Positions 1-64,000 of a stretch of DNA of 64,000 bases are shown here, piece after piece. The notes beneath the pieces are model-generated. The model saw only the letters and a program-made list of their open reading frames with translations. It ran no database searches and was not told the DNA's origin. Origin of the DNA: Lachnospiraceae bacterium. GTDB lineage: Bacteria; Bacillota; Clostridia; Lachnospirales; Lachnospiraceae. Made by a program: the position numbers and the translations under genes. Location: assembly GCA_017399445.1 (NCBI GenBank), contig JAFQCM010000125.1:1-64000 (forward strand). The letters are read 5' to 3'. Position 1 is the stretch's first letter. The number at the start of each line of letters is the position of its first letter.

Positions 1-1
1 G

Positions 2-220
2 GGTGGCGTTATCGGAAGTTTACAGGCCATGGAAGCAGTGAAGTACATAATTGGTAAGGGAGATTTATTAACTGGTCGTCTTTTAACTTACGATGCATTA
101 AAAATGGAATTTAGAACAGTGAAGCTTCCAAAGGATTGTAATTGTGCAATCTGTGGAGAACATCCAACAATTACCAAATTGATTGACTATGAGCAGGCAG
201 AATGTGATATGAAAAAATAA
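2..220 (+). CDS. ThiF/MoeB-family adenylyltransferase, C-terminal end (partial)
   Basis: This is the last 72 codons of a gene that begins left of the window, so the frame is open from base 2. The visible part reads GGVIGSLQAMEAVKYI, then GRLLTYDALKMEFR, then a Cys pair (CAICG) and PTITKLIDYE. That is the typical end of E1-like ThiF/MoeB/HesA enzymes, which adenylate the C-terminal glycine of a ThiS/MoaD-type sulfur carrier; the Cys pair is part of the structural zinc site. The M67 peptidase gene starts 25 bp downstream, which fits a shared sulfur-carrier pathway, for example cysteine, thiamine or molybdopterin sulfur transfer. Which carrier it serves cannot be told because the upstream genes are missing. 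Confidence 0.85.
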   Translation, partial: GGVIGSLQAMEAVKYIIGKGDLLTGRLLTYDALKMEFRTVKLPKDCNCAICGEHPTITKLIDYEQAECDMKK

Positions 221-245
221 GAACGGAAAGAAGGTAATATCAGAT

Positions 246-665
246 ATGTTGAAACTAAAAAAGGAAGATTATGATAAAATTTTAAAGCATTGTGTAGAAG
301 GACTGCCAAATGAAGCCTGTGGACTTTTGGGAGGTTCCATAGAAGAAGATGGAACAAAAATAATTAAAAAAGTGTATGTGCTTACGAATATTGATGAAAG
401 CAATGAACACTTTTCCATGGACCCGAAGGAACAGTTGGCAGCGGTAAAGGATATGCGTGCCAATGATTGTGTTATGATAGGAAATTTTCATTCCCATCCG
501 GAGTCACCTTCCAGACCTTCAGAGGAAGATAAGCGCCTTGCTTATGATTCCAATATGGAATATCTGATATTATCTTTAATGGAAATAGAGAATCCGGTTT
601 TAAAAGCTTTTGGAATTGACCCAGAGAAAAATGTAACCATTCATGAAATTGATATAACAGAATAA
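246..665 (+). CDS. M67-family (JAMM/MPN+) metallopeptidase
   Basis: The 139-residue protein has the complete JAMM zinc motif: a conserved Glu in PNEACGLL (Glu23), then His82-Ser-His84-Pro and Ser92-x-x-Asp95. Bacterial single-domain members such as Mec release the amino acid built on a sulfur-carrier protein (CysO-cysteine) or trim the carrier to expose its Gly-Gly end. The length is normal for a stand-alone domain. It sits 25 bp after a ThiF/MoeB-like gene, the usual partner, so a role in carrier-dependent sulfur transfer is inferred. A hairpin terminator follows the stop codon, so this is probably the last gene of the operon. Confidence 0.88.
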   Translation: MLKLKKEDYDKILKHCVEGLPNEACGLLGGSIEEDGTKIIKKVYVLTNIDESNEHFSMDPKEQLAAVKDMRANDCVMIGNFHSHPESPSRPSEEDKRLAYDSNMEYLILSLMEIENPVLKAFGIDPEKNVTIHEIDITE

Positions 666-671
666 TGATAG

Positions 672-709
672 AAAAAACACATTTCAAGAAGAGTTGGAAT
701 GTGTTTTTT
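672..709 (+). terminator. Rho-independent terminator after the M67 gene
   Basis: An AAAACACATTtC arm pairs with GgAATGTGTTTT across a short loop and runs into T residues, directly after the M67 stop codon. Confidence 0.8.
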
Positions 710-828
710 ATTCTATAAAAACCTACGACAAAATCAGAAACCAGAAGTGTTGCAATTTACTATGGAAAATGGTATGTTAGATACAGTGCTTTTTGTTTGA
801 AAATAGTAGAAGCTAAAGGAGAATGGTT

Positions 829-1422
829 ATGACAGAAAAAGAAAAAGCAGCGGCTGGGTTGTTATATGATGGTACTTTTGATGAAGATTTAAAAGCGGAA
901 AGAATGGCATGCAAAAACATGTGTTATGAATACAATATGATGCATCCTTCTAAGGAAGAAGAAAGAAAAGCATTATTAAAGAAAATCCTTGGAAAAACAG
1001 GAGAGGATTTGTGGATAGAGCAGACCTTTTGGTGTGATTATGGCTATAATATAGAAGTAGGTGAAAATTTCTATGCTAATCATAATCTTGTGATTTTAGA
1101 TACTGCAAAGGTTACCTTTGGTGATAATTGTTTTGTTGCACCCAATTGTGGATTTTATGCAGCAGGACATGCATTGGATGTAGAGCAGAGAAACAAAGGA
1201 CTAGAAATCGCATGGCCAATTACCATAGGAAATAATGTATGGATTGGTGGAAGCGTTTCTGTTATGCCGGGAGTTACCATTGGAGATGATACGGTGATTG
1301 CTGGTGGAAGTGTGGTTGTAAAAGATATTCCATCTGGCGTACTTGCTGGAGGAAATCCATGTAAAGTAATCAGGAAAATCACAGAAGAAGATAGAAATAA
1401 GTATAGAAGAGAAAAGATGTAA
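829..1422 (+). CDS. maa: Sugar O-acetyltransferase (maltose acetyltransferase family)
   Basis: The protein (197 residues from this start) has the N-terminal helical cap of the family (MTEKEKAAAGLLYD), then a left-handed beta-helix of hexapeptide repeats, seen in VGENFYANHNLVILD and ITIGNNVWIGGSVSVMPG. The catalytic His lies in the loop AAGHALD. Family members move acetyl from acetyl-CoA onto the 6-OH of maltose, glucose or related sugars as cytosolic trimers; the real substrate is rarely known. Two ATGs are possible at 823 and 829. The AAAGGAG motif ends at 821, so the ATG at 829 has the better spacing and also matches the usual family start. The gene appears monocistronic. Confidence 0.88.
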   Translation: MTEKEKAAAGLLYDGTFDEDLKAERMACKNMCYEYNMMHPSKEEERKALLKKILGKTGEDLWIEQTFWCDYGYNIEVGENFYANHNLVILDTAKVTFGDNCFVAPNCGFYAAGHALDVEQRNKGLEIAWPITIGNNVWIGGSVSVMPGVTIGDDTVIAGGSVVVKDIPSGVLAGGNPCKVIRKITEEDRNKYRREKM

Positions 1423-1540
1423 AGTAAGTGTTTAGGAATATAGGTAAGTGGATAAAGTGAACACTTGAAGCAGTTGATTGAATGTTGGTTCTAAATAGGT
1501 AAAAAAACATCACATAAGAAAGTAAGAAAGTAGGAAAAAT

Positions 1541-2743
1541 ATGTCACAGGCAGTTGTAAGAATTAAAAAAGGCGAAGGACGCACTATCAAAAAAGGTGGA
1601 GCGTGGATTTATGATAACGAAATAGAAAAAATCATGGGGGACTTTGAAAACGGAGATATTGTAACCGTAGAAGATTTTGATGGATATGTATTAGGAAAAG
1701 GTTTTATTAATACCAAATCTACCATTACTGTTCGAATGATGTCAAGAAAAAAGGATACAGTGATTGACGAAGCATTTGTGAAAGAACGTGTAAGAGAAGC
1801 AGTTGCTTATAGAAGCAAAACGGTAGATATGGGCAGTTGCCGTCTGATTTTCGGAGAAGCTGATTTTCTGCCTGGAATAGTGGTAGATAAATTTTCCGAT
1901 TGTTTGGTGGTACAGTCTTTGGCATTAGGAATCGAAAAGTTTAAAACAATTATTATGGAAGCATTAAAAGAAGAACTGGCATTACTTGGAATGGAAATAA
2001 AAGGTGTTTATGAAAGAAGTGATGCAAAAGTACGCCTAAAAGAGGGGATGGAAAGAGTTACTGGATTCATAGGAGAAGAATTTGACACAAAGGTGCCAAT
2101 TGTGGAAAATGGAGTAAAATATCTGGTAGATGTGGCAGAAGGACAGAAAACAGGCTTCTTTTTAGACCAGAAATATAACAGACTGGCAATTCAGAGATTA
2201 TGTAAGGATGCAAGAGTTTTGGACTGTTTTACCCATACCGGTTCTTTTGCTTTAAATGCAGGAATTGCAGGAGCAAAAGAAGTGCTTGGCGTGGATGCTT
2301 CTGAACTGGGAGTAAAGCAGGCGGAAGAAAATGCTGCTTTAAATGGTTTGTCTGATACTGTAAAATTTCAGTGTGCTGATGTGTTTGAACTTCTTCCAAA
2401 GTTAGAAGAAGCAGGAGAGAAGTTTGATGTGGTAATTTTAGATCCGCCGGCATTTACAAAGTCCAGAAATTCTGTAAAGAATGCAGTAAAAGGTTACCGT
2501 GAAATTAATTTAAGAGGTATGAAACTAGTGAAAAATGGAGGTTATCTGGCAACATGCTCCTGTTCTCATTTTATGACACCGGAATTGTTTACAAAAACTA
2601 TTGCACAGGCAGCAGGGAATGTGCATAAGAGATTGCGCCAGGTAGAGTACAGAACCCAGTCACCAGATCATCCGATTTTGTGGGCAGCAGATGAATCTTA
2701 TTATTTGAAATTCTATATTTTTCAGGTACTGGAAGATAAGTAG
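1541..2743 (+). CDS. rlmI: Class I SAM-dependent rRNA methyltransferase (RlmI-like)
   Basis: The 400-residue protein begins with a PUA RNA-binding domain (about residues 1-75, with GGAWIYDNEI), followed by a linker domain and a Rossmann methyltransferase domain. SAM motif I reads DCFTHTGSFALNAG near residue 227, the Asp-Pro-Pro motif reads LDPPAF near 302, and a Cys-rich catalytic motif TCSCSHFM lies near 341. This is the architecture of RlmI, which makes 5-methylcytosine at position 1962 of E. coli 23S rRNA. Many Firmicutes relatives are not tested and may modify another position. The gene stands alone, and a weak hairpin lies about 170 bp downstream. Confidence 0.85.
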   Translation: MSQAVVRIKKGEGRTIKKGGAWIYDNEIEKIMGDFENGDIVTVEDFDGYVLGKGFINTKSTITVRMMSRKKDTVIDEAFVKERVREAVAYRSKTVDMGSCRLIFGEADFLPGIVVDKFSDCLVVQSLALGIEKFKTIIMEALKEELALLGMEIKGVYERSDAKVRLKEGMERVTGFIGEEFDTKVPIVENGVKYLVDVAEGQKTGFFLDQKYNRLAIQRLCKDARVLDCFTHTGSFALNAGIAGAKEVLGVDASELGVKQAEENAALNGLSDTVKFQCADVFELLPKLEEAGEKFDVVILDPPAFTKSRNSVKNAVKGYREINLRGMKLVKNGGYLATCSCSHFMTPELFTKTIAQAAGNVHKRLRQVEYRTQSPDHPILWAADESYYLKFYIFQVLEDK

Positions 2744-3047
2744 AGGGCAGAAAGCGTTTAAAAGGCTGAATTTAAAAGGGATTTAACGATTTAACAAGAA
2801 ATGAATTAGTATCGTAACTTATCGTAAAATGGTGTAATTCAACGCCAAAATGGTGTCAAAAATGGTGTTAGAAAATAGGGATTGAATCCATTAAATATTT
2901 GAATGTTTGAATAAGCATATATGCTTGTAGAAATGCAGGTATATGTGCTTATTTTTGTGTTTAAATATAGAAGTCAGGGAAAAAGATACCAGGCACCTTG
3001 TATGACATACCGTTGGATAAGAATTTTAAATAGGGAGGGGGATGTCT
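2744..3047. other. Intergenic region before the cold-shock gene
   Basis: No gene is visible in this 300-bp stretch. It holds three copies of the decamer AAAATGGTGT or its 9-base core (near 2826, 2847 and 2859) and then a hairpin at 2911-2955. It marks the change from ordinary chromosome to the accessory island. Confidence 0.5.
2911..2955 (+). terminator. Possible terminator downstream of rlmI-like gene
   Basis: ATAAGCA pairs with TGCTTAT with a partly paired AT-rich upper stem, and the descending arm runs into five T residues. The distance from the rlmI-like stop codon (about 170 bp) makes the assignment tentative. Confidence 0.45.
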
Positions 3048-3263
3048 ATGTATGGCAGAGTAACAAAGTATTTCCACGATAGAGGATATGGATTTATTCG
3101 CGGAGAAGATGGTAATTCATATTTTATTCATGCCTCTAAGCTGTATGGTGAGTATTTGGATAAAGGATATTATGTATTCTTCAAGCCATATGCAGATGAT
3201 AGGAGCGATTATAACGCTAAGAATGTTAGTGTTATTGAAGTGCCAGATACAAAAAGAAGATAA
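3048..3263 (+). CDS. Cold-shock-domain protein
   Basis: The 71-residue protein is a single cold-shock (OB-fold) domain. The RNA-binding motifs are visible as RGYGFIRGEDG (RNP1-like) and SYFIHAS (RNP2-like). It is divergent from the classic CspA family, with an extra Tyr-rich C-terminal half (YYVFFKPYADDRSDY). The class binds single-stranded RNA or DNA and acts as an RNA chaperone. ATGs lie at 3042 and 3048; GGAGG ends at 3038, so 3048 has the proper spacing. The gene is the first one in the accessory island and has no clear operon partner, so its role there is unknown. Confidence 0.75.
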   Translation: MYGRVTKYFHDRGYGFIRGEDGNSYFIHASKLYGEYLDKGYYVFFKPYADDRSDYNAKNVSVIEVPDTKRR

Positions 3264-3541
3264 GGTCTGACTACAACCTAACAGCAAACAATACCGCTGC
3301 ACAAATGTAATAAATTTCCCAGTCGGCAGGAAGTAAAATAAAGTATCCGTCACCAAGATTCAGAAGTAAATCAGATTATTTCTATGGTGCAATTCAGCAC
3401 AGATTTCCAATTTATGATAAAGATATTTTGAAAATTTAATAGGGCAATAGGGTAAGTAGGCTTATAAGGCTTTGCCACTTTTGGCGAGGTCTATTTGCTA
3501 TGCAATTTTTCTGAATCTCTGCTTATAAAAAAGGAGGAAAA
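3264..3541. other. Decayed stretch with a gene-end fragment
   Basis: No intact gene is present. One plus-strand frame ending at 3439 reads FRSKSDYFYGAIQHRF then PIYDKDILKI before its stop, with no start codon upstream, and looks like the tail of a lost gene. I do not recognise the family. Confidence 0.35.
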
Positions 3542-3837
3542 ATGATTGATGAAAATAAGATTAGTAAAAATATTAATGAGGTTAAAGAAAATGAAAGAAA
3601 GAATTGATTAGTTCTGATGAATGTTTTGTACGACTTATTAATTACAAGAATGCTTGGATTTCTAATTATGGTAGACCATTGGAATTTAATAATGGCAAGT
3701 ATGTATTTAAACGTATTAGTGAGAATGAAGTAGGTGGAATACTTGGTACAGCAATAGGAACAGTGATTTTGACTGCACTTGGTGAGATATTGGAGTATCA
3801 GGAATCAATTTCAAAAAGAATTTCTTATTTTTTCTAG
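3542..3837 (+). pseudogene. Frameshifted small gene with NUMOD4-like motif
   Basis: A strong AAGGAGG site precedes an ATG at 3542 that opens MIDENKISKNINEVKENERK, then stops at 3604. Reading continues in another frame from 3604 (LISSDECFVRLINYKN, then AWISNYGRPLEFNN) to 3837. Joining the two frames gives one plausible protein of about 98 residues, so a single-base frameshift near 3592-3606 is likely. The core xxRLINYKNAWISNYGRPL resembles the NUMOD4 motif seen in phage and homing-endonuclease-associated proteins (W-x-I-x-x-Y-x-x-Y-x-V-S-N-x-G-R). This is an inference from a short motif. The end of the product has a short Gly-rich hydrophobic segment (GGILGTAIGTVILTALG). Confidence 0.5.
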
Positions 3838-4009
3838 GCAAACATCTAAAAGCACCGCTTCTATAAATTAAGAGTATAGTGTTTTTGTCAATAATGACAG
3901 AAAAGACATTTATACTTGAATATTTTTGTTAAAAATAATATAATATAAAACATAAAGAGAGATATAATTGGCAAAATGCACAAAAATGAATGATTGGGGG
4001 ATTGAGCAT

Positions 4010-5245
4010 ATGATAAGATGCAGTAAATGTAATGGTATGCCAAATGAGAATGATGTAATTGGTTGGAAGTGTAATTCCTGTGGGAAAGCATTTCAAGTGA
4101 AAAAAGAGCAGTTACATAATATTCTGTTGAAAAAAGAAGCAAATCCTGAGAAGAGTTTATGTAAATGTCCATCGTGTGAGAATATTATAGATGATGGAAA
4201 AGAGAATATAGCTTGGAAATGTTCTTGTGGTCATGTGACTGTGGGGAAGTTAGATGATTTTAAGGAAGATGGAAAAATTGAGAAAAGGGAAGACAAGGAA
4301 GAGGTTGTTCCGGATGTTCCGACGGGGAATTTGATTAATTGTCCTGAGTGTGGAAAAGAGATTTCCAGTAAGGCTAAAAAGTGTGTGCATTGCGGAATGG
4401 TATTTGTAGAAGAAAAGGCAATAACTAAAATATGTGCTGATTGTGGTAAGGAAGTTGCAAGTGATGCAACAGAATGTCCTTTCTGCGGATGTCCGTTTGA
4501 AGAGCAAGGTTTACAGAAAGTAGATACAATAATTAAGAGTAAAGTAGTAAAAAAGAATTTTACTAAAATGGTTATTCCGATAGCGTTGTTGGCTTTGGTA
4601 GTGGTTATTGGTGGTGTGATTTATAATATAAAAGTTGTTAAGCCTAAAAAAGTTGCAGCACAGAATAAAGCTACTTATGAGGAAGCTATTGATTTATTGG
4701 AAAAAGGAAAATATGAGGAAGGAAATGAACTTTTGTTAACTATTCCTGATTATATGGACGTAGGGACTATTTTGGAGCAAATCAAATGGGAAACATATAC
4801 ATACTCATGTGTTAATCAATTCAAACAATATTTAAAGAATCCAGATTCTTTTACTTTGTATGAAGTAGCATTTTATTTAGATGACGAGGCACATGGAGTA
4901 TATGCTTCATTATTAGGAGAAGTGGATTTTTCATATCCAGCTATTATATTTCGGAGTGGAGCACAAAATGGTTTTGGCGGAAATACCACAGGATACGAAT
5001 TGTTCTATTATATTAAAGACAGTGGTTATACTTATGTTGCTTCTTGCGACTATTTGGATGAAGATGAATATTATGATGATGATGGAGAACTTAAAGATAA
5101 AGATGACGGGGCAATGGAAGTAATGCTGTGTATGGAAATTAATAAGATAAAAAATGAATCGGAAGAGGTTGGAACAGTTGATATAAATAGAATAAAAACT
5201 GTGTTAAAGAATGATGCATATTCCACAGTAAAAATAATTGAATAG
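4010..5245 (+). CDS. Membrane protein with four zinc ribbons
   Basis: The protein (411 residues from this start) has four zinc-ribbon units: CSKC...CNSC at the very N-terminus, CPSC...CSCG, CPEC...CVHC and CADC...CPFC. One membrane helix follows near residue 190 (VIPIALLALVVVIGGVIY). The roughly 200-residue C-terminal part should be extracytoplasmic; it contains YEEAIDLLEKGKYEEGNELL, which resembles a tetratricopeptide helix pair, then an acidic stretch (DEDEYYDDDGELKDKDD). An in-frame TTG at 3968 is possible, but GGGGG at 3996-4000 is well placed for the ATG at 4010, and the zinc ribbon then starts at residue 4. Function is unknown; such cytosolic zinc-ribbon/TM/extracytoplasmic proteins are common in Clostridia, and a sensing role is only a guess. 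Confidence 0.75.
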   Translation: MIRCSKCNGMPNENDVIGWKCNSCGKAFQVKKEQLHNILLKKEANPEKSLCKCPSCENIIDDGKENIAWKCSCGHVTVGKLDDFKEDGKIEKREDKEEVVPDVPTGNLINCPECGKEISSKAKKCVHCGMVFVEEKAITKICADCGKEVASDATECPFCGCPFEEQGLQKVDTIIKSKVVKKNFTKMVIPIALLALVVVIGGVIYNIKVVKPKKVAAQNKATYEEAIDLLEKGKYEEGNELLLTIPDYMDVGTILEQIKWETYTYSCVNQFKQYLKNPDSFTLYEVAFYLDDEAHGVYASLLGEVDFSYPAIIFRSGAQNGFGGNTTGYELFYYIKDSGYTYVASCDYLDEDEYYDDDGELKDKDDGAMEVMLCMEINKIKNESEEVGTVDINRIKTVLKNDAYSTVKIIE

Positions 5246-5272
5246 CAAAGCGTAATTGGAGGGGATAAAAGT

Positions 5273-5764
5273 ATGGGAAGAGAACAATTGCAAGGTGAAC
5301 CATGGCACTATGAGCAGATGAAAAAGACTTGTAAAGATGGGAGTAAATACTGTATATACAACAAAAAAGATATATGCTCTAATACTGCCAGTGACACTTA
5401 TAAAAAGGGGTGTATTGGTAAAGGAGCGTGTATACTATTTGAACCTAGAACAGGTTCACCTAAAGTTTATTCAACAAAATGTATTCAAAAGAATGACATA
5501 AAGAAAAATGATGCGGAGGGAAAAAACATGGATAATGTGCAAAAGCAAAACAATGATAAAGCAGAAAATTTTGTTCGACTGGCAAATAAGAGAACAAATA
5601 AGATTCTTGAGGATATTGAAATTCTTGGAAATCTTGCAAATAAAAACCAATATGAATACACAGACGAACAGGTGGAAAAGATTTTTAATGCAATTGAAAA
5701 AGAACTTGCAACAACTAAAGAAAGTTTCAAAAAGAAGAAACCTGTAAATAAATTTTCATTATGA
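5273..5764 (+). CDS. Hypothetical Cys-rich mobile-element protein
   Basis: The 163-residue protein starts 27 bp after the zinc-ribbon gene behind a GGAGGGG site. Its N-terminal third carries six cysteines (CKDG, CIYN, CSNT, CIGKGAC, CIQK) that may bind metal. The C-terminal half is helical and charged and includes RTNKILEDIEILGNLANKNQ and YTDEQVEKIFNAIEKEL, a short helical module I associate with small proteins of Firmicutes mobile elements (recall, not a search). No catalytic motif is visible, so no function is proposed. It lies just upstream of a bidirectional terminator facing a broken antirestriction gene. Confidence 0.6.
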   Translation: MGREQLQGEPWHYEQMKKTCKDGSKYCIYNKKDICSNTASDTYKKGCIGKGACILFEPRTGSPKVYSTKCIQKNDIKKNDAEGKNMDNVQKQNNDKAENFVRLANKRTNKILEDIEILGNLANKNQYEYTDEQVEKIFNAIEKELATTKESFKKKKPVNKFSL

Positions 5765-5904
5765 GAAGTAGGGATTCGGCAAAATTCCGAGTGCCTTATT
5801 TTGAGGTATGGATTTTTTAGTGGGTGTATAAATAAAGCAACTAGGAGCATATGTGAAAAAACAATCCTTGCATTTAGTTTTTGCCACCCCTCAGTACATA
5901 AGAA

Positions 5905-5943
5905 AAGGTTAAGGGTATTATATCAGCCCTTAACCTTATTTTT
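5905..5943. terminator. Bidirectional terminator
   Basis: The arms AAGGTTAAGGG (5905-5915) and CCCTTAACCTT (5927-5937) are perfectly complementary. A-rich sequence precedes and T-rich sequence follows, so the hairpin can end transcription from both the upstream plus-strand gene and the minus-strand ardC-like remnant. Confidence 0.85.
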
Positions 5944-6510
5944 TACGCTTCGATATTCAATATGTAGTTGACTGCTTTCTCTGCCTCGCTACTAGCTGAT
6001 ACTATGAACTTAACATCATTCTTTAATACTGATAACCAACTTTGAATATATGCTGATGAATTACGAAAACTCTTTCTTGTTTCAATACCTATGATATTCA
6101 TAAGGCTTGCACTTCCTAGCTCTGCAACCAATTCTTCTTTCGAGTATTCATCACTACTAAAAGCAACAAGTTTATCTTTTCTTTCCTCTGCACGATTGCA
6201 ACGGCTTTCTTTCATTGTACTGTGTATCGATTCATGAAATGCGGTAGAATAGTATTCATTTGCATCTTTGAACTGTTCAAACAAGGGTAACTGTATTAAA
6301 TCAAGCATAGGTGAATAAAAAGCCTTGTCACTCTTGATATGTTCAACTGTTATATGTTCTCTTGTCCAATAGTCTGTTAAAATGTTTTCTGCTTTTTCTA
6401 TCGGCTCAATGTCGTTTAGTTCTTCTTACTTTAAAGGTTCTACACCATCTACCTGAGATATATGAAATACATTTATATTTTTCAATAGTGGTATCTGTTT
6501 GTATTGCAAG
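5943..6510 (-). pseudogene. ArdC-like antirestriction / zincin-domain protein (broken)
   Basis: The 3' part is an open frame of 121 codons with the zincin signature TAFHESIHS (HExxH), then EEYSKEELVAELGSA and NSSAYIQSWLSVLKND, which is the C-terminal metallopeptidase domain of ArdC/DUF1738-type antirestriction proteins carried by conjugative elements. Upstream on the same strand the family sequence continues (NVFHISQVDGVEP, about 6430-6480) but is separated by an in-frame stop and a frame change near 6420-6430, and the N-terminal ssDNA-binding region is missing. The gene is therefore a 5'-truncated, frameshifted relic. Intact relatives protect incoming DNA from host restriction. It supports the view that this region came from an integrative conjugative element. 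Confidence 0.75.
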
Positions 6511-6544
6511 TTAAAAGGTTTTATATAGGAAAGGTGGAAATATT

Positions 6545-6688
6545 ATGGCAATCATAATCACAAATGGAACGGATTATGTTATGTTTATGGAACGTATCAC
6601 AAAAATTTTTATCTATCAGATGGAAAGGAAACATGGTAATAGTTTTAAGTGGAAGATTACATATTGGTTATTGAACAGGATGGTTTGA
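6545..6688 (+). pseudogene. Short decayed ORF (MAIIITNGTDYVMF...)
   Basis: A 47-codon frame opens behind AAAGGTGG with MAIIITNGTDYVMFMERI and then loses any protein-like character. The opening resembles small element-encoded proteins that start with IxITNGTxYI, so it is probably the head of a gene broken by a frameshift. Evidence is limited to one short motif. Confidence 0.35.
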
Positions 6689-6760
6689 TATTACGTCAGA
6701 CATAATTTTGGATAACTTGAAAAAACAAATGAAATCAATTATAATTGGAGGTATCAAATT

Positions 6761-6989
6761 ATGAAAGGTGTAATTGATATGTCAGCTACGACTGTAATTA
6801 AAGATATATTAACAATTAAAAATATGTCACAAGTAGAACTTGCAGAGGAAATTAATGTTACAGGACAAAACCTCAGTAATAAGATGAATAGGGATAAAAT
6901 TTTCAGCATTAGAATTGGTGGAAATAGCTGATGCACTAGGAATGAAACTTGTATTAAAAGAAAAAGATACTATTAATGAAGAGGATTAA
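6761..6989 (+). pseudogene. Xre-family HTH regulator, one-base frameshift
   Basis: The frame starts at 6761 behind GGAGG and reads VIKDILTIKNMSQVELAEEI and NVTGQNLSNKMNRDK, a Cro/C1-type helix-turn-helix. At about 6898 the frame breaks; shifting by one base restores FSALELVEIADALGMKLVLK to the stop at 6989. The total length is 76 codons plus one base, which fits a single inserted A or T in the AAAATTTT run at 6896-6903. Intact small Xre proteins of this kind regulate element genes. As it stands only the HTH part could be made. Confidence 0.75.
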
Positions 6990-6990
6990 A

Positions 6991-7238
6991 AAAACAATAA
7001 GGAATTTATTATTGGCTATCCTGACGAATTAAAAGGGAAGTCAAAACGGAATCAGACAGAAGAAGAAAAGAAAGCAGCACAAGTCCATGCAAACTAAGGC
7101 GAGGAATGCAAAAGCACATGAACAAAAACAATAGAAGACCTTTGCCAGTTACTCCAATGTCAGCCACAAGATCTAATTGAATGGAAAGTAACTTTAAACC
7201 CTGAATTATCCTATGAAAATCGGTTTAAAAGTGAGTAG
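6991..7238 (+). pseudogene. Remnants of small element genes, including an Xre C-terminus
   Basis: Two start-less fragments are visible. One (6991-7098) reads NNKEFIIGYPDELKGKSKRN and then a charged Lys/Glu tail. The other (7125-7238) reads KTIEDLCQLLQCQPQDLIEW, which matches the end of YozG-type Xre regulators (LCxxLxCQPxDLxE). Neither has a ribosome-binding site or an N-terminal half, so both are taken as relics. Confidence 0.5.
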
Positions 7239-7288
7239 ATATAGAGGGTTCTATATTATAAGTATTTTCCATATAATAATATAGGTAC

Positions 7289-7317
7289 TTGACGTACAGA
7301 AAACTGTACACTATAAT
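7289..7317 (+). promoter_or_regulatory. Promoter of the toxin-antitoxin operon
   Basis: A -35 box TTGACG (7289-7294) and a -10 box TATAAT (7312-7317) are spaced by 17 bp, close to the vegetative consensus. The spacer is almost filled by the first operator palindrome, so a bound repressor would block polymerase. Confidence 0.85.
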
Positions 7318-7337
7318 TAAAGTACAGAAAACTGTAC
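7294..7337. promoter_or_regulatory. Two identical operator palindromes of the toxin-antitoxin operon
   Basis: GTACAGAAAACTGTAC occurs at 7294-7309 and again at 7322-7337, 28 bp apart centre to centre. Each is an inverted repeat GTACAG-N4-CTGTAC. YefM/Phd antitoxins bind palindromes with a TGTACA core, so these are the likely autorepression sites. Confidence 0.8.
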
Positions 7338-7360
7338 AGATAATCAAGGAGGTGTTTATT

Positions 7361-7627
7361 ATGTTAGCTGTAAACTATACAAATCTTCGTGACAATATGA
7401 AAACATATATGGATAAAGTTACGGATGATTATGAAACTATGATTGTTACTAGGAAAAACAATAAAAATGTGGTTATGTTATCAGAAGAATCTTATAACAA
7501 TCTGATGGAAAATATTCATGTAATGGGGAACAAAGCCAATTATGATTGGCTAATGGAGTCAAAAGCACAGTTAGAAGCAGGAAAGATTTCAACACATACT
7601 CTTATAGAGGTGGATACTGATGAATAA
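7361..7627 (+). CDS. yefM: YefM/Phd-family antitoxin
   Basis: The 88-residue protein starts behind AAGGAGG. It has the Phd/YefM DNA-binding N-terminus (LAVNYTNLRDNMKTYMDKV), then YETMIVTRKNNKNVVMLSEE and the SYNNLMEN helix, followed by an acidic C-terminal tail (HTLIEVDTDE) that would wrap the toxin. It is the antitoxin and DNA-binding corepressor of the pair. The frame is open further upstream, but there is no start with a good ribosome site before 7361 and the promoter lies within that stretch. Its last 8 bases overlap the toxin start, which suggests coupled translation. The gene is intact although its neighbours are broken. Confidence 0.92.
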   Translation: MLAVNYTNLRDNMKTYMDKVTDDYETMIVTRKNNKNVVMLSEESYNNLMENIHVMGNKANYDWLMESKAQLEAGKISTHTLIEVDTDE

Positions 7628-7883
7628 AGTATTTACAGATAACGGATGGAAAGATTATGTGTATTGGCAGACGGAAGACAGAAAAACACTAAAGAAAATA
7701 AACAATCTTATAGAGGACATAGCTAGAAACGGGAATGAAGGAATTGGAAAGCCAGAATCATTGACTGGAAATCTTTCAGGATTTTGGAGTAGACGTATCA
7801 ATGATAAAGACAGATTAATATATAAGATTGATGAAGAGAATGTGTATATATTAGCTTGCAGATATCATTATAATGATAGGTAG
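7620..7883 (+). CDS. yoeB: Txe/YoeB-family mRNA-cleaving toxin
   Basis: The 87-residue protein has the YoeB signature: NGWKDYVYWQTEDRKTLKKI at the N-terminus, GIGKPESLTGNLSGFWSRRI in the middle, and DRLIYKI with a C-terminal ACRYHYND. The family's catalytic Glu (in GKPE), Arg (in DRLIY) and His (in RYHY) are all present, so the toxin should be active. YoeB cleaves mRNA at the ribosomal A site when freed from antitoxin. It overlaps the antitoxin gene by 8 bp and ends at a terminator. A small intact toxin-antitoxin unit inside a decaying element fits selection by addiction. Confidence 0.92.
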   Translation: MNKVFTDNGWKDYVYWQTEDRKTLKKINNLIEDIARNGNEGIGKPESLTGNLSGFWSRRINDKDRLIYKIDEENVYILACRYHYNDR

Positions 7884-7886
7884 AGC

Positions 7887-7929
7887 AAAAGCACCAAAGA
7901 TGGAAATTAATCATCTGAGGTGCTTTTTT
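7887..7929 (+). terminator. Terminator of the toxin-antitoxin operon
   Basis: AAAAGCACC (7887-7895) pairs with GGTGCTTTTTT (7919-7929), with the descending arm ending in a T run 4 bp after the toxin stop codon. It overlaps the end of the convergent pseudogene on the other strand. Confidence 0.75.
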
Positions 7930-8195
7930 CGTGCGACCGATGCTCTTTGGAAATATCATCAACGACTTTTTTTAATGCCACAGTTCGCCAGTTGTCTTTA
8001 ATAAGCTGATGTTTTAATTCAAGCAATTCATTTAGTGGTGTATTTGTCCAGGAATACCATGAGAGGATGTGGAATGAACTTTTCAGGTAGTTTGGAAATA
8101 ATATAAAACAACATATCTTCCATTCGGTTAGTGCAGCGGTGGAAAAATTCTTTTAATCTATTCGGTTTCTTTAATTCAATATTTATGATAAACAA
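7907..8195 (-). pseudogene. Conjugative-element hypothetical protein (frameshifted)
   Basis: On the minus strand a frame from about 8195 reads NIELKKPNRLKEFFHRCTNR, MEDMLFYIISKLPEKFIPHP and LMVFLDKYTTK, then hits a stop. A second frame continues the same protein with ELLELKHQLIKDNWRTVALK and KVVDDISKEH to 7907. I associate the pattern FFHRCxNRMExxLFYxxxKLPE with a small protein common in Firmicutes conjugative elements (recall only). At least one in-frame TGA and one frameshift near 8070 break it. No ATG is seen; a TTG at 8193-8195 lies too close to the GGGAG site, another sign of decay. Confidence 0.6.
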
Positions 8196-8450
8196 CTCCC
8201 TTAAAATATTTTTGAAAAAATTTTTATTAAGCGTGGAAAATTTTAAGTAATCTTATTATTTATAGTATATAGAGCAATGATAGAAATGGCAATTAAATAT
8301 TTAGTTCCAATAATCATACAGATTAGGAACTTTCCTTAATTTATGGGAATTGTAAATATCCTTAATATTATCATTGGAAAATTAGGAACTAAAGTATATC
8401 AAAAATAGGAACTTTTAAGGTGGTGTACTCAATCTAACGCAACGTTTAAT
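8196..8450. repeat. AT-rich region with repeated AGGAACT motif
   Basis: No gene is seen. The heptamer AGGAACT occurs at 8325-8331, 8384-8390 and 8407-8413, and its inverse core AGTTCC at 8303-8308. Spacing is irregular (17-53 bp). It could be a protein-binding array controlling the xis-side genes or simply chance in AT-rich DNA. Confidence 0.35.
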
Positions 8451-8714
8451 ATGCCTTGTAATAGTGTTAATTCGTGTCAGCATTTTACACCATTTGCACT
8501 TCATATTATTCCTAAACAGTATTGTAAAAAAAGGTATTGTCCATATTGTAATGGTTCATTGGAAAAGGAATTGGTTTATTGTACATATAGACCAGATGAC
8601 GAAACAGAAATAGATAACAAGTTAAGCTCTTACAGATGTGAAAGCTGTACAAGTGAAAATAAATTTGCAAGTGGAGGAAGTTATTACAAGAATGACAGAA
8701 AGTGTACAGATTGA
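8451..8714 (+). CDS. Small zinc-ribbon protein upstream of excisionase
   Basis: The 87-residue frame has many cysteines: PCNSVNSCQHF, then CPYCNGS, and YRCESCTSE, which look like one or two zinc-binding pairs. It ends inside the start of the excisionase frame (22-bp overlap), as expected for a tightly packed element operon. No ribosome site is well placed for the ATG at 8451 (the nearest, AAGGTGG, is 26 bp upstream), so the real start may be lost and the gene may be truncated. No function is assigned. Confidence 0.45.
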   Translation: MPCNSVNSCQHFTPFALHIIPKQYCKKRYCPYCNGSLEKELVYCTYRPDDETEIDNKLSSYRCESCTSENKFASGGSYYKNDRKCTD

Positions 8715-8883
8715 AAGAGGATTATTGCCATTAGATGCGTTTTGTGAATATTAAGGGATTAAAAAGACGAAAGCAAGAGAGTTATTACATAACCCTGTAA
8801 ATGGATTTACAGTGCGTATTGGAAATAGATTATATGCTCATAAAGGCAAGTTGGATGAATGGTTATTAAAACAAATTCTGTAG
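8692..8883 (+). pseudogene. xis: Excisionase (Tn916-type Xis), nonsense mutation
   Basis: The frame MTESVQIERGLLPLDAFCEY is followed by one in-frame TAA at 8752-8754 and then GIKKTKARELLHNPVNGFTV and RIGNRLYAHKGKLDEWLLKQ to a TAG at 8881. This is the winged-helix excisionase used with Tn916-family integrases. Length (63 codons) and both halves are normal apart from the nonsense codon, so the inactivation is recent. The integrase remnant starts 100 bp downstream, the normal order xis then int. Confidence 0.8.
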
Positions 8884-8901
8884 ATTGAGAAAATTGAAAC
8901 A

Positions 8902-8947
8902 GATTGAATAAATAGATAAAATATGCTAAAATGGGGAAAATATTTAA
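8902..8947 (+). repeat. 46-bp direct repeat, left copy (promoter-bearing)
   Basis: The 46 bp match 12294-12339 at 45 positions; the only difference is A/G at the 39th base. Inside lies TTGAAT (8904-8909), a 17-bp spacer and TAAAAT (8927-8932), a plausible vegetative promoter. This copy is between the broken xis and int genes. Just after it, TTTCCC (8955-8960) can pair with the GGGAAA of the repeat, giving a local hairpin not present at the right copy. Confidence 0.9.
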
Positions 8948-8983
8948 TGAAGCTTTCCCTATTTTCTTGTGAAAGGAGCAAAG

Positions 8984-9877
8984 ATGGGAAAATCACTAAA
9001 AGGGAAAGAACTAGGAAAGAATATATCTCAGCGTAAAGATGGTCGTTATCAAGCAAGATTTGTGAATAGATTTGGTAATAGACAGATTACTCACAAGTTT
9101 AAGTCTTGTTGTAGTTCAAAAGGCATTTAATGAATTAAAAATTGATGATTCAAGAAAAGGTTATAAGGCACTTTTAGTAGATATGCTAAATCGTGCCATG
9201 GAATCAGACCTTATTAATAGGAATGTGGCATTATCAGTTAATACAAATATTGATAATTTTGAAAAGAAAAGCGTATTTTGACGGAGGATGAAATTGAATT
9301 GCTTTTAAAAACATCAAAGGGTGGGAGAATGTATCCATTCTTTGTAATGGCATTAAATACAGGAATGCGAATGGGAGAAATACTTGGTTTGACATGGGAT
9401 TGTATAGATTTTGAAAATGGCAAGATACGTGTAACAAAGACATTGTGCTATATGCCTAATAACGGAGATGAGATTTATGAGTTTCATCCTCCTAAGACTA
9501 AAACAGGTAAAAGAAATATTCCTATTTCGAAACAAGTGAAAGAAATGCTTTTGGAACAAAAACAATGGCGTGATAATGTTATGAAAAGATTTGAGCCTAC
9601 ACTAGGATTTGGAGACTTAGTATTTACAAATAAAACAAATTATCCTCTTCATGCTTCAAATGTAAAAGATTCCATTTATTACCTGATAAATAAAATAAAC
9701 AAAGAAAATCCAGATATAGAGTTTGAACATTTTACCCCGCATTGCTTACGTCATACGTTTGCAAGTAATTGTATTGCAAAAGGTATGAAACCCAAAACAT
9801 TACAGAAGTTGCTAGGACATAATTCATTGAGTACCACAATGGAATTATATTGTCATGTTTTGGACGAAACGCTGTAA
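8984..9877 (+). pseudogene. int: Tyrosine integrase of Tn916 type, internally deleted
   Basis: The N-terminus starts at 8984 behind AAAGGAG with GKSLKGKELGKNISQRKDGR and YQARFVNRFGNRQ (the AP2-like arm-binding domain). Near 9110 it jumps into VVVQKAFNELKIDDSRKGYK and on through a frameshift near 9278. The catalytic domain from 9278 is intact with Arg in NTGMRMGEILGL, HCLRHTF, LLGHNS and the Tyr in MELYCHV. The total is about 298 codons against roughly 390-400 for the family, so most of the core-binding domain is deleted. The product should not recombine DNA. An early TAA at 9875 also cuts the usual tail, since family-like codons continue after it. Confidence 0.85.
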
Positions 9878-9904
9878 GTCGATGAAGAAATAGAAAGGTT
9901 GAAT

Positions 9905-11266
9905 ATGAAGAAAAAGTTTCATTTTGAATTGTCTACTACGCAAACAATCATGCTTAGTTTTTTCTTGGCAATATTTGTAGGAAGTATATTACTTGCATTG
10001 CCAATTAGTTCAGCTAGTGGCGAAGCAATTCCATATATAGACGCATTATTTACAGCAACTACTTCCATCTGTGTAACCGGACTTGTGACGATGCCCACTG
10101 TCTCAACGTGGAGCGTATTTGGGCAGATTGTAATATTGATTCTAATACAAATTGGAGGTTTAGGAATTATTACTATTATGTCCGGCATGATGATTAGTTT
10201 GCACAAAAAAATAGGTATTGGAGATAGAATACTTATTCAGGACGCATTTAATCTAAATACACTATCAGGACTTGTGAAATTTATTAAGAAGGTGCTAATT
10301 GGTACATTTGTTGTGGAAGGAATTGGAGCTTTTCTGTACATGACAGTATTTGTACCAGAGTATGGTACAAAGGGAATATGGATATCAATATTTAATTCTA
10401 TATCTGCATTTTGTAATGCAGGAATTGACATTATCTCAGAAGATAGTTTATGTGAATACGCCTTAAATCCTATGATTAATATAGTGACAAGTTTATTGAT
10501 TATTCTTGGTGGCATCGGATACATTGTCTGGTGGGATTTAATTAGAGTGTTGAAAAGTGTAAAATGTCAAAAGTGGAAATGCTTTAATAGTTTGACACTT
10601 CATAGTAAGATTGCACTTTCTGCAACAAGTGTACTTATTGTGGTAGGCGCATTGCTTTTCTTTGTTTTTGAATATAAGAATCCACTTACAATTGCTGAGT
10701 ATTCGTTAATTGATAAAATACAAGTTGCTCTCTTTCAGTCGGTAACTACCAGAACGGCAGGATTTGCAACAATTCCTCAACAAAATCTGACCAATGCCTC
10801 CGCTATTGTTTCTCTATTGCTAATGTTTATTGGCGGTTCGCCGGTAGGAACGGCAGGCGGAATAAAAACAGTTACAATTGCGGTGTTAATTGTTTCCGCA
10901 TTTGCAACAATAAAAAACAAAGAGGATGTTACTCTTTTTCAAAGAACTATTTCAAGACAAGCTATCAGCAAAGCGGTTGCAGTAGTAAGTACGTCTTTTA
11001 TGATTATGTTTACTTCAACGGTTTTGCTGGCGGCAGTTACAAATGCAAATGCGCTTGATATTATGTATGAAACTGTCAGCGCAACTGCAACAGTAGGGCT
11101 TACAAGAAACTTGACACCGATGTTAAATTTATGGGGTAAGATTATAATTATCATAACAATGTATCTGGGCAGAGTTGGACCTATTTCTTTATTAATAGCA
11201 TTTAACAAAAAAAGAGAAAATAAAAATATCATTAAAAATCCAACGGAAGAAATAAGTGTTGGATAA
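9905..11266 (+). CDS. ktrB: TrkH/KtrB-family potassium transporter subunit
   Basis: The 453-residue membrane protein has the four pore repeats of KtrB/TrkH, each with its selectivity-filter Gly: ATTSICVTGLVT, SISAFCNAGID, SVTTRTAGFAT and SATATVGLTRNL. The third repeat is followed by the Gly-rich gating loop FIGGSPVGTAGGIKT. KtrB moves K+ (often Na+-coupled) across the membrane and is gated by the KtrA ring encoded next. An in-frame TTG at 9899 exists, but the ATG at 9905 gives the usual MKKKFHFELS start. The gene begins 28 bp after the truncated integrase, so the element edge must lie here or the pair was carried as cargo. Confidence 0.9.
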   Translation: MKKKFHFELSTTQTIMLSFFLAIFVGSILLALPISSASGEAIPYIDALFTATTSICVTGLVTMPTVSTWSVFGQIVILILIQIGGLGIITIMSGMMISLHKKIGIGDRILIQDAFNLNTLSGLVKFIKKVLIGTFVVEGIGAFLYMTVFVPEYGTKGIWISIFNSISAFCNAGIDIISEDSLCEYALNPMINIVTSLLIILGGIGYIVWWDLIRVLKSVKCQKWKCFNSLTLHSKIALSATSVLIVVGALLFFVFEYKNPLTIAEYSLIDKIQVALFQSVTTRTAGFATIPQQNLTNASAIVSLLLMFIGGSPVGTAGGIKTVTIAVLIVSAFATIKNKEDVTLFQRTISRQAISKAVAVVSTSFMIMFTSTVLLAAVTNANALDIMYETVSATATVGLTRNLTPMLNLWGKIIIIITMYLGRVGPISLLIAFNKKRENKNIIKNPTEEISVG

Positions 11267-11291
11267 TACAGTATGGGAAGGAAGTAAAATT

Positions 11292-11942
11292 ATGGGCATA
11301 AAACAATCGTATGCTGTTTTTGGACTTGGCAGATATGGAAAGGCAGTGGCAAAAGAACTTGTAGAAAGTGGAGCTGAAGTTTTGGCAGTTGACATTAATG
11401 AAGATATTGTCAATGATGCAATTGCCGAAATACCTTATTGTAAGTGTGCGGATATCACGGATGCAGAAGTTATTAAACGGCTGGGTATTGCCAATGTGGA
11501 TGTTGTAATTATCACAATGGCAACGAATCTGGAAGCAAGTGTGATGGCAACCATGTTGTGTAAAGAGATTGGTGTTAAGACAGTAATAGCTAAATGTTCT
11601 AGTGAAATGAATTACAAAATTTTGAGCAAGGTGGGAGCGGATCGTGTAGTATTTCCTGAAAGTGAATCCGGTATCAGATTAGCAAAGAATCTTCTAAGTT
11701 CTGGTTTTGTTGATATTATTGAACTGGCAAAAGATGTTTCCATGATTGAACTTGATGTCAGATCTGAGTGGGAAGGAAAAAATTTGTTAGAATTAAATCT
11801 TAGACAGAAATATTCAATAAATGTGGTAGCGATTATTCAAGAAAAAAATGTTTGTATTAATATTGACCCCGAAATGCCTTTGAAAAAATCAATGAAGCTT
11901 ATTGTTATAGCTAACATATCAAAATTAAGCAAATTAAGATAA
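11292..11942 (+). CDS. ktrA: KtrA/TrkA-family potassium channel regulator
   Basis: The 216-residue protein is an RCK subunit: a Rossmann RCK_N domain with AVFGLGRYGKAVAKEL (GxGxxG) and the acidic VDINED that binds the nucleotide ribose, then an RCK_C domain from about residue 140 (SMIELDVRSEWEGKNLLELN). It forms a cytosolic ring that gates KtrB in response to ATP/ADP or cyclic di-AMP. The frame is open to 11256, overlapping ktrB, but the ATG at 11292 has GGAAGG upstream and gives the normal start MGIKQSYAVFG. It is cotranscribed with ktrB. Confidence 0.9.
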   Translation: MGIKQSYAVFGLGRYGKAVAKELVESGAEVLAVDINEDIVNDAIAEIPYCKCADITDAEVIKRLGIANVDVVIITMATNLEASVMATMLCKEIGVKTVIAKCSSEMNYKILSKVGADRVVFPESESGIRLAKNLLSSGFVDIIELAKDVSMIELDVRSEWEGKNLLELNLRQKYSINVVAIIQEKNVCINIDPEMPLKKSMKLIVIANISKLSKLR

Positions 11943-11990
11943 GTAATGTAATAAGAGACGAGTAAACACTTGTAAGCGGGGGTGAAGTAT

Positions 11991-12152
11991 TTGTATGATG
12001 AAATTCAGTTAAAAATTACGGAAGCTTCCTTTGGCAACAAATTGGTTAGTGTTTCAAAAAGGGCTATATTAGGAATGATATCAGGTTTTTTGCTTCTGGT
12101 ATATGTGAAAAACAGAATACATTTTGAGTTTAACGTGCTGAATAAGAAGTAG
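11991..12152 (+). CDS. Small putative membrane protein after ktrA
   Basis: A 53-codon frame (TTG at 11991, or GTG at 11982) follows a GCGGGGG site and reads YDEIQLKITEASFGNKLVSV, then a hydrophobic helix RAILGMISGFLLLVYVKN and a short charged tail. It might be a regulator or small subunit linked to the KtrBA pair, or the fragment of a larger protein. The non-ATG start and short length keep confidence low. Its 3' end overlaps a perfect hairpin. Confidence 0.4.
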   Translation: MYDEIQLKITEASFGNKLVSVSKRAILGMISGFLLLVYVKNRIHFEFNVLNKK

Positions 12153-12162
12153 GCACGTTAAA
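12129..12162. terminator. Perfect hairpin at end of the small ORF
   Basis: TTTAACGTGC (12129-12138) pairs with GCACGTTAAA (12153-12162). The plus strand lacks a T run after it, so it is a weak terminator candidate for the ktr genes or a structural element. Confidence 0.45.
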
Positions 12163-12169
12163 AAATAGC

Positions 12170-12197
12170 CTATACGCAAGTGAATACTTGCGTATAG
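12170..12197. repeat. Perfect 11-6-11 inverted repeat
   Basis: CTATACGCAAG (12170-12180) and CTTGCGTATAG (12187-12197) are exact complements around the 6-bp spacer TGAATA. No T run follows. The geometry equals that of tyrosine recombinase core sites such as dif (11-6-11), but a plain hairpin is also possible. It lies near the right direct repeat of the int-ktr segment. Confidence 0.6.
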
Positions 12198-12293
12198 AGA
12201 AATAGAGTATGAGAATAAAACAAATAAAGATTAAATTTTAGTTACACCAGAAAAATGCTACTGATTGGAAGACGTATTGGAAGATAATCAAAT

Positions 12294-12339
12294 GATTGAA
12301 TAAATAGATAAAATATGCTAAAATGGGGAAAGTATTTAA
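12294..12339 (+). repeat. 46-bp direct repeat, right copy; promoter of the polA operon
   Basis: This copy matches 8902-8947 except for one base. TTGAAT (12296-12301), a 17-bp spacer and TAAAAT (12319-12324) form the likely promoter of the zf-HC2-polA operon, with the start codon 34 bp downstream of the -10 box. Confidence 0.85.
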
Positions 12340-12357
12340 CAGACCGGAGGCGGTAAA

Positions 12358-12723
12358 ATGAATTGCAAAGAAGAGGAACGTTTGATTCCCTTTTATCTGA
12401 AAGATGAACTAAACGAGAAGAAAACAAAGGAATTCCTAGAGCATGTGAAAGAATGCAAATCCTGTTACGAGGAGATGGAAATTCAGTATTTAGCGTCTAC
12501 CGGCTTAGAGTGGCTGGAGAGCGGTTCTTCATTTGATTTAGAGTGTGAGATGAAAAAAATTCTTTTTAACTCAGAAAAGAAATTAAAACATAAGCGTATG
12601 ATAAGAATTGCAGGTACCGTTATAAATATCCTTGCCATAGCATCAATTATCATTACTCTGGTAGTGCAAATTAGCTTATGGCTCACAGGAGAAGTACCAG
12701 GACCTGCCATGCTTGGATTATAA
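12358..12723 (+). CDS. zf-HC2 (anti-sigma-like) membrane protein
   Basis: The 121-residue protein has an N-terminal zinc-binding anti-sigma fold (NCKEEERLIPFYLKDELNEK, then HVKECKSC with the His-x3-Cys-x2-Cys motif) and one membrane helix near residues 84-108 (AGTVINILAIASIIITLVVQ). Proteins of this type usually sequester an ECF sigma factor, but no sigma gene is adjacent; it is the first gene before polA. The start follows GGAGGCGG. Whether it still acts on a sigma factor is unknown. It shares the polA promoter and is separated from polA by 25 bp. Confidence 0.75.
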   Translation: MNCKEEERLIPFYLKDELNEKKTKEFLEHVKECKSCYEEMEIQYLASTGLEWLESGSSFDLECEMKKILFNSEKKLKHKRMIRIAGTVINILAIASIIITLVVQISLWLTGEVPGPAMLGL

Positions 12724-12748
12724 ATGGTGGAAAAAATAGGAGAAAATC

Positions 12749-15388
12749 ATGGAAAAAATAGTTTTAATTGATGGACATAGTATTTTAAATCGTGCATTTT
12801 ATGGACTTCCAATGCTGAGCAATTCCAAAGGAATCCCCACCAATGCTATTTATGGATTTTTAAATATTATGTTTAAAATATTAGAAGAAGAAAAGCCAGA
12901 ATATTTAACTGTTGCTTTTGATGTACATGCCCCTACTTTTCGTCATGAAATGTATGCAGAATACAAGGGAACCAGAAAACCAATGCCGGAAGAATTAAGA
13001 ACTCAGGTGCCTTTAATGAAAGAAATGTTGCAGGCAATGGGGATAAAAGTAGTAGAACAGGCTGGCTATGAGGCTGATGATTTATTAGGAACCATTGCAA
13101 AAACTGCAGAAGAAAAAGGAATGGAAGCAGTGATTGTTTCTGGGGACAGGGACTTACTACAGTTAGCTTCGAAACATATTAAAATCAGAATACCAAAAAC
13201 AAAGAAAACAGGAACAGAAATTGAAGATTATACAGATAAAGAGGTAAAAGAAACCTATGGGGTCACACCAACAGAGTTTATTGATGTAAAGGCATTAATG
13301 GGTGATACTTCTGATAATGTGCCAGGGGTACCAGGAATTGGTGAAAAGACAGCTACTGCCATTATTGCAACCTTTGGTAGTATTGAAAATGCCTATGAGC
13401 ATGTAGATGAAGTCAAGCCGAACAGGGCAAAGGAAAATTTAAAGGAATTTTATGAACAGGCACAGTTTAGTAAGGAATTGGTGACTATCTGTACCAAAGC
13501 AGAAATTTCTTATGATATAGAACAGGCAGAACTTTCTGAGTTGTATACAGAGAAAGCCTATATTTTATGTAAAGAATATGAATTTAAAAATTTTTATGGA
13601 AGATTTGAAGGTACAAAAAAAGAACAGCCGGAAGAAAGTTTAAACATTCAGATAGTGGATGATTTTTCGGAGGCAGAAGAAATTTTTGAAAAAGTAGCAG
13701 AAGGAAAATTTTCTTTTCAATATGTGATTTTCAAAGGACAAGTAGTTGCTTTAGTGCTTTCAATTGATGGGAAAACTGTTTATTACATGGAACAACAGGG
13801 ATTTTTAACAGAAGGATATTTTGCATCTAAGCTGTCAGAAAGTATTAAAAAAGCAGAAACAGCAGTTACCTTCCAACTAAAATCACAGTTAAGCTATATT
13901 GAAAATTTCAACGATGTAAAAGAAAAAATGAAAGATGTGACCATTGCAGCATATCTTTTAAATCCATTAAAAAGTGAATATACTTATGATGAAATTTCTA
14001 AGGATTATTTAGAAAAACTTCTTCCATCTGCAGAAGATTTATTTGGCAAAATGAAGTTAGAAAAAGCAATAGGGGCAGGGGAGGAAACCGTAGTTTCCTA
14101 TTTTGCTAACATGACAGCTTGTGCTTATAGTGCCTATGAAAAGCTTATGGAAACTTTAAAAGCAGAAGAAATGTACGATTTATATGAAAATGTGGAAATG
14201 CCACTGGTATATACTTTATATGAAATGGAACAGGAAGGTATCAAGGCAGAAGCAGAAGAATTGAAAAAGTATGGGGAAGATTTGAAAGGCAAAATAGAGG
14301 AAATTGAACAGGAAATTTACAAAGAGGCAGGAGAAGAATTTAACATTAATTCTCCAAAACAGCTGGGAGAAGTACTGTTTGAACATATGAAGCTTCCAAA
14401 TGGAAAAAAGACAAAAACAGGCTACTCCACAGCGGCAGATGTACTGGAAAAACTGGCACCGGATTATCCGGTGGTATCTAAAATTTTAGAATACAGACAG
14501 TTAACCAAATTAAATTCTACTTATGCAGAAGGACTGGTAAGTTGTATTGGAGAGGATGGCAGAATTCATTCCAAATTTAACCAGACCATTACGGCAACAG
14601 GACGTATCAGCAGTACAGAACCAAATCTGCAAAATATTCCAATTCGTATGGAATTAGGAAGGCTTATACGAAAAGTCTTTGTTCCAAAGGAGGATTATGT
14701 ATTAATTGATGCGGATTATTCTCAGATTGAATTAAGAGTGTTAGCACATATGTCTGGGGATGAAAGACTGATTGGTGCCTACAAAATGGATGAGGACATT
14801 CACAGAATTACAGCTTCGGAAGTATTTCACATTCCATTAGAAGAAGTAACACCATTGCAAAGAAGAAATGCAAAAGCTGTAAACTTTGGAATTGTGTATG
14901 GAATCAGTTCTTTTGGGTTAAGCGAAGATTTAAGTATTTCCAGACAGGAGGCCAAAGAATATATTGAAAAATATTTTGAAACTTATCCAGGGGTAAAAAA
15001 ATTCTTAGATGATTTAGTTGCTAAGGCAAAGAAAAATGGTTATGTGACTACCATGTTTGGAAGAAAGAGGCCAATTCCAGAATTAAAATCTTCTAATTTT
15101 ATGCAGCGGTCATTTGGAGAAAGAGTTGCCATGAATTCCCCCATACAGGGAACCGCAGCAGATATTATTAAAATTGCCATGATTCAGGTAGATAAAAGAT
15201 TAAAAGAAGAAAGTTTGCAATCCAGATTAATCTTACAGGTTCATGATGAACTTTTAGTGGAAACTCACAAGTCAGAAATGGAACAAGTAAAGCAGATTTT
15301 AGAAGAAGAAATGCACAAGGCAGCTAGTTTAAGTGTGCCATTGGATATTGATATGAACTGCGGAGAAAACTGGTACGAAGCACATTAA
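12749..15388 (+). CDS. polA: DNA polymerase I
   Basis: The 879-residue enzyme has the 5'-3' exonuclease domain (about 1-290, with VAFDVHAPTFRHEMYAEYKG and GDTSDNVPGVPGIGEKTA), a 3'-5' exonuclease-like domain (about 300-470) and the family A polymerase domain. Polymerase motif A is DADYSQIELRVL near residue 654, motif B RRNAKAVNFGIVYG near 704 and motif C QVHDELLVE near 829. The 3'-5' exonuclease-like domain lacks the DxE and other acidic residues for metal binding, as in Bacillus and Taq enzymes, so proofreading is not expected. It works in Okazaki fragment maturation and excision repair. coaE follows 12 bp later, a common Firmicutes arrangement. Confidence 0.97.
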   Translation: MEKIVLIDGHSILNRAFYGLPMLSNSKGIPTNAIYGFLNIMFKILEEEKPEYLTVAFDVHAPTFRHEMYAEYKGTRKPMPEELRTQVPLMKEMLQAMGIKVVEQAGYEADDLLGTIAKTAEEKGMEAVIVSGDRDLLQLASKHIKIRIPKTKKTGTEIEDYTDKEVKETYGVTPTEFIDVKALMGDTSDNVPGVPGIGEKTATAIIATFGSIENAYEHVDEVKPNRAKENLKEFYEQAQFSKELVTICTKAEISYDIEQAELSELYTEKAYILCKEYEFKNFYGRFEGTKKEQPEESLNIQIVDDFSEAEEIFEKVAEGKFSFQYVIFKGQVVALVLSIDGKTVYYMEQQGFLTEGYFASKLSESIKKAETAVTFQLKSQLSYIENFNDVKEKMKDVTIAAYLLNPLKSEYTYDEISKDYLEKLLPSAEDLFGKMKLEKAIGAGEETVVSYFANMTACAYSAYEKLMETLKAEEMYDLYENVEMPLVYTLYEMEQEGIKAEAEELKKYGEDLKGKIEEIEQEIYKEAGEEFNINSPKQLGEVLFEHMKLPNGKKTKTGYSTAADVLEKLAPDYPVVSKILEYRQLTKLNSTYAEGLVSCIGEDGRIHSKFNQTITATGRISSTEPNLQNIPIRMELGRLIRKVFVPKEDYVLIDADYSQIELRVLAHMSGDERLIGAYKMDEDIHRITASEVFHIPLEEVTPLQRRNAKAVNFGIVYGISSFGLSEDLSISRQEAKEYIEKYFETYPGVKKFLDDLVAKAKKNGYVTTMFGRKRPIPELKSSNFMQRSFGERVAMNSPIQGTAADIIKIAMIQVDKRLKEESLQSRLILQVHDELLVETHKSEMEQVKQILEEEMHKAASLSVPLDIDMNCGENWYEAH

Positions 15389-15400
15389 GAGGATTTAATA

Positions 15401-15994
15401 ATGAAGATTATAGGAATTACTGGCGGCGTAGGTGCCGGAAAATCACATATTTTAGATTATATTTTGCGAAATTATAAAGCAAGAATTATAAAAACCGATG
15501 AGGCAGCAGAACTTTTAAGAAAACCAGGACACAGATGTTATGAAAGAATTGTGGAACTTTTAGGGGATACAATTTTAAATGAAGACGGAACTATTAATAG
15601 GAATAAAATGGCAGAATTGATTTTTTCTGACCAGAAAAAGCTTGAGGAAATCAATAAAATTATCCATCCAGAAGTGAACCGGTATGTGGCAGAGGAAATT
15701 AAAAAAGAACAGGAAAACAAAGAAAAAGACTACTTTTTTATAGAGTCTGCATTGCTCATTGAAAATCATTATGATGAAATTTGTGATGAATTGTGGTATA
15801 TTGATACAAAAGAAGAAATCCGGAGAGAACGTTTAAAGCAGAACAGGGGCTATTCGGAAGAAAAAATATCTGATATTATTAGTAAACAGCTGTCAGAAGA
15901 AGAATTTAAGAAACATTGTCAGATTATTATAGATAATAATGGTGAAAAACAGGCTGTTTATAAGCAGATAGATGAAAATATGGGAGGAATTTAG
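15401..15994 (+). CDS. coaE: Dephospho-CoA kinase
   Basis: The 197-residue P-loop kinase begins KIIGITGGVGAGKSHIL (Walker A), followed by KTDEAAELL (the usual DAD/DxI region) and the lid motif RRERLKQNRGYSEEKI. It phosphorylates the ribose 3'-OH of dephospho-CoA, the last step of CoA synthesis. It lies between polA and the FtsA-like gene; its stop abuts the GTG start of the next gene, so the three are translated from one message. Confidence 0.95.
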   Translation: MKIIGITGGVGAGKSHILDYILRNYKARIIKTDEAAELLRKPGHRCYERIVELLGDTILNEDGTINRNKMAELIFSDQKKLEEINKIIHPEVNRYVAEEIKKEQENKEKDYFFIESALLIENHYDEICDELWYIDTKEEIRRERLKQNRGYSEEKISDIISKQLSEEEFKKHCQIIIDNNGEKQAVYKQIDENMGGI

Positions 15995-18169
15995 GTGGAG
16001 GAACAGAAAAAATACGCAGGCCAACTGGTGTTTGGACTGGATATTGGTACTCGAAGCATTGTAGGAACTGTTGGATATAAATCGGGGAAACAGTTTGAAG
16101 TAGTGGCTCAGTTTATAAGGGAACATGACACCAGAGCTATGATGGATGGGCAGATTCACGATATTCATAAAGTAAGTGAAAGCATCAAAGAAGTAAAAGA
16201 AGCATTAGAGGCACAGGTTGGAAGAAAACTGACAGAAGTGTGTATTGCAGCGGCTGGACGTGTACTTAGGACACTGACTATTCAAGGGGAAATAGAATTT
16301 GAAGAAGAAACAGAAGTAAATGCAGAACATATATACTCGTTGGATTCTTTATGCGTAGAAAAGGCACATGGAGAAATTGGAGATTTAAAAGAGCATGGAA
16401 TGAAATTTTATTGTGTAGGATACACAGTAATCAAATATTATTTAAACGATTATCCAATCCGTGCACTTGATAATCATAAGGCGAAGAAGATTGGAGCAGA
16501 CATGCTGGTTACTTTCTTGCCGGAAGACGTAGTAGATGGGCTATACAAAGCGGTAGAAATTGCTGGACTGGAAGTGGCAACCTTGACTTTGGAGCCAATT
16601 GCTGCTATGAATGTGGCAATTCCAGAAATGTACCGTATGTTAAACATCGCTTTGGTAGATGTAGGGGCAGGAACTTCTGATATTTGCATTACAAAAGATG
16701 GAAGCATTATAGCATATGGAATGATACCTTATGCAGGAGACGAACTGACAGAAACAATTGCAAGGGAATATCTGTTAGATTTTAAGAGTGCGGACCAGTT
16801 AAAAATTGATTCTGGTTCCAAATCAGAAACGATAAGTTATAAAGATATTATGGGGATTACTCATAAGATTGCACCGGATGAAGTATTGGAAAAAGTTGCA
16901 GGTGTGGTTGATGATATTACTGGAAAAATTGCTGAAAAGATGATGGAATTAAATGGTGGAAAGCCGGTTAGTGCAGTATTTATCGTAGGAGGCGGCGGAA
17001 AAATTAGTGGTTTTGCAGAAAGCCTGGCAGATAAACTGGGAATTATGCGAGAAAGGGTGGCACTTCGTGGTGAAGAAGTAATGGATGACATTTATTTCTG
17101 GCAAAGTGATATAAAAAAAGACCCTCTGTTAGTAACGCCAATTGGTATTTGTCTTAATTTCTATGACCAGAAGAATAACTTTGTTTATGTGAATTTTAAT
17201 GGGCAAAGAATCAAGCTGTATGATAACAATCATTTAACAATTGTAGATGCAGCTATGCAGGCAGGATTTCCAAATGATGGACTTTTTCCAAAAAGAGGAA
17301 AAGAAATTGTGTTTACAGTAAACGAAAAACAGCGTATTATACGAGGTAGTTTCGGAGAACCGGCAGTAGTTACATTAGATGGGGAACCGGCAAGTATTAA
17401 TACTCCTATTGAAGCAAATATGCAGATAAAAATAGAGGAATCTACTGCAGGAGCACCGGCAGAGTATACAATAGAACAGTTGCCAGAATACAGTAGTACC
17501 ATTATGTTTATGGTAAATGGAAAAAAGGTGGAATGTCCTAAGTTTGTTCAGGTAAATGGAGAACTGGTGTCTGGATATTATAGCATAAAAACCGGTGACG
17601 AAATCAAAATGTTAAAGTATTATACGGTGGAGCAACTTTTGGAATTTATGGATATTATGCTAGATTATGGCGTAGAAATCCAGGTCAACAACCAGCCTGC
17701 ATTCAGAGATACTATTGTGTATGAAAATTTTTCTATTCAATGGGAAATGGAACAAAACATAGGGATTTCAAAGCTGAAAAATCAAGAACAGGCCAATTCA
17801 TCGAAAACAGAGGATGAAATAAAACAGTTAATGGCAGATGCGGTAGAAACAACAGTAGAAATACAAGAGAAAATGGAAAGTCAGAAAGAAGTTGTGACAG
17901 AAAGTGAAAAAGGAGAGGCCATAGAAGAGAGTTCGGAAGAAATCTATCCGGAAGAACAGTATGTTCATGAAATTCAGGTAACGGTAAATGAAAAACTATT
18001 TACATTGTCAGGGAAAAAGAAGTATACTTTTATAGATGCCTATGATGCGTTTGGTTTTGATGTTTCTACAGGCATGGGAAAAGAACTTGTAATGCTTATC
18101 AATGGAGTAAATGCACAATTTATTTCCAGGATTAAAGATAAGGACAAAATTGAAATATATTGGAAGTAG
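15995..18169 (+). CDS. FtsA-like actin-fold protein with long C-terminal extension
   Basis: The 724-residue protein starts with GTG immediately after coaE, with GGGAGG 7 bp upstream. Residues 1-390 have the FtsA/PilM actin-like fold: FGLDIGTRSIVGTVGY (phosphate 1), ALVDVGAGTSDICI near 219 (phosphate 2) and FIVGGGGKISGFAE near 329 (adenosine motif). FtsA is normally about 420 residues. Here some 330 residues follow, with beta-rich segments (PAVVTLDGEPASI, MVNGKKVECPKFVQVNGELV), an acidic linker near 600-660 and a final EIQVTVNEKLFTLSGKKKYT domain that resembles a small beta-grasp. FtsA's C-terminal amphipathic membrane helix is not evident. It may be a cytoskeletal or division-related ATPase; the extension's role is unknown. 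Confidence 0.85.
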   Translation: MEEQKKYAGQLVFGLDIGTRSIVGTVGYKSGKQFEVVAQFIREHDTRAMMDGQIHDIHKVSESIKEVKEALEAQVGRKLTEVCIAAAGRVLRTLTIQGEIEFEEETEVNAEHIYSLDSLCVEKAHGEIGDLKEHGMKFYCVGYTVIKYYLNDYPIRALDNHKAKKIGADMLVTFLPEDVVDGLYKAVEIAGLEVATLTLEPIAAMNVAIPEMYRMLNIALVDVGAGTSDICITKDGSIIAYGMIPYAGDELTETIAREYLLDFKSADQLKIDSGSKSETISYKDIMGITHKIAPDEVLEKVAGVVDDITGKIAEKMMELNGGKPVSAVFIVGGGGKISGFAESLADKLGIMRERVALRGEEVMDDIYFWQSDIKKDPLLVTPIGICLNFYDQKNNFVYVNFNGQRIKLYDNNHLTIVDAAMQAGFPNDGLFPKRGKEIVFTVNEKQRIIRGSFGEPAVVTLDGEPASINTPIEANMQIKIEESTAGAPAEYTIEQLPEYSSTIMFMVNGKKVECPKFVQVNGELVSGYYSIKTGDEIKMLKYYTVEQLLEFMDIMLDYGVEIQVNNQPAFRDTIVYENFSIQWEMEQNIGISKLKNQEQANSSKTEDEIKQLMADAVETTVEIQEKMESQKEVVTESEKGEAIEESSEEIYPEEQYVHEIQVTVNEKLFTLSGKKKYTFIDAYDAFGFDVSTGMGKELVMLINGVNAQFISRIKDKDKIEIYWK

Positions 18170-18177
18170 GAAAAAGA

Positions 18178-18975
18178 ATGAATTTATGCAGTATATGCAG
18201 TGGCAGCAGTGGAAACTGTATTTATGTAGGTGACAGTAACACACATCTTATGGTAGACGCAGGTGCCAGCGGCAAAAAAATGGAAAGTGGAATGAATGAA
18301 CTGGATTTGTCCTTAAAGGACGTAAATGGTATTTTAATTACACATGAACATTCAGACCACATTAAAGGACTTGGTGTAGTGGCAAGAAAATACGGAATCC
18401 CAATTTATGCTACAGGTGGCACCATAGAAGCTATGAAAGAGATAAAACAATTAGGGAAAATTCCAGAAGAATTGTTTCATGAAATTAAGGCAGACAATGA
18501 TTTTTATATTAATGAAATTTTGGTAAAGCCTTTTGAAATTTCTCATGATGCAGCTGAACCGGTAGGTTACCGCTTTGAAAAGGGAGAAAAATCCATAGGG
18601 ATTGCAACAGATTTAGGATATTATAGTGATTATACTATAGACAAATTGCAGGGATTAGATGTATTATTGTTAGAGGCAAATCATGATATACATATGCTGC
18701 AGGTAGGGGCATACCCATATTATTTAAAGCAGAGAATTCTTGGAAAGCGTGGACATCTTTCAAATGAAAGTTCAGGACAGCTGTTAAGCAGAATTTTACA
18801 TGATGGATTAAAAACCGTATTATTAGGACATTTAAGCAGGGAAAATAATTTTGCAGAACTTGCCTATGAAACGGTAAGGTTGGAAATTGCTATGGCAGAT
18901 AATCAATATAAGCCAGATGATTTTCCAATTTATGTGGCAGCAAGGGAAAGTAATTCCATGCTTGTTACTGCATAA
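18178..18975 (+). CDS. walJ: WalJ/YycJ-type MBL-fold metallohydrolase
   Basis: The 265-residue protein begins NLCSICSGSSGNCIYVG and carries the metallo-beta-lactamase motif THEHSDHIKG (residues 54-63), a metal-binding Asp in IATDLGYY, and LEANHDIHML near residue 169. In Bacillus, YycJ/WalJ has been linked to the WalKR operon and DNA metabolism; related enzymes act as exonucleases. The ATG at 18178 overlies the end of an upstream open frame and matches the conserved family start. It is the next gene after the FtsA-like protein (8-bp gap). Confidence 0.88.
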   Translation: MNLCSICSGSSGNCIYVGDSNTHLMVDAGASGKKMESGMNELDLSLKDVNGILITHEHSDHIKGLGVVARKYGIPIYATGGTIEAMKEIKQLGKIPEELFHEIKADNDFYINEILVKPFEISHDAAEPVGYRFEKGEKSIGIATDLGYYSDYTIDKLQGLDVLLLEANHDIHMLQVGAYPYYLKQRILGKRGHLSNESSGQLLSRILHDGLKTVLLGHLSRENNFAELAYETVRLEIAMADNQYKPDDFPIYVAARESNSMLVTA

Positions 18976-19034
18976 AAGAATTAAAAACAAAAGTAGAAAA
19001 ATAATATGTGCTATGCACAGAATTGGAGGATAAA

Positions 19035-19307
19035 ATGAAAAAAACAATTATTACAGTAATCGGTAAGGACACAGTGGGAATTATTGCAAAGGTATGTACC
19101 TATCTTGCAGACACAAATATCAATATTTTAGATATTTCACAAACTATTGTACAGGATTATTTCAACATGATGATGATTGTAGACATGAATAATGCATCAA
19201 AAATTTTTGGAACTATTCAGGAAGAGTTAGATAAACTTGGTGAAGAAATTGGTGTAGCAATTAAATGTCAGCATGAAGATATCTTCAACATGATGCACCG
19301 TATCTAA
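19035..19307 (+). CDS. ACT domain protein (UPF0237)
   Basis: The 90-residue protein is a single ACT-like domain of the UPF0237/GcvR type: [20 protein letters not shown], then [20 protein letters not shown] and a C-terminal [15 protein letters not shown]. It starts behind GGAGG. In Firmicutes it is almost always paired with the UPF0210 protein found 29 bp downstream, so the pair should act together, probably with this domain sensing a small ligand such as an amino acid. The ligand is not known. Confidence 0.92.
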
Positions 19308-19336
19308 GAAAGAATAAAAGAAAGGTAGAAAAACTT

Positions 19337-20701
19337 ATGATTAACATGTTTGAGGTTAATGAAACCAACAAAATGATTGAACAGGAGAATTTGGATGTAA
19401 GAACCATTACTCTTGGTATCAGTCTGTTGGATTGTATGGATTCTGATTTAAAAGAACTCAATCGAAAGATTTATGAAAAAATTACTACACTTGCAAAGAA
19501 CTTAGTTGCAACAGGTGATAAAATAGAGCATAAATATGGAATTCCAATTGTAAATAAAAGAATTTCTGTTACTCCAATTGCCATTGTAGGAAGTGCTGCG
19601 TGTAAGTCACCGGAAGATTATGTAACTATTGCAGAAACTTTGGACAAAGTAGCTCATGAGGTAGGCGTTAACTTTATTGGTGGATATTCTGCTTTGGTTT
19701 CCAAAGGGATGACCACATGTGATGAATATTTGATTCGTTCTATTCCTATGGCACTGGCAAAAACTGAAAGAGTATGTAGTTCTGTAAATCTTGGTTCTAC
19801 CAAAACAGGTCTTAATATGGATGCAGTAAGACTTATGGGAGAAATCGTAAAAGAAACAGCGGAATACACTAAGGAAAATGATTCTTTAGGCTGTGCAAAA
19901 TTGGTAGTATTTTGTAATGCACCAGATGACAATCCATTTATGGCCGGGGCATTCCATGGTGTTACAGAAGCAGATGCTATTATTAATGTAGGGGTTTCTG
20001 GTCCTGGAGTTGTAAAAACAGCTTTGGAAAAAGTTCGTGGAGAAAGTTTTGAAGTGCTTTGTGAAACTATTAAAAAGACTGCATTTAAGATTACTCGTGT
20101 GGGACAGTTAGTAGCAAAAGAAGCTTCCAAAGAATTAGGTATCCCATTCGGTATTATTGACCTTTCTTTAGCACCAACACCAGCAGTTGGTGACAGTGTT
20201 GCCGATATTTTAAAAGAAATCGGTTTGGAACATCCGGGAGCACCAGGTACTACAGCAGCCCTTGCGTTATTAAATGACCAGGTGAAAAAGGGTGGTGTCA
20301 TGGCATCTTCTTATGTAGGTGGTTTAAGTGGTGCTTTTATTCCAGTCAGTGAAGACCAGGGAATGATTGATGCAGTAGTAGCAGGAGCCCTTACCATTGA
20401 AAAATTAGAAGCTATGACATGTGTATGTTCTGTAGGCCTTGACATGATTGCAATTCCTGGAGATACCTCGGCGGCTACTATTTCTGGTATGATTGCAGAT
20501 GAAATGGCAATTGGTATGATTAACCAGAAAACTACCGCAGTTCGTGTAATTCCTGTAATTGGCAAGGGAGTTGGAGAAATTGTAGAATTTGGTGGATTAC
20601 TTGGCTATGCTCCAATTATGCCGGTAAACAAATTTGCATGTGATGCATTTGTTGGAAGAGCAGGAAGAATTCCTGCACCAATTCACAGCTTTAAAAACTA
20701 A
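19337..20701 (+). CDS. PFL family protein (UPF0210/DUF711)
   Basis: The 454-residue protein matches the UPF0210 family in length and sequence ([20 protein letters not shown] near the start, [36 protein letters not shown] and a Gly-rich C-terminal half ending [13 protein letters not shown]). The family is related in fold to pyruvate formate-lyase-type barrels, but no radical Gly activation has been shown and its reaction is unknown. It is cotranscribed with the ACT-domain partner and ends at a strong bidirectional terminator. Confidence 0.92.
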
Positions 20702-20738
20702 AAATATTTTGTTAAATATCTTTTGTGAAATATATCAA

Positions 20739-20776
20739 AAAATGGCTGACCAGAGTAACCTTGGTCAGCCATTTAT
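20739..20776. terminator. Bidirectional terminator between UPF0210 gene and tmcAL
   Basis: AAATGGCTGACCA (20740-20752) and TGGTCAGCCATTT (20762-20774) are exact complements with A-rich and T-rich flanks, ending the convergent UPF0210 and tmcAL transcripts. Confidence 0.88.
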
Positions 20777-22011
20777 TTATATATCAATGATTTAGCATAT
20801 TCATTATAAATTTTTCCTGATTTTCGATAAATCCCGTGATAAATATCTGAAGCAAACAGATCCAGTGTAAACATTTTATAGGCGGTTTTGCTTAATTGTG
20901 TATAGGCAGCGGAAGGTTTTGTAAGAAAAGGAATTGAACTTTTCTCTTTGATGGACTTTAGTAAAGCTGATGCGTCCCGCCGGAATCCTAAAGGTCTGGC
21001 ATAATAAATAATCCCGTTATCTAAAAACTCTTTGGAGTCCTCTTTGGTAATTCCTAACATAATATGGCACAATGCTCTTGTAATTCTTGTATGTGTATAG
21101 GCTTTGTTTTTCAATAGGTCAGCAAAAGCGGTAAAACTAGTGTAGGAAGGCAGAAGATTGCTAATGCGTTCTGCTAAATCATGGTCTACATCTAAATAAG
21201 TTTCTAAACTTTCCTTATTTCTTAAAAGTGAATAGTAAAGAAATTCGGAAAACTCATCATTTTTAACAGGATGATTTACTGTTAGAGTATGTTGTAATAT
21301 TTCATAGGCTTTTGAAGGAATCTGTGTTATCAAGTCAGTGATTGCTTCCGGAGTTTCCGAAAGGCTGTTTCTAATTGCAGTTGCAGAACTAAATTGATGA
21401 TTAAGAACAGAAGCATTGTAATCTGCCCCTATACGCCTTATGGTATAAGGAATGATAGAACTGTTTAAGGTTTTCAAAGCTTTTAAATATTCTAAGGCAA
21501 GAATGTTATTTGGTGCTGTTAAAGTCTTATGCAAGTCTTTTGAATTAGAACTTGTAGGAAAAGTAGCAGTGAGGGCATGCATACGTGCAGAAGGGTAAGA
21601 AAGCCCTTTTTGTAATTGAGCTTTTAAAACTGTCTGGTATGTCAGTGACTCTTCTTGCAGAAAGGAGGCAATTTTTTGTAAAATTTCAATATTTCCACAT
21701 TCACTTCCAAAACATAAAAAGTCAATACAGCCGAGTTTTTCTAAAAGGGCAACAGCTCCTAAAGAAAAGTATTCTGCACTGCCGGTTGCATATACAGCAG
21801 GTAATTCTAAGACCAAATCAGCTCCCTGGGACAGTGCCATATCAGCACGGATAAATTTATCTGTAATTGCAGGAGTGCCACGCTGCACAAAATTACCGCT
21901 CATTACTACCACTACATATTTAGCCCCAGTAAGCTCTTTTGCTTTTTGCATATGATAAAGATGTCCATTGTGAAATGGATTATATTCTGTAATCAGACCT
22001 ACAGTTTTCAT
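20773..22011 (-). CDS. tmcAL: tRNA(Met) cytidine acetate ligase
   Basis: The 412-residue protein starts KTVGLITEYNPFHNGHLYHM, with the HxGH nucleotidyltransferase motif (His14-x-Gly-His), and continues with VVVMSGNFVQRGTPAITDK and a later RRDASALL region. This is TmcAL (YlbM), which uses ATP and acetate to form N4-acetylcytidine at the wobble base of elongator tRNA-Met. It is the only minus-strand gene in this part of the window and is preceded by AAAGGAGA. Its lone position with its own terminator indicates independent transcription. Confidence 0.93.
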   Translation of the reverse strand: MKTVGLITEYNPFHNGHLYHMQKAKELTGAKYVVVVMSGNFVQRGTPAITDKFIRADMALSQGADLVLELPAVYATGSAEYFSLGAVALLEKLGCIDFLCFGSECGNIEILQKIASFLQEESLTYQTVLKAQLQKGLSYPSARMHALTATFPTSSNSKDLHKTLTAPNNILALEYLKALKTLNSSIIPYTIRRIGADYNASVLNHQFSSATAIRNSLSETPEAITDLITQIPSKAYEILQHTLTVNHPVKNDEFSEFLYYSLLRNKESLETYLDVDHDLAERISNLLPSYTSFTAFADLLKNKAYTHTRITRALCHIMLGITKEDSKEFLDNGIIYYARPLGFRRDASALLKSIKEKSSIPFLTKPSAAYTQLSKTAYKMFTLDLFASDIYHGIYRKSGKIYNEYAKSLIYK

Positions 22012-22317
22012 AATGTTCTCCTTTGCTTTCCCTTATTGAATAAATTATATCAAAAAACCTGTTATATATCAGTAAAGTTATGGCTAATAGTAGCATAGTG
22101 GTGAAAATTCTTCAAGGTGAAATTGATAAAAATTTGACATTCATGTTAAAAAAATATCTAGCTGTTTTTTATTTGATACAAGTCTTGTATACAAAAGCCA
22201 TTTATTGTACAATGTATACAATATAAGAAAAAGTAAAATTTAGTGAAAAAAACTGTAGATAGAAAGCAGATTTTTGTAGATTAGGGTGAGACGTTAGGTA
22301 GCGAAAGGAGAACCAAA
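22012..22317. promoter_or_regulatory. Intergenic control region between tmcAL and pta
   Basis: No gene is seen in these 306 bp. The region must hold divergent promoters for tmcAL and pta. Closely set palindromes lie at 22185-22194 (TTGTATACAA), 22204-22213 (ATTGTACAAT) and 22213-22220 (TGTATACA), an operator-like cluster about 100 bp before the pta start. TTGTATACAA-type sites are typical for GntR-family regulators, but no regulator gene is nearby. Confidence 0.55.
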
Positions 22318-23319
22318 ATGGCATTTATTGATGTAATTAAAGACCGGGCGAGACAGGATAAAAAGACAATAGTACTTCCGGAAACAAAAGATAAAAGAAC
22401 ATTAATCGCCGCAGCACAGGTAATCAAAGAAGGTGTGGCAGATATTATTATGGTTGGGGTAGAAGAAAAGATTTTGGACGGAGCCAACTGGCTAGATGTG
22501 GATTTAAGCGGAGTGAAAATTATTGAACCACATAATACACCAAAGTTAGATGAATATGTAGAACTTTTATATCAGACAAGAAAAGAAAAAGGAATGACCA
22601 GGGAAAAAGCAAGGGAAACTCTGTTAAATGATTGGCTTACCTTTGGGGTTGTAATGGTAAAAGCCAAAGATGCTGATGGAATGGTTGCAGGTGCATGTCA
22701 TGCCACAGCAGACGTATTAAGACCGTCTTTACAGATCTTAAAAACAGCGCCAGGAACAAAATTGGTATCTGGTTTCTTTATTTTAGATGTACCAAACTGT
22801 GAATATGGAGAACATGGAACCTTTTTATTTGCTGACTGTGGTTTGAATCAGGATCCTACTGCAGAAGAAATGGCGGCCATTGCAGACAGCAGCGCAAAAA
22901 GTTTCCGTAACTTAGTAGGAGCAAAACCTATCATTGCAATGCTTTCCCACTCAACCAAAGGAAGTGCAAAGCATCCATTAGTAGATAAAGTGGTAGAAGC
23001 AACCAGAATTGCTCAAGAGCAGTATCCACATCTTACTATAGATGGGGAATTACAAACTGATGCAGCCCTAGTACCTTCTATTGGAGCATCAAAGGCTCCA
23101 GGCAGTGAAGTGGCTGGTCATGCCAATGTATTATTATTCCCAAATCTTGATTGTGGAAATATTGGATATAAATTAGTACAGCGCCTTGCAAAAGCAGAAG
23201 CCTATGGACCAATGCTTCAGGGAATCGCACGACCAGTAAATGATTTATCACGTGGCTGCTCTGCGGAAGATATCGTAGGAGTTATTGCGTTGACAGCGGT
23301 ACAGGCACAGTTGGTATAG
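22318..23319 (+). CDS. pta: Phosphate acetyltransferase
   Basis: The 333-residue enzyme is the short (Eut/Pta domain only) form, with KTIVLPETKDKRTLIAAAQV, then MVAGACHATADVLRPSLQIL and NVLLFPNLDCGNIGYKLVQR, the typical Pta signatures. It interconverts acetyl-CoA plus phosphate with acetyl phosphate plus CoA, a main ATP-yielding route of fermenting Clostridia. In most relatives ackA lies directly after pta; here yceD follows instead, behind its own strong promoter. Acetate kinase must be elsewhere. The start follows GAAAGGAGAA. Confidence 0.95.
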   Translation: MAFIDVIKDRARQDKKTIVLPETKDKRTLIAAAQVIKEGVADIIMVGVEEKILDGANWLDVDLSGVKIIEPHNTPKLDEYVELLYQTRKEKGMTREKARETLLNDWLTFGVVMVKAKDADGMVAGACHATADVLRPSLQILKTAPGTKLVSGFFILDVPNCEYGEHGTFLFADCGLNQDPTAEEMAAIADSSAKSFRNLVGAKPIIAMLSHSTKGSAKHPLVDKVVEATRIAQEQYPHLTIDGELQTDAALVPSIGASKAPGSEVAGHANVLLFPNLDCGNIGYKLVQRLAKAEAYGPMLQGIARPVNDLSRGCSAEDIVGVIALTAVQAQLV

Positions 23320-23337
23320 AAAAATTTTATTTATTAG

Positions 23338-23366
23338 TTGACAAATAGGAAAGACATGGTTATAAT
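23338..23366 (+). promoter_or_regulatory. Consensus promoter of the yceD-rpmF-plsX operon
   Basis: TTGACA (23338-23343), a 17-bp spacer and TATAAT (23361-23366) form an exact vegetative consensus promoter, 27 bp before the yceD start. Confidence 0.9.
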
Positions 23367-23392
23367 TGTTTAGGTGTGAATAGGAGACTATT

Positions 23393-23920
23393 ATGCAAAT
23401 ACATTTATCAGAAATTTTGTCCAAAGAAGGCAAAACAGTTACAAAACAGATAGAACTTGAAAAGGAAAGCTTTGAATTTTCAGGGGAAACTTACAAAATA
23501 ACAAAATGTGAGCCTATTGAGCTTACCATTTCCAATACGGGAAATCAGGAATTATTGATTTCGGTAAAGACAGGCTTGACTGTTGCAATTCCATGCGGCA
23601 GGTGCCTTAAGGACGTAATGACTGAATTCTGTTTGGATTTTTCCAGAGAAGTGGATATGAAGACTTCTTCAGAGGAAAAATTAGAACAGTTGGATGAAAA
23701 CAATTATATAGCAGGATATCAGCTGGATGTGGATGCATTGATTGCAGATGAAATGGTTCTTCAGTGGCCTTTGAAGATTCTCTGTAAAGAGGATTGCAAG
23801 GGAATATGTACTGTTTGTGGGAAAAATTTAAACAAACAGGAATGTGAATGCGACAGAACGGTTTTAGATCCGCGTATGGCAGCTTTCCTCGATATATTTG
23901 AACAATTTAAGGAGGTGTAA
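23393..23920 (+). CDS. yceD: DUF177 (YceD) family protein
   Basis: The 175-residue protein has the DUF177 pattern: PCGRCLKDV near residue 66 and a C-terminal Cys-rich block (LCKEDCKGICTVCGKNLN) that looks like a zinc site. It precedes rpmF, as in nearly all bacteria. YceD proteins are linked to 23S rRNA maturation in plants and bacteria, consistent with the ribosomal neighbour. rpmF starts 3 bp after the stop codon, overlapping ribosome-site sequence, so the two genes are coupled. Confidence 0.92.
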   Translation: MQIHLSEILSKEGKTVTKQIELEKESFEFSGETYKITKCEPIELTISNTGNQELLISVKTGLTVAIPCGRCLKDVMTEFCLDFSREVDMKTSSEEKLEQLDENNYIAGYQLDVDALIADEMVLQWPLKILCKEDCKGICTVCGKNLNKQECECDRTVLDPRMAAFLDIFEQFKEV

Positions 23921-23923
23921 CAT

Positions 23924-24103
23924 ATGTCTATCTGTCCAAAGAATAAATCTTCTAAAGCAAGAAGAGATAAAAGAAGAGCAAATTGGAAAATGTCTGCTCC
24001 AACTTTAGTGAAATGCAGCAAGTGTGGAAAATTAATGATGCCTCACAGAGTGTGTAAAGCTTGTGGCTCATACAATAAGAAAGAAATCATTACAGTTGAC
24101 TAA
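23924..24103 (+). CDS. rpmF: 50S ribosomal protein L32
   Basis: The 59-residue protein starts SICPKNKSSKARRDKRRANW and has the zinc Cys pairs CSKCGKLMMPHRVCKACG, a zinc-containing L32 form. It starts behind AAGGAGGTG. It is followed by a terminator hairpin, after which plsX has its own upstream region. Confidence 0.95.
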   Translation: MSICPKNKSSKARRDKRRANWKMSAPTLVKCSKCGKLMMPHRVCKACGSYNKKEIITVD

Positions 24104-24117
24104 TTTCAGCTGGTAAC

Positions 24118-24148
24118 AGAGCATCCGTAGGGGTGCTCTTTTTATTAG
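24118..24148 (+). terminator. Terminator after rpmF
   Basis: AGAGCATCC pairs with GGGGTGCTCT (one wobble) and ends in a T run, 15 bp after the rpmF stop. Read-through into plsX is possible. Confidence 0.75.
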
Positions 24149-24220
24149 TCATAATTTTTAGAAAAGTTTTCTCAAATTAAATATTGATTTATAGATACAT
24201 ATATAGTATATTTCATATAG

Positions 24221-24276
24221 GCGCAACAAAGTACGTTGCGCAGGCAGATTTGTGCAGGAGTAGAACGAAATGTTCT
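24221..24276 (+). promoter_or_regulatory. Hairpins in the plsX leader
   Basis: GCGCAAC (24221-24227) pairs with GTTGCGC (24235-24241), and AGAAC (24262-24266) pairs with GTTCT (24272-24276), both just before the plsX ribosome site at 24278. They may tune plsX expression; no FapR-type operator is recognised. Confidence 0.45.
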
Positions 24277-24289
24277 AAGGAGGAAAGTA

Positions 24290-25303
24290 ATGCAGGAAAC
24301 AGTAAAAATAGCAGTAGATGCTATGGGTGGAGATAATGCACCGGTAGAAATTGTAAAGGGAGTTATAGAAGCAATAAATGAAAAGCCTGAAATAAAAGTA
24401 TACCTGGTAGGAAAAGAAAAGAGCGTAAAAGAGGAATTGTCAAAATATACATATAAGGAAGAACAGATTGAGGTTGTTAATGCAGAAGAAATTATTGAAA
24501 CAGCAGAACCTCCGGTAATGGCAATTCGGAAGAAAAAGGATTCTTCCATTGTAGTAGCCATGAATCTTGTGAAAAAAGGAGAAGCAGATGCTTTTGTTTC
24601 TGCGGGAAGTTCTGGAGCAATCTTAGTTGGAGGACAATTACTTGTAGGAAGAATCAAGGGAGTGGAAAGACCGCCAATGGCACCATTGATTCCCACCACC
24701 AAAGGTGTCTCTTTATTAATTGACTGTGGTGCCAATGTAGATGCAAGACCATCTCATTTAGTACAATTTGCCAAAATGGGTTCCATTTATATGGAAAATG
24801 TTGTTGGGGTAAAAAACCCAAAAGTTGCCATAGTTAACATTGGAGCAGAAGAAGAAAAAGGAAACATGTTGGTAAAGGAAACTTTTCCATTATTGAAAAA
24901 TTGCCCAGACATTAATTTCATAGGAAGTATAGAAGCGAGAGAAATACCAAATGGTCAGGCAGATGTGATTGTCTGTGAGGCTTTTGTGGGAAATGTGATA
25001 CTGAAATTATATGAAGGTGTAGGAGCAGCATTAATTGGAAAAGTAAAAGAAGGTATGATGTCTACGTTGCGGTCAAAGATTGGAGCATTATTAATTAAAC
25101 CTGCATTGAAAGAAACATTAAAGTCCTTTGATGCCAGTAAGTATGGCGGGGCACCATTGCTTGGATTAAATGGTCTGGTAGTAAAGACTCATGGGAATTC
25201 CAAGGCAAATGAAGTGAAAAATTCAATTATTCAATGTATTGCTTTTAAAGAGCAGAAAATTAATGAAAAGATCATGCAGAATATTGCATTAGAAGATGAG
25301 TAA
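24290..25303 (+). CDS. plsX: Phosphate acyltransferase PlsX
   Basis: The 337-residue protein starts [20 protein letters not shown], the hallmark of PlsX, with [20 protein letters not shown] and an [10 protein letters not shown] motif further on. PlsX makes acyl-phosphate from acyl-ACP for PlsY, so it links fatty acid and phospholipid synthesis at the membrane. A longer open frame reaches 24236, but AAGGAGG at 24278-24284 fixes the ATG at 24290. acpP starts 16 bp after the stop. Confidence 0.95.
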
Positions 25304-25319
25304 GAAAGGATGTACAGAT

Positions 25320-25550
25320 ATGGAATTTGAAGCTTTACAGAAAATTATTGCAGAGGTATTAAATGTTGATCCAGATGAAATTACAATGGATACAACTTTC
25401 GTAGATGATTTAGGGGCTGATTCCCTGGATATTTTTCAGATTATCATGGGAATTGAAGAAGAATTCGATATTGAAATTCCAAACGAAGAAGCGGAGAAAA
25501 TTATTTCTGTTGGAGATGCAGTAGAGCAGATTAAAAGCTCAATGAACTAG
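25320..25550 (+). CDS. acpP: Acyl carrier protein
   Basis: The 76-residue acidic protein has the phosphopantetheine attachment site [11 protein letters not shown] (Ser35). An earlier in-frame ATG at 25296 lies over the plsX stop, but AAAGGA at 25305 suits the ATG at 25320 and that gives the normal ACP length. It carries growing acyl chains in fatty acid synthesis and supplies PlsX with substrate. A strong terminator follows, separating it from rnc. Confidence 0.95.
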
Positions 25551-25576
25551 TATAGTATTTACGGAATGCTATATTA

Positions 25577-25604
25577 AAAAAGCCCTGTGTAAAACAGGGC
25601 TTTT
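25577..25604 (+). terminator. Terminator after acpP
   Basis: AAAAAGCCCTGT (25577-25588) and ACAGGGCTTTT (25594-25604) form a perfect stem with a five-base loop and a T-rich end. Confidence 0.88.
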
Positions 25605-25633
25605 AAAATAGAAACAGAATAGGAAGTGTAGAA

Positions 25634-26326
25634 ATGAGTATGGAAAAATTAAAAGAACTGGAGGAGAAAATAGGATATCAGTTTCAAGATATCAATTTGC
25701 TGAAAAATGCCCTGACCCATAGTTCCTATGCAAATGAGCACAGAATGCCAAAGTTTGCAAATAACGAACGATTAGAATTTTTGGGGGATGCAGTGTTAGA
25801 ACTGGTAACTAGTGAATTTTTATTTCACAACAAAAAGAAGATGGTAGAAGGAGCTATGACAAAGATGCGTGCCAGTATGGTGTGCGAACCAACCCTTGCT
25901 TTTTGTACCAGAGAATTTAATCTTGGAAGTTATCTGTTGCTTGGAAAAGGAGAAGAACTTACCGGGGGAAGAGAAAGAGATTCCATTGTATCTGATGCAA
26001 TGGAGGCTTTGATTGGTGCAATTTATCTGGACGGTGGCTTTGCTAATGCAAAAGAGTTTATTAACAGATTTATTTTATCTGATTTAGAGCATAAGCAGCT
26101 CTTTTTTGATAGCAAGACTATCCTACAGGAAATGGTGCAAAGTAGTGCTGATGGGACATTATCTTATGAACTAATCAGAGAAGAAGGTCCAGATCATGAC
26201 AAACGTTTTGTAGTACAAGTAATGATAGGAAAGGAACCAGCTGGCGTAGGAAGCGGAAGAACAAAAAAAGCTGCAGAGCAGGAAGCGGCTTATGCTGCTA
26301 TTAAGAAGCTAAAAAAGCTGGTGTAG
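25634..26326 (+). CDS. rnc: Ribonuclease III
   Basis: The 230-residue protein has the RNase III signature NERLEFLGDAV (residues 44-54) with the acidic catalytic residues, a second active-site segment SDAMEALIGAIYLDGG, and a C-terminal double-stranded RNA-binding domain (about 158-228, with KKAAEQEAAYAAIKKLK). It cleaves structured precursors of rRNA and other RNAs in the cytosol. smc follows 6 bp later, the standard Firmicutes arrangement. Confidence 0.96.
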   Translation: MSMEKLKELEEKIGYQFQDINLLKNALTHSSYANEHRMPKFANNERLEFLGDAVLELVTSEFLFHNKKKMVEGAMTKMRASMVCEPTLAFCTREFNLGSYLLLGKGEELTGGRERDSIVSDAMEALIGAIYLDGGFANAKEFINRFILSDLEHKQLFFDSKTILQEMVQSSADGTLSYELIREEGPDHDKRFVVQVMIGKEPAGVGSGRTKKAAEQEAAYAAIKKLKKLV

Positions 26327-26332
26327 AAGAGT

Positions 26333-29300
26333 ATGTATTTAAAGGCAATCGAAGTGCATGGGTTTAAATCCTTTGCCAATAAAATTGTATTTGATTTTCA
26401 TAATGGGATTACTGGAATTGTAGGACCAAATGGAAGTGGAAAAAGTAATGTTGCAGATGCGGTAAGGTGGGTGTTGGGTGAACAAAGTGCTAAGCAGCTT
26501 CGTGGTGCCAGCATGCAAGACGTTATTTTTGCCGGAACAGAGAATAGAAAACCATTAGGGTATGCCTATGTGGCAATTACACTGGATAATGGAGATCATA
26601 AACTGCCGGTGGAATTTGAAGAAGTAACTGTTGCCAGAAGGGTGTATCGTTCTGGAGAAAGTGAATATTCCATTAATGGAACTACCTGTCGATTAAAAGA
26701 TGTGCAGGAACTATTTTATGATACAGGTATTGGTAAAGAAGGTTATTCTATTATCGGACAGGGACAGATTGACAAAATCTTAAGTGGAAAACCGGAAGAG
26801 CGAAGAGAGTTGTTTGATGAAGCAGCCGGAATTGTAAAGTTTAAACGAAGAAAGCTTACTGCCCAGAAGAAATTAGAGGATGAAAAAAAGAACCTGACCA
26901 GAATTAATGACATTTTATCGGAATTAGAAAAACAGGTAGGACCACTGGAACGCCAGTCTGCAAAAGCGAAAGAATATCTGAAGTTAAAAGAAGAGTTAAA
27001 GACTTATGATGTAAATATGTTTCTTTTGGAAACAGAGCGGTTAAGAGAAGAATTGAAGATAGTTTCTGAAAAAATCGAGATTGCTGAAAATGACTTACAA
27101 GATACCAGAGAGCAGTTCGAAAAAACAAAAAATGAATATGAAAAAACTGGTATGGAAATTGAAGATGCCAATGAAAAATTAGAAGAAGCTAAAGAGGCTT
27201 TAAACCAGGCAGTGCTACTTCGCGGGAAAATTGAAGGCGAGATTGATTTATTAAAGGAAAAAATTAATTCTGCAAAAATGAGCGAAGAGCACACCAAAAG
27301 CAGAAGGCAGGCTGTAGAAAAAGAAAAAGCAGAAAAAGAAAAAGCGTTAGAAGAGATTAAACAGCAAAAAGAAACCATGGCAGAAGCTCTAAAAGAAGCT
27401 AAGGGTGGAAAAGAAAAAGAAGAAGAAAGTCTTAGTAAGCTTCAGGAGCAGATTGCAGAGCTGACACAAATTATTGAAGAAGGAAAAAGTGAAATTATCC
27501 GGTCTTTAAACGAAAAATCTGGTACAAAAGAAAAAATGTCCCGTTATGATGCCATGTTAGAGCAAATTCAGATTCGTAAGGCAGAACTTAGCAAAAGACT
27601 GTTGCAGGCAAAAAGTGAAGACGAAGAACAAGAAGAAGTGATTCGAATATTCCAGAAAGAATTGGAAGAAATTAAATCTACTATTGAAAAGTTGAAAACC
27701 GAAGGTAGAGAAAAGGAAAGCCGTTTTAATGAAATTCAGACTATTTTAAAAGGAAAAAATGAGGAATTAAATCAGGCAAATATAACTTACCACAAGGAGA
27801 AATCCCGACTGGATTCTATCAAAAACATTACAGAGCGATACGAAGGTTATGGAAACAGTATCAAAAAGGTAATGGAGAAAAAAGAGGAAGAAAAAGGAAT
27901 TCATGGTGTTGTTGCAGACTTAATTAAGGTAGATAAAAAATATGAAATTGCAGTAGAAACCGCATTAGGTGGAAGTATTCAGAACATTGTAACGGATAAT
28001 GAGCAGACAGCAAAACGTCTGATACAGTATTTAAAGGAAAATCGCTTTGGTAGAGCAACCTTTTTACCATTAACCAGCATTGGGCAGGGAGAAGGTTTTA
28101 AACGCAAAGAAGCACTATCTGAAAAAGGTGTTATTGGTCTGGCTGATTCTTTGGTAAAAACAGAAAAAGCTTATGAAGGGCTTACTAAGTATCTTCTGGG
28201 AAGAACTGTAGTGGTAGACCATATTGATAATGCTATTGCATTGGCAAAAAAATATTCTCATTCCCTTAGAATTGTAACTTTGGAAGGAGAATCTTTAAAT
28301 CCAGGTGGTTCCATGACTGGTGGTGCTTTCAAAAATTCAGGCAATTTATTAGGTCGAAGACGAGAAATGGAAGAATTAGAACAAAGTCTGGCAGATACTG
28401 AGAAAAAGATTACAAAATTAACTAAAGAACAGGAACAGTTAAAGGCAGAGAGAGAAGAAATCAGAACTACGATAGATTCTTTAAAAACCCAGCTTCAAGA
28501 GCAGTTTATTTTGGAGAATACTGCAAAGATTAAAGTAGATGAGGCAGAGGCAAAAAAAGAAGCTAACGAAAGTGGCAGAATAGACCTTAGAAGTGAAGCA
28601 GCAGAAATTGAAAAGCAGATTTCAGATATTCGCCTCAACAAAGAAGGGATTGAAGCTTCTTTAAAAGAAGCAGAACTCCATGAAAGTGAAGTCGAAGAAC
28701 AGATTCGGGTGGCTCAGGAAGAATTAAACGAGAAATCGAAAGAAGAACAGGGTTTAAGCGATGAATTGAAAAATGCGGAAATGTCTTTGAATGCAATTTT
28801 ACAAAAAGAAGAGTTTATAAAACAGAATGAAAATAGAATTCGTTCTGAAATTAAGTCTTGTGAAGATGAGTTGGAAAAACTTTCTATGGATGATAAACAA
28901 GCAGCTATTGATGTGGAAGAAAAGAATCAGAAAATTGAAGAACTAAAACATTCCATCGAAGAGTATGATATTGTTGCAAAAGAAAAAGAAGCAATCATTC
29001 AAGAGGTTACAGAACAAAGAGATAAGTTAAATGAAACACAAAAATCTTTCTTTGGAAGAAGAGAAGAGCTTTCACAGCGAATGAATAATCTGGATAAAGA
29101 AACTTACCGACTAAGCAGTCAGAAGGAAAAATTAGAAGACAGTTCAGAAACTCAGATGAATTATATGTGGGAGGAATATGAACTTACTTATAATGCTGCT
29201 TTGGAATTAAGGTCAGAGGGAATGGAAGATTTACCGGAAATCAGAAATAAGGTAGCTTCCCTAAAAACAGATATCCGAAGACTGGGTGATGTAAATGTAA

Positions 29301-29893
29301 ATGCCATTGAAGAATATAAAGAAATCAGTGAAAGATATGAATTCTTAAATGGTCAGAGAAATGATTTGGTAGAAGCAGAGAAAACCCTTATTGGTATTAT
29401 TGATGAGTTAGATGCAGGAATGCGGGCAACTTTTACGGAAAAATTCGAAGAAATTAAAGTAGAATTTGATAAGGTGTTTAAAGCACTATTTGGCGGCGGA
29501 AAAGGTACATTAGAACTGATGGAAGACGAAGATATTCTGGAGGCGGGAATTCGAATTATTGCCCAGCCGCCAGGAAAGAAACTTCAGAATATGATGCAGC
29601 TTTCCGGTGGAGAAAAAGCAATGTCTGCCATAGCATTGTTATTTGCCATTCAGAACTTAAAACCTTCTCCATTCTGTCTGTTAGATGAAATTGAAGCGGC
29701 ATTAGACGAAGCTAACGTAAATAAGTTTGCCAAGTATCTGAATAAGTTGACAAAACATACACAGTTTATTATTATTACACATAGACGAGGTACTATGGCG
29801 GTAACAGACAGACTGTATGGTATTACCATGCAGGAGAAAGGTATTTCCACTTTGGTATCTGTAAATCTAATAGAGGATGAACTAGATGAGTAG
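26333..29893 (+). CDS. smc: Chromosome segregation protein SMC
   Basis: The 1186-residue protein has Walker A GPNGSGKSN (residues 31-39), two long coiled coils (about 165-500 and 670-1020), a hinge (about 515-640, with GVVADLIKVDKKYEIAVETA), the ABC signature LSGGEKAMSA near 1089 and Walker B CLLDEIEAALDEAN near 1112. It works with ScpAB in the condensin complex that aligns the replicated chromosome arms. Length is normal. A 26-codon ORF overlaps its stop codon, and ftsY comes 131 bp later. Confidence 0.97.
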   Translation: MYLKAIEVHGFKSFANKIVFDFHNGITGIVGPNGSGKSNVADAVRWVLGEQSAKQLRGASMQDVIFAGTENRKPLGYAYVAITLDNGDHKLPVEFEEVTVARRVYRSGESEYSINGTTCRLKDVQELFYDTGIGKEGYSIIGQGQIDKILSGKPEERRELFDEAAGIVKFKRRKLTAQKKLEDEKKNLTRINDILSELEKQVGPLERQSAKAKEYLKLKEELKTYDVNMFLLETERLREELKIVSEKIEIAENDLQDTREQFEKTKNEYEKTGMEIEDANEKLEEAKEALNQAVLLRGKIEGEIDLLKEKINSAKMSEEHTKSRRQAVEKEKAEKEKALEEIKQQKETMAEALKEAKGGKEKEEESLSKLQEQIAELTQIIEEGKSEIIRSLNEKSGTKEKMSRYDAMLEQIQIRKAELSKRLLQAKSEDEEQEEVIRIFQKELEEIKSTIEKLKTEGREKESRFNEIQTILKGKNEELNQANITYHKEKSRLDSIKNITERYEGYGNSIKKVMEKKEEEKGIHGVVADLIKVDKKYEIAVETALGGSIQNIVTDNEQTAKRLIQYLKENRFGRATFLPLTSIGQGEGFKRKEALSEKGVIGLADSLVKTEKAYEGLTKYLLGRTVVVDHIDNAIALAKKYSHSLRIVTLEGESLNPGGSMTGGAFKNSGNLLGRRREMEELEQSLADTEKKITKLTKEQEQLKAEREEIRTTIDSLKTQLQEQFILENTAKIKVDEAEAKKEANESGRIDLRSEAAEIEKQISDIRLNKEGIEASLKEAELHESEVEEQIRVAQEELNEKSKEEQGLSDELKNAEMSLNAILQKEEFIKQNENRIRSEIKSCEDELEKLSMDDKQAAIDVEEKNQKIEELKHSIEEYDIVAKEKEAIIQEVTEQRDKLNETQKSFFGRREELSQRMNNLDKETYRLSSQKEKLEDSSETQMNYMWEEYELTYNAALELRSEGMEDLPEIRNKVASLKTDIRRLGDVNVNAIEEYKEISERYEFLNGQRNDLVEAEKTLIGIIDELDAGMRATFTEKFEEIKVEFDKVFKALFGGGKGTLELMEDEDILEAGIRIIAQPPGKKLQNMMQLSGGEKAMSAIALLFAIQNLKPSPFCLLDEIEAALDEANVNKFAKYLNKLTKHTQFIIITHRRGTMAVTDRLYGITMQEKGISTLVSVNLIEDELDE

Positions 29894-29966
29894 ACGAAGA
29901 AGCAGACAGTTAGGCCGCAGAGGATTCTTTGGTGGCGATGGCATTTTAGATTTATTTTTTATGTAA
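29886..29966 (+). CDS. Tiny basic ORF overlapping the smc stop
   Basis: A 26-codon frame starts at 29886, overlapping the smc stop by 8 bp, with AGAGGA 8 bp upstream. It encodes SRRRSRQLGRRGFFGGDGIL and a short hydrophobic end (DLFFM). The strongly basic start and the coupling to smc would fit a translated small protein, but the frame could be chance. No homologue is recognised. Confidence 0.3.
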   Translation: MSRRRSRQLGRRGFFGGDGILDLFFM

Positions 29967-30024
29967 TTGAATTTATTATAGGTTTGTTTTTTGACAATTA
30001 TTTTAAAGATTAGTAGGTGAAAAA

Positions 30025-30963
30025 ATGGGTGAAGGAAAAAAAGGATTTTTTAGCAGACTTGCAGCAGGATTAAGTAAAACGAGAGATAACATTGTTGCAG
30101 GTGTAGATGCCATTTTTAACGGTGCATCAGAAATTGACGATGAGTTTTATGAAGAAATTGAAGAAATTCTTATTATGGGAGATATTGGAATTAACGCTAC
30201 CAATGCCATTATTGAGGATTTAAAAAAGAAGGTAAAGGAGCAAAGAATTAAACAGCCCAAAGAGTGTAAAGAGCTGTTAATTAACAGTATCAAAGAACAG
30301 ATGAGTGTAGAAGAAGCTGCTTATGAGTTTGAAAAAAGACAGTCTGTAGTACTGGTAGTAGGTGTTAATGGAGTAGGAAAAACTACTTCCATTGGAAAAC
30401 TGGCTGGAAAATTAAAAGATCAGAATAAGAAAGTTATTCTTGCGGCAGCAGATACTTTTAGAGCAGCAGCAGGAGAGCAGTTGACAGAATGGGCAAACCG
30501 TGCCGGGGTAGATATTATTGGCGGTCAAGAAGGTTCCGATCCGGCAGCAGTAGTTTATGATGCAGTTCAGTCTGCAAAGGCAAAAAAAGCAGATGTATTG
30601 CTTTGTGATACAGCAGGAAGACTTCACAATAAGAAAAACCTGATGGAAGAACTTCGAAAAATCAATAAGATTATCGAAAAAGAATATCCGGAAGCATACA
30701 AAGAAACACTGGTAGTATTAGATGGAACTACAGGGCAGAATGCTCTTGCCCAGGCAAAGCAGTTTGCGGAAGTAACCAATATTACCGGAATTGTTCTTAC
30801 AAAACTGGATGGAACAGCCAAAGGTGGAATTGCAGTAGCAATTCAGACAGAATTAGGAATTCCGGTAAAATATGTTGGTGTGGGAGAAAGTATTGATGAC
30901 CTTCAGAAATTTGATTCCAACGATTTTGTAAATGCTTTATTTAATGTAAAAGAAGAAGTATAA
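30025..30963 (+). CDS. ftsY: Signal recognition particle receptor FtsY
   Basis: The 312-residue NG-domain GTPase has G1 GVNGVGKTTSIGKLAG (near residue 113), DTAGRLHNK (near 195) and TKLDGTAKGG (near 259). The acidic A domain is very short, as is usual in Firmicutes. It docks the ribosome-SRP complex at the membrane, partnering with Ffh encoded 3 kb downstream. The start follows GTAGGTGAAA. Confidence 0.96.
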   Translation: MGEGKKGFFSRLAAGLSKTRDNIVAGVDAIFNGASEIDDEFYEEIEEILIMGDIGINATNAIIEDLKKKVKEQRIKQPKECKELLINSIKEQMSVEEAAYEFEKRQSVVLVVGVNGVGKTTSIGKLAGKLKDQNKKVILAAADTFRAAAGEQLTEWANRAGVDIIGGQEGSDPAAVVYDAVQSAKAKKADVLLCDTAGRLHNKKNLMEELRKINKIIEKEYPEAYKETLVVLDGTTGQNALAQAKQFAEVTNITGIVLTKLDGTAKGGIAVAIQTELGIPVKYVGVGESIDDLQKFDSNDFVNALFNVKEEV

Positions 30964-30986
30964 GAAAAAAGAAAGAAGACGATGAA

Positions 30987-32198
30987 ATGTTAACCTTGGA
31001 AAAATTTGAAGAAGCTTCAGAGCTTGTAAAAAGAGTAACTTTAGAAACAAAACTTGTATACAGCGATTATTTTAGCAAACAGACAGGAAATAAAGTATAT
31101 TTAAAACCTGAAAATATGCAGTTAACAGGAGCCTATAAGTTAAGGGGGGCTTATTATAAAATCAGCACTCTTACAGATGAGGAAAGAGAGAAGGGATTAA
31201 TTACAGCATCTGCTGGAAACCATGCCCAGGGTGTGGCTTTTGCGGCAAAAGCCTATGGAGCAAAGGCAACTATTGTTATGCCAACTACTACACCATTAAT
31301 TAAGGTAAACAGAACAAAAAGTTATGGTGCAGAAGTAGTTCTGTATGGAGATGTTTATGACGAAGCATGCAATTATGCCTATGAACTGGCAGAAAAGAAT
31401 GGCTATACCTTTATTCATCCATTTGATGATTTGGCGGTTGCAACCGGTCAGGGTACTATTGCCATGGAAATTTTTAAAGAATTACCATTAGTAGATTATA
31501 TTTTAGTACCAATTGGTGGTGGCGGACTGGCTACCGGTGTTTCTACCCTTGCAAAAATGTTAAATCCCAAAATTAAAGTAATCGGAGTAGAGCCAGCAGG
31601 GGCAAACTGTATGCAGGAATCCTTAAAAGTTGGTAAAGTAGTTACTTTGAATGGAATAAATACCATTGCAGATGGTACTGCAGTTCAGACACCGGGAAGC
31701 AAAATTTTCCCATATATTCAGAAAAATATTGATGAAATTATTACGGTAGAAGATAGCGAATTAATTGTAGCTTTTCTTGATATGGTGGAGAATCATAAGA
31801 TGGTAGTAGAAAATTCAGGACTTTTAACGGTAGCCGCGTTAAAACAGCTGAATGTGAAAGATAAAAAAATTGTATCTATTTTAAGTGGTGGAAACATGGA
31901 TGTAATTACCATGTCCTCCATTGTGCAACATGGATTAATCCAGCGGGACAGAATTTTTACGGTTTCTGTTCTTCTTCCAGATAAGCCTGGAATGTTATCA
32001 AAAGTGTCCCAAGTTATTGCAGACCATCAGGGAAATGTGATTAAGCTGGAACATAATCAGTTTGTAAGCACCAACAGAAACGCAGCAGTAGAACTTAGAA
32101 TTACATTAGAAGCATTTGGAACGGAACATAAACAACAGATTTTAGATGCATTGGAAAAGGAAAATTACAGACCGAAATTAATTAGACCAATGCTGTAG
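30987..32198 (+). CDS. ilvA: Threonine ammonia-lyase
   Basis: The 403-residue PLP enzyme has the Schiff-base Lys in LTGAYKLRGAYYK (Lys51) and the phosphate-binding Gly loop PIGGGGLATG near residue 177. Its C-terminal ACT domain (from about 325, TVSVLLPDKPGMLSKVSQVI) identifies the catabolic/biosynthetic form with effector control. It deaminates threonine to 2-oxobutyrate. It sits between ftsY and nagA without a regulatory leader such as a T-box in the 23-bp gap, so it is likely cotranscribed with its neighbours. Confidence 0.93.
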   Translation: MLTLEKFEEASELVKRVTLETKLVYSDYFSKQTGNKVYLKPENMQLTGAYKLRGAYYKISTLTDEEREKGLITASAGNHAQGVAFAAKAYGAKATIVMPTTTPLIKVNRTKSYGAEVVLYGDVYDEACNYAYELAEKNGYTFIHPFDDLAVATGQGTIAMEIFKELPLVDYILVPIGGGGLATGVSTLAKMLNPKIKVIGVEPAGANCMQESLKVGKVVTLNGINTIADGTAVQTPGSKIFPYIQKNIDEIITVEDSELIVAFLDMVENHKMVVENSGLLTVAALKQLNVKDKKIVSILSGGNMDVITMSSIVQHGLIQRDRIFTVSVLLPDKPGMLSKVSQVIADHQGNVIKLEHNQFVSTNRNAAVELRITLEAFGTEHKQQILDALEKENYRPKLIRPML

Positions 32199-32208
32199 AG
32201 GTAAGTGT

Positions 32209-33342
32209 ATGGTTATTAAGAATGCAAAAGTATATACAGAGGAATTTCTCTTTGAAGAAAAAGATATTTACGTAGAAAATGATGAATTTGCACAACAAGC
32301 TTCAGAAAAGGAAATTGTGTATGCAGATGATTTGTATGCTATTCCGGGACTTGTAGATATTCATTTACATGGCTGTGTAGGGCAAGATTTTAGTGATGGT
32401 GATATAGATGCTGTGCAAAAAATTGCAGAATATGAAGCTTATCATGGAATTACTACCATTATGCCAGCTACCATGTCTCTAAAAGAAAAAGAACTGGTAA
32501 AGGCGGTAAAAACAATTGCTGCTTACAAAAACAGCAGTAAAACCGGAGCAGAAGTTGCAGGGATTTATATGGAAGGTCCTTTCATGTCCAAGGAAAGAAA
32601 AGGCGTTCATAAAGAGGAAAACCTATTGCTACCGGATTTGAAATTAGTAGAAAAACTCCAAAAAGAAGCCAAAGGAAAAATTAAGATTGTAACTGTAGCA
32701 CCAGAATTGTCGGGGGCTATTGATTTTATTAAAGAAAGTAGTAAAAATTACAGGATATCCATTGCTCACACAGCAGCTGGATACGATGTTTCAAAAGAAG
32801 CATTTGCAGCAGGAGCAACCCAGTTAACCCATTTCTTTAATGGAATGGCACCATTTAACCACAGAGAACCGGGAATCATTGGAGCTGCACTAGAAAATGA
32901 TCAGTGTATGGCAGAACTGATTTGCGATGAATTTCATATTCATCCAACAGTAATTAATATGACATTCCGCATTTTTGGAGCAGAAAGAGTGATCTTAGTA
33001 AGTGACAGTATGCGTGCCACCGGAATGCAGGATGGAGAATATACATTGGGAGAACACAATGTAATTGTACGTGATGGGATTGCCAAGTTAAAAGATGGAA
33101 CCCTTGCCGGTTCTACCAGAAATTTAATGGATTGTTTGAAAATTGCGGTAAAAGAAATGAAAATTCCATTAGAAACAGCAGTAAGGGCTGCTACCTTAAA
33201 TCCAGCAGTTGCTGCAGGAATTCAAGACAAATGTGGTACCATTACTTCAGGAAGAAAGGCAAATGCAGTATTTTTAGATAAGGATTTAAATGTGGTAATG
33301 GTACTGCTAAATGGGAAATTGATTCGAAACGACTGGGATTAA
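32209..33342 (+). CDS. nagA: N-acetylglucosamine-6-phosphate deacetylase
   Basis: The 377-residue amidohydrolase has the metal-binding HLHG motif (His52, His54) in LVDIHLHGCVGQDF, IYMEGPFMS (substrate/metal Glu), HFFNGMAPFNHREPG and the catalytic Asp266 in LVSDSMRATG. It deacetylates GlcNAc-6-phosphate in amino sugar use and cell wall recycling. nagB is not adjacent in this window. The gene ends 11 bp before one of the two repeated structured elements. Confidence 0.93.
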   Translation: MVIKNAKVYTEEFLFEEKDIYVENDEFAQQASEKEIVYADDLYAIPGLVDIHLHGCVGQDFSDGDIDAVQKIAEYEAYHGITTIMPATMSLKEKELVKAVKTIAAYKNSSKTGAEVAGIYMEGPFMSKERKGVHKEENLLLPDLKLVEKLQKEAKGKIKIVTVAPELSGAIDFIKESSKNYRISIAHTAAGYDVSKEAFAAGATQLTHFFNGMAPFNHREPGIIGAALENDQCMAELICDEFHIHPTVINMTFRIFGAERVILVSDSMRATGMQDGEYTLGEHNVIVRDGIAKLKDGTLAGSTRNLMDCLKIAVKEMKIPLETAVRAATLNPAVAAGIQDKCGTITSGRKANAVFLDKDLNVVMVLLNGKLIRNDWD

Positions 33343-33353
33343 AAAAGAATTTT

Positions 33354-33536
33354 GTAACAGTTCAGCCATGATATGTGATAAAAGTGAAGTATGCTCGCAT
33401 AAAAAGAAATTTATCACATATCATGAGCGGAACGCCTGTGTATGAGCAAAGGTAGTTATGTAGCAACGGAAAGCATGATAGTGGGACTTTGGGACACCCA
33501 AGGAGTACAGAGTGATGGCGTGGAATGAACTGTTAC
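33354..33536. repeat. Dispersed structured repeat, copy 1 (MITE-like)
   Basis: This 183-bp element begins GTAACAGTTCA and ends with its exact inverted copy TGAACTGTTAC, an 11-bp terminal inverted repeat. Inside, ATGATATGTGATAAA (33368-33382) pairs perfectly with TTTATCACATATCAT (33408-33422), and TTGGG-ACA-CCCAA forms another hairpin near 33488. The sequence is shared along its length with copy 2 at 58481-58667. No ORF longer than a few codons fills it. It lies between nagA and ylxM in both-strand non-coding DNA. Confidence 0.85.
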
Positions 33537-33550
33537 TTAATTTTTAAAGA

Positions 33551-33572
33551 TGTCAAGAAAAAATACTTGACA
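33551..33572. promoter_or_regulatory. Inverted repeat overlapping the ylxM -35 box
   Basis: TGTCAAG (33551-33557) and CTTGACA (33566-33572) are exact inverted repeats; the right arm contains the -35 box TTGACA. It may be an operator or a chance palindrome. Confidence 0.5.
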
Positions 33573-33595
33573 AAGTTACTAGTTCAGTGTATTCT
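33567..33595 (+). promoter_or_regulatory. Promoter of the ylxM-ffh operon
   Basis: TTGACA (33567-33572), a 17-bp spacer and TATTCT (33590-33595) precede the ylxM ribosome site by a few bases. Confidence 0.75.
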
Positions 33596-33611
33596 ATCTA
33601 AGGTGATGCAA

Positions 33612-33956
33612 ATGGAAAGATTTGTTGAGCAGGCGTTATTGTATGACTTCTATGGTGAACTGCTGACAGAAAATCAAAAAAATGTATATGAAGATGTGGT
33701 ACTGAATGATTATTCTTTAAGCGAAGTGGCAGAAGAAAAAGGAATCAGCAGACAGGGTGTACATGATTTGATTAAAAGAACCAATAAAGCATTGGCAGAG
33801 TATGAAGAGAAACTTCATTTAGTAGAAAAGTTTCTCCATATTAAGGAAAAAGTAAGTCAGATTCAAACAACCGTAGAACAAGCTGAACAGATAGAGAAGC
33901 AGGAACTGATTGAAAGAATTGAATCTATTTCAAATGAAATTTTGGAGGAATTATAA
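33612..33956 (+). CDS. ylxM: YlxM/p13-family SRP-associated HTH protein
   Basis: The 114-residue protein starts MERFVEQALLYDFYGELLTE, has a sigma4-like helix-turn-helix (SLSEVAEEKGISRQGVHDLI) and a helical C-terminus. YlxM proteins always precede ffh in Firmicutes and associate with SRP. The frame is open back to 33525, but this part lies over the promoter and the end of the repeat element; AAGGTG at 33600-33605 sets the ATG at 33612. The ffh start follows 2 bp after the stop. Confidence 0.92.
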   Translation: MERFVEQALLYDFYGELLTENQKNVYEDVVLNDYSLSEVAEEKGISRQGVHDLIKRTNKALAEYEEKLHLVEKFLHIKEKVSQIQTTVEQAEQIEKQELIERIESISNEILEEL

Positions 33957-33958
33957 GA

Positions 33959-35305
33959 ATGGCATTTGACAGCTTAACAGACAAACTTCAAAATGTTTTC
34001 AAAAAGCTTCGAAGTAAAGGACGTCTGACAGAAGAAGATGTTAAACTTGCTTTAAAAGAAGTAAAAATGGCACTTCTTGAGGCCGATGTAAACTTTAAAG
34101 TTGTAAAGAAATTTGTAAAAAGTGTTCAGGAGCGTGCGGTAGGTCAGGATGTAATGAGCGGACTGAATCCGGGACAGATGGTAATTAAGATTGTAAATGA
34201 AGAATTAATCAGTCTTATGGGTTCTGAAACTACGGAAATTACATTACAGCCGGGAAAAGCAACTACAGTCATTATGATGGTTGGTTTGCAAGGGGCTGGT
34301 AAAACTACCACAGCGGCCAAGCTGGCAGGAAAGTTTAAGCAGAAAGGGAAAAAACCTTTACTGGTAGCATGTGATGTATATCGTCCAGCAGCTATTAAGC
34401 AGTTACAGGTAAATGCGGAAAAAGTAAACGTGGATATGTTTACCATGGGTGATAACCATAAACCTGTAAATATCGTAAAAGCTGCAATGGAATATGCAGA
34501 AAAAAATGGCAACAACCTTATTATCATTGATACTGCAGGTCGTTTACATATTGACGAAGACATGATGCAGGAATTAATTGAAATAAGAGATGCAATAGAA
34601 ATACACCAGACAGTACTGGTTGTTGATGCAATGACCGGTCAGGATGCAGTAAATGTGGCAGAAACCTTTAATAACAGAATTGGCATTGATGGTGTAATTT
34701 TAACAAAGATGGATGGTGATACCCGAGGTGGTGCAGCACTTTCTATTAAAGAAGTAACAGGAAAACCAATTTTTTATGCGGCAACAGGAGAAAAACTTTC
34801 TGATTTGGAACAGTTTTATCCGGACAGAATGGCATCTAGAATTCTTGGTATGGGCGATGTGATGAGCTTGATTGAAAAAGCTCAGGCAGAAATCGACGAA
34901 GATAAAGCCAAGGAAATGGAACAGCGTTTTAAGAAAAATCAATTTGATTACAATGATTACTTAGAAAGCATGAGCCAGATGAAGAAAATGGGTGGCTTAT
35001 CCAGTCTTATGAGTATGATGCCGGGAATTGGTGCTCAAGTAAAAAATCTGGATATGGATCAAGGGGAAAAAGCTATGGCGAAAACAGAAGCTATTATACT
35101 TTCCATGACACCAAAGGAAAGAGCAAATCCCGATTTATTAAATCCTTCCAGAAAACGAAGAATTGCCCAAGGTGTAGGTGTGGATATCAGTGAGGTAAAC
35201 CGTTTTGTAAAACAGTTTGAACAAACCAAAAAAATGATGAAACAGCTCCCAGGAATAATGGGTGGAATTGGTGGTAAAAGAGGTAAGTTTAAACTTCCTT
35301 TTTAA
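33959..35305 (+). CDS. ffh: Signal recognition particle protein Ffh
   Basis: The 448-residue GTPase has the N domain, G1 GLQGAGKTTTAAKLAG (near residue 110), DTAGRLHID, TKMDGDTRGGAAL and a Met-rich M domain (MSQMKKMGGLSSLMSMMPG, then FEQTKKMMKQLPGIMGG) that binds 4.5S RNA and signal peptides. The final Gly/Lys-rich tail (GGIGGKRGKFKLPF) is typical. It pairs with FtsY for cotranslational membrane targeting. rpsP follows 34 bp later. Confidence 0.97.
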   Translation: MAFDSLTDKLQNVFKKLRSKGRLTEEDVKLALKEVKMALLEADVNFKVVKKFVKSVQERAVGQDVMSGLNPGQMVIKIVNEELISLMGSETTEITLQPGKATTVIMMVGLQGAGKTTTAAKLAGKFKQKGKKPLLVACDVYRPAAIKQLQVNAEKVNVDMFTMGDNHKPVNIVKAAMEYAEKNGNNLIIIDTAGRLHIDEDMMQELIEIRDAIEIHQTVLVVDAMTGQDAVNVAETFNNRIGIDGVILTKMDGDTRGGAALSIKEVTGKPIFYAATGEKLSDLEQFYPDRMASRILGMGDVMSLIEKAQAEIDEDKAKEMEQRFKKNQFDYNDYLESMSQMKKMGGLSSLMSMMPGIGAQVKNLDMDQGEKAMAKTEAIILSMTPKERANPDLLNPSRKRRIAQGVGVDISEVNRFVKQFEQTKKMMKQLPGIMGGIGGKRGKFKLPF

Positions 35306-35339
35306 CATAAATGGAATGAAGTCAAGGAGGTGAAAAGAA

Positions 35340-35585
35340 ATGGCAGTAAAAATCAGATTAAGAAGAATGGGACAGAAGAAAGCTCCTTTTTATAGAATTA
35401 TCGTAGCTGACTCAAGATCTCCAAGAGATGGTAAATTTATCGAAGAAATCGGAACTTACGATCCAACTAAAGATCCAAGCGAATTCCACGTAAATGAAGA
35501 ATTAGCTAAAAAATGGTTAGCAAACGGTGCTCAGCCAACAGAAGTTGTAGGTAAGATTTTTAAGTTAGCTGGTATTGAAAAATAA
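35340..35585 (+). CDS. rpsP: 30S ribosomal protein S16
   Basis: The 81-residue protein starts [20 protein letters not shown], the S16 signature, and has the usual [19 protein letters not shown]. It starts behind AAGGAGGTG in the standard ffh-rpsP-khpA-rimM-trmD-rplS order. Confidence 0.97.
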
Positions 35586-35614
35586 TTGACGGACTACTAG
35601 TGGGAGGTACGCAG

Positions 35615-35845
35615 ATGAAAGAATTAGTTGAAATTATAGCAAAATCACTAGTTGATAATCCGCAGGAAGTTGTGGTATATGAAAAAGAGAAAGATGGTGA
35701 CATCCTTCTTGAATTACATGTAGCACAGGAAGACATGGGAAAAGTCATTGGAAAACAAGGACGAATCGCAAAGGCCATCCGTGCAGTAGTTAAAGCAGCA
35801 GCTTCAAAAGAAGATAAGAAAGTTATTGTAGATATTGTACAGTAG
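35615..35845 (+). CDS. khpA: KH-domain RNA-binding protein KhpA
   Basis: The 76-residue protein is a single type II KH domain with the GxxG loop in VIGKQGRIAKAIR. KhpA (YlqC) pairs with KhpB/Jag and affects cell division and envelope growth in Firmicutes. An in-frame start at 35600 exists, but GGGAGG at 35602-35607 fits the ATG at 35615. A terminator follows, dividing the operon from rimM. Confidence 0.93.
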   Translation: MKELVEIIAKSLVDNPQEVVVYEKEKDGDILLELHVAQEDMGKVIGKQGRIAKAIRAVVKAAASKEDKKVIVDIVQ

Positions 35846-35849
35846 CGTG

Positions 35850-35879
35850 AAAAGGCATGTTCTATGGGACATGCCTTTT
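35850..35879 (+). terminator. Terminator after khpA
   Basis: AAAAGGCATGT (35850-35860) pairs exactly with ACATGCCTTTT (35869-35879). Confidence 0.8.
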
Positions 35880-36028
35880 GTATAATGTAGGATTTAGCAG
35901 TCTCTTGTGTAAAATCTACATTACATTAGCATAGCCAATACACAGCCGATGCCGAGCACAGAGCCTTCTCTTCCGCCAATAATGTGATTTTCACATCCAC
36001 AAATAAAATTCAAAAGGAGAAGTATATT

Positions 36029-36538
36029 ATGGAAGATTTACTCCAGGTGGGTGCCATCACTTCAACTCACGGAATCAGAGGTGAAGTGAAAGTATTCCCT
36101 ACTACAGATGATGTAAACCGTTTTAAAAAATTAAAAGAAGTGGTATTAGACACTGGAAAAGAAAAAATTATCTTAGAAATCCAAGGCGTAAAATTTTTCA
36201 AACAATTCGTTATTCTAAAATTCAAAGGCATGGATAACATTAATGATATAGAAAAATATAAAGGAAAAAGTCTCTTTGTCACAAGAGAAAATGCGGTAAA
36301 ATTAGAGAAAGACGAGTATTTTATTGCAGATATGATTGGCTGCAAAGTAGAAGATGAAGATGGAAATTATCTTGGAGAATTAAAAGATGTAATTCTTACT
36401 GGAGCCAATGATGTGTATGTGGTGGAAAATGAGGATGGAAAGGAATTATTATTTCCTGCTATTAAAGAATGTGTGTTGAATGTAGATATTGAACAGAGAA
36501 AAATTACGGTACACATTATGCCAGGACTGTTAGATTAG
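36029..36538 (+). CDS. rimM: 16S rRNA processing protein RimM
   Basis: The 169-residue protein starts [20 protein letters not shown] and has a C-terminal PRC-barrel ([20 protein letters not shown], then [15 protein letters not shown]). RimM binds S19 and helps mature the 30S head. AAAAGGAGAAG precedes the ATG at 36029; the longer open frame to 35984 has no ribosome site. trmD follows 8 bp later. Confidence 0.95.
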
Positions 36539-36546
36539 GAGTTTTT

Positions 36547-37302
36547 ATGAATTATTATATTTTAACATTGTTTCCGGAAATGGTAATGCAGGGGTTAAAT
36601 ACCAGTATTATTGGACGTGCAAAAGAGAAAGGACTTCTTTCTATTGAGGCAGTAAACATCAGGGATTTTACGGAAAATAAACATAACAGGGTAGATGATT
36701 ACCCTTATGGAGGAGGTGCCGGTATGGTAATGCAGGCACAGCCTGTATATGATGCGTATCAACATGTGGAAGAAAAAATCGGAAAAAAGCCAAGAGTGAT
36801 TTATCTGACACCTCAGGGAAAAACTTTTAATCAGGCTATGGCAGAGGAATATGCAAAAGAGGAAAATCTGGTGTTTTTGTGTGGGCATTATGAGGGAATT
36901 GATGAACGTGTATTAGAAGAAGTGGTAACAGATTATGTTTCTATTGGAGACTATGTGCTGACGGGAGGAGAACTTCCCGCAATGGTAATGATCGATGCTA
37001 TTTCCAGACTTCTAAAAGATGTACTTCATAATGATACTTCTGCAGAATTTGAGACCTTTCATGATAATCTGTTAGAATATCCTCAATATAGTAGGCCGGA
37101 AACATGGAAGGATAAAAGAGTACCAGAAGTATTATTATCCGGGCATCATGCTAATATTGAAAAATGGCGTCGGGAGCAGTCCATTATGAGAACTGCGGAT
37201 AACAGACCGGATTTATTAAAGGATGCTATACTGTCCAAAAAAGAAAAAATATTTTTGGAAAAATATTTAGAAGACACAAAAAAGGTCTTGCAGGAAGAAT
37301 AG
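36547..37302 (+). CDS. trmD: tRNA (guanine-N1)-methyltransferase TrmD
   Basis: The 251-residue SPOUT enzyme has the trefoil-knot motifs YGGGAGMVMQAQPVYDAY, FLCGHYEGIDERV and SIGDYVLTGGELPAMVMIDA. It makes m1G37 in tRNAs to prevent frameshifting. It lies between rimM and rplS in the usual order. Confidence 0.97.
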   Translation: MNYYILTLFPEMVMQGLNTSIIGRAKEKGLLSIEAVNIRDFTENKHNRVDDYPYGGGAGMVMQAQPVYDAYQHVEEKIGKKPRVIYLTPQGKTFNQAMAEEYAKEENLVFLCGHYEGIDERVLEEVVTDYVSIGDYVLTGGELPAMVMIDAISRLLKDVLHNDTSAEFETFHDNLLEYPQYSRPETWKDKRVPEVLLSGHHANIEKWRREQSIMRTADNRPDLLKDAILSKKEKIFLEKYLEDTKKVLQEE

Positions 37303-37316
37303 CATTATGGTATAAT
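37288..37316 (+). promoter_or_regulatory. Promoter of rplS
   Basis: TTGCAG (37288-37293), a 17-bp spacer and TATAAT (37311-37316) lie over the end of trmD, leaving a leader of roughly 90 nt before rplS. An L19-type leader RNA is known in Bacillus; I cannot confirm that fold here. Confidence 0.7.
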
Positions 37317-37410
37317 TTCAAATGTTGTGAGAAAAAGAGATGGTCCTCTGTTACGAAGCATTTTGCTACATATAAGTATTAAGAACATCCAAAGAATAAG
37401 GAGGCACACA

Positions 37411-37758
37411 ATGAACGCAATTATTAAAGAAATCGAAACAGCTCAGTTAAAAGAAAAAGTTGACGCATTTAATGTTGGTGATACTGTAAGAGTACACGCT
37501 AAGATTAAAGAAGGAAACCGTGAAAGAATTCAGGTGTTTGAAGGAACTGTATTAAAGAGACAGGGCGGAAGCACAAGAGAAACATTCACAGTTCGTAAAT
37601 TTTCAAACGGTGTTGGCGTTGAAAAAACATGGCCATTACATTCACCAAACGTAGAAAAAATCGAAGTAGTAAGATGTGGTAAAGTAAGACGTGCTAAATT
37701 GAACTACTTAAGAGACCGTATCGGTAAGAAAGCTAAAGTAAAAGAATTAGTGAAATAG
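37411..37758 (+). CDS. rplS: 50S ribosomal protein L19
   Basis: The 115-residue protein has the L19 signatures [20 protein letters not shown] and [20 protein letters not shown] and ends [17 protein letters not shown] precedes the ATG at 37411; the longer upstream frame covers the leader and is not used. A strong terminator follows. Confidence 0.97.
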
Positions 37759-37766
37759 TCAAACAT

Positions 37767-37804
37767 AAAAGGAACAAGTACGCTGTGTATTTTGTTCCTT
37801 TTTT
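37767..37804 (+). terminator. Terminator after rplS
   Basis: AAAAGGAACAA (37767-37777) pairs with TTGTTCCTTTTTT (37792-37804) and ends in a T run. Confidence 0.88.
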
Positions 37805-37831
37805 ACTATATGAAAAATAAGGAGCAGATGC

Positions 37832-38422
37832 ATGAGCAGGTGGAGTATAAATCGAAGAAGGCGAAGACAAAAGAGACGGGAAGCAATGAATCTTGACCTG
37901 GTAAAGGAAATAGTAACCTGGACATTCCAGATTATTCTGGTAATAGGAATTGCATTTGTATTGGTATATTTTGTAGGTGAGAAAACAAATGTAATCGGTT
38001 CATCCATGGAACCTACCTTGTATAATAAAAATGAAGTGATTATTAATAAATTTGTTTATAAACTGACGGAGCCTCAAAGAGGAGATGTGATTGTATTTTA
38101 TCCAAATGGAAATAAGAATACCCATTCAAATATAAAAAGAGTTATGGGACTTCCGGGAGAAAAGGTGAAAATTGAAAATGGAAAACTTTATATTAATGAA
38201 GAAGAAATTATCAGTGAATTTATTTCAGAAAGTATTGAAGATGCCGGAATTGCCCAGGACGAAATATTGTTGGGTGAAGATGAGTATTTTGTATTGGGAG
38301 ACAACTTAGGAAACAGTGAAGACAGCCGTTTTGCCAATATTGGAAATGTAAATAAACAAGATATTGAAGGTAAAGTATGGTTTCGAGTTTCTCCAATAAA
38401 AGAAATGGGATTCATAAAATAA
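37832..38422 (+). CDS. lepB: Signal peptidase I (first copy)
   Basis: The 196-residue type I signal peptidase has a basic N-terminus (RRRRRQKRREAM), one membrane helix (about 28-48), the catalytic Ser58 in IGSSMEPTL and Lys102 in IKRVMGLPGE, and the final box LGDNLGNSEDSR. It removes signal peptides on the outer side of the membrane. AAGGAG stands 8 bp upstream. It is separated from a second signal peptidase gene by rbgA. Confidence 0.95.
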   Translation: MSRWSINRRRRRQKRREAMNLDLVKEIVTWTFQIILVIGIAFVLVYFVGEKTNVIGSSMEPTLYNKNEVIINKFVYKLTEPQRGDVIVFYPNGNKNTHSNIKRVMGLPGEKVKIENGKLYINEEEIISEFISESIEDAGIAQDEILLGEDEYFVLGDNLGNSEDSRFANIGNVNKQDIEGKVWFRVSPIKEMGFIK

Positions 38423-38443
38423 GCAGAAGAAAGGAGAAAAATT

Positions 38444-39295
38444 ATGCATTTTCAGTGGTATCCGGGACATATGACAAAAGCAAAGAGAATGATGGAGGAA
38501 AACATTAAGCTGATAGATTTAATTATTGAGCTGGTAGATGCCAGAGTTCCCTTAAGCAGTCGTAATCCTGAAATAGATAATTTAGGAAAAAATAAATCAA
38601 GACTAGTGTTGTTAAATAAATCAGATCTTGCAGATGAAAAATATAATGATGAATGGATGCAGTACTTTAAAAGCAAAGGATATTTTGTAGTTAAAGTAAA
38701 TGCAAGAAATGGCAATGGAATTAAGCAGGTAAATTCTGCTGTGATGGAAGCCTGTAAAGAAAAAATAGAACGTGACAGAAAGCGAGGAATTTTAAACCGT
38801 CCGGTAAGAGCCATGGTGGTGGGGATTCCAAATGTTGGAAAATCTACTTTTATTAATTCTTTTGCAGGAAAAGCATGCACAAAAACAGGAAATAAGCCGG
38901 GAGTTACCAAAGGAAAGCAGTGGATTAAGTTAAATAAAAATGTAGAACTTCTAGATACACCAGGAATTTTATGGCCAAAATTTGAAGACCAGACAGTTGG
39001 TTTACGACTTGCATTTATCGGCTCTATTAAGGATGAAATTTTAAATGTAGATGAACTGGCATTGGAATTAATCAAATTTTTAAGAGAATATTATCCGGGA
39101 GTGTTAAAAACACGCTATGAAATAGAAGAAGTGGACAATGATGCGGAAATTCTGGCACAGATAGCCAAAGTAAGAGGCTGTGTATCAAAAGGAGAAGAAA
39201 TTGATTATTCCAAAGCAGCAGCATTATTTATTGAAGATTTCAGAAGTGGACGTTTAGGAAGAATAACACTTGAATTTCCAGAGAAAGAGGAATAA
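38444..39295 (+). CDS. rbgA: Ribosome biogenesis GTPase RbgA (YlqF)
   Basis: The 283-residue protein is a circularly permuted GTPase: G4 LLNKSDLAD (near residue 57) comes before G1 VGIPNVGKSTFIN (near 126) and G3 LDTPG (near 169). The N-terminal HFQWYPGHMTKAKRMM motif is the RbgA signature. It drives late 50S assembly. It sits between the two signal peptidases, an arrangement known from Firmicutes with rplS and rnhB nearby. Confidence 0.95.
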   Translation: MHFQWYPGHMTKAKRMMEENIKLIDLIIELVDARVPLSSRNPEIDNLGKNKSRLVLLNKSDLADEKYNDEWMQYFKSKGYFVVKVNARNGNGIKQVNSAVMEACKEKIERDRKRGILNRPVRAMVVGIPNVGKSTFINSFAGKACTKTGNKPGVTKGKQWIKLNKNVELLDTPGILWPKFEDQTVGLRLAFIGSIKDEILNVDELALELIKFLREYYPGVLKTRYEIEEVDNDAEILAQIAKVRGCVSKGEEIDYSKAAALFIEDFRSGRLGRITLEFPEKEE

Positions 39296-39330
39296 AATAG
39301 GCTATAAGAAAGAAAAAGGCGGGAAAACAA

Positions 39331-39909
39331 ATGGAAAAGGAAGAAAAAGGTAAAAATAGCATAGGTGGAATTAAGGGTGTTGTGAAAGAAATTGTGAATG
39401 TATTGATATATCTTGCTATCGTATTTGTGCTTACTTATTTGGTGGTAGAATATGTAGGGCAGAGAACAGTGGTAAGTGGTAGTTCAATGGAAAGTACTTT
39501 AAGTGATGGTGATAATTTAATTGTAGATAAATTATCTTATCGTTTTAAAGAACCAGAACGATTTGATATTATAGTATTTAAGTTTCAACATGAAGAAAAT
39601 ACATATTATATCAAACGAATTATCGGTCTTCCTGGAGAAACTGTTGAGATTGATGATAATGGAGTTATTTATATTGATGGAGATGAATTGGAAGAAAGCT
39701 ATGGTAATGAAGTTATGCTGGATGCCGGATTGGCTGAAGGTGGATTTTTACTAGGAGAAGATGAATATTTTGTGTTAGGAGATAACAGAAATGGAAGTTC
39801 TGACAGTAGAGACCCATCTGTTGCAGCAGTAACAAAGGACAGTATTCTAGGAAGGGCATGGGTACGTATATGGCCACTAACTAAGTTTGAAGTATTACAA
39901 CACCAGTAA
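39331..39909 (+). CDS. lepB: Signal peptidase I (second copy)
   Basis: The 192-residue protein has one membrane helix (about 20-42), catalytic Ser52 in SGSSMESTL and Lys95 in YIKRIIGLPGE, and the box LGDNRNGSSDSRDPS. It is complete and differs clearly from the first copy, so the two may divide substrates. The start follows a GGCGGG site. Confidence 0.95.
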   Translation: MEKEEKGKNSIGGIKGVVKEIVNVLIYLAIVFVLTYLVVEYVGQRTVVSGSSMESTLSDGDNLIVDKLSYRFKEPERFDIIVFKFQHEENTYYIKRIIGLPGETVEIDDNGVIYIDGDELEESYGNEVMLDAGLAEGGFLLGEDEYFVLGDNRNGSSDSRDPSVAAVTKDSILGRAWVRIWPLTKFEVLQHQ

Positions 39910-39923
39910 AAGAGGAATGAAAA

Positions 39924-40682
39924 ATGGCAAAAAAGATAAATGAAATAAGAGAAGAACTTAAGGCAGCGAATGAAAAAATGCTGCCTTTCTTTATTGAAGA
40001 ATATAAAAATGATGAAAGAGCAGGAGTAAAAGCGCTAGTATTAAAAGCAGAAAATGAGATAAAAAAACTGGAGGCAGAATTAGAACGTCTGAAAGTAATG
40101 AGGACATATGAAGAAAAATATGCTATGTACCAGTTAATTTGTGGTATTGATGAAGCGGGAAGAGGGCCACTGGCAGGTCCTGTAGTAGCAGGAGCAGTAA
40201 TTTTACCAAAAGATGCGAATATATTATATTTAAATGATTCAAAAAAATTAAGTGCATCAAAACGTGATGAATTATATGATGAAATTAAGGAAAAGGCAGT
40301 TACTTATGGAGTAGGGATTGTTTCTCCGGAAAGAATCGATGAAATTAATATTTTGCAGGCCACTTACGAAGCTATGAGAATGGCAATTAAGGAAATGGAT
40401 AGAATACCCGATATATTATTAAATGATGCGGTTACTATTCCTGGAGTTGAAATAAAACAGGTACCAATTATTAAAGGAGATGCAAAAAGTGTTTCCATTG
40501 CAGCTGCTAGTATTTTGGCAAAAGTAACCAGGGACAGGATTATGATGGTATATGACGAAAAATACCCGGAATATGGTTTTGGGGGACATAAAGGATATGG
40601 CTCTAAGATACATATTGAAGCAATTAAAGAGCATGGCCCTTGTCCGATTCATAGAAAGACATTTATTAAAAATTTTGTATAA
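39924..40682 (+). CDS. rnhB: Ribonuclease HII
   Basis: The 252-residue enzyme has a 70-residue helical N-terminal extension typical for Firmicutes and the catalytic motif CGIDEAGRGPLAGPVVAG (Asp75, Glu76), followed by LLNDAVTIPG and ASILAKVTRDR with further metal ligands. It nicks RNA in RNA-DNA hybrids. It precedes the ylqG/ylqH-type pair, as in Bacillus. Confidence 0.95.
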   Translation: MAKKINEIREELKAANEKMLPFFIEEYKNDERAGVKALVLKAENEIKKLEAELERLKVMRTYEEKYAMYQLICGIDEAGRGPLAGPVVAGAVILPKDANILYLNDSKKLSASKRDELYDEIKEKAVTYGVGIVSPERIDEINILQATYEAMRMAIKEMDRIPDILLNDAVTIPGVEIKQVPIIKGDAKSVSIAAASILAKVTRDRIMMVYDEKYPEYGFGGHKGYGSKIHIEAIKEHGPCPIHRKTFIKNFV

Positions 40683-40718
40683 ATTGTAAACGAAATAAGA
40701 GGGAAAGGGAGTGGTTAT

Positions 40719-43046
40719 GTGTTGGAATATGGGAAGATAAATAAAGATAATGCAGGTATGGGACTGAAAGAGCAGAATCCATATACCAAAGAAGCTTCTC
40801 AGGTAAACACAGGAAATACCCAAAAGCAAAATGGATTAAGCTTAAATGAGTTAACTCCCGGGAAAGTTTTTGCAGGGGAAGTGGTACAGGTAGATAACAA
40901 CAAGGTGTTATTGAAGTTAGAGAATGGTCAGACTATTCAGGCGTCTTTAAATGGAGATATTAGGTTACAGGAAGGACAAATGGTTGCGTTTCAAGTAAAA
41001 GCTAACACAGGAAAGCAGTTAGCAATTAAACCTATACTTGATGTAGCATTGGGCAATTCTTCTGTATTAAAAGCACTAGAAAATGCAGGTTTGCCAGTAA
41101 ATAAAAAAAATGCAGAACTGGTAAATTTGTTAATGAAAGAGCAACAGCCTATTGATAAGAAAACCATTATGAAGTATTTACGGCAAATGCTTTTAAATCC
41201 TGAGACAGATGTGAAAACCTTGGTGAAATTACAACGTATGGGACTTCCAGTTACAGAAGAAAATATTGCAAAGTTTGAAGGGTTTAAAAATCATGAATAT
41301 CGTTTGGCAGGAGAAATTAAAACTGTAGCTTCTCAAGTGGCTCAATTGTTAGGAGAATCGGTGGAACAGCAGACGGCAGAAATGTCCGGGAAAGTGTCAG
41401 AACAGCAGATGGCAGAAATGTCCGGGAAAGTGTCAGAACAGCAGACGGCAGAAATGTCTGGGAAAATGTCAGAACAGCAGATGGCAGAAATTACTGAAAA
41501 ACCAGTGGAGCAGCAGATAGTGGAAATATCTGGGAAACCAATGGAACAACAAATGGTAGAAACATCTGGAAAGCTGTCGAGGCAGCAAGTTTTAGAAATA
41601 GCAGGTAAATCCGTAGAACAACAGGCAGTGGAATTATCAGGAAAATCATTGACCAAACAGGGGACAGAAAACATAATAGGTTCTAACAATTCGGTAGAAA
41701 CCTTTGGGAAAATTATAGATATTATATTTCCAAAGGAAGAAAGAATCATGGATTTTCAAAAAAATATTGCTGGAGATGGAAGCAAAACTCCCTATGGAAC
41801 AGGGGAAAAAGCAGAAGGCTGGAGGGGAGGGCCTGTATTATATGATAACCTGAAAAGCGAAGCCATGTTAAAAAACAATGGAGAAAATCTTACTGATATT
41901 CAAAAACAGGCATTAGAAAATATTGAAGTCGTAGTGGAGCGTTTTAATGGGCAGGAATCAGAGATAGAACATATTATAGAAAGTCTGAAGAACTTAAACG
42001 AAGAAGCGGAAGGTGTTCTGAAGGCCTTGGAAGAAAATGTTATGTCAGAAAAGAGAAACATTCCAAAAGGTGATGTAATCGCAAGACTGTTTGAAGCATT
42101 TGAAATGTATGAAGCAGCGGAAAAGTCCATGGAAGCAGCAAAAGCAGCAGTAAATGGGAAAGAAACTGTTTTGGAAGAATCGAAAGATGGAAAGATGGAT
42201 AGTGCAAAAGAGATGCAGTTTCTGTTTCGTGAAGAAGGCCTTAAGGGCATTTTAGATGAAGGAAGCAGAATGGTATTGGCACAAAAAATGCAAAAAGCAG
42301 GTGGAGACATTTTTACCTATTTGCAGGTAAGAAATGGTGAAATGTCAGCAGAAGAACTGGTGTTTATGGTGAAAAATATGCTGGAAGGTGACAATCCAAA
42401 ACTGCCGGAAATCAAAGAACTTTTACAGAGTAATGAATTTCAGAAAGTACTAGAAAATGCCATAGAAGAGCAATTGTTGTTAAAGCCGGAAGAATTAGCC
42501 AAAGAGAATGTGAAAAAATATTATGAAAGATTAGATGCACAAATGGAGAAACTTTCTGATCTAATGCAGCAGATGGGAAAAGCAGAAACTTCAGCAATGA
42601 AAAATACTGCTACTATTCGTCAGAATGTAGATTATATCAATCAATTAAACCAATTATATTCCTATGTACAGCTGCCAGTAAAATTAACTACCCAGAATGC
42701 ACACAGTGAATTATATGTTATGACTAACAAAAAGCGGTTGAGAGAAAATGATGGAACCTTTACTGCACTGCTTCATCTGGATATGGAACTGTTAGGCAGT
42801 ATGGATGTTTATATCACTATGGAACAGAAAAATGTAAATACAAAATTTTATCTGCAAAATGAAGGGATAGCAGAATTTCTTAGAACCCATAGCGAAGCAG
42901 TAATACAGCGTTTAGAAGAAAAAGGCTTTCATGTAACAGCTGGATTTGAAAAGCGGAAAGAGGAAAAAAATGTAGTAGATGAGTTTATGGAAATGGAACC
43001 AGTGGATGGCATGGTAGGTAAGTATTCATTTGATATAAGGACGTGA
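40719..43046 (+). CDS. FliK-like protein (YlqG type) with 12-residue tandem repeats
   Basis: The 775-residue protein starts with GTG (or TTG at 40722) behind GGGAAAGGGAG. Its N-terminus has a small beta-barrel-like domain (PGKVFAGEVVQVDNNKVLLK). Residues about 215-310 are eight exact-length 12-residue repeats of the EQQxAExSGKxS type. The C-terminus (about 640-760, LHLDMELLGSMDVYITMEQK, then HSEAVIQRLEEKGFHV) resembles the FliK hook-length control domain. No flagellar genes lie in the window. It pairs with the FlhB-C-like gene starting 4 bp downstream, the same couple as ylqG-ylqH in Bacillus after rnhB. Confidence 0.75.
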   Translation: MLEYGKINKDNAGMGLKEQNPYTKEASQVNTGNTQKQNGLSLNELTPGKVFAGEVVQVDNNKVLLKLENGQTIQASLNGDIRLQEGQMVAFQVKANTGKQLAIKPILDVALGNSSVLKALENAGLPVNKKNAELVNLLMKEQQPIDKKTIMKYLRQMLLNPETDVKTLVKLQRMGLPVTEENIAKFEGFKNHEYRLAGEIKTVASQVAQLLGESVEQQTAEMSGKVSEQQMAEMSGKVSEQQTAEMSGKMSEQQMAEITEKPVEQQIVEISGKPMEQQMVETSGKLSRQQVLEIAGKSVEQQAVELSGKSLTKQGTENIIGSNNSVETFGKIIDIIFPKEERIMDFQKNIAGDGSKTPYGTGEKAEGWRGGPVLYDNLKSEAMLKNNGENLTDIQKQALENIEVVVERFNGQESEIEHIIESLKNLNEEAEGVLKALEENVMSEKRNIPKGDVIARLFEAFEMYEAAEKSMEAAKAAVNGKETVLEESKDGKMDSAKEMQFLFREEGLKGILDEGSRMVLAQKMQKAGGDIFTYLQVRNGEMSAEELVFMVKNMLEGDNPKLPEIKELLQSNEFQKVLENAIEEQLLLKPEELAKENVKKYYERLDAQMEKLSDLMQQMGKAETSAMKNTATIRQNVDYINQLNQLYSYVQLPVKLTTQNAHSELYVMTNKKRLRENDGTFTALLHLDMELLGSMDVYITMEQKNVNTKFYLQNEGIAEFLRTHSEAVIQRLEEKGFHVTAGFEKRKEEKNVVDEFMEMEPVDGMVGKYSFDIRT
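41361..41648 (+). repeat. Eight tandem 36-bp repeats inside the FliK-like gene
   Basis: The segment is exactly eight 36-bp units coding EQQxxExxxKxx repeats. The first three units are nearly identical at DNA level and the later ones diverge, as expected from recent expansion at the 5' side. Confidence 0.9.
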
Positions 43047-43050
43047 TGGT

Positions 43051-43356
43051 ATGGCAGAGTATCAATATTATTTTAAAGAAAATAAAAAGGTAAAGAAAGC
43101 AGTAGCATTGTCTTATGAAGCAGGTGATATGGCACCTAAAATTGTGGCTACCGGAAAAGGAGAACTAGCAGAAAAGATAGTAAAAACTGCAGAGGAGGCT
43201 AAGGTACCGGTTCATAAAGATGATAAACTGGCAGATACCTTGTCAAAATTAGAAATTGGGGATGTAATACCACCGGAATTATATGAAGTAGTAGCAGAAA
43301 TTCTGGTGTTTGTAGATGATATGGAAAAACTAAGAGGAAAAGTATATGGAAAATAA
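43051..43356 (+). CDS. FlhB C-terminal-domain-like protein (YlqH/FlhX type)
   Basis: The 101-residue protein resembles the part of FlhB left after self-cleavage: KKAVALSYEAGDMAPKIVAT, then VPVHKDDKLADTLSKLEIGD and IPPELYEVVAEILVFVDDM. The NPTH cleavage motif and all membrane helices are absent, as in FlhX. FlhB-C and FliK set hook length in flagella, so the adjacent FliK-like gene is a meaningful partner. Function outside flagella is unknown. Its last 11 bases overlap yraN. Confidence 0.85.
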   Translation: MAEYQYYFKENKKVKKAVALSYEAGDMAPKIVATGKGELAEKIVKTAEEAKVPVHKDDKLADTLSKLEIGDVIPPELYEVVAEILVFVDDMEKLRGKVYGK

Positions 43357-43690
43357 AAGGAGTATAGGGGCAGTTTATGAACAAAAGGCAATAGAGTATT
43401 TAAAAGAAAAAGGATATTCTATCATAAATCAGAATTTTAGATGTAAGATAGGGGAGATAGACATCATTGCACAATGGAAGGATGTAATTGTATTTGTGGA
43501 AGTAAAGTATCGTAAGACAGCTTCTTTCGGATATCCCGAAGAAGCTGTTTCTTATTATAAACAGGAAAAAATCAGAAAGGTAGCGCAATATTTTTTAACA
43601 GGTTCAAATTCTTTTGTGGATATGGATTGCAGATTTGATGTAATCGCCATAGAAGGTGAAGAAATCAGACATATTGAAAATGCATTTTAA
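43346..43690 (+). CDS. yraN: UPF0102 (YraN) nuclease-like protein
   Basis: The 114-residue protein has the UPF0102 pattern GAVYEQKAIEYLKEKGYSII, then CKIGEIDIIAQWKDVIVFVE and VKYRK, an endonuclease-like fold with Asp and Glu-x-Lys active-site residues. Biological role is not settled; it often lies near rnhB as here. It overlaps the previous gene by 11 bp. Confidence 0.92.
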   Translation: MENKRSIGAVYEQKAIEYLKEKGYSIINQNFRCKIGEIDIIAQWKDVIVFVEVKYRKTASFGYPEEAVSYYKQEKIRKVAQYFLTGSNSFVDMDCRFDVIAIEGEEIRHIENAF

Positions 43691-43704
43691 GGGAAAGGAA
43701 ATAA

Positions 43705-44559
43705 ATGATGGAATATAATTTTAAATATAAAAATGAAGAAGAGGTATTTGTAGTAAGGGAAGAAAAAGGAGTAACTTTTTTACAGTTTCAGGGACTAAAC
43801 CAGTGTGAAATTATAGAACATGGTTTTTCTACCAGGATAGGCGGTGTCAGCGAAGGGATTTTTTCGTCCATGAATCTTAGTTATACCAGAGGAGATAAAG
43901 AAGATGCGGTAACAGAGAATTTTAAAAGATTTGCGGCAGCAATGGGTGTAGAATGTGAGAATTATGTATTTTCTGATCAGACCCATACTACAAATATTCG
44001 CGTAGTGACAGAAAAAGACAGGGGTAAGGGATTTACCAAAGACAGAGATTATACAGACATTGATGGGCTGGTAACCAATGTAAAGGGATTGGTACTTTCT
44101 ACCTTTTATGCAGACTGTGTTCCGTTATATTTTGTAGATTCAAAGAGAAAAGCCATTGGATTAGCTCATTCAGGATGGAAAGGAACCGTAGGAGAAATTG
44201 GAAGAAAAATCATAGAAACTATGGAAAAAGAGTATGGAAGTAAGGCTGAAGATATTCTTGTGGCAATTGCCCCATCTATTTGCAGAAAATGTTATGAAGT
44301 AAGTGAAGATGTGGCTAGTGAATTTATGAAAATTTTTCCAAAAGAAGAATGGGTAAAAATTATGGATGATAAAGGGAATGGAAAATATCAGTTGGATTTA
44401 TGGGAAAGTAATAAAAAAATTTTATTAAGAAGTGGAATTTTAAAGGAACATTTATTTGTAACTAATTTGTGTACCTGTTGTAATAGTGAACTTTTATTTT
44501 CCCACAGAGCAAGCCAGGGAAAGCGCGGAAATCTGGGGGCATTTCTAATGTTGAAATAA
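43705..44559 (+). CDS. pgeF: PgeF/YlmD-type multicopper-fold (laccase domain) protein
   Basis: The 284-residue protein has the family's metal residues: SDQTHTTNIRVV (His), TFYADCVPLYFVD (Cys) and GLAHSGWKGTVGEI (His). It was first called polyphenol oxidase; members act as purine nucleoside phosphorylases/deaminases, and E. coli YfiH/PgeF corrects peptidoglycan precursor synthesis. ATGs at 43705 and 43708 are both close to the AAAGGAAA site. It is the last gene before the ECF module. Confidence 0.9.
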   Translation: MMEYNFKYKNEEEVFVVREEKGVTFLQFQGLNQCEIIEHGFSTRIGGVSEGIFSSMNLSYTRGDKEDAVTENFKRFAAAMGVECENYVFSDQTHTTNIRVVTEKDRGKGFTKDRDYTDIDGLVTNVKGLVLSTFYADCVPLYFVDSKRKAIGLAHSGWKGTVGEIGRKIIETMEKEYGSKAEDILVAIAPSICRKCYEVSEDVASEFMKIFPKEEWVKIMDDKGNGKYQLDLWESNKKILLRSGILKEHLFVTNLCTCCNSELLFSHRASQGKRGNLGAFLMLK

Positions 44560-44592
44560 AAAAATTTTTAAAATTTTGTAGTAAAAAGCAGG

Positions 44593-44619
44593 TGTAAAAC
44601 GTTATAAAGATAAGACGTC
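44593..44619 (+). promoter_or_regulatory. ECF-type promoter before the sigma factor gene
   Basis: TGTAAAAC (44593-44600) and CGTC (44616-44619) are 15 bp apart and resemble the -35 TGxAAC and -10 CGTC boxes recognised by ECF sigma factors. The gene start is 22 bp downstream, so autoregulation is likely. Confidence 0.55.
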
Positions 44620-44641
44620 AAATTATAAGGGGAGAAAAAGC

Positions 44642-45193
44642 ATGCTTTTATTTTTAAATGTCCTGGATACCCAGGAAGAAAAAGATAAATTCGTTCGGAT
44701 TTATGAAGCCTATCGTTATATGATGTGGTATAGTGCCAATGAGATTTTAAAGGACAAAGACCTTTCAGAAGATGCAGTGCAGGAAGCTTTTTTAGCTTTA
44801 ACCCGTCATCTGAATAAGGTAGATGAAAATGATATTCTCAGAACAAAAAAATTTTTAAGAACTATTGTAAAAAGTAAGGCAATTGACATTATAAGAAAGC
44901 GAAAAGAAGGAGAAGTACCTTTTGAAGAAGAAGCAGAAGAGTATTTGCTAAAAGCACCTACAGATATTTTAAATGTATTAATTGAAAAGGAAAGTGTGGC
45001 TTACATTAAGGAATGTATTCAAAAACTGGATGAAAAATATCGGGTGGTATTTGAATATAAGCTGGTACATAATCTTTCTGATAGTGATATTGGAAATATT
45101 TTAGAGGTTAGTAGTAAGGTGGTAAATGTAAGATATTTTAGAGCAAGGAAAAAGCTGCAACAAATCTTAATGGAGGGTAGGGAACATGAATAA
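44642..45193 (+). CDS. ECF-type RNA polymerase sigma factor
   Basis: The 183-residue protein has sigma region 2 (YRYMMWYSANEILKDKDLSE, with DAVQEAFLAL and LRTIVKSKAIDIIRKRK) and region 4 (LDEKYRVVFEYKLVHNLSDS, a helix-turn-helix near 140-170). It recruits polymerase to its own regulon. The start follows AGGGGAG. Its end overlaps the next gene by 8 bp, the usual coupling with an anti-sigma gene. Confidence 0.92.
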   Translation: MLLFLNVLDTQEEKDKFVRIYEAYRYMMWYSANEILKDKDLSEDAVQEAFLALTRHLNKVDENDILRTKKFLRTIVKSKAIDIIRKRKEGEVPFEEEAEEYLLKAPTDILNVLIEKESVAYIKECIQKLDEKYRVVFEYKLVHNLSDSDIGNILEVSSKVVNVRYFRARKKLQQILMEGREHE

Positions 45194-45986
45194 GTCAGAT
45201 GCCAAATTAAAAGAATGTGTAGAAGGCCTGTTGGAAGAGGAGGTAAAAGAAATTCCAAAAGATTCTAAAATTAAAGAAACTCATGTTTTTTCCAGGACAT
45301 TTGAAAAAGATATGAAGCGCCTGATACAAAAAAATAAAATTCAAAAATTGCATAGAATATATAAAATACTTGGAGTATGTGCAGTACTGGCTCTTGTAAT
45401 TGCAGTAAGTGAAGGACAAGAGTTCTTCTTTCCGAAAGAGGAAAGTGCTTCCAATTATATGTATATGGAAGAACTTACTGAGGAGTACGGGGAAGAAAGT
45501 ATGGAAGGAATAGAAGGTGCGGAAGATAATGCCGCTGCTGATGGGGGCACAGAGGAATTTGCCACAGAAGAGGAAGAAAATTTTGAAATAGCAGAGGATT
45601 ATTCTGAAGAAGAAAAGCAATCCTGGATAAAATCCAGTTATGGTGATGAAATCAATGTGGCAGATATGGAAGAAAAACCTGTTGGAATTAAGGTCAGTGT
45701 TTTAGAAAAAGGGGCAGATGGTATTATTTTATATCAGCAGATAAAAAACAATACTAATAAAAAAATCCATTATATGGAAGGGAGTTACATGCTAGAAGTC
45801 TGGTACAATGAGGAATGGTATGTAATTTCCACTAGTGAAGATTCCATACTTTATATATTAGACCAAGGCAGTCGATATGCAAATGATATTTCTGTTCAGA
45901 ATGTAACATTATATGAAGGTTATCAATACCGTTTGTTATCAATGTTTAATGGAGAATTGAAAGCTTCCAGGTTTATTATGGAGTAA
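45186..45986 (+). CDS. Membrane anti-sigma-like protein
   Basis: The 266-residue protein has a cytosolic N-terminus (about 1-60), one membrane helix (IYKILGVCAVLALVIAV, about 59-75), an acidic Glu-rich linker (about 85-145) and a C-terminal beta domain (GIKVSVLEKGADGIILYQQI, then LEVWYNEEWYVIS) resembling a bacterial Ig-like domain. No zinc HC2 motif is present, so it is assigned as anti-sigma from topology and its 8-bp overlap with the sigma gene. The outer domain could sense envelope stress. Confidence 0.75.
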   Translation: MNKSDAKLKECVEGLLEEEVKEIPKDSKIKETHVFSRTFEKDMKRLIQKNKIQKLHRIYKILGVCAVLALVIAVSEGQEFFFPKEESASNYMYMEELTEEYGEESMEGIEGAEDNAAADGGTEEFATEEEENFEIAEDYSEEEKQSWIKSSYGDEINVADMEEKPVGIKVSVLEKGADGIILYQQIKNNTNKKIHYMEGSYMLEVWYNEEWYVISTSEDSILYILDQGSRYANDISVQNVTLYEGYQYRLLSMFNGELKASRFIME

Positions 45987-46005
45987 AGAGAAGGAGGAAT
46001 GACTT

Positions 46006-46977
46006 ATGAAAAGAAAAGTTGTGAAAAGTTTAGGGATTTTAATGGCAACAATTATACTTATGACTGGCTGTGGTGTTTCTAACAATAAGGAAAATGCTAC
46101 AGAAAGTAAAATGGCTACAGAGGACGCATATGAAGAGTCTTATGAGGAGTATGGTACTGAGGAAATTGCAGAAGAAGAAATGGCAGATAATGGAATAAGC
46201 TACGAAGAAGGAGCAACCGATACAGAAACATTAGAAGAAGAGACAACAAGTTATAACCAAGGTGACCGTAAACTGATCAAAACCATTGATATGGAACTAG
46301 AAACACTGGAATATGAAAAGACCATTACCTATATCGAAAAAAGAGTAACTAAACTTGGTGGTTATGTAGAAAGCTCTAGTTTAGATGGAAGTAGCATTTA
46401 TGATGATTATTATGGAAATCGTTATGGAGAATTAAAAGTAAGAATTCCTAAAGAACAAGCAGATGAATTTGTAAAAGGAATTGATGAAAATACAAATATA
46501 AAGAGAAAAAGTGAAAGTACTGAAGATATTACATTAAGTTATGTTGACGCAGAAAGCCATAAAGAAGCATTAAAAGTAGAACAGAAAAGACTTATTGCAA
46601 TTATGAAGAAAGCAGAAACAGTAGAAGAAATCATATCCTTAGAATCCAGACTTTCTGAGGTCAGATACGAAATTGAAAAGTATGAGTCTAAGATAAGAAC
46701 ATATGATAATCTGGTGGATTATACTACTATTAATATCTATGTTTCAGAAGTGCAGGAAATCACAGAAGCACCAAAGATTACTGCAATGGAACGAATGGCA
46801 GAAGGTTTTACAGAAAGTGTGAATGATATTATAAAAGGAATGAAAGAATTTGTAATTGGATTTGTAAGTGCATTACCATATCTGGTGGTATGGGGTATTG
46901 TGATTGGTGTTATACTAATTGTTATTAGGAAAATTTTAAAACGCAAAAGAAAGAAGAAAAAAATTGAGGAGAAGTAG
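46006..46977 (+). CDS. DUF4349 lipoprotein
   Basis: The 323-residue protein has a signal peptide ending in the lipobox LMTGC, an acidic linker (about 25-85), the DUF4349 domain (KLIKTIDMELETLEYEKTIT, then GELKVRIPKEQADEFVKGID and a coiled-coil VKVEQ... segment) and a C-terminal membrane helix (FVSALPYLVVWGIVIGVIL) with a basic end. It is anchored at both ends. Members are often encoded next to ECF/anti-sigma pairs, as here, where it lies 19 bp after the anti-sigma gene and is probably part of the same stress-sensing unit. Its molecular role is unknown. Confidence 0.85.
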   Translation: MKRKVVKSLGILMATIILMTGCGVSNNKENATESKMATEDAYEESYEEYGTEEIAEEEMADNGISYEEGATDTETLEEETTSYNQGDRKLIKTIDMELETLEYEKTITYIEKRVTKLGGYVESSSLDGSSIYDDYYGNRYGELKVRIPKEQADEFVKGIDENTNIKRKSESTEDITLSYVDAESHKEALKVEQKRLIAIMKKAETVEEIISLESRLSEVRYEIEKYESKIRTYDNLVDYTTINIYVSEVQEITEAPKITAMERMAEGFTESVNDIIKGMKEFVIGFVSALPYLVVWGIVIGVILIVIRKILKRKRKKKKIEEK

Positions 46978-46982
46978 AGAAT

Positions 46983-47022
46983 GTGGCTTCACAGATGTTG
47001 AGAAAGGCATCCGTGGAGCCAC
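46983..47022. terminator. Long inverted repeat after the ECF module
   Basis: GTGGCTTCACAGATG (46983-46997) and CATCCGTGGAGCCAC (47008-47022) are complementary at 13 of 15 positions. The T run is poor, so termination is likely but not certain. Confidence 0.6.
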
Positions 47023-47070
47023 TCTTCTCACTAGAAAATTAAAATTGTCTCCAATATTCTGTTAAAGTTC

Positions 47071-47099
47071 GTGACAATTTACATAAAAAATGGTAAAAT
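47071..47099 (+). promoter_or_regulatory. Promoter of the GH13-like gene
   Basis: GTGACA (47071-47076), a 17-bp spacer and TAAAAT (47094-47099) lie about 40 bp before the start codon. Confidence 0.6.
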
Positions 47100-47139
47100 A
47101 ACAATATTGGTTTGAATTCAACAAGGGGAAGCAAATAGC

Positions 47140-49062
47140 ATGAAAAAAGAGACGAAAAAACAATATCATATAAAAGAAGGAAGTTATAAGGAAGCAGGTA
47201 TTACATTTTTTGAGAATGGTTATCAGATAACTTTTGGAGCAAAAGATGTAAAAGACCTAGCTCTTGTTTTGTATGATTCAAAAACATTAGAAATTATAGA
47301 CGAAATAATACTTCCCATAGAATATAAAAAAGGCAACCTGTATAGTTATTATATAGGAGGAATTGATTTAAAATTATACTTATATAATTTTCGAGTAAAT
47401 GGAAAAATTATCCAGGACCCTTATGCAAAATCTATAATTGGACGTGAAGTGTGGGGCGAAAAGCGTAGCGAAGAAAAAATTTATTGTCAGATAAAAGAAG
47501 AAGAATACCAGTGGGAAGGAGATAAAAGTTTAAAATATTTTTCCCATGAGCTGGTTATGTATAAAATTCATGTACGAGGATTTACGAAACATAAAACATC
47601 CAAAGTGAAGAAAAAGGGAACTTATGCAGGGATTGTAGAAAAGATTCCTTATTTAAAGGAACTTGGAATTACTGCTATTGAGCTTATGCCGGCGTATGAG
47701 TTTGAGGAAATTATAGAGAGAGAATATAATTATAAACCAACCTATGCAGTAGATGAAATTAAAGATCAGACACTACTTAATTTCTGGGGATACGGAAAAG
47801 GAAATTATTTTGCACCTAAAAATTCCTATGCAGCATCAAAAAATCCACAAAACGAGTTTAAAGATATGGTAAAGGAATTACATAAACATGGAATTGAAGT
47901 GTATATGGAATTTTCTTTTGAACCTTATGAAAATCAAAATTTAATTATAGACTGTGTAAAATATTGGGTGGAGGAATACCATATTGATGGAGTACACTTA
48001 TATGGTGAAAATCTTCCAATTGCAGTATTAGCACAACAGCAGCTACTTTCAGATATAAAGATTTTTCAAAATTATCAGGATACCAAAGCAGTATATTCGG
48101 AAGGTGAAAATTTAGAGTATAGAAACTTAATAGAATATAATGGTGGATTTCAAGACTGCGGAAGACGGCTTTTGAAAGGTGATGCATATCAGATTAGTGA
48201 TTTTGTATATCGAAATCGAAAAAACGATGAACAACAGGCAGTTGTCAATTTTATGGCAAATCACAATGGATATACTTTATATGACAGTGTTTCTTATGAA
48301 AGAAAGCACAATGAAGCCAATGGAGAATCAGGAAAAGATGGTAGTAATTTCAATTATACCTGGAACTGTGGTGTGGAGGGAAGTACTCGTAAGAGAATGA
48401 TTATGGACCTTCGTAAAAAGCAGATGAAGAATGCTTTTACTATGGTATTGTTAAGTCAGGGTATTCCTTTAATTATGAGCGGTGATGAGTGGTGCAACAC
48501 TCAGAAGGGAAATAATAATCCCTACTGTCAAGACAATGAACTTTCCTGGGTTATATGGCAAGAAAACGGATTTCAAAAAGAAATCTATGAGTTTGTTAAA
48601 AAAATGATAGCTTTTCGAAAAAAACATCCAATTTTAAGTGGAGCAGCAAAATTAAGAGTCATGGATTATTTGGCATGTGGTTATCCAGATGTTTCCTATC
48701 ATGGAGAAAAAGCATGGACTCCTTATTTTGAAAATGACAGTCGTTATGTGGGGATTATGTATTGTGGAAATTATGCCTGTATTGATAAAACAGTATGTGA
48801 TGATTTTTTCTATATTGCATATAATTTGCACTGGGAAAAGCATGTGCTAGCCCTTCCAAATTTGCCAAAAGGGAAAAAATGGTTTTTGGTAGCAGATACT
48901 TCGAAAAAGAAAGAAGAGGACTGGTTAGAAGAAGCCCAGGAAAGCCTTTTAGAAGAACAAAGGGGAGTAGAAGTGGAGCCCCGTTCCATTGTAATTTTGC
49001 GTGGAAAGGCAGTAAAAGAAAAGGGAAAGAAAAAAGATAAGGATAAGGCAAAACAGAGGTGA
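47140..49062 (+). CDS. GH13 isoamylase/GlgX-like protein, probably catalytically inactive
   Basis: The 640-residue protein has the CBM48-like N-terminus and GH13 barrel of the pullulanase/isoamylase type (ELVMYKIHVRGFTKH, ELGITAIELMPAYEFEE, KHNEANGESGKDGSNFNYTW, PLIMSGDEWCNTQKGNNNPY). The catalytic motifs are altered: the conserved region I DxVxNH is EFSFEP (257-262), the nucleophile motif GFRFD is GVHLY with Tyr288 in place of Asp and His286 in place of Arg, and the transition-state HD is His375-Asn376. Only a possible acid Glu (Glu321) remains. It should not hydrolyse glycosidic bonds; a glycogen-binding or regulatory role is inferred. The tail is Lys-rich. Confidence 0.85.
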   Translation: MKKETKKQYHIKEGSYKEAGITFFENGYQITFGAKDVKDLALVLYDSKTLEIIDEIILPIEYKKGNLYSYYIGGIDLKLYLYNFRVNGKIIQDPYAKSIIGREVWGEKRSEEKIYCQIKEEEYQWEGDKSLKYFSHELVMYKIHVRGFTKHKTSKVKKKGTYAGIVEKIPYLKELGITAIELMPAYEFEEIIEREYNYKPTYAVDEIKDQTLLNFWGYGKGNYFAPKNSYAASKNPQNEFKDMVKELHKHGIEVYMEFSFEPYENQNLIIDCVKYWVEEYHIDGVHLYGENLPIAVLAQQQLLSDIKIFQNYQDTKAVYSEGENLEYRNLIEYNGGFQDCGRRLLKGDAYQISDFVYRNRKNDEQQAVVNFMANHNGYTLYDSVSYERKHNEANGESGKDGSNFNYTWNCGVEGSTRKRMIMDLRKKQMKNAFTMVLLSQGIPLIMSGDEWCNTQKGNNNPYCQDNELSWVIWQENGFQKEIYEFVKKMIAFRKKHPILSGAAKLRVMDYLACGYPDVSYHGEKAWTPYFENDSRYVGIMYCGNYACIDKTVCDDFFYIAYNLHWEKHVLALPNLPKGKKWFLVADTSKKKEEDWLEEAQESLLEEQRGVEVEPRSIVILRGKAVKEKGKKKDKDKAKQR

Positions 49063-49067
49063 CATAG

Positions 49068-49595
49068 ATGAATGTATTTGGACATTTCAAAACCATAACG
49101 AAACATAAAATTCTTGTTATGAAATATTGCTTTCGACTAGGGTTATATAAACAGGGATTACTTCATGATATGTCAAAATATTCACCAACAGAATTTATTC
49201 CGGGCTGTAAGTATTATCAGGGAATTCAAAGTCCAAATAATGCAGAAAGGGAGGCAAATGGAGTTTCCCTGGCATGGTTGCATCATAAAGGCAGGAATAA
49301 ACATCATTATGAATACTGGATTGACTATGGCACCGGTGAAAATAAAGAAATGCAAGGTATGAAAATACCTAATAAATATATGATAGAAATGTTTTGTGAC
49401 AGACTGGCGGCTTCTAAAAATTATAATGGGAAAAATTATACTCAGGCAGATTCCTGGGAATATTATGAAAAAGGAAAGCAGTATGCCATACTGCACCCGG
49501 AATCCAGAGCATTGTTAGAAAAACTTTTATATATGCTAAAAGAAGAAGGCGAAGAAAAAACCTTTGAATATATAAGGAAAAATATTAAATATTAA
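49068..49595 (+). CDS. DUF5662 family protein
   Basis: The 175-residue protein has the DUF5662 pattern: HKILVMKYCFRLGLYKQGLL, HDMSKYSPTEF, AWLHHKGRNKHHYEYW and CDRLAASKNY. The clustered His and Asp residues suggest an HD-like metal-binding helical fold, but the activity is unknown. It starts 5 bp after the GH13-like gene, so the two are cotranscribed, and it ends at a perfect terminator. Confidence 0.85.
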   Translation: MNVFGHFKTITKHKILVMKYCFRLGLYKQGLLHDMSKYSPTEFIPGCKYYQGIQSPNNAEREANGVSLAWLHHKGRNKHHYEYWIDYGTGENKEMQGMKIPNKYMIEMFCDRLAASKNYNGKNYTQADSWEYYEKGKQYAILHPESRALLEKLLYMLKEEGEEKTFEYIRKNIKY

Positions 49596-49596
49596 G

Positions 49597-49630
49597 AAAA
49601 GTGCAGGAAATACAAACTTCCTGCACTTTT
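49597..49630 (+). terminator. Terminator after the DUF5662 gene
   Basis: AAAAGTGCAGGAA (49597-49609) pairs perfectly with TTCCTGCACTTTT (49618-49630). The group II intron remnant begins 4 bp further, directly behind the T run. Confidence 0.88.
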
Positions 49631-49634
49631 AAAA

Positions 49635-49902
49635 GTGTGCGCCTAGCGGCGCACGTTTCCAACAAGTGAAAGTCTTGAATCCGCCCGGTAGTGGGAAGGA
49701 TATAGCCGAAGGGGTCATTGGTTCATAACACATACATTAGCAATAAATATGGTGATGACAAAAGAAAGACTGATAAACAGTGGCTTCTATGATTTAGCCA
49801 TAGCCTATCAGTCTGTGCACGTCAACTATTGAAATCGCCTAGTACCGAACGGTATGCTAGATGGTGTGAGAGGACGGGAGTTAGTCACTCCCTCCTACTC
49901 GA
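49635..49902 (+). ncRNA. Group II intron remnant without its reverse transcriptase
   Basis: The segment opens with GTGTGCGCC, matching the intron 5' consensus GUGYG, followed by domain I-like text (CAAGTGAAAGTCTTG, GGATATAGCCGAAGGGGTC). It closes with ACGGTATGCTAGATGGTGTG, AGAGGACGGG and CTCCTACTCGAT, the usual 3' domain V/VI end of many bacterial group II introns. Full introns with their ORF measure about 2-2.5 kb; here only some 268 nt remain, with no reverse transcriptase. It sits immediately after a terminator T run, a known target of some bacterial group II introns. Class assignment is not attempted. Confidence 0.75.
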
Positions 49903-50382
49903 TTATTTAGGGTAAACAAGATGTTCTTCCGTAATATTGTATAACACATCTTCTAAAAACTTCTTTGCCAGATAATTTGCCATAGGCAGATTCATGTCTA
50001 AGTAATTTCCGCAGTCTTTTGCAGAAGCACCTGGAACTTCATCATGAAAGATGCTGATAAATTCAAACATTTCTGTTAATAGTGGCACAATGTCTTTGGA
50101 AGAATAGTCACCTGCCAAAAGCAGATAAAAACCGGTACGACAGCCCATCGGTCCAAAATAAACGATTTTTTCACCATATTCTTTGTGATTTCTTAAATAT
50201 GTGGCAGCCAAATGTTCTATGGTATGGATTTCAGCAGTGTTCATGACTGGTTCTTCATTTGGTTTTGTCATACGAATATCAAAAGTAGTAATGGTTTCAC
50301 CACCAAAATTATCTTTTCTGGAAACATATACTCCTTTTAAAAGTTTTAAGTGGTCAATTCTAAAACTTGTTATTTTTTCCAT
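49903..50382 (-). CDS. luxS: S-ribosylhomocysteine lyase
   Basis: The 159-residue protein has the metal-binding HTIEH motif (His53, His57), the catalytic Cys81 in GPMGCRTGFYLL and the third metal ligand Cys124 in KDCGNYLDMN. It cleaves S-ribosylhomocysteine to homocysteine and the AI-2 precursor DPD in methyl cycle recycling. The stop codon abuts the intron remnant on the other side. AAGGAGG precedes the start. Confidence 0.96.
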   Translation of the reverse strand: MEKITSFRIDHLKLLKGVYVSRKDNFGGETITTFDIRMTKPNEEPVMNTAEIHTIEHLAATYLRNHKEYGEKIVYFGPMGCRTGFYLLLAGDYSSKDIVPLLTEMFEFISIFHDEVPGASAKDCGNYLDMNLPMANYLAKKFLEDVLYNITEEHLVYPK

Positions 50383-50421
50383 AATATAAAACCTCCTTAC
50401 AAGGAATTTTGAGTCTTTCCT

Positions 50422-50449
50422 ATTCTAGCATAATCTGTGAGAAATGCAA
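50422..50449 (-). promoter_or_regulatory. Promoter of luxS
   Basis: On the minus strand TTGCAT (50444-50449) and TAGAAT (50422-50427) are 16 bp apart, about 40 bp upstream of the luxS start. Confidence 0.6.
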
Positions 50450-50506
50450 AGAGATTTTAGAATAATTAAATTTGTGTAAACAATTCAAACAAAAGGGGTA
50501 AATGGG

Positions 50507-50535
50507 TTGACTATAGAAGGCGTGGATGCTAAAAT
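50507..50535 (+). promoter_or_regulatory. Promoter of the HbpS-like gene
   Basis: TTGACT (50507-50512), a 17-bp spacer and TAAAAT (50530-50535) match the vegetative consensus well. Confidence 0.75.
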
Positions 50536-50620
50536 TTCTTATATGATATGTAAATTAGAAATAATAGAATGACAGGAAAGGGGATATCTTGGTATTCTAT
50601 AGAAATTGGAGGTTTGTATT

Positions 50621-51136
50621 ATGACAGCAGAAGAATTAAAAAATTTAGATGAGTTTGTAAAAGTATTAGATATGCAGGAGGAAATTCTGCAGTTTACCCA
50701 TTTTACGAATCAGGATGCCTGGGAACTGGGAAGTATTATGGCAGCAGAAGCCAAAAGAAGAGGGGTATCCGTTGCTATTCGAATTGAATTAAATAATGGA
50801 TATTGTGTATTCCAGTATGCAGCAGACAGAACTACACTTAGAAATCAGATGTGGTTAGAACGAAAAATTAATACTGTGAAATTAATGGAAAAGAGCAGTC
50901 TGAATTTCTATGCTTCCCTTAGAAAATCAGACCAGACCATGGAAGATGTATCTTTGGATGAAAGCATATATGCATGTTGTGGTGGGGCATTCCCAATCCG
51001 TATTGAAGATGTAGGAGTAATTGGAACTATTGCAGTATCTGGTTTGAATCATGTAGGAGACCATGATTTTATTGTAAAATGTGTAAGTAAATATCTTCAT
51101 GCAGACGAAGTGCCGAGAATCAGAGAAAATATGTAA
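50621..51136 (+). CDS. Heme-degrading/UPF0303 (HbpS-like) family protein
   Basis: The 171-residue protein is the HbpS/GlcG-type fold of the UPF0303 family: FTHFTNQDAWELGSIMAAEA, VAIRIELNNGYCVFQYAAD and GAFPIRIEDVGVIGTIAVSG. Members bind heme or act in small-molecule sensing, but none of the tested activities can be read from sequence. ATTGGAGG fits the ATG at 50621. It stands alone behind its own promoter and ends at a terminator. Confidence 0.85.
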   Translation: MTAEELKNLDEFVKVLDMQEEILQFTHFTNQDAWELGSIMAAEAKRRGVSVAIRIELNNGYCVFQYAADRTTLRNQMWLERKINTVKLMEKSSLNFYASLRKSDQTMEDVSLDESIYACCGGAFPIRIEDVGVIGTIAVSGLNHVGDHDFIVKCVSKYLHADEVPRIRENM

Positions 51137-51144
51137 TAAAATGG

Positions 51145-51191
51145 GGCTGTCGCTTTAACGAATAAAAAATGTTAGAGCGCAGCCTTTTTTT
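51145..51191 (+). terminator. Terminator after the HbpS-like gene
   Basis: GGCTGTCGCTTTAAC pairs with GTTAGAGCGCAGCC (one mismatch) and runs into seven T residues. Confidence 0.82.
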
Positions 51192-51231
51192 AGTTTACTT
51201 TTTTGTATAAAGAAAGAAGTTGAACACTAAT

Positions 51232-52128
51232 TCAGGAAAAAGAAAATGGCACAAGTCCTTCCATATCCCCAGGAAGGGGAGCAGTAAATTCCAATAACTC
51301 CCTAGTGATTGGATGTGTAAAAGTAAGCCGGTAAGAATGTAGTGCCTGGCGCTTTATATAAGTATAGTCAGGATTGTATAGGTAATCTCCAATCAAAGGA
51401 TAACCTATATGTTTCATGTGAACTCGAATCTGATGAGTACGCCCAGTTTCCAATTTTAACTTTAAAAGAGAGTGGTTGTTTTTATATGCAAGTTTTTTGT
51501 AATGAGTAACAGCCTTTTCGCCATGTTCAAAATCCACCATTCGTTCAATGGCAGAATTGGATTTTCGTCCGATAGGTGCGTCAACGGTGCCAGAGTCAGG
51601 TGGGTTTCCTTGAACAATAGCAAAATATTCTCTATGAATCAGTCGCTTGCTTACCATAGAAGAAAGAATAGCAGAACTTAAGCTGTTTTTTGCAATGATG
51701 GTAAGTCCGGTAGTATCCCTATCTAAACGGTTAATGCAGCGAAACACAAAGGGGGAATCTTCTTTTTGATAGTAATATGCAACACCATTAGCTAAAGAAT
51801 TTTCATAATTATTTAAAGAAGGATGAATTGGTGTGTCAGCCGGCTTGTTTAAAACCAGAATATCCTCATCCTCAAAAACAATATTTAAGTTCATAGGAAC
51901 TGGAACAATTTTTTTTGAAGGAGATTCTTCCCTTATATTAACACGAAGTAAATCCCCGTTTTTTAAGTGATAGCGTGTGTTCTGGTGTTGTTGATTTACT
52001 AAAATTCCATCATCATATTTCTTTAATTGGGAAATAATATGACGAGAAAAGCCATGTGACTTCAAAAAGAAATCAATGGCTTCCTCCTCATTTTGTTTAG
52101 TTATGTGAAAATGAAACATTCGGTTCAT
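51232..52128 (-). CDS. RluA-family pseudouridine synthase
   Basis: The 298-residue protein has an N-terminal S4-like segment (about 20-65), VLNKPADTPIHPS and the catalytic Asp136 in INRLDRDTTGLTII. It converts uridines in 23S rRNA or tRNA to pseudouridine; the family has several members per genome, so the exact target is unclear. The FAH-family gene lies 4 bp upstream on the same strand, so the two form a minus-strand operon. Confidence 0.92.
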   Translation of the reverse strand: MNRMFHFHITKQNEEEAIDFFLKSHGFSRHIISQLKKYDDGILVNQQHQNTRYHLKNGDLLRVNIREESPSKKIVPVPMNLNIVFEDEDILVLNKPADTPIHPSLNNYENSLANGVAYYYQKEDSPFVFRCINRLDRDTTGLTIIAKNSLSSAILSSMVSKRLIHREYFAIVQGNPPDSGTVDAPIGRKSNSAIERMVDFEHGEKAVTHYKKLAYKNNHSLLKLKLETGRTHQIRVHMKHIGYPLIGDYLYNPDYTYIKRQALHSYRLTFTHPITRELLEFTAPLPGDMEGLVPFSFS

Positions 52129-52132
52129 AAAT

Positions 52133-53026
52133 TTAATATCCTATCGTATTAATTAAAGTTCCAATGCCTTCAATTTCACAGCGTACCTCATCTCCGGGCT
52201 GTAAAAAATTTGGTGGTTCCATTCCCATGCCAACTCCCGCAGGAGTACCAGTGGAAATAATTGTACCAGTTTTCAAAGTCATTCCCTTAGATAATTCACT
52301 GATAATATGAGGAATGGAAAAAAGCATAAGATTGGTATTACTGTCCTGACGCAGTTCTTCATTTACATAACTTTTAATTGAAATGTTTAAAGGAAGTGGA
52401 AGTTCGTCAGCAGTGGTTATGTATGGGCCAAGTGGGGTAAAGCCATCAAAGCTTTTTCCAAAATACCATTGCTGGTGACGTGTCTGAATATTTCGGGCAC
52501 TAACATCATTTAAAATGGTATAACCAAAAATATATTTTTCGGCATCTTCTTCGGAAACATTTTTTGCATCTTTTCCAATAATAACAGCTAATTCAGCTTC
52601 ATAGTCTAAAGAGTCTACTAAACCTGGATAACTAGGAATGATATCTCCTGTGGCACTGGTTTCATTTACTCTTTTGGAAAAATAAATAGCATAAGTATCT
52701 TCTGGCTGAAATGCATTTTCTTTATATTTTGCATATTCAGCTCTGTGTTCTCTGTAATTGACGCCAAGACAGATAATATCCTGTAAAGGCTTTTGAATTG
52801 GTGCACATAATTTTACAGCGGATAATGGAATAGAAGGAATATCTGGTGCATTTTGAGCCAGATTTAAACGCTCAAATTCTGCATTTGTAAGCTGTTCAAT
52901 AGTAGTAAGCATATCCTTGTATTCGATATCCAAAAGAGAGAGAGGTATTACAGCATTTTTCGTTCTGTGTAAAATACCTACCTGTGGGTTATCATCCGTC
53001 CTGTTCATGTAAGTTAATAATTTCAT
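52133..53026 (-). CDS. Fumarylacetoacetate hydrolase family protein
   Basis: The 297-residue protein has the FAH catalytic domain: ICLGVNYREHRAEYAKYK, DYEAELAVIIGKDAKNV, YTILNDVSARNIQTRHQQWY and the metal/substrate motif IISTGTPAGVGMGM. Members cleave or decarboxylate beta-diketo acids in aromatic or sugar acid breakdown. No pathway genes lie nearby, so its substrate is unknown. Confidence 0.9.
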   Translation of the reverse strand: MKLLTYMNRTDDNPQVGILHRTKNAVIPLSLLDIEYKDMLTTIEQLTNAEFERLNLAQNAPDIPSIPLSAVKLCAPIQKPLQDIICLGVNYREHRAEYAKYKENAFQPEDTYAIYFSKRVNETSATGDIIPSYPGLVDSLDYEAELAVIIGKDAKNVSEEDAEKYIFGYTILNDVSARNIQTRHQQWYFGKSFDGFTPLGPYITTADELPLPLNISIKSYVNEELRQDSNTNLMLFSIPHIISELSKGMTLKTGTIISTGTPAGVGMGMEPPNFLQPGDEVRCEIEGIGTLINTIGY

Positions 53027-53134
53027 TTTTATACGCTCCCGCTTTTTTTGTCTTAAATATTATATAACTTATAAGGTAGGAATACAAGAAAAAAATCGCA
53101 GAAAAAGGGAAAATAGTGTAACAGGAAAAATATT

Positions 53135-53163
53135 TTGTACTTACGTGAGAGTTATAGTAAAAT
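53135..53163 (+). promoter_or_regulatory. Promoter of the MoxR-DUF58-transglutaminase operon
   Basis: TTGTAC (53135-53140), a 17-bp spacer and TAAAAT (53158-53163) precede the moxR-like start. Confidence 0.65.
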
Positions 53164-53215
53164 AGGATACGGAAGCAAAAAACTATATAAAAAGAAAGAA
53201 AAGTGGAGGAGTAAG

Positions 53216-54142
53216 ATGCAGCAAAAAATAGAAGCAGTAAAAAGGGAAATTAGTAAAGCAGTTAGGGGAAAAGATGATATAATTTTAAAAGTATTAGCCG
53301 CTATTTTTGCAGGCGGACATGTACTTTTAGAGGATATTCCCGGAGTAGGGAAAACAACTCTTGCCATGAGTATTGCTAAAACATTGGATTTGAAATATAA
53401 AAGGGTACAGTTTACTCCAGATGTGCTTCCTAGTGATTTACTGGGATTTTCTATGTATAATAGTTCTAACAGGGAATTTGAATATAAAGAGGGAGCAGTA
53501 ATGTGCAATCTTTTTCTGGCAGATGAAATTAACAGAACATCCCCAAAGACTCAGTCTGCATTGTTGGAGGTAATGGAAGAGGGAAATGTAACAGTTGATG
53601 GCGTAACCAGAAAGTTGCCAGAGCCTTTTGTGGTAATTGCAACGGAAAATCCGGTAGGTTCTTCCGGTACCCAGTTATTACCAGAATCTCAACTAGACCG
53701 TTTTATGATTTGTTTAACGATGGGTTATCCAGCTCATGAAGATGCCATAGATATTTTGAAAGGAAATGCAGGTTCTCCTTTGAGTACCTTAAATGGAACT
53801 ATGGATGCAGAAAGTTTATTGGAAGTAAAAAAACAGGTAAATGACATGTATGTACATGATTCTATTTATGAGTATATTGTTAATGTTGTCGAAAGAACCA
53901 GAGAAAATGAGTATTTTTATTCTGGTGTCAGCCCAAGAGGAAGTATTGCATTGCTTAGAATGGCAAAAGCCATGGCATATATGAAAGGAAAAAAATGTGT
54001 TACTCCGGAAGAAATCAAAGAAGTATTAGGAGATGTATTGGGACACAGAGTTATTTTAAGCTCTATGGCAAGAGCGGAAGGAATGACAGAAAAGGAAGCA
54101 TTAATGGAAGTGTTAAAGGAGATTAAAGTACCAAGAACATAG
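53216..54142 (+). CDS. MoxR-family AAA+ ATPase
   Basis: The 308-residue protein has Walker A DIPGVGKTT (residues 40-48), Walker B LADEINRTSPKTQSALLEVM and sensor/arginine-finger segments (LPESQLDRFMICLTMGYP). MoxR ATPases are chaperones that assemble or regulate extracellular/envelope protein complexes; next to DUF58 and transglutaminase genes they form a standard module. GGAGG precedes the ATG at 53216; the longer open frame covers the promoter. Confidence 0.93.
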   Translation: MQQKIEAVKREISKAVRGKDDIILKVLAAIFAGGHVLLEDIPGVGKTTLAMSIAKTLDLKYKRVQFTPDVLPSDLLGFSMYNSSNREFEYKEGAVMCNLFLADEINRTSPKTQSALLEVMEEGNVTVDGVTRKLPEPFVVIATENPVGSSGTQLLPESQLDRFMICLTMGYPAHEDAIDILKGNAGSPLSTLNGTMDAESLLEVKKQVNDMYVHDSIYEYIVNVVERTRENEYFYSGVSPRGSIALLRMAKAMAYMKGKKCVTPEEIKEVLGDVLGHRVILSSMARAEGMTEKEALMEVLKEIKVPRT

Positions 54143-54151
54143 GAGAGAAAG

Positions 54152-55246
54152 ATGAAGAAAGTTAAAAATGCCATAAGATATCTGTTGGTATTAGCAGGCT
54201 TCCTAGTGATTTTTAAATTATTTCCCGGTTACTTTTTAGGATTAATGATTGTATTTCTGATATTTTTAGGAATCTATGATTTGGTGGCTTTAGAGTTTCT
54301 TGCCAAAAAGATGGATATAAGCTTAAAACTTCCAAAAGAACCTATGATTAAAAATAATAAAATAAGTATTTTGATGGAAGTGCAGAATCCTACCATATTT
54401 TTTAGTGGAGATGTAACTTTAAAGATGAAAATATACAATGAATTTTATGGTGACAGTATAGAAACATTTTTTCATATCCCTGTATACGGAAAAGAAAAAG
54501 AAACTATAGTATTGCCTATAGAATTTCAATATTGTGGAAAAATTAGAATCACTTTGGAAGAAATAAAAATATTAGGTCTTTTAGGTATCATGGAGCGAAA
54601 AAAGAAAATCCAGAAAAAAGAGGATATTTTTTATGTGTTTCCAAAGAAAATGGAGCGTCAAGAAAATATAAAAAGACAGGAAGGACTCACTGAAAAGATT
54701 CAGCGTAAAAACAGCAACTGCGAAAGTACAAATAAGGGTAGTGATTTTATCGAAGTTAGTGATATCAGGGAGTATATCCCCGGGGACAGAATGCGGGATA
54801 TTCATTGGAAACTTTCTGCTAAAAAAGAACTGCTTATGGTAAAAGAGCATGTGAATATGTCAGATACCAGACAAATTATATTGTTAGAATTGGCAGAAGA
54901 TATCAAAGAAGAACACAAAATAATGGAAGAAGTTTTGGAAGTGACTGCAAAGGTTATGAAAAGCTTTTTGGCACAAGGTATGGGATTTGAACTTTTTTGG
55001 TGGAATGAAAGAAAAAAGGAAATTTGTCATAAAGAAGTTCAGTTATCAAAAGATATTTCAAAAGTGACGGAGCTGCTTTTAGATGCAAAAGTTTATCAGG
55101 AAAACCAACTGCTAGAGAATCTTTGGAAATCAAAAAATCATAGAGGGGAAAGTTATGTATGGATTGGGAAAGATGAAAAAGTTTTAGAATATAAGATAAT
55201 TGCTAAGGGAAAAGCAGGAGTTATTGCAAAGTGGGAGGAGGGATAA
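54152..55246 (+). CDS. DUF58 domain membrane protein
   Basis: The 364-residue protein has two membrane helices at the N-terminus (about 7-48), beta-rich repeats, and the DUF58 signature YIPGDRMRDIHWKLSAKKEL near residue 208. It is the von-Willebrand-like partner of MoxR ATPases in this module and probably acts at the membrane. The transglutaminase gene follows directly. Confidence 0.9.
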   Translation: MKKVKNAIRYLLVLAGFLVIFKLFPGYFLGLMIVFLIFLGIYDLVALEFLAKKMDISLKLPKEPMIKNNKISILMEVQNPTIFFSGDVTLKMKIYNEFYGDSIETFFHIPVYGKEKETIVLPIEFQYCGKIRITLEEIKILGLLGIMERKKKIQKKEDIFYVFPKKMERQENIKRQEGLTEKIQRKNSNCESTNKGSDFIEVSDIREYIPGDRMRDIHWKLSAKKELLMVKEHVNMSDTRQIILLELAEDIKEEHKIMEEVLEVTAKVMKSFLAQGMGFELFWWNERKKEICHKEVQLSKDISKVTELLLDAKVYQENQLLENLWKSKNHRGESYVWIGKDEKVLEYKIIAKGKAGVIAKWEEG

Positions 55247-55247
55247 A

Positions 55248-57644
55248 ATGGGCATTTGGAAAAAGAAAAAGGAATCAAAAAAAACGGAAAAGCTTGGCGA
55301 TGGAATTTTTCTTTATGATATAAAATATACTCGAAAGTCCACAGTTATTCCTCTGATTGCAAGAGGAATTGTAATTTTTCTCTTGGTAATTGGGACCGTA
55401 GGAGGTTTTTTCTCCACCTTTGGATTAGAATATAATAAAGTAATTTTTGCAGCGGTTATTTTGGGGATTTCCTTGTACTTTAGTATAATTTATATAAGAC
55501 CGGCAGTAAGAAACTTAGGTTATCTTTTATTTTTTATCATATTTGTCATTTGGGCTATTCAATACAGGTATTATATTAATAGTGGTTTTTATGCGGTAAT
55601 TAACGAAATGGCATTAACAATTGCAGATTATTTTCAGCTAGGGGGAGCAAACGAATATTCAGAATATTTTAGTAACAGATATGTAACAGTAACCATGACA
55701 GGATGTTTTCTTGGAATTGTTGAGGCATTACTGATGAATATTTCAATGACTGGTAAAATCAAAGTATTTGGTTTGGCCCAAATGTGTGTGTCAGTATATC
55801 TGCTGCCTGTTTATCTGGAAGAAGAACCAGGTCTTGGATATATGTTATGCATTATGGCAGGTTTGGGATGTGCTGTTTTATTAAAAGCAAGTGGACATTT
55901 TAAAGATAAAGTTAATAAAAGAAAAAATTTTTTCAAAAAAAAGAAAGAAGTGTCAGCCAATATTTCCTATGGACAATCGCCAGAAATCTGGATGCAGACC
56001 ATAGGATTTACGGTAGGAATGGCAGGAATCTGTATTCTTTGTGTCAATTTCTTTTTACCACAAAACAAATTTTTGGATGTATTTCATGGAAGTTCTTTGA
56101 AAACTACAATGGATGCTTACTTTTTAGATTTGTGGCAGTTTGGACTAGATGGAGTATTTGGAAAAAATGCATCTGGAGGTATGAGTAAAGGAAAATTGGG
56201 CAGAACAGGTTCTGTACAGCCGGATTATGAAACCGATTTAGTAATTAAATTTACTCCTTATTCTACGGATACACTTTACTTAAAGGCTTACACAGGAATT
56301 GTATATGGTGATAATCAGTGGGAAAGTGAAGCTGAAGTTCTGCAAATTCCTATAAATCAAACCCCGGGCCAGTTAAAGTTTAAAAGTGAAACTATGTATG
56401 AGGAGGCAAAAATATTAAAGGAGTTGCAGGCAAAATGGGAGACGAATTTTGGAAAAGGAATTTTTTGGATAGAAAATGTAGATGCTGATATGGATTTTTT
56501 ATATTATCCATATTATACCTTATTCGAAGATTATAGTAATTATAAGGGATGGAAAGGATTATCTTATGGAGAAAAAAGAGAATATACTTATTATCCTATG
56601 ACATCAGAACCAGTAACAGATCAAAAAAGAGAGGAATTAGATAGGATTTATTTTGATGTTCCGAAAAAAAACCAAAAGGCTGTGGCAGAGATTTGCAAAG
56701 AAATGGATTTACATGGAAGTCAGGAAGAAATTATAGAGCAGGTAGTAAACTATTTTCAGGAAAATATTCCATATACAGTACGTCCGGGTTTTGTTCCAAA
56801 AGATGAGGATGTAATTAATTTTTTTCTTACAAAAAACAAAAAAGGTTATTGTGCTCATTTTGCCTCATCTGCAGTGTTGATTTTTCGGTATATGGGAATT
56901 CCAGCCAGATATGTAGAAGGCTATGCTGTTAATTATGGACAAGTGTTAGAGGGCACTATAACGGAGGAAAATTATGAAGATTATTATCAGGGCTATTCTC
57001 CTTTAGGGAAAACAGCAGTAGTTGAAGTGGAAGTTTCTGATGCATCGGCTCATGCATGGGTGGAAGTATTTGAGGAAGATTTTGGATGGATTCCAGTAGA
57101 AGTTACGCCAAGTTCCAGTGAGGATATAGAGGATACCAATGATTTTTGGAACTTTTTTGGAAGTTTATTTGGAGAAAGTCCTCAATTACAGAAAACAGAA
57201 GGAAATGGACAGACAGAATCAAGAAAGAATATAACAATAGATAGTGGAAAAGTAAGTACTTTATTTTTAGCTGTGTGCCTGGCAATTCTGGTATTATGTG
57301 TAGGAAAAGTAATAAGGAAAATCCGTTTTTGTAATAACAAAAACAAAAAGGAAAAGTTAATTGAAGAATATCAGCTGCTGTGTAATATATTAAGGTATCT
57401 GGATATTACTTTTCACCAGTGTGCTTCGCATAAGGAGCAGTTCATTTGGATGAAAGAAAAATTCCAGGTGGAAGAAGTTGAGACAATGGCTTCTTTTATG
57501 GAAGAAATAAGTTATTCACAAGAAAAAATAGAAGATACAATAATTTTTTCATATGAAAAGAAGCTTATACAAATAGGAAGACAAATCATTCAAAAGTTAA
57601 GTCTGAAAGAAAAAATAAAAGTAATAGGATATTTTGTTTCTTAA
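55248..57644 (+). CDS. Transglutaminase-domain membrane protein (TgpA-like)
   Basis: The 798-residue protein has about five to seven N-terminal membrane helices (up to residue 270), an extracytoplasmic transglutaminase core and one C-terminal membrane helix (STLFLAVCLAILVLCVGKVI) followed by a cytosolic tail. The core has the catalytic Cys535 in NKKGYCAHFASS and His602 in ASAHAWVEV; the usual Asp position reads PVEVTPS (Glu for Asp), a variant that may still work. It probably remodels envelope proteins or cell wall peptides together with MoxR and DUF58. GGGAGGAGGG sets the ATG at 55248. Confidence 0.9.
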   Translation: MGIWKKKKESKKTEKLGDGIFLYDIKYTRKSTVIPLIARGIVIFLLVIGTVGGFFSTFGLEYNKVIFAAVILGISLYFSIIYIRPAVRNLGYLLFFIIFVIWAIQYRYYINSGFYAVINEMALTIADYFQLGGANEYSEYFSNRYVTVTMTGCFLGIVEALLMNISMTGKIKVFGLAQMCVSVYLLPVYLEEEPGLGYMLCIMAGLGCAVLLKASGHFKDKVNKRKNFFKKKKEVSANISYGQSPEIWMQTIGFTVGMAGICILCVNFFLPQNKFLDVFHGSSLKTTMDAYFLDLWQFGLDGVFGKNASGGMSKGKLGRTGSVQPDYETDLVIKFTPYSTDTLYLKAYTGIVYGDNQWESEAEVLQIPINQTPGQLKFKSETMYEEAKILKELQAKWETNFGKGIFWIENVDADMDFLYYPYYTLFEDYSNYKGWKGLSYGEKREYTYYPMTSEPVTDQKREELDRIYFDVPKKNQKAVAEICKEMDLHGSQEEIIEQVVNYFQENIPYTVRPGFVPKDEDVINFFLTKNKKGYCAHFASSAVLIFRYMGIPARYVEGYAVNYGQVLEGTITEENYEDYYQGYSPLGKTAVVEVEVSDASAHAWVEVFEEDFGWIPVEVTPSSSEDIEDTNDFWNFFGSLFGESPQLQKTEGNGQTESRKNITIDSGKVSTLFLAVCLAILVLCVGKVIRKIRFCNNKNKKEKLIEEYQLLCNILRYLDITFHQCASHKEQFIWMKEKFQVEEVETMASFMEEISYSQEKIEDTIIFSYEKKLIQIGRQIIQKLSLKEKIKVIGYFVS

Positions 57645-57734
57645 AAAATGTAAAAGTAAAATGGAAAATATTTTATGAAAAGAAAAAAGTATGATAGTAT
57701 ATAGCAAATAAAAACAAACTATGGAGGAAAAGTA

Positions 57735-58484
57735 ATGAAATTAGTATCATGGAATGTAAATGGTATCAGAGCTTGTATCGGAAAAGGTTTTTTAGAGGTA
57801 TTTGAACAGATGGATGCAGATGTTTTTTGTCTGCAGGAAACAAAATTATCCCAGGGACAGTTGGAATTAGACTTACCAGGATATTATCAATATTGGAATT
57901 ATGCAGAGAAGAAAGGGTATTCTGGAACTGCAATATTTTCAAAAAAAGAGCCGGTTTCTATAAGTTATGGAATTGGAATACCAGAACATGATAAAGAAGG
58001 AAGGGTAATTACAGCAGAATATGAAGAATTCTATTTTGTGACAGTATATACACCAAATTCTCAAAATGAACTGGCAAGATTGTCCTACCGTATGCAGTGG
58101 GAAGATGATTTTTTAAATTATGTAAAAGAACTAGAAAAGAAAAAGCCGGTGATTTATGCAGGAGATTTGAATGTAGCCCATAAAGAAATTGACTTAAAAA
58201 ATCCAAAAACCAATCAAAAAAATGCAGGTTTTACAAAAGAAGAAAGAGAAAAAATGACAAGGGCAATAGAAAGCGGTTTTGTTGATTCCTTCCGTTATTT
58301 TTATCCAGAACAGGAAGGAATTTATTCCTGGTGGTCTTATCGTTTTAAAGCAAGAGAAAAAAACGCAGGATGGCGGATTGATTATTTTATGGTTTCTGAA
58401 AGCTTAAAGGAAAATATGAAATCTGCTAAAATTCATACAGATATTTTGGGGTCTGATCATTGCCCGGTAGAACTTATTATGTAA
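57735..58484 (+). CDS. xth: Exodeoxyribonuclease III
   Basis: The 249-residue protein starts [18 protein letters not shown] and has catalytic Glu35 (CLQETKLS), GDLNVAH near residue 145 and the final [10 protein letters not shown]. It repairs AP sites and 3' blocks in base excision repair. Its TAA stop codon lies inside the left inverted repeat of the second structured element (58481-58667), so the element's insertion likely set the present stop. Confidence 0.94.
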
Positions 58485-58667
58485 CAGTTTCGCCATGATA
58501 TGTGATACAAGTGTATTATGCTCCCATAAAATGCAATTGTATCACATATCATGAGCGGAACGCCTGTATATGAGCAAAGGTAGTTGCGTAGCAACGGAAA
58601 GCAAGATGATAGTGCGACTTTGCGATACCGAAGGAGTACAGAGTAATGGCGTGGGCTGAACTGTTAC
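58481..58667. repeat. Dispersed structured repeat, copy 2 (MITE-like)
   Basis: This 187-bp element matches copy 1 (33354-33536) along its length and has the same ends, GTAACAGTT and AACTGTTAC. The inner stem ATGATATGTGATACAA / TTGTATCACATATCAT is perfect here too; relative to copy 1 one A-T pair is replaced by C-G on both arms, a compensatory change. GTTGC-GTA-GCAAC forms another hairpin near 58595. The left end overlaps the xth stop codon. Confidence 0.85.
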
Positions 58668-58770
58668 ACATTATGAAATGTAGTTGTCTTGCCTCATTGA
58701 CGAATAGGGAACGTTTGTGCTATTATATAGGAATGACTTTTTTTGGAAAAATGAGAGAAGGGACGATATT

Positions 58771-60693
58771 ATGGCAAAACAGACATCCTATGATGCACAG
58801 AATATATCAGTATTAGAAGGGTTAGAAGCAGTAAGAAAACGCCCTGGTATGTATATTGGTAGTGTAACAACCAAAGGATTAAATCATTTAATTTATGAAA
58901 TTGTAGATAACTCTGTAGATGAGCATTTAGCAGGATTTTGTAATCGAATTGAAGTAACACTGGAAAAAGACGGTTCTGCTACCGTCAGTGATAATGGACG
59001 TGGAATTCCAGTGGACATGCATGAAAAAGGAATTAGTGCAGAACGACTGGTATTTACAACCTTGCATGCAGGAGGAAAGTTTGACAATTCTGTATACAAA
59101 ACCAGCGGAGGACTTCATGGTGTAGGTTCTTCCGTAGTAAATGCTTTGTCTAATTATCTGGATATAAAGGTAAAAAGAGATGGATTTATTCATCATGACC
59201 GGTATGAAAAAGGAAATCCCGTGATTGAACTGGAAGGTGGCTTGCTTCCAAAGATTGGAAAAACTAGAGAAACCGGTACTATTATCAATTTTTTGCCAGA
59301 TGATACCATTTTTGAAAAGACTCGTTTTAAAGCAGAAGAAATCAAATCAAGACTTCATGAAACAGCTTACCTAAACCCAGAGTTAACCATCTGTTTTATA
59401 GATAAGCGTCAGGCAGATCCGGAAGTAATTGAATTTCATGAAGAGGATGGAATTGTAGGATTTGTAAAAGATATAAACAGAAAAAGTGAAGCAGTGCATG
59501 ATGTAGTTTATTTAAAAGGAGAAAGTGAAGGGATTACGGTAGAAGCAGCTTTCCAGTATGTAAATGAATTTCATGAAAATGTACTAGGATTTTGTAATAA
59601 CATCTATAATGCAGAAGGTGGAACTCACTTAACTGGATTTAAAACTATATTTACCACAGTCATTAATTCCTATGCAAGAGAATTAGGGATTTTAAAGGAT
59701 AAAGATGCCAACTTTACCGGAGCAGATGTTAGAAATGGTATGACGGCAGTAGTTTCCATTAAGCATCCAGACCCACGGTTTGAAGGGCAGACAAAAACAA
59801 AACTGGATAATCAGGATGCAGCAAAGGCAGTGAATAAAGTAACCGGAGAAGAAATTACCAGATACTTTGACCGAAATGTAGAAGTATTAAAAAATGTGAT
59901 TTCCTGTGCAGAAAAGGCAGCAAAAATCAGAAAAACAGAAGAAAAAGCAAAGACTAACATGTTGTCAAAACCAAAATTTTCTTTTGATTCTAACGGAAAG
60001 CTTGCCAACTGTGAAAGCAGAGATGCTTCCAGATGCGAAATTTTCATTGTGGAAGGAGATTCTGCGGGAGGTTCAGCAAAAACTGCAAGAAACAGAGAAT
60101 TTCAGGCAATCTTGCCAATTAGAGGTAAGATTTTAAATGTGGAAAAAGCAAGTATTGATAAAGTTTTGGCAAATGCAGAAATTAAAACTATGATCAATGC
60201 TTTTGGATGTGGATTTTCTGAAGGTTTTGGAAATGATTTTGATATTACAAAACTTCGATATAATAAGATTATTATTATGGCAGATGCGGACGTAGATGGG
60301 GCCCACATTTGTACTCTTTTGCTGACTTTATTTTACCGTTTTATGCCGGAATTAATTTATGAAGGTCATGTGTATATTGCTATGCCGCCACTTTACAAGG
60401 CTATGCCATCTAAAGGTGAAGAAGAATATCTGTATGATGATAAGGCATTGGAAAAATATCGTAAGAGACAAAAGGGAAAATTTACCCTACAAAGATACAA
60501 AGGTCTTGGAGAAATGGATGCAGAGCAACTTTGGGAAACTACTTTAAATCCGGAAACCAGAATGTTAAAACAGGTAGAAATTGAAGACGCCAGAATGGCA
60601 TCCGATGTAACAGAAATGCTCATGGGAACAGAAGTACCTCCAAGAAAAGCTTTTATTTACGAACATGCCCAGGATGCAGAACTGGATATCTAG
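58771..60693 (+). CDS. Type IIA topoisomerase subunit B (second GyrB/ParE type)
   Basis: The 640-residue protein has the GHKL ATPase motifs (EIVDNSVDEHLAGF, DNGRGIPVD, YKTSGGLHGVGSS) and the TOPRIM motifs (VEGDSAGGSAKTAR and DADVDGAHI), ending with the usual GEVPPRKAFIYEHAQDAELDI-like tail (split in the sequence). It pairs with the subunit A gene 14 bp downstream. Its neighbours (rsmD, coaD) differ from the dnaN-recF-gyrB locus, so this is probably the second pair many Clostridia have, a topoisomerase IV-like enzyme or a second gyrase. The start follows GAAGGGACG. Confidence 0.9.
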   Translation: MAKQTSYDAQNISVLEGLEAVRKRPGMYIGSVTTKGLNHLIYEIVDNSVDEHLAGFCNRIEVTLEKDGSATVSDNGRGIPVDMHEKGISAERLVFTTLHAGGKFDNSVYKTSGGLHGVGSSVVNALSNYLDIKVKRDGFIHHDRYEKGNPVIELEGGLLPKIGKTRETGTIINFLPDDTIFEKTRFKAEEIKSRLHETAYLNPELTICFIDKRQADPEVIEFHEEDGIVGFVKDINRKSEAVHDVVYLKGESEGITVEAAFQYVNEFHENVLGFCNNIYNAEGGTHLTGFKTIFTTVINSYARELGILKDKDANFTGADVRNGMTAVVSIKHPDPRFEGQTKTKLDNQDAAKAVNKVTGEEITRYFDRNVEVLKNVISCAEKAAKIRKTEEKAKTNMLSKPKFSFDSNGKLANCESRDASRCEIFIVEGDSAGGSAKTARNREFQAILPIRGKILNVEKASIDKVLANAEIKTMINAFGCGFSEGFGNDFDITKLRYNKIIIMADADVDGAHICTLLLTLFYRFMPELIYEGHVYIAMPPLYKAMPSKGEEEYLYDDKALEKYRKRQKGKFTLQRYKGLGEMDAEQLWETTLNPETRMLKQVEIEDARMASDVTEMLMGTEVPPRKAFIYEHAQDAELDI

Positions 60694-60706
60694 GAGGAAA
60701 AGGAAC

Positions 60707-62989
60707 ATGGAAGAACAGATTATAAAAACAGAATACTCCGACATTATGCAAAAATCCTATATTGATTATGCCATGAGTGTTATTATTGCCAGAGCCCTTC
60801 CGGATGTAAGGGATGGATTAAAGCCGGTACAAAGAAGAACATTGTATGATATGCATGAACTGGGGATTCGTTATGACAAACCTTACCGTAAATGTGCCCG
60901 TATTGTGGGGGATACCATGGGTAAATATCATCCCCATGGAGACAGCTCTATTTATGAAGCACTAGTAGTTATGGCACAGGAATTCAAAAAGGGACAGCCT
61001 TTAGTAGATGGTCATGGTAATTTTGGTTCCATTGAAGGGGATGGAGCAGCAGCAATGCGTTATACCGAAGCGCGCCTTCAGAAAATTACTCAGGAAGTAT
61101 TTTTGGCGGATTTAGATAAAAATGTAGTAGACTTTGGTCCTAACTTTGACGAAACGGAAAAAGAGCCATTGGTATTGCCTGTAAAGGTGCCAAATCTTTT
61201 ACTAAATGGAGCAGAGGGAATTGCTGTAGGTATGGCGACCAGCATCCCTCCACATAATTTAGGAGAAATTATCGAAGCAGAAAAAGCATTTTTAAAGAAT
61301 CCAAATATTTCCACAGAAGAATTAATGGGGTATGTTCAGGGACCGGATTTTCCAACTGGTGGTATTGTAGTAAATAAAGATGATTTGTTGGAAATTTATA
61401 AAACTGGCACCGGAAAAATTAAGGTTCGTGGAAAAGTAGAAATTGAGCAGGTAAAAGGTGGTAAGGAGCGAATTGTAATTACTGAAATTCCTTATACCAT
61501 GGTAGGTGCCAATATTGGGAAATTCTTAAATGATATTGGAAATTTGGTAGAAACTAAAAAAGCTCCGGATATTGTGGATATTTCCAACCAGTCTTCTAAA
61601 GATGGTATTCGTATTGTTTTGGAATTAAAGAAGAATGCAGATACTAATCAGCTGATTAATATGTTGTATAAAAAAACAAAGTTAGAAGATACCTTTGGAA
61701 TGAACATGTTGGCAGTAGCTAATGGAAAACCAGAAACCATGGGGCTTCGGGAAGTGATTGAACATCATTTGGATTTCCAGTATGAAATTACTACAAGAAA
61801 GTATAAAACTTTATTGGAAAAAGAACTGGACAAAAAAGAAATTCAAGAAGGTTTAATCAAAGCCTGCGATGTTATTGATTTAATAATAGAGATTTTAAGA
61901 GGAAGTAAGAATATTAAAGAAGCCAAGGCTTGTCTGGTATCTGGAGAAACTGGAAATATTAAGTTTAAATCAAAAGCATCTGAAAAAGCAGCCGCTCTTT
62001 TGAAATTTACAGAGCCACAGGCAACGGCTATTTTAGAAATGCGTCTTTATAAATTAATTGGTTTAGAAATCAAAGCTTTGTTAAAAGAACATGAAACTAC
62101 TTTGGCAAATATAGCAAAATATGAAGATATTTTAAGCAACCATACTGCTATGACAAAAGTAATCCGCAAAGAGCTGGATGAAATTAAGAAGAATTATGCA
62201 GTTCCAAGAAAGACAGTAATTGAAAATGGTGTGGAAGCTGTTTACGAAGAAAAGAAAATAGAAGAGCAAGAAGTTGTTTTCTTAATGGATCGTTTTGGTT
62301 ATGCAAAAACTATTGATACTACTACTTATGAAAGAAATAAAGAAGCAGCAGACAGTGAAAATAAATATGTGATTACCTGTATGAATACAGACAAAATATG
62401 CATTTTTACAGATACCGGAGTGTTGCATTCCTTAAAGGTGCTGGATTTACCATATGGAAAATTCAGAGACAAGGGAATTCCAGTGGATAACGTGAGTAAT
62501 TACAATAGTGCAGAGGAAGAAATTGTTCTTGCAGCATCCTTAAAAGCATTAAATGATAAATATCTGGTCTTTACCACAGCCCAGGGAATGATGAAAAAAG
62601 TTATGGGAACAGAGTTTGATGTGGCAAAACGAACCATTGCTGCTACAAAATTAAATGAAGGCGATAAAGTAAGAACTATTTTAATTGAAACTATGGTATT
62701 GATCTCAGAAGATATGAGTATTTCTGAAATACCAAAGAATACCAATAATATTGTATTACAGACAGAAAAAGGAATTTTCTTACGTTTTATGTCTACAGAA
62801 ATACCGGAAAAGAAACGTGGTGCGGTAGGTGTACGAGGCATAAAATTATCCAGTGATGATAAAATAGAACAGGCATATCTGTTTGATGATAATGAAACTT
62901 ATTCTATAGAATATAACAAAAAAGAAGTGGTACTTTCCCGACTGAAAAAAGCAGGACGTGATACAAAAGGAACCAAGTACCGGGGTTAA
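60707..62989 (+). CDS. Type IIA topoisomerase subunit A (second GyrA/ParC type)
   Basis: The 760-residue protein starts IDYAMSVIIARALPDVRDGL and has the QRDR segment KYHPHGDSSIYEA, the catalytic Tyr119 in AMRYTEARLQ and NFGSIEGDGAAA. The C-terminal domain has beta-pinwheel blades, such as KRGAVGVRGIKLSS, but no clear QRRGGKG GyrA box; the place where it should be reads TIDTTTYERNKEAADSE. That favours a decatenating, topoisomerase IV-like enzyme over a gyrase. GGAGGAAAAGG sets the ATG at 60707. Confidence 0.88.
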   Translation: MEEQIIKTEYSDIMQKSYIDYAMSVIIARALPDVRDGLKPVQRRTLYDMHELGIRYDKPYRKCARIVGDTMGKYHPHGDSSIYEALVVMAQEFKKGQPLVDGHGNFGSIEGDGAAAMRYTEARLQKITQEVFLADLDKNVVDFGPNFDETEKEPLVLPVKVPNLLLNGAEGIAVGMATSIPPHNLGEIIEAEKAFLKNPNISTEELMGYVQGPDFPTGGIVVNKDDLLEIYKTGTGKIKVRGKVEIEQVKGGKERIVITEIPYTMVGANIGKFLNDIGNLVETKKAPDIVDISNQSSKDGIRIVLELKKNADTNQLINMLYKKTKLEDTFGMNMLAVANGKPETMGLREVIEHHLDFQYEITTRKYKTLLEKELDKKEIQEGLIKACDVIDLIIEILRGSKNIKEAKACLVSGETGNIKFKSKASEKAAALLKFTEPQATAILEMRLYKLIGLEIKALLKEHETTLANIAKYEDILSNHTAMTKVIRKELDEIKKNYAVPRKTVIENGVEAVYEEKKIEEQEVVFLMDRFGYAKTIDTTTYERNKEAADSENKYVITCMNTDKICIFTDTGVLHSLKVLDLPYGKFRDKGIPVDNVSNYNSAEEEIVLAASLKALNDKYLVFTTAQGMMKKVMGTEFDVAKRTIAATKLNEGDKVRTILIETMVLISEDMSISEIPKNTNNIVLQTEKGIFLRFMSTEIPEKKRGAVGVRGIKLSSDDKIEQAYLFDDNETYSIEYNKKEVVLSRLKKAGRDTKGTKYRG

Positions 62990-63000
62990 GGAGGAAATGT

Positions 63001-63564
63001 ATGCGTGTAATAGCAGGCACAGCAAGAAGACTTCAGTTAAAAACAATAGAAGGGGATGTTACAAGACCAACTACGGACCGAATCAAAGAAACTTTATTTA
63101 ATATGCTTCAATATGATTTGGCAGACTGTCGCTTTTTAGATTTGTTTAGTGGCAGCGGTGCGATTGGAATTGAGGCTTTAAGCAGAGGGGCAAAAAGAGC
63201 CTGGTTTGTAGAAAATAATTCGGCAGCAGTAAAATGCATTAAGGAAAATCTTCAGTTTACAAAATTAATTGACAAAGCAGAAGTTATGAATACAGATTGT
63301 CTTAGTGCATTAAAGCGTTTGGAGGGACAGAAAGCCTTTGATTTTATCTTTATGGATCCACCCTATCATCAGGAATTTGAAAAAGAAGTGCTTTACTATT
63401 TGAAAGATTCTTCTTTGGCAGATGAAAATACAGTAATTATTATAGAAGCAGACTTAGAAACAACCTTTGACTACTTAAATGAGAGTAACTCTCCTTTTGA
63501 AATCATAAAATATAAAAAGTACAAAACAAATATGCATGTATTTGTGCAAAGAAAAGAGGCATAG
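63001..63564 (+). CDS. rsmD: 16S rRNA (guanine966-N2)-methyltransferase
   Basis: The 187-residue enzyme has motif [21 protein letters not shown] and the catalytic motif [11 protein letters not shown] (DPPY). It methylates G966 of 16S rRNA in the small subunit. AAGGAGG precedes the start. coaD follows 1 bp after its stop codon, a common pairing. Confidence 0.95.
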
Positions 63565-63565
63565 T

Positions 63566-64000
63566 ATGGCAAAAGCATTGTATTCGGGAAGTTTTGATCC
63601 TGTAACCTATGGTCATTTAGATATTATTAAGAGAGCTGCAAACATATTTGATGAAGTGGTGGTAGCTGTTTTGAATAATAAGGCGAAAAATCCATTGTTT
63701 TCTGTGGAAGAACGTGTTAATATGTTAAAAGAGACTACAAAGGAACTGAAAAATGTAAAAATTACTTCATTTAGCGGTCTGTTAGTAGATTTTGCAAAAG
63801 AAGAGAATGTTAATGTAATTGTTCGTGGACTTCGTGCAGTTACAGATTTTGAATATGAACTTCAGATGGCACAAACTAATCATGAGTTATTGCCGGAAGT
63901 GGATACCATGTTTCTTACAACTAATATATTATATTCTTATGTAAGTTCTACTATTGTAAGGGAAGTGGCTTCTTATCAAGGGGATGTGACTCATTTTGTG
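63566..64000 (+). CDS. coaD: Phosphopantetheine adenylyltransferase (partial)
   Basis: The reading frame continues past the window end. The visible 145 residues start [20 protein letters not shown] with the nucleotidyltransferase motif TYGH and include [18 protein letters not shown] and the YVSSTIVRE signature. CoaD adenylates 4'-phosphopantetheine, the step before the CoaE step encoded at 15.4 kb. About 15-20 residues of the usual 160-165 are missing. Confidence 0.95.

Follow-up and report, generated by a model that had tools for sequence, protein, structure and literature searches.

Results

The locus holds two copies of a hairpin-rich intergenic element

Within the window (the entire 64,000-nucleotide stretch of Lachnospiraceae DNA analysed here), an element at positions 33354 to 33536 begins with GTAACAGTTCA and ends with TGAACTGTTAC, exactly as delimited in an earlier note on this DNA. 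This copy 1 lies between the stop codon of nagA and the promoter of ylxM-ffh, while copy 2 lies between an exonuclease-III-like gene and a gyrB/parE-like gene; the gene names are those we presume from the translations and general knowledge. The following features were assigned, with MITE denoting a non-autonomous DNA transposon and R1 a covariance model built from MITEs.

33346..33353, plus strand: left flank AGAATTTT, a possible decayed 8-bp target duplication, matching the right flank at 6/8 positions
33354..33536, plus strand: copy 1, a probable MITE, 183-bp long variant (model R1, 88.6 bits, E 1.7e-18)
33354..33367, plus strand: left terminal inverted repeat GTAACAGTTCAGCC, the same as the ends of the IS66-family element G000:C9:1154-2968
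33367..33425, plus strand: hairpin P2, a 16-bp perfect stem (33367-33382 / 33410-33425) with an apical hairpin around TATGCTCGCATA
33432..33521, plus strand: domain 2 (P3, inner motif, and P4 with two small hairpins)
33432-33436 / 33517-33521, plus strand: P3, ACGCC / GGCGT
within 33432..33521, plus strand: inner motif of domain 2, ATGAGCA ... TTGGGA (consensus TGCGAAT); ATGAGCA..TGCGAAT also occurs in Clostridiales-1 RNA
33446-33451 / 33487-33492, plus strand: P4, GCAAAG / CTTTGG, enclosing two small hairpins
33494..33514, plus strand: insert of ~20 nt within P3, seen in the long variants (both window copies, L010 and L021)
33523..33536, minus strand: right terminal inverted repeat, reading GTAACAGTTCATTC, with 2 mismatches against the left end
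33537..33544, plus strand: right flank TTAATTTT, a possible decayed 8-bp target duplication
58481..58667, plus strand: copy 2, a probable MITE of 187 bp (model R1, 111.6 bits, E 1.1e-23)

The stem of P2 is formed by CATGATATGTGATAAA (33367-33382) and TTTATCACATATCATG (33410-33425); the perfect pairing described earlier is present, at a length of 16 bp rather than 15 bp. Across species the arms of P2 differ with their complementarity kept, i.e. they covary. The predicted fold of copy 1 has an energy of -57.5 kcal/mol, compared to -38.2 ± 3.5 kcal/mol for 200 dinucleotide shuffles (z -5.5). The element has no protein-coding capacity, as had been proposed: no internal ORF of at least 60 aa was found, and a 143-aa ORF at 33525 takes nothing from copy 1 but an upstream ATG, located in its final 12 bases.

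The second copy, expected ~25 kb away, is 88% identical to copy 1 across the entire element. The likeness extends only a few bases beyond the element limits, with unrelated flanks on either side, and neither copy has a perfect target duplication (6/8 and 1/8 flank matches). In window 58395-58484, the exonuclease-III-like gene ends ATG TAA (...PVELIM*), its TAA stop codon being supplied by the GTAA of copy 2.

None of the four other genomes of the genus has the copy 1 insertion 5' of ylxM. An empty site, with both flanks kept and the element missing, was not found among them, as these congeners do not have nagA and ylxM side by side. The two genes, adjacent around copy 1 at window 33077-33782, are located on separate contigs in 4/4 of the other genomes, and a rearrangement may have taken place at copy 1.

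The element belongs to a dispersed family with 8-bp target duplications

The 2.97-Mb, 136-contig draft genome to which the window belongs contains ~40 full or truncated copies of a family whose ends read GTAACAGTTCAGCC...GGCTGAACTGTTAC. A BLAST search of this genome returned 56 matches to the element, and sites resembling GTAACAGTTCAGCC number 91, compared to 3 for a reversed control pattern. The family is not a chance occurrence. It is present in 4/5 genomes of the genus, and among contigs from Lachnospiraceae and related Clostridia, including MAGs, at least 112 carry the right end GGCGTGGGCTGAACTGTTAC, under the names Roseburia, Dorea, Eubacterium, Acetatifactor, Mediterraneibacter and Lachnoclostridium. 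The termini are therefore widespread in the genome itself and in related Lachnospiraceae, and the two doubts raised in the earlier note, that only two copies might exist or that homologous flanks might betray a segmental duplication, do not apply. An exact 27-base pattern had no match in the genome contigs searched because the left arm is lineage-specific. Plasmids yielded one partial match and phages six, the latter in unannotated faecal contigs; these matches were uninformative.

Perfect flank duplications of 8 bp were observed for 47/104 complete elements from many genera, with only 0-2 at each of 4-7 or 9-12 bp. Following removal of duplicates, 41/89 elements retain a perfect 8-bp duplication against 0.56 expected from shuffled flanks. 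The target duplications that the earlier note proposed to look for are found at filled sites across the family, although the window copies themselves are imperfect and lack a clean empty site. Insertions are nearly all intergenic and occur in both orientations, often at ~10 bp or closer to a stop codon.

The length distribution of the elements peaks at 146 and 164 bp. Further size classes comprise an 86-bp palindromic form and minimal elements of 31-65 bp, part of them with perfect duplications. Elements of 31, 38 and 59 bp (L069:1127-1157, L067:11515-11552 and L186:462-520) consist of barely more than two inverted ends, yet are flanked by perfect 8-bp duplications; they either move in this form or arose by internal deletion. 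Several other arrangements were seen. One MITE copy with a perfect duplication (L196:329-550) contains the unit AGAACGCCCGTCAATGAGC four times in tandem. Another MITE type, with GTAACAGTTCAG-type ends that are the same and a different interior (AGGTCTGTGCAT..ATGCACAGACC), is present at L095:1360-1495 and L146:6346-6476. A separate dispersed repeat of the same genome, GTTACTGTTTACAGT..ACTGTAAACAGTAAC with TTTTAAATGGGCTGAAAT / AAAATGCATCTGCGATGCAT segments, is located beside or within MITE copies at L010, L016, L020, L024 and L043.

A candidate partner transposase has the same ends

Elsewhere in the same genome, a 505-aa IS66-family transposase is encoded between two exact, inverted copies of GTAACAGTTCAGCC that are 1815 bp apart (G000:C9:1154-2968), and is the sole large ORF of its element. 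This protein matches PF03050 with 76.8 bits (cut-off 23.1) and scores 157.9 against the NCBIfam IS66 model NF033517, below the cut-off of 180. The full-length transposase element is single-copy in this genome, its flanks do not match, and it has only ~14-16 terminal bases in common with the MITE. In another genus (L226), a second IS66-type gene, a transposase relative, adjoins exact GTAACAGTTCAGCC ends.

Transposition has been observed for ISDge4, a member of the ISBst12 group of IS66 with the end GTAACTGCTCAGCA, a single ORF and a repeat of 8 bp (PMC12898284). Its end is identical to GTAACAGTTCAGCC at 11/14 positions. The window family resembles this group in its GTAACnGnTCAGCn-form, GTAA-type ends and 8-bp direct repeats, as well as in the single transposase ORF of the candidate autonomous element, which encodes an IS66-family protein. 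Unlike ISBst12-group elements, the window element lacks a transposase gene; its interior of 150 bp is unrelated and rich in hairpins.

The structured core is related to the Clostridiales-1 RNA

An alignment of 20 diverse elements reveals a common fold, in which a closing helix made by the inverted ends is followed by the long hairpin P2, tipped by an apical GCTTGC-like hairpin, and then by domain 2. In domain 2, P3 (ACGCC/GGCGT) leads into an ATGA/GAAT step that contains tandem G.A mismatches; P4 (GCAAAG/CTTTGC) comes next, together with a pair of small hairpins. Double changes that keep pairing were found in 13/44 predicted pairs. Reading of the L109, L146 and L171 sequences indicates that these lineages have CAGAC/GTCTG in place of P4.

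An Rfam search at gathering thresholds gave no matches in the window. Matches to the microRNAs MIR1886 and MIR4371 were rejected, since these reflect merely a long-hairpin resemblance on the minus strand. The Clostridiales-1 model (RF01699) does align over its full length, with 17.1 bits for the window copy, 36.4 for L142, 39.0 for L151 (plus strand) and 42.5 for L121, the best IS66-type relative; all fall short of the gathering score of 48. A 43.5-bit match at L151 was discarded as chimeric with a neighbouring fragment, and the apparent hybrid at this locus is really two neighbouring elements with no fusion. Conversely, model R1 matches Clostridiales-1 copies in register (L278, E 4.5e-7; L265, 1.1e-5; L266, 1.5e-4). 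The ordered pair ATGAGCA..TGCGAAT is present in 73/83 MITEs and 25/46 Clostridiales-1 copies, with none on the reverse strand and none in shuffles.

These cross-matching models and the ordered motif pair show that the window-family core is a distant relative of the Clostridiales-1 RNA (Weinberg et al. 2010, PMC2864571), with which it has in common a long hairpin with a GCTTGC-type tip and a following domain in which ATGAGCA..TGCGAAT closes a small hairpin. The two differ in their terminal repeats, in target duplication length and in a third 3' hairpin of RF01699 (AGGATTG..CAATCC) that is absent from all IS66-type elements inspected. As both the score and this third hairpin are missed, the window element does not belong to RF01699. 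A further hairpin module (~GTGCT..CCAGTGG..TTTAGCACCGACCGAAGCGGAGCGTAGA) occurs in loops of both kinds of element (IS66-type L111 and L148; Clostridiales-1 type L328, L333-L345 and L347).

Clostridiales-1 copies form a second MITE family

RF01699 matches were detected in 112/200 Lachnospiraceae genomes (one per genus), often with at least 13 matches per genome. The Clostridiales-1 copies examined (L249-L318) have inverted ends, GATRCCAGGGTCAAAA and TTTTGACCCCAACATC, and their flanks show a 7-bp duplication in 28/48 cases and an 8-bp duplication in 7/48. In copies chosen by ends alone (n=20), this pattern was partially repeated, five of them having a 7-bp duplication and one an 8-bp duplication. 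The target duplications of L249-L318 prefer A-N5-T. Judged by these features, bona fide Clostridiales-1 copies in Lachnospiraceae are MITEs too. The two end types and their duplications thus define two MITE families with different ends and one common structured core: an IS66/ISBst12-type with 8-bp duplications, and a GATRCCAGGGTC type with mostly 7-bp duplications, corresponding to the Rfam Clostridiales-1 'RNA'.

No transposase for the Clostridiales-1 ends was found among end pairs in the Lachnospiraceae sequences searched. One pair 1.87 kb apart (G198:C64) was considered as an autonomous partner and rejected, as it holds ordinary genes and no transposase. Rfam files Clostridiales-1 as 'Gene; sRNA', and in Weinberg et al. 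2010 the motif appears in a table only (PMC2864571). Our literature search retrieved no paper describing the Clostridiales-1 motif as mobile, none that connects MITEs or IS66 to RF01699 or to Lachnospiraceae, and none reporting a core common to two such MITE families.

Discussion

The element is short and non-coding, with inverted ends shared with an autonomous transposon (G000:C9:1154-2968), 8-bp duplications at the level of the family, and dispersed copies in unrelated flanks. The 8-bp duplications and the IS66-family transposase located between the same 14-bp ends therefore make it very probable that the element belongs, as a MITE, to the ISBst12 group of IS66 and is mobilised in trans. Correia/NEMIS, RUP and Nezha are further bacterial MITEs of the same general kind. 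The likeness to bacterial MITEs such as MITEAba12 (PMC6382973) extends to the short non-coding sequence with inverted ends and target duplications, to the many intergenic copies and to a transposase acting in trans. The window family differs from such elements in having a conserved interior that covaries across genera and also occurs in a second MITE family with other ends.

From the shared ends and the ISDge4 parallel, we infer mobilisation by a G000:C9-type transposase as the best-supported mechanism. A single-ORF DDE transposase from such an element would recognise GTAACAGTTCAGCC at both ends and move the short element, with a staggered cut at insertion giving rise to the 8-bp duplication. 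The interior, comprising the long hairpin P2 and the second domain (P3/P4 with small hairpins), is a conserved module with compensatory variation between species. What the core does we likewise infer; our preferred reading is a module exchanged between MITE families, with its self-complementarity kept as DNA.

The earlier note had suggested a mobile element, an RNA gene, or both. The mobile half is borne out by the many copies, the 8-bp duplications and the IS66 transposase with the same ends; for the other half we see no sign of a transcribed gene. If the element were above all an RNA gene, or acted at the RNA level, its core would be transcribed and folded, with the inverted ends acting as a closing helix. 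The architecture conserved through compensatory changes (13/44 predicted pairs), the similarity to RF01699 in register in both directions (L121, 42.5 bits; R1 to L278, E 4.5e-7) and the occurrence of ATGAGCA..TGCGAAT on one strand only are in keeping with this. Folding of a plus-strand RNA predicts that G.T mismatches in stems exceed A.C mismatches. This is not favoured for the window family, where the core stems contain 14 G.T and 17 A.C distinct contexts (p 0.72), a symmetry that speaks for the DNA level over a single transcribed strand. Clostridiales-1 copies do display an excess (19 G.T to 5 A.C, p 0.007), which may be partly ascertainment because the model used to pick them rewards G.U; the set picked by ends only gives 7 to 2. 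Furthermore, the family has genuine transposon ends, accompanied by 8-bp duplications, and orientation in tandem gene pairs is unbiased (16 and 22, heuristic ORF calls). A simple consensus scan found neither an internal promoter nor an intrinsic terminator in copy 1, so that it lacks the promoter and terminator of its own expected of an sRNA gene; the sole good promoter, TTGACA-17-TATTCT, lies 3' of the element. We consider an RNA gene unlikely and a DNA element the simpler reading for the window family; the common core may have an RNA role.

A domesticated regulatory repeat of REP/ERIC-like character, with hairpins acting in cis on neighbouring transcripts (stability, or insulation of nagA from ylxM-ffh), strikes us as similarly improbable. 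Its appeal lies in the intergenic placement close to stop codons, the stop codon contributed by copy 2 to the upstream gene, and the position of copy 1 between the nagA stop and the TTGACA-17-TATTCT promoter; it is countered by the lack of both orientation preference and intrinsic terminator, and by the four other genomes of the genus, none of which has the ylxM-upstream insertion. A segmental duplication, or debris of recombination, formed without transposition could account for the imperfect duplications at both window copies, and the nagA/ylxM adjacency that congeners do not keep could place copy 1 at a rearrangement point. It is nevertheless contradicted by the exact 8-bp duplications across the family, and the unrelated flanks of copies 1 and 2 along with ~40 dispersed copies render it highly implausible.

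With the MITE reading as the preferred one, a further and more tentative proposal is that a single structured, RNA-like core is carried by two or more MITE families whose ends are unrelated, with its own selected function at the nucleic-acid level aiding persistence in over half of the sampled Lachnospiraceae genera. We regard this as possible rather than likely.

An abundant, unannotated repeat of gut Lachnospiraceae is hereby placed in a known transposon group, with a candidate partner enzyme. As RF01699 copies bear target duplications and the ends of transposons, an RNA gene need not follow from their copy number and covariation, and the RF01699 annotation should be revisited. The presence of a common core under different ends should allow three cases to be told apart: a core selected as RNA, one selected as single-stranded DNA, and palindromic DNA that is simply self-correcting.
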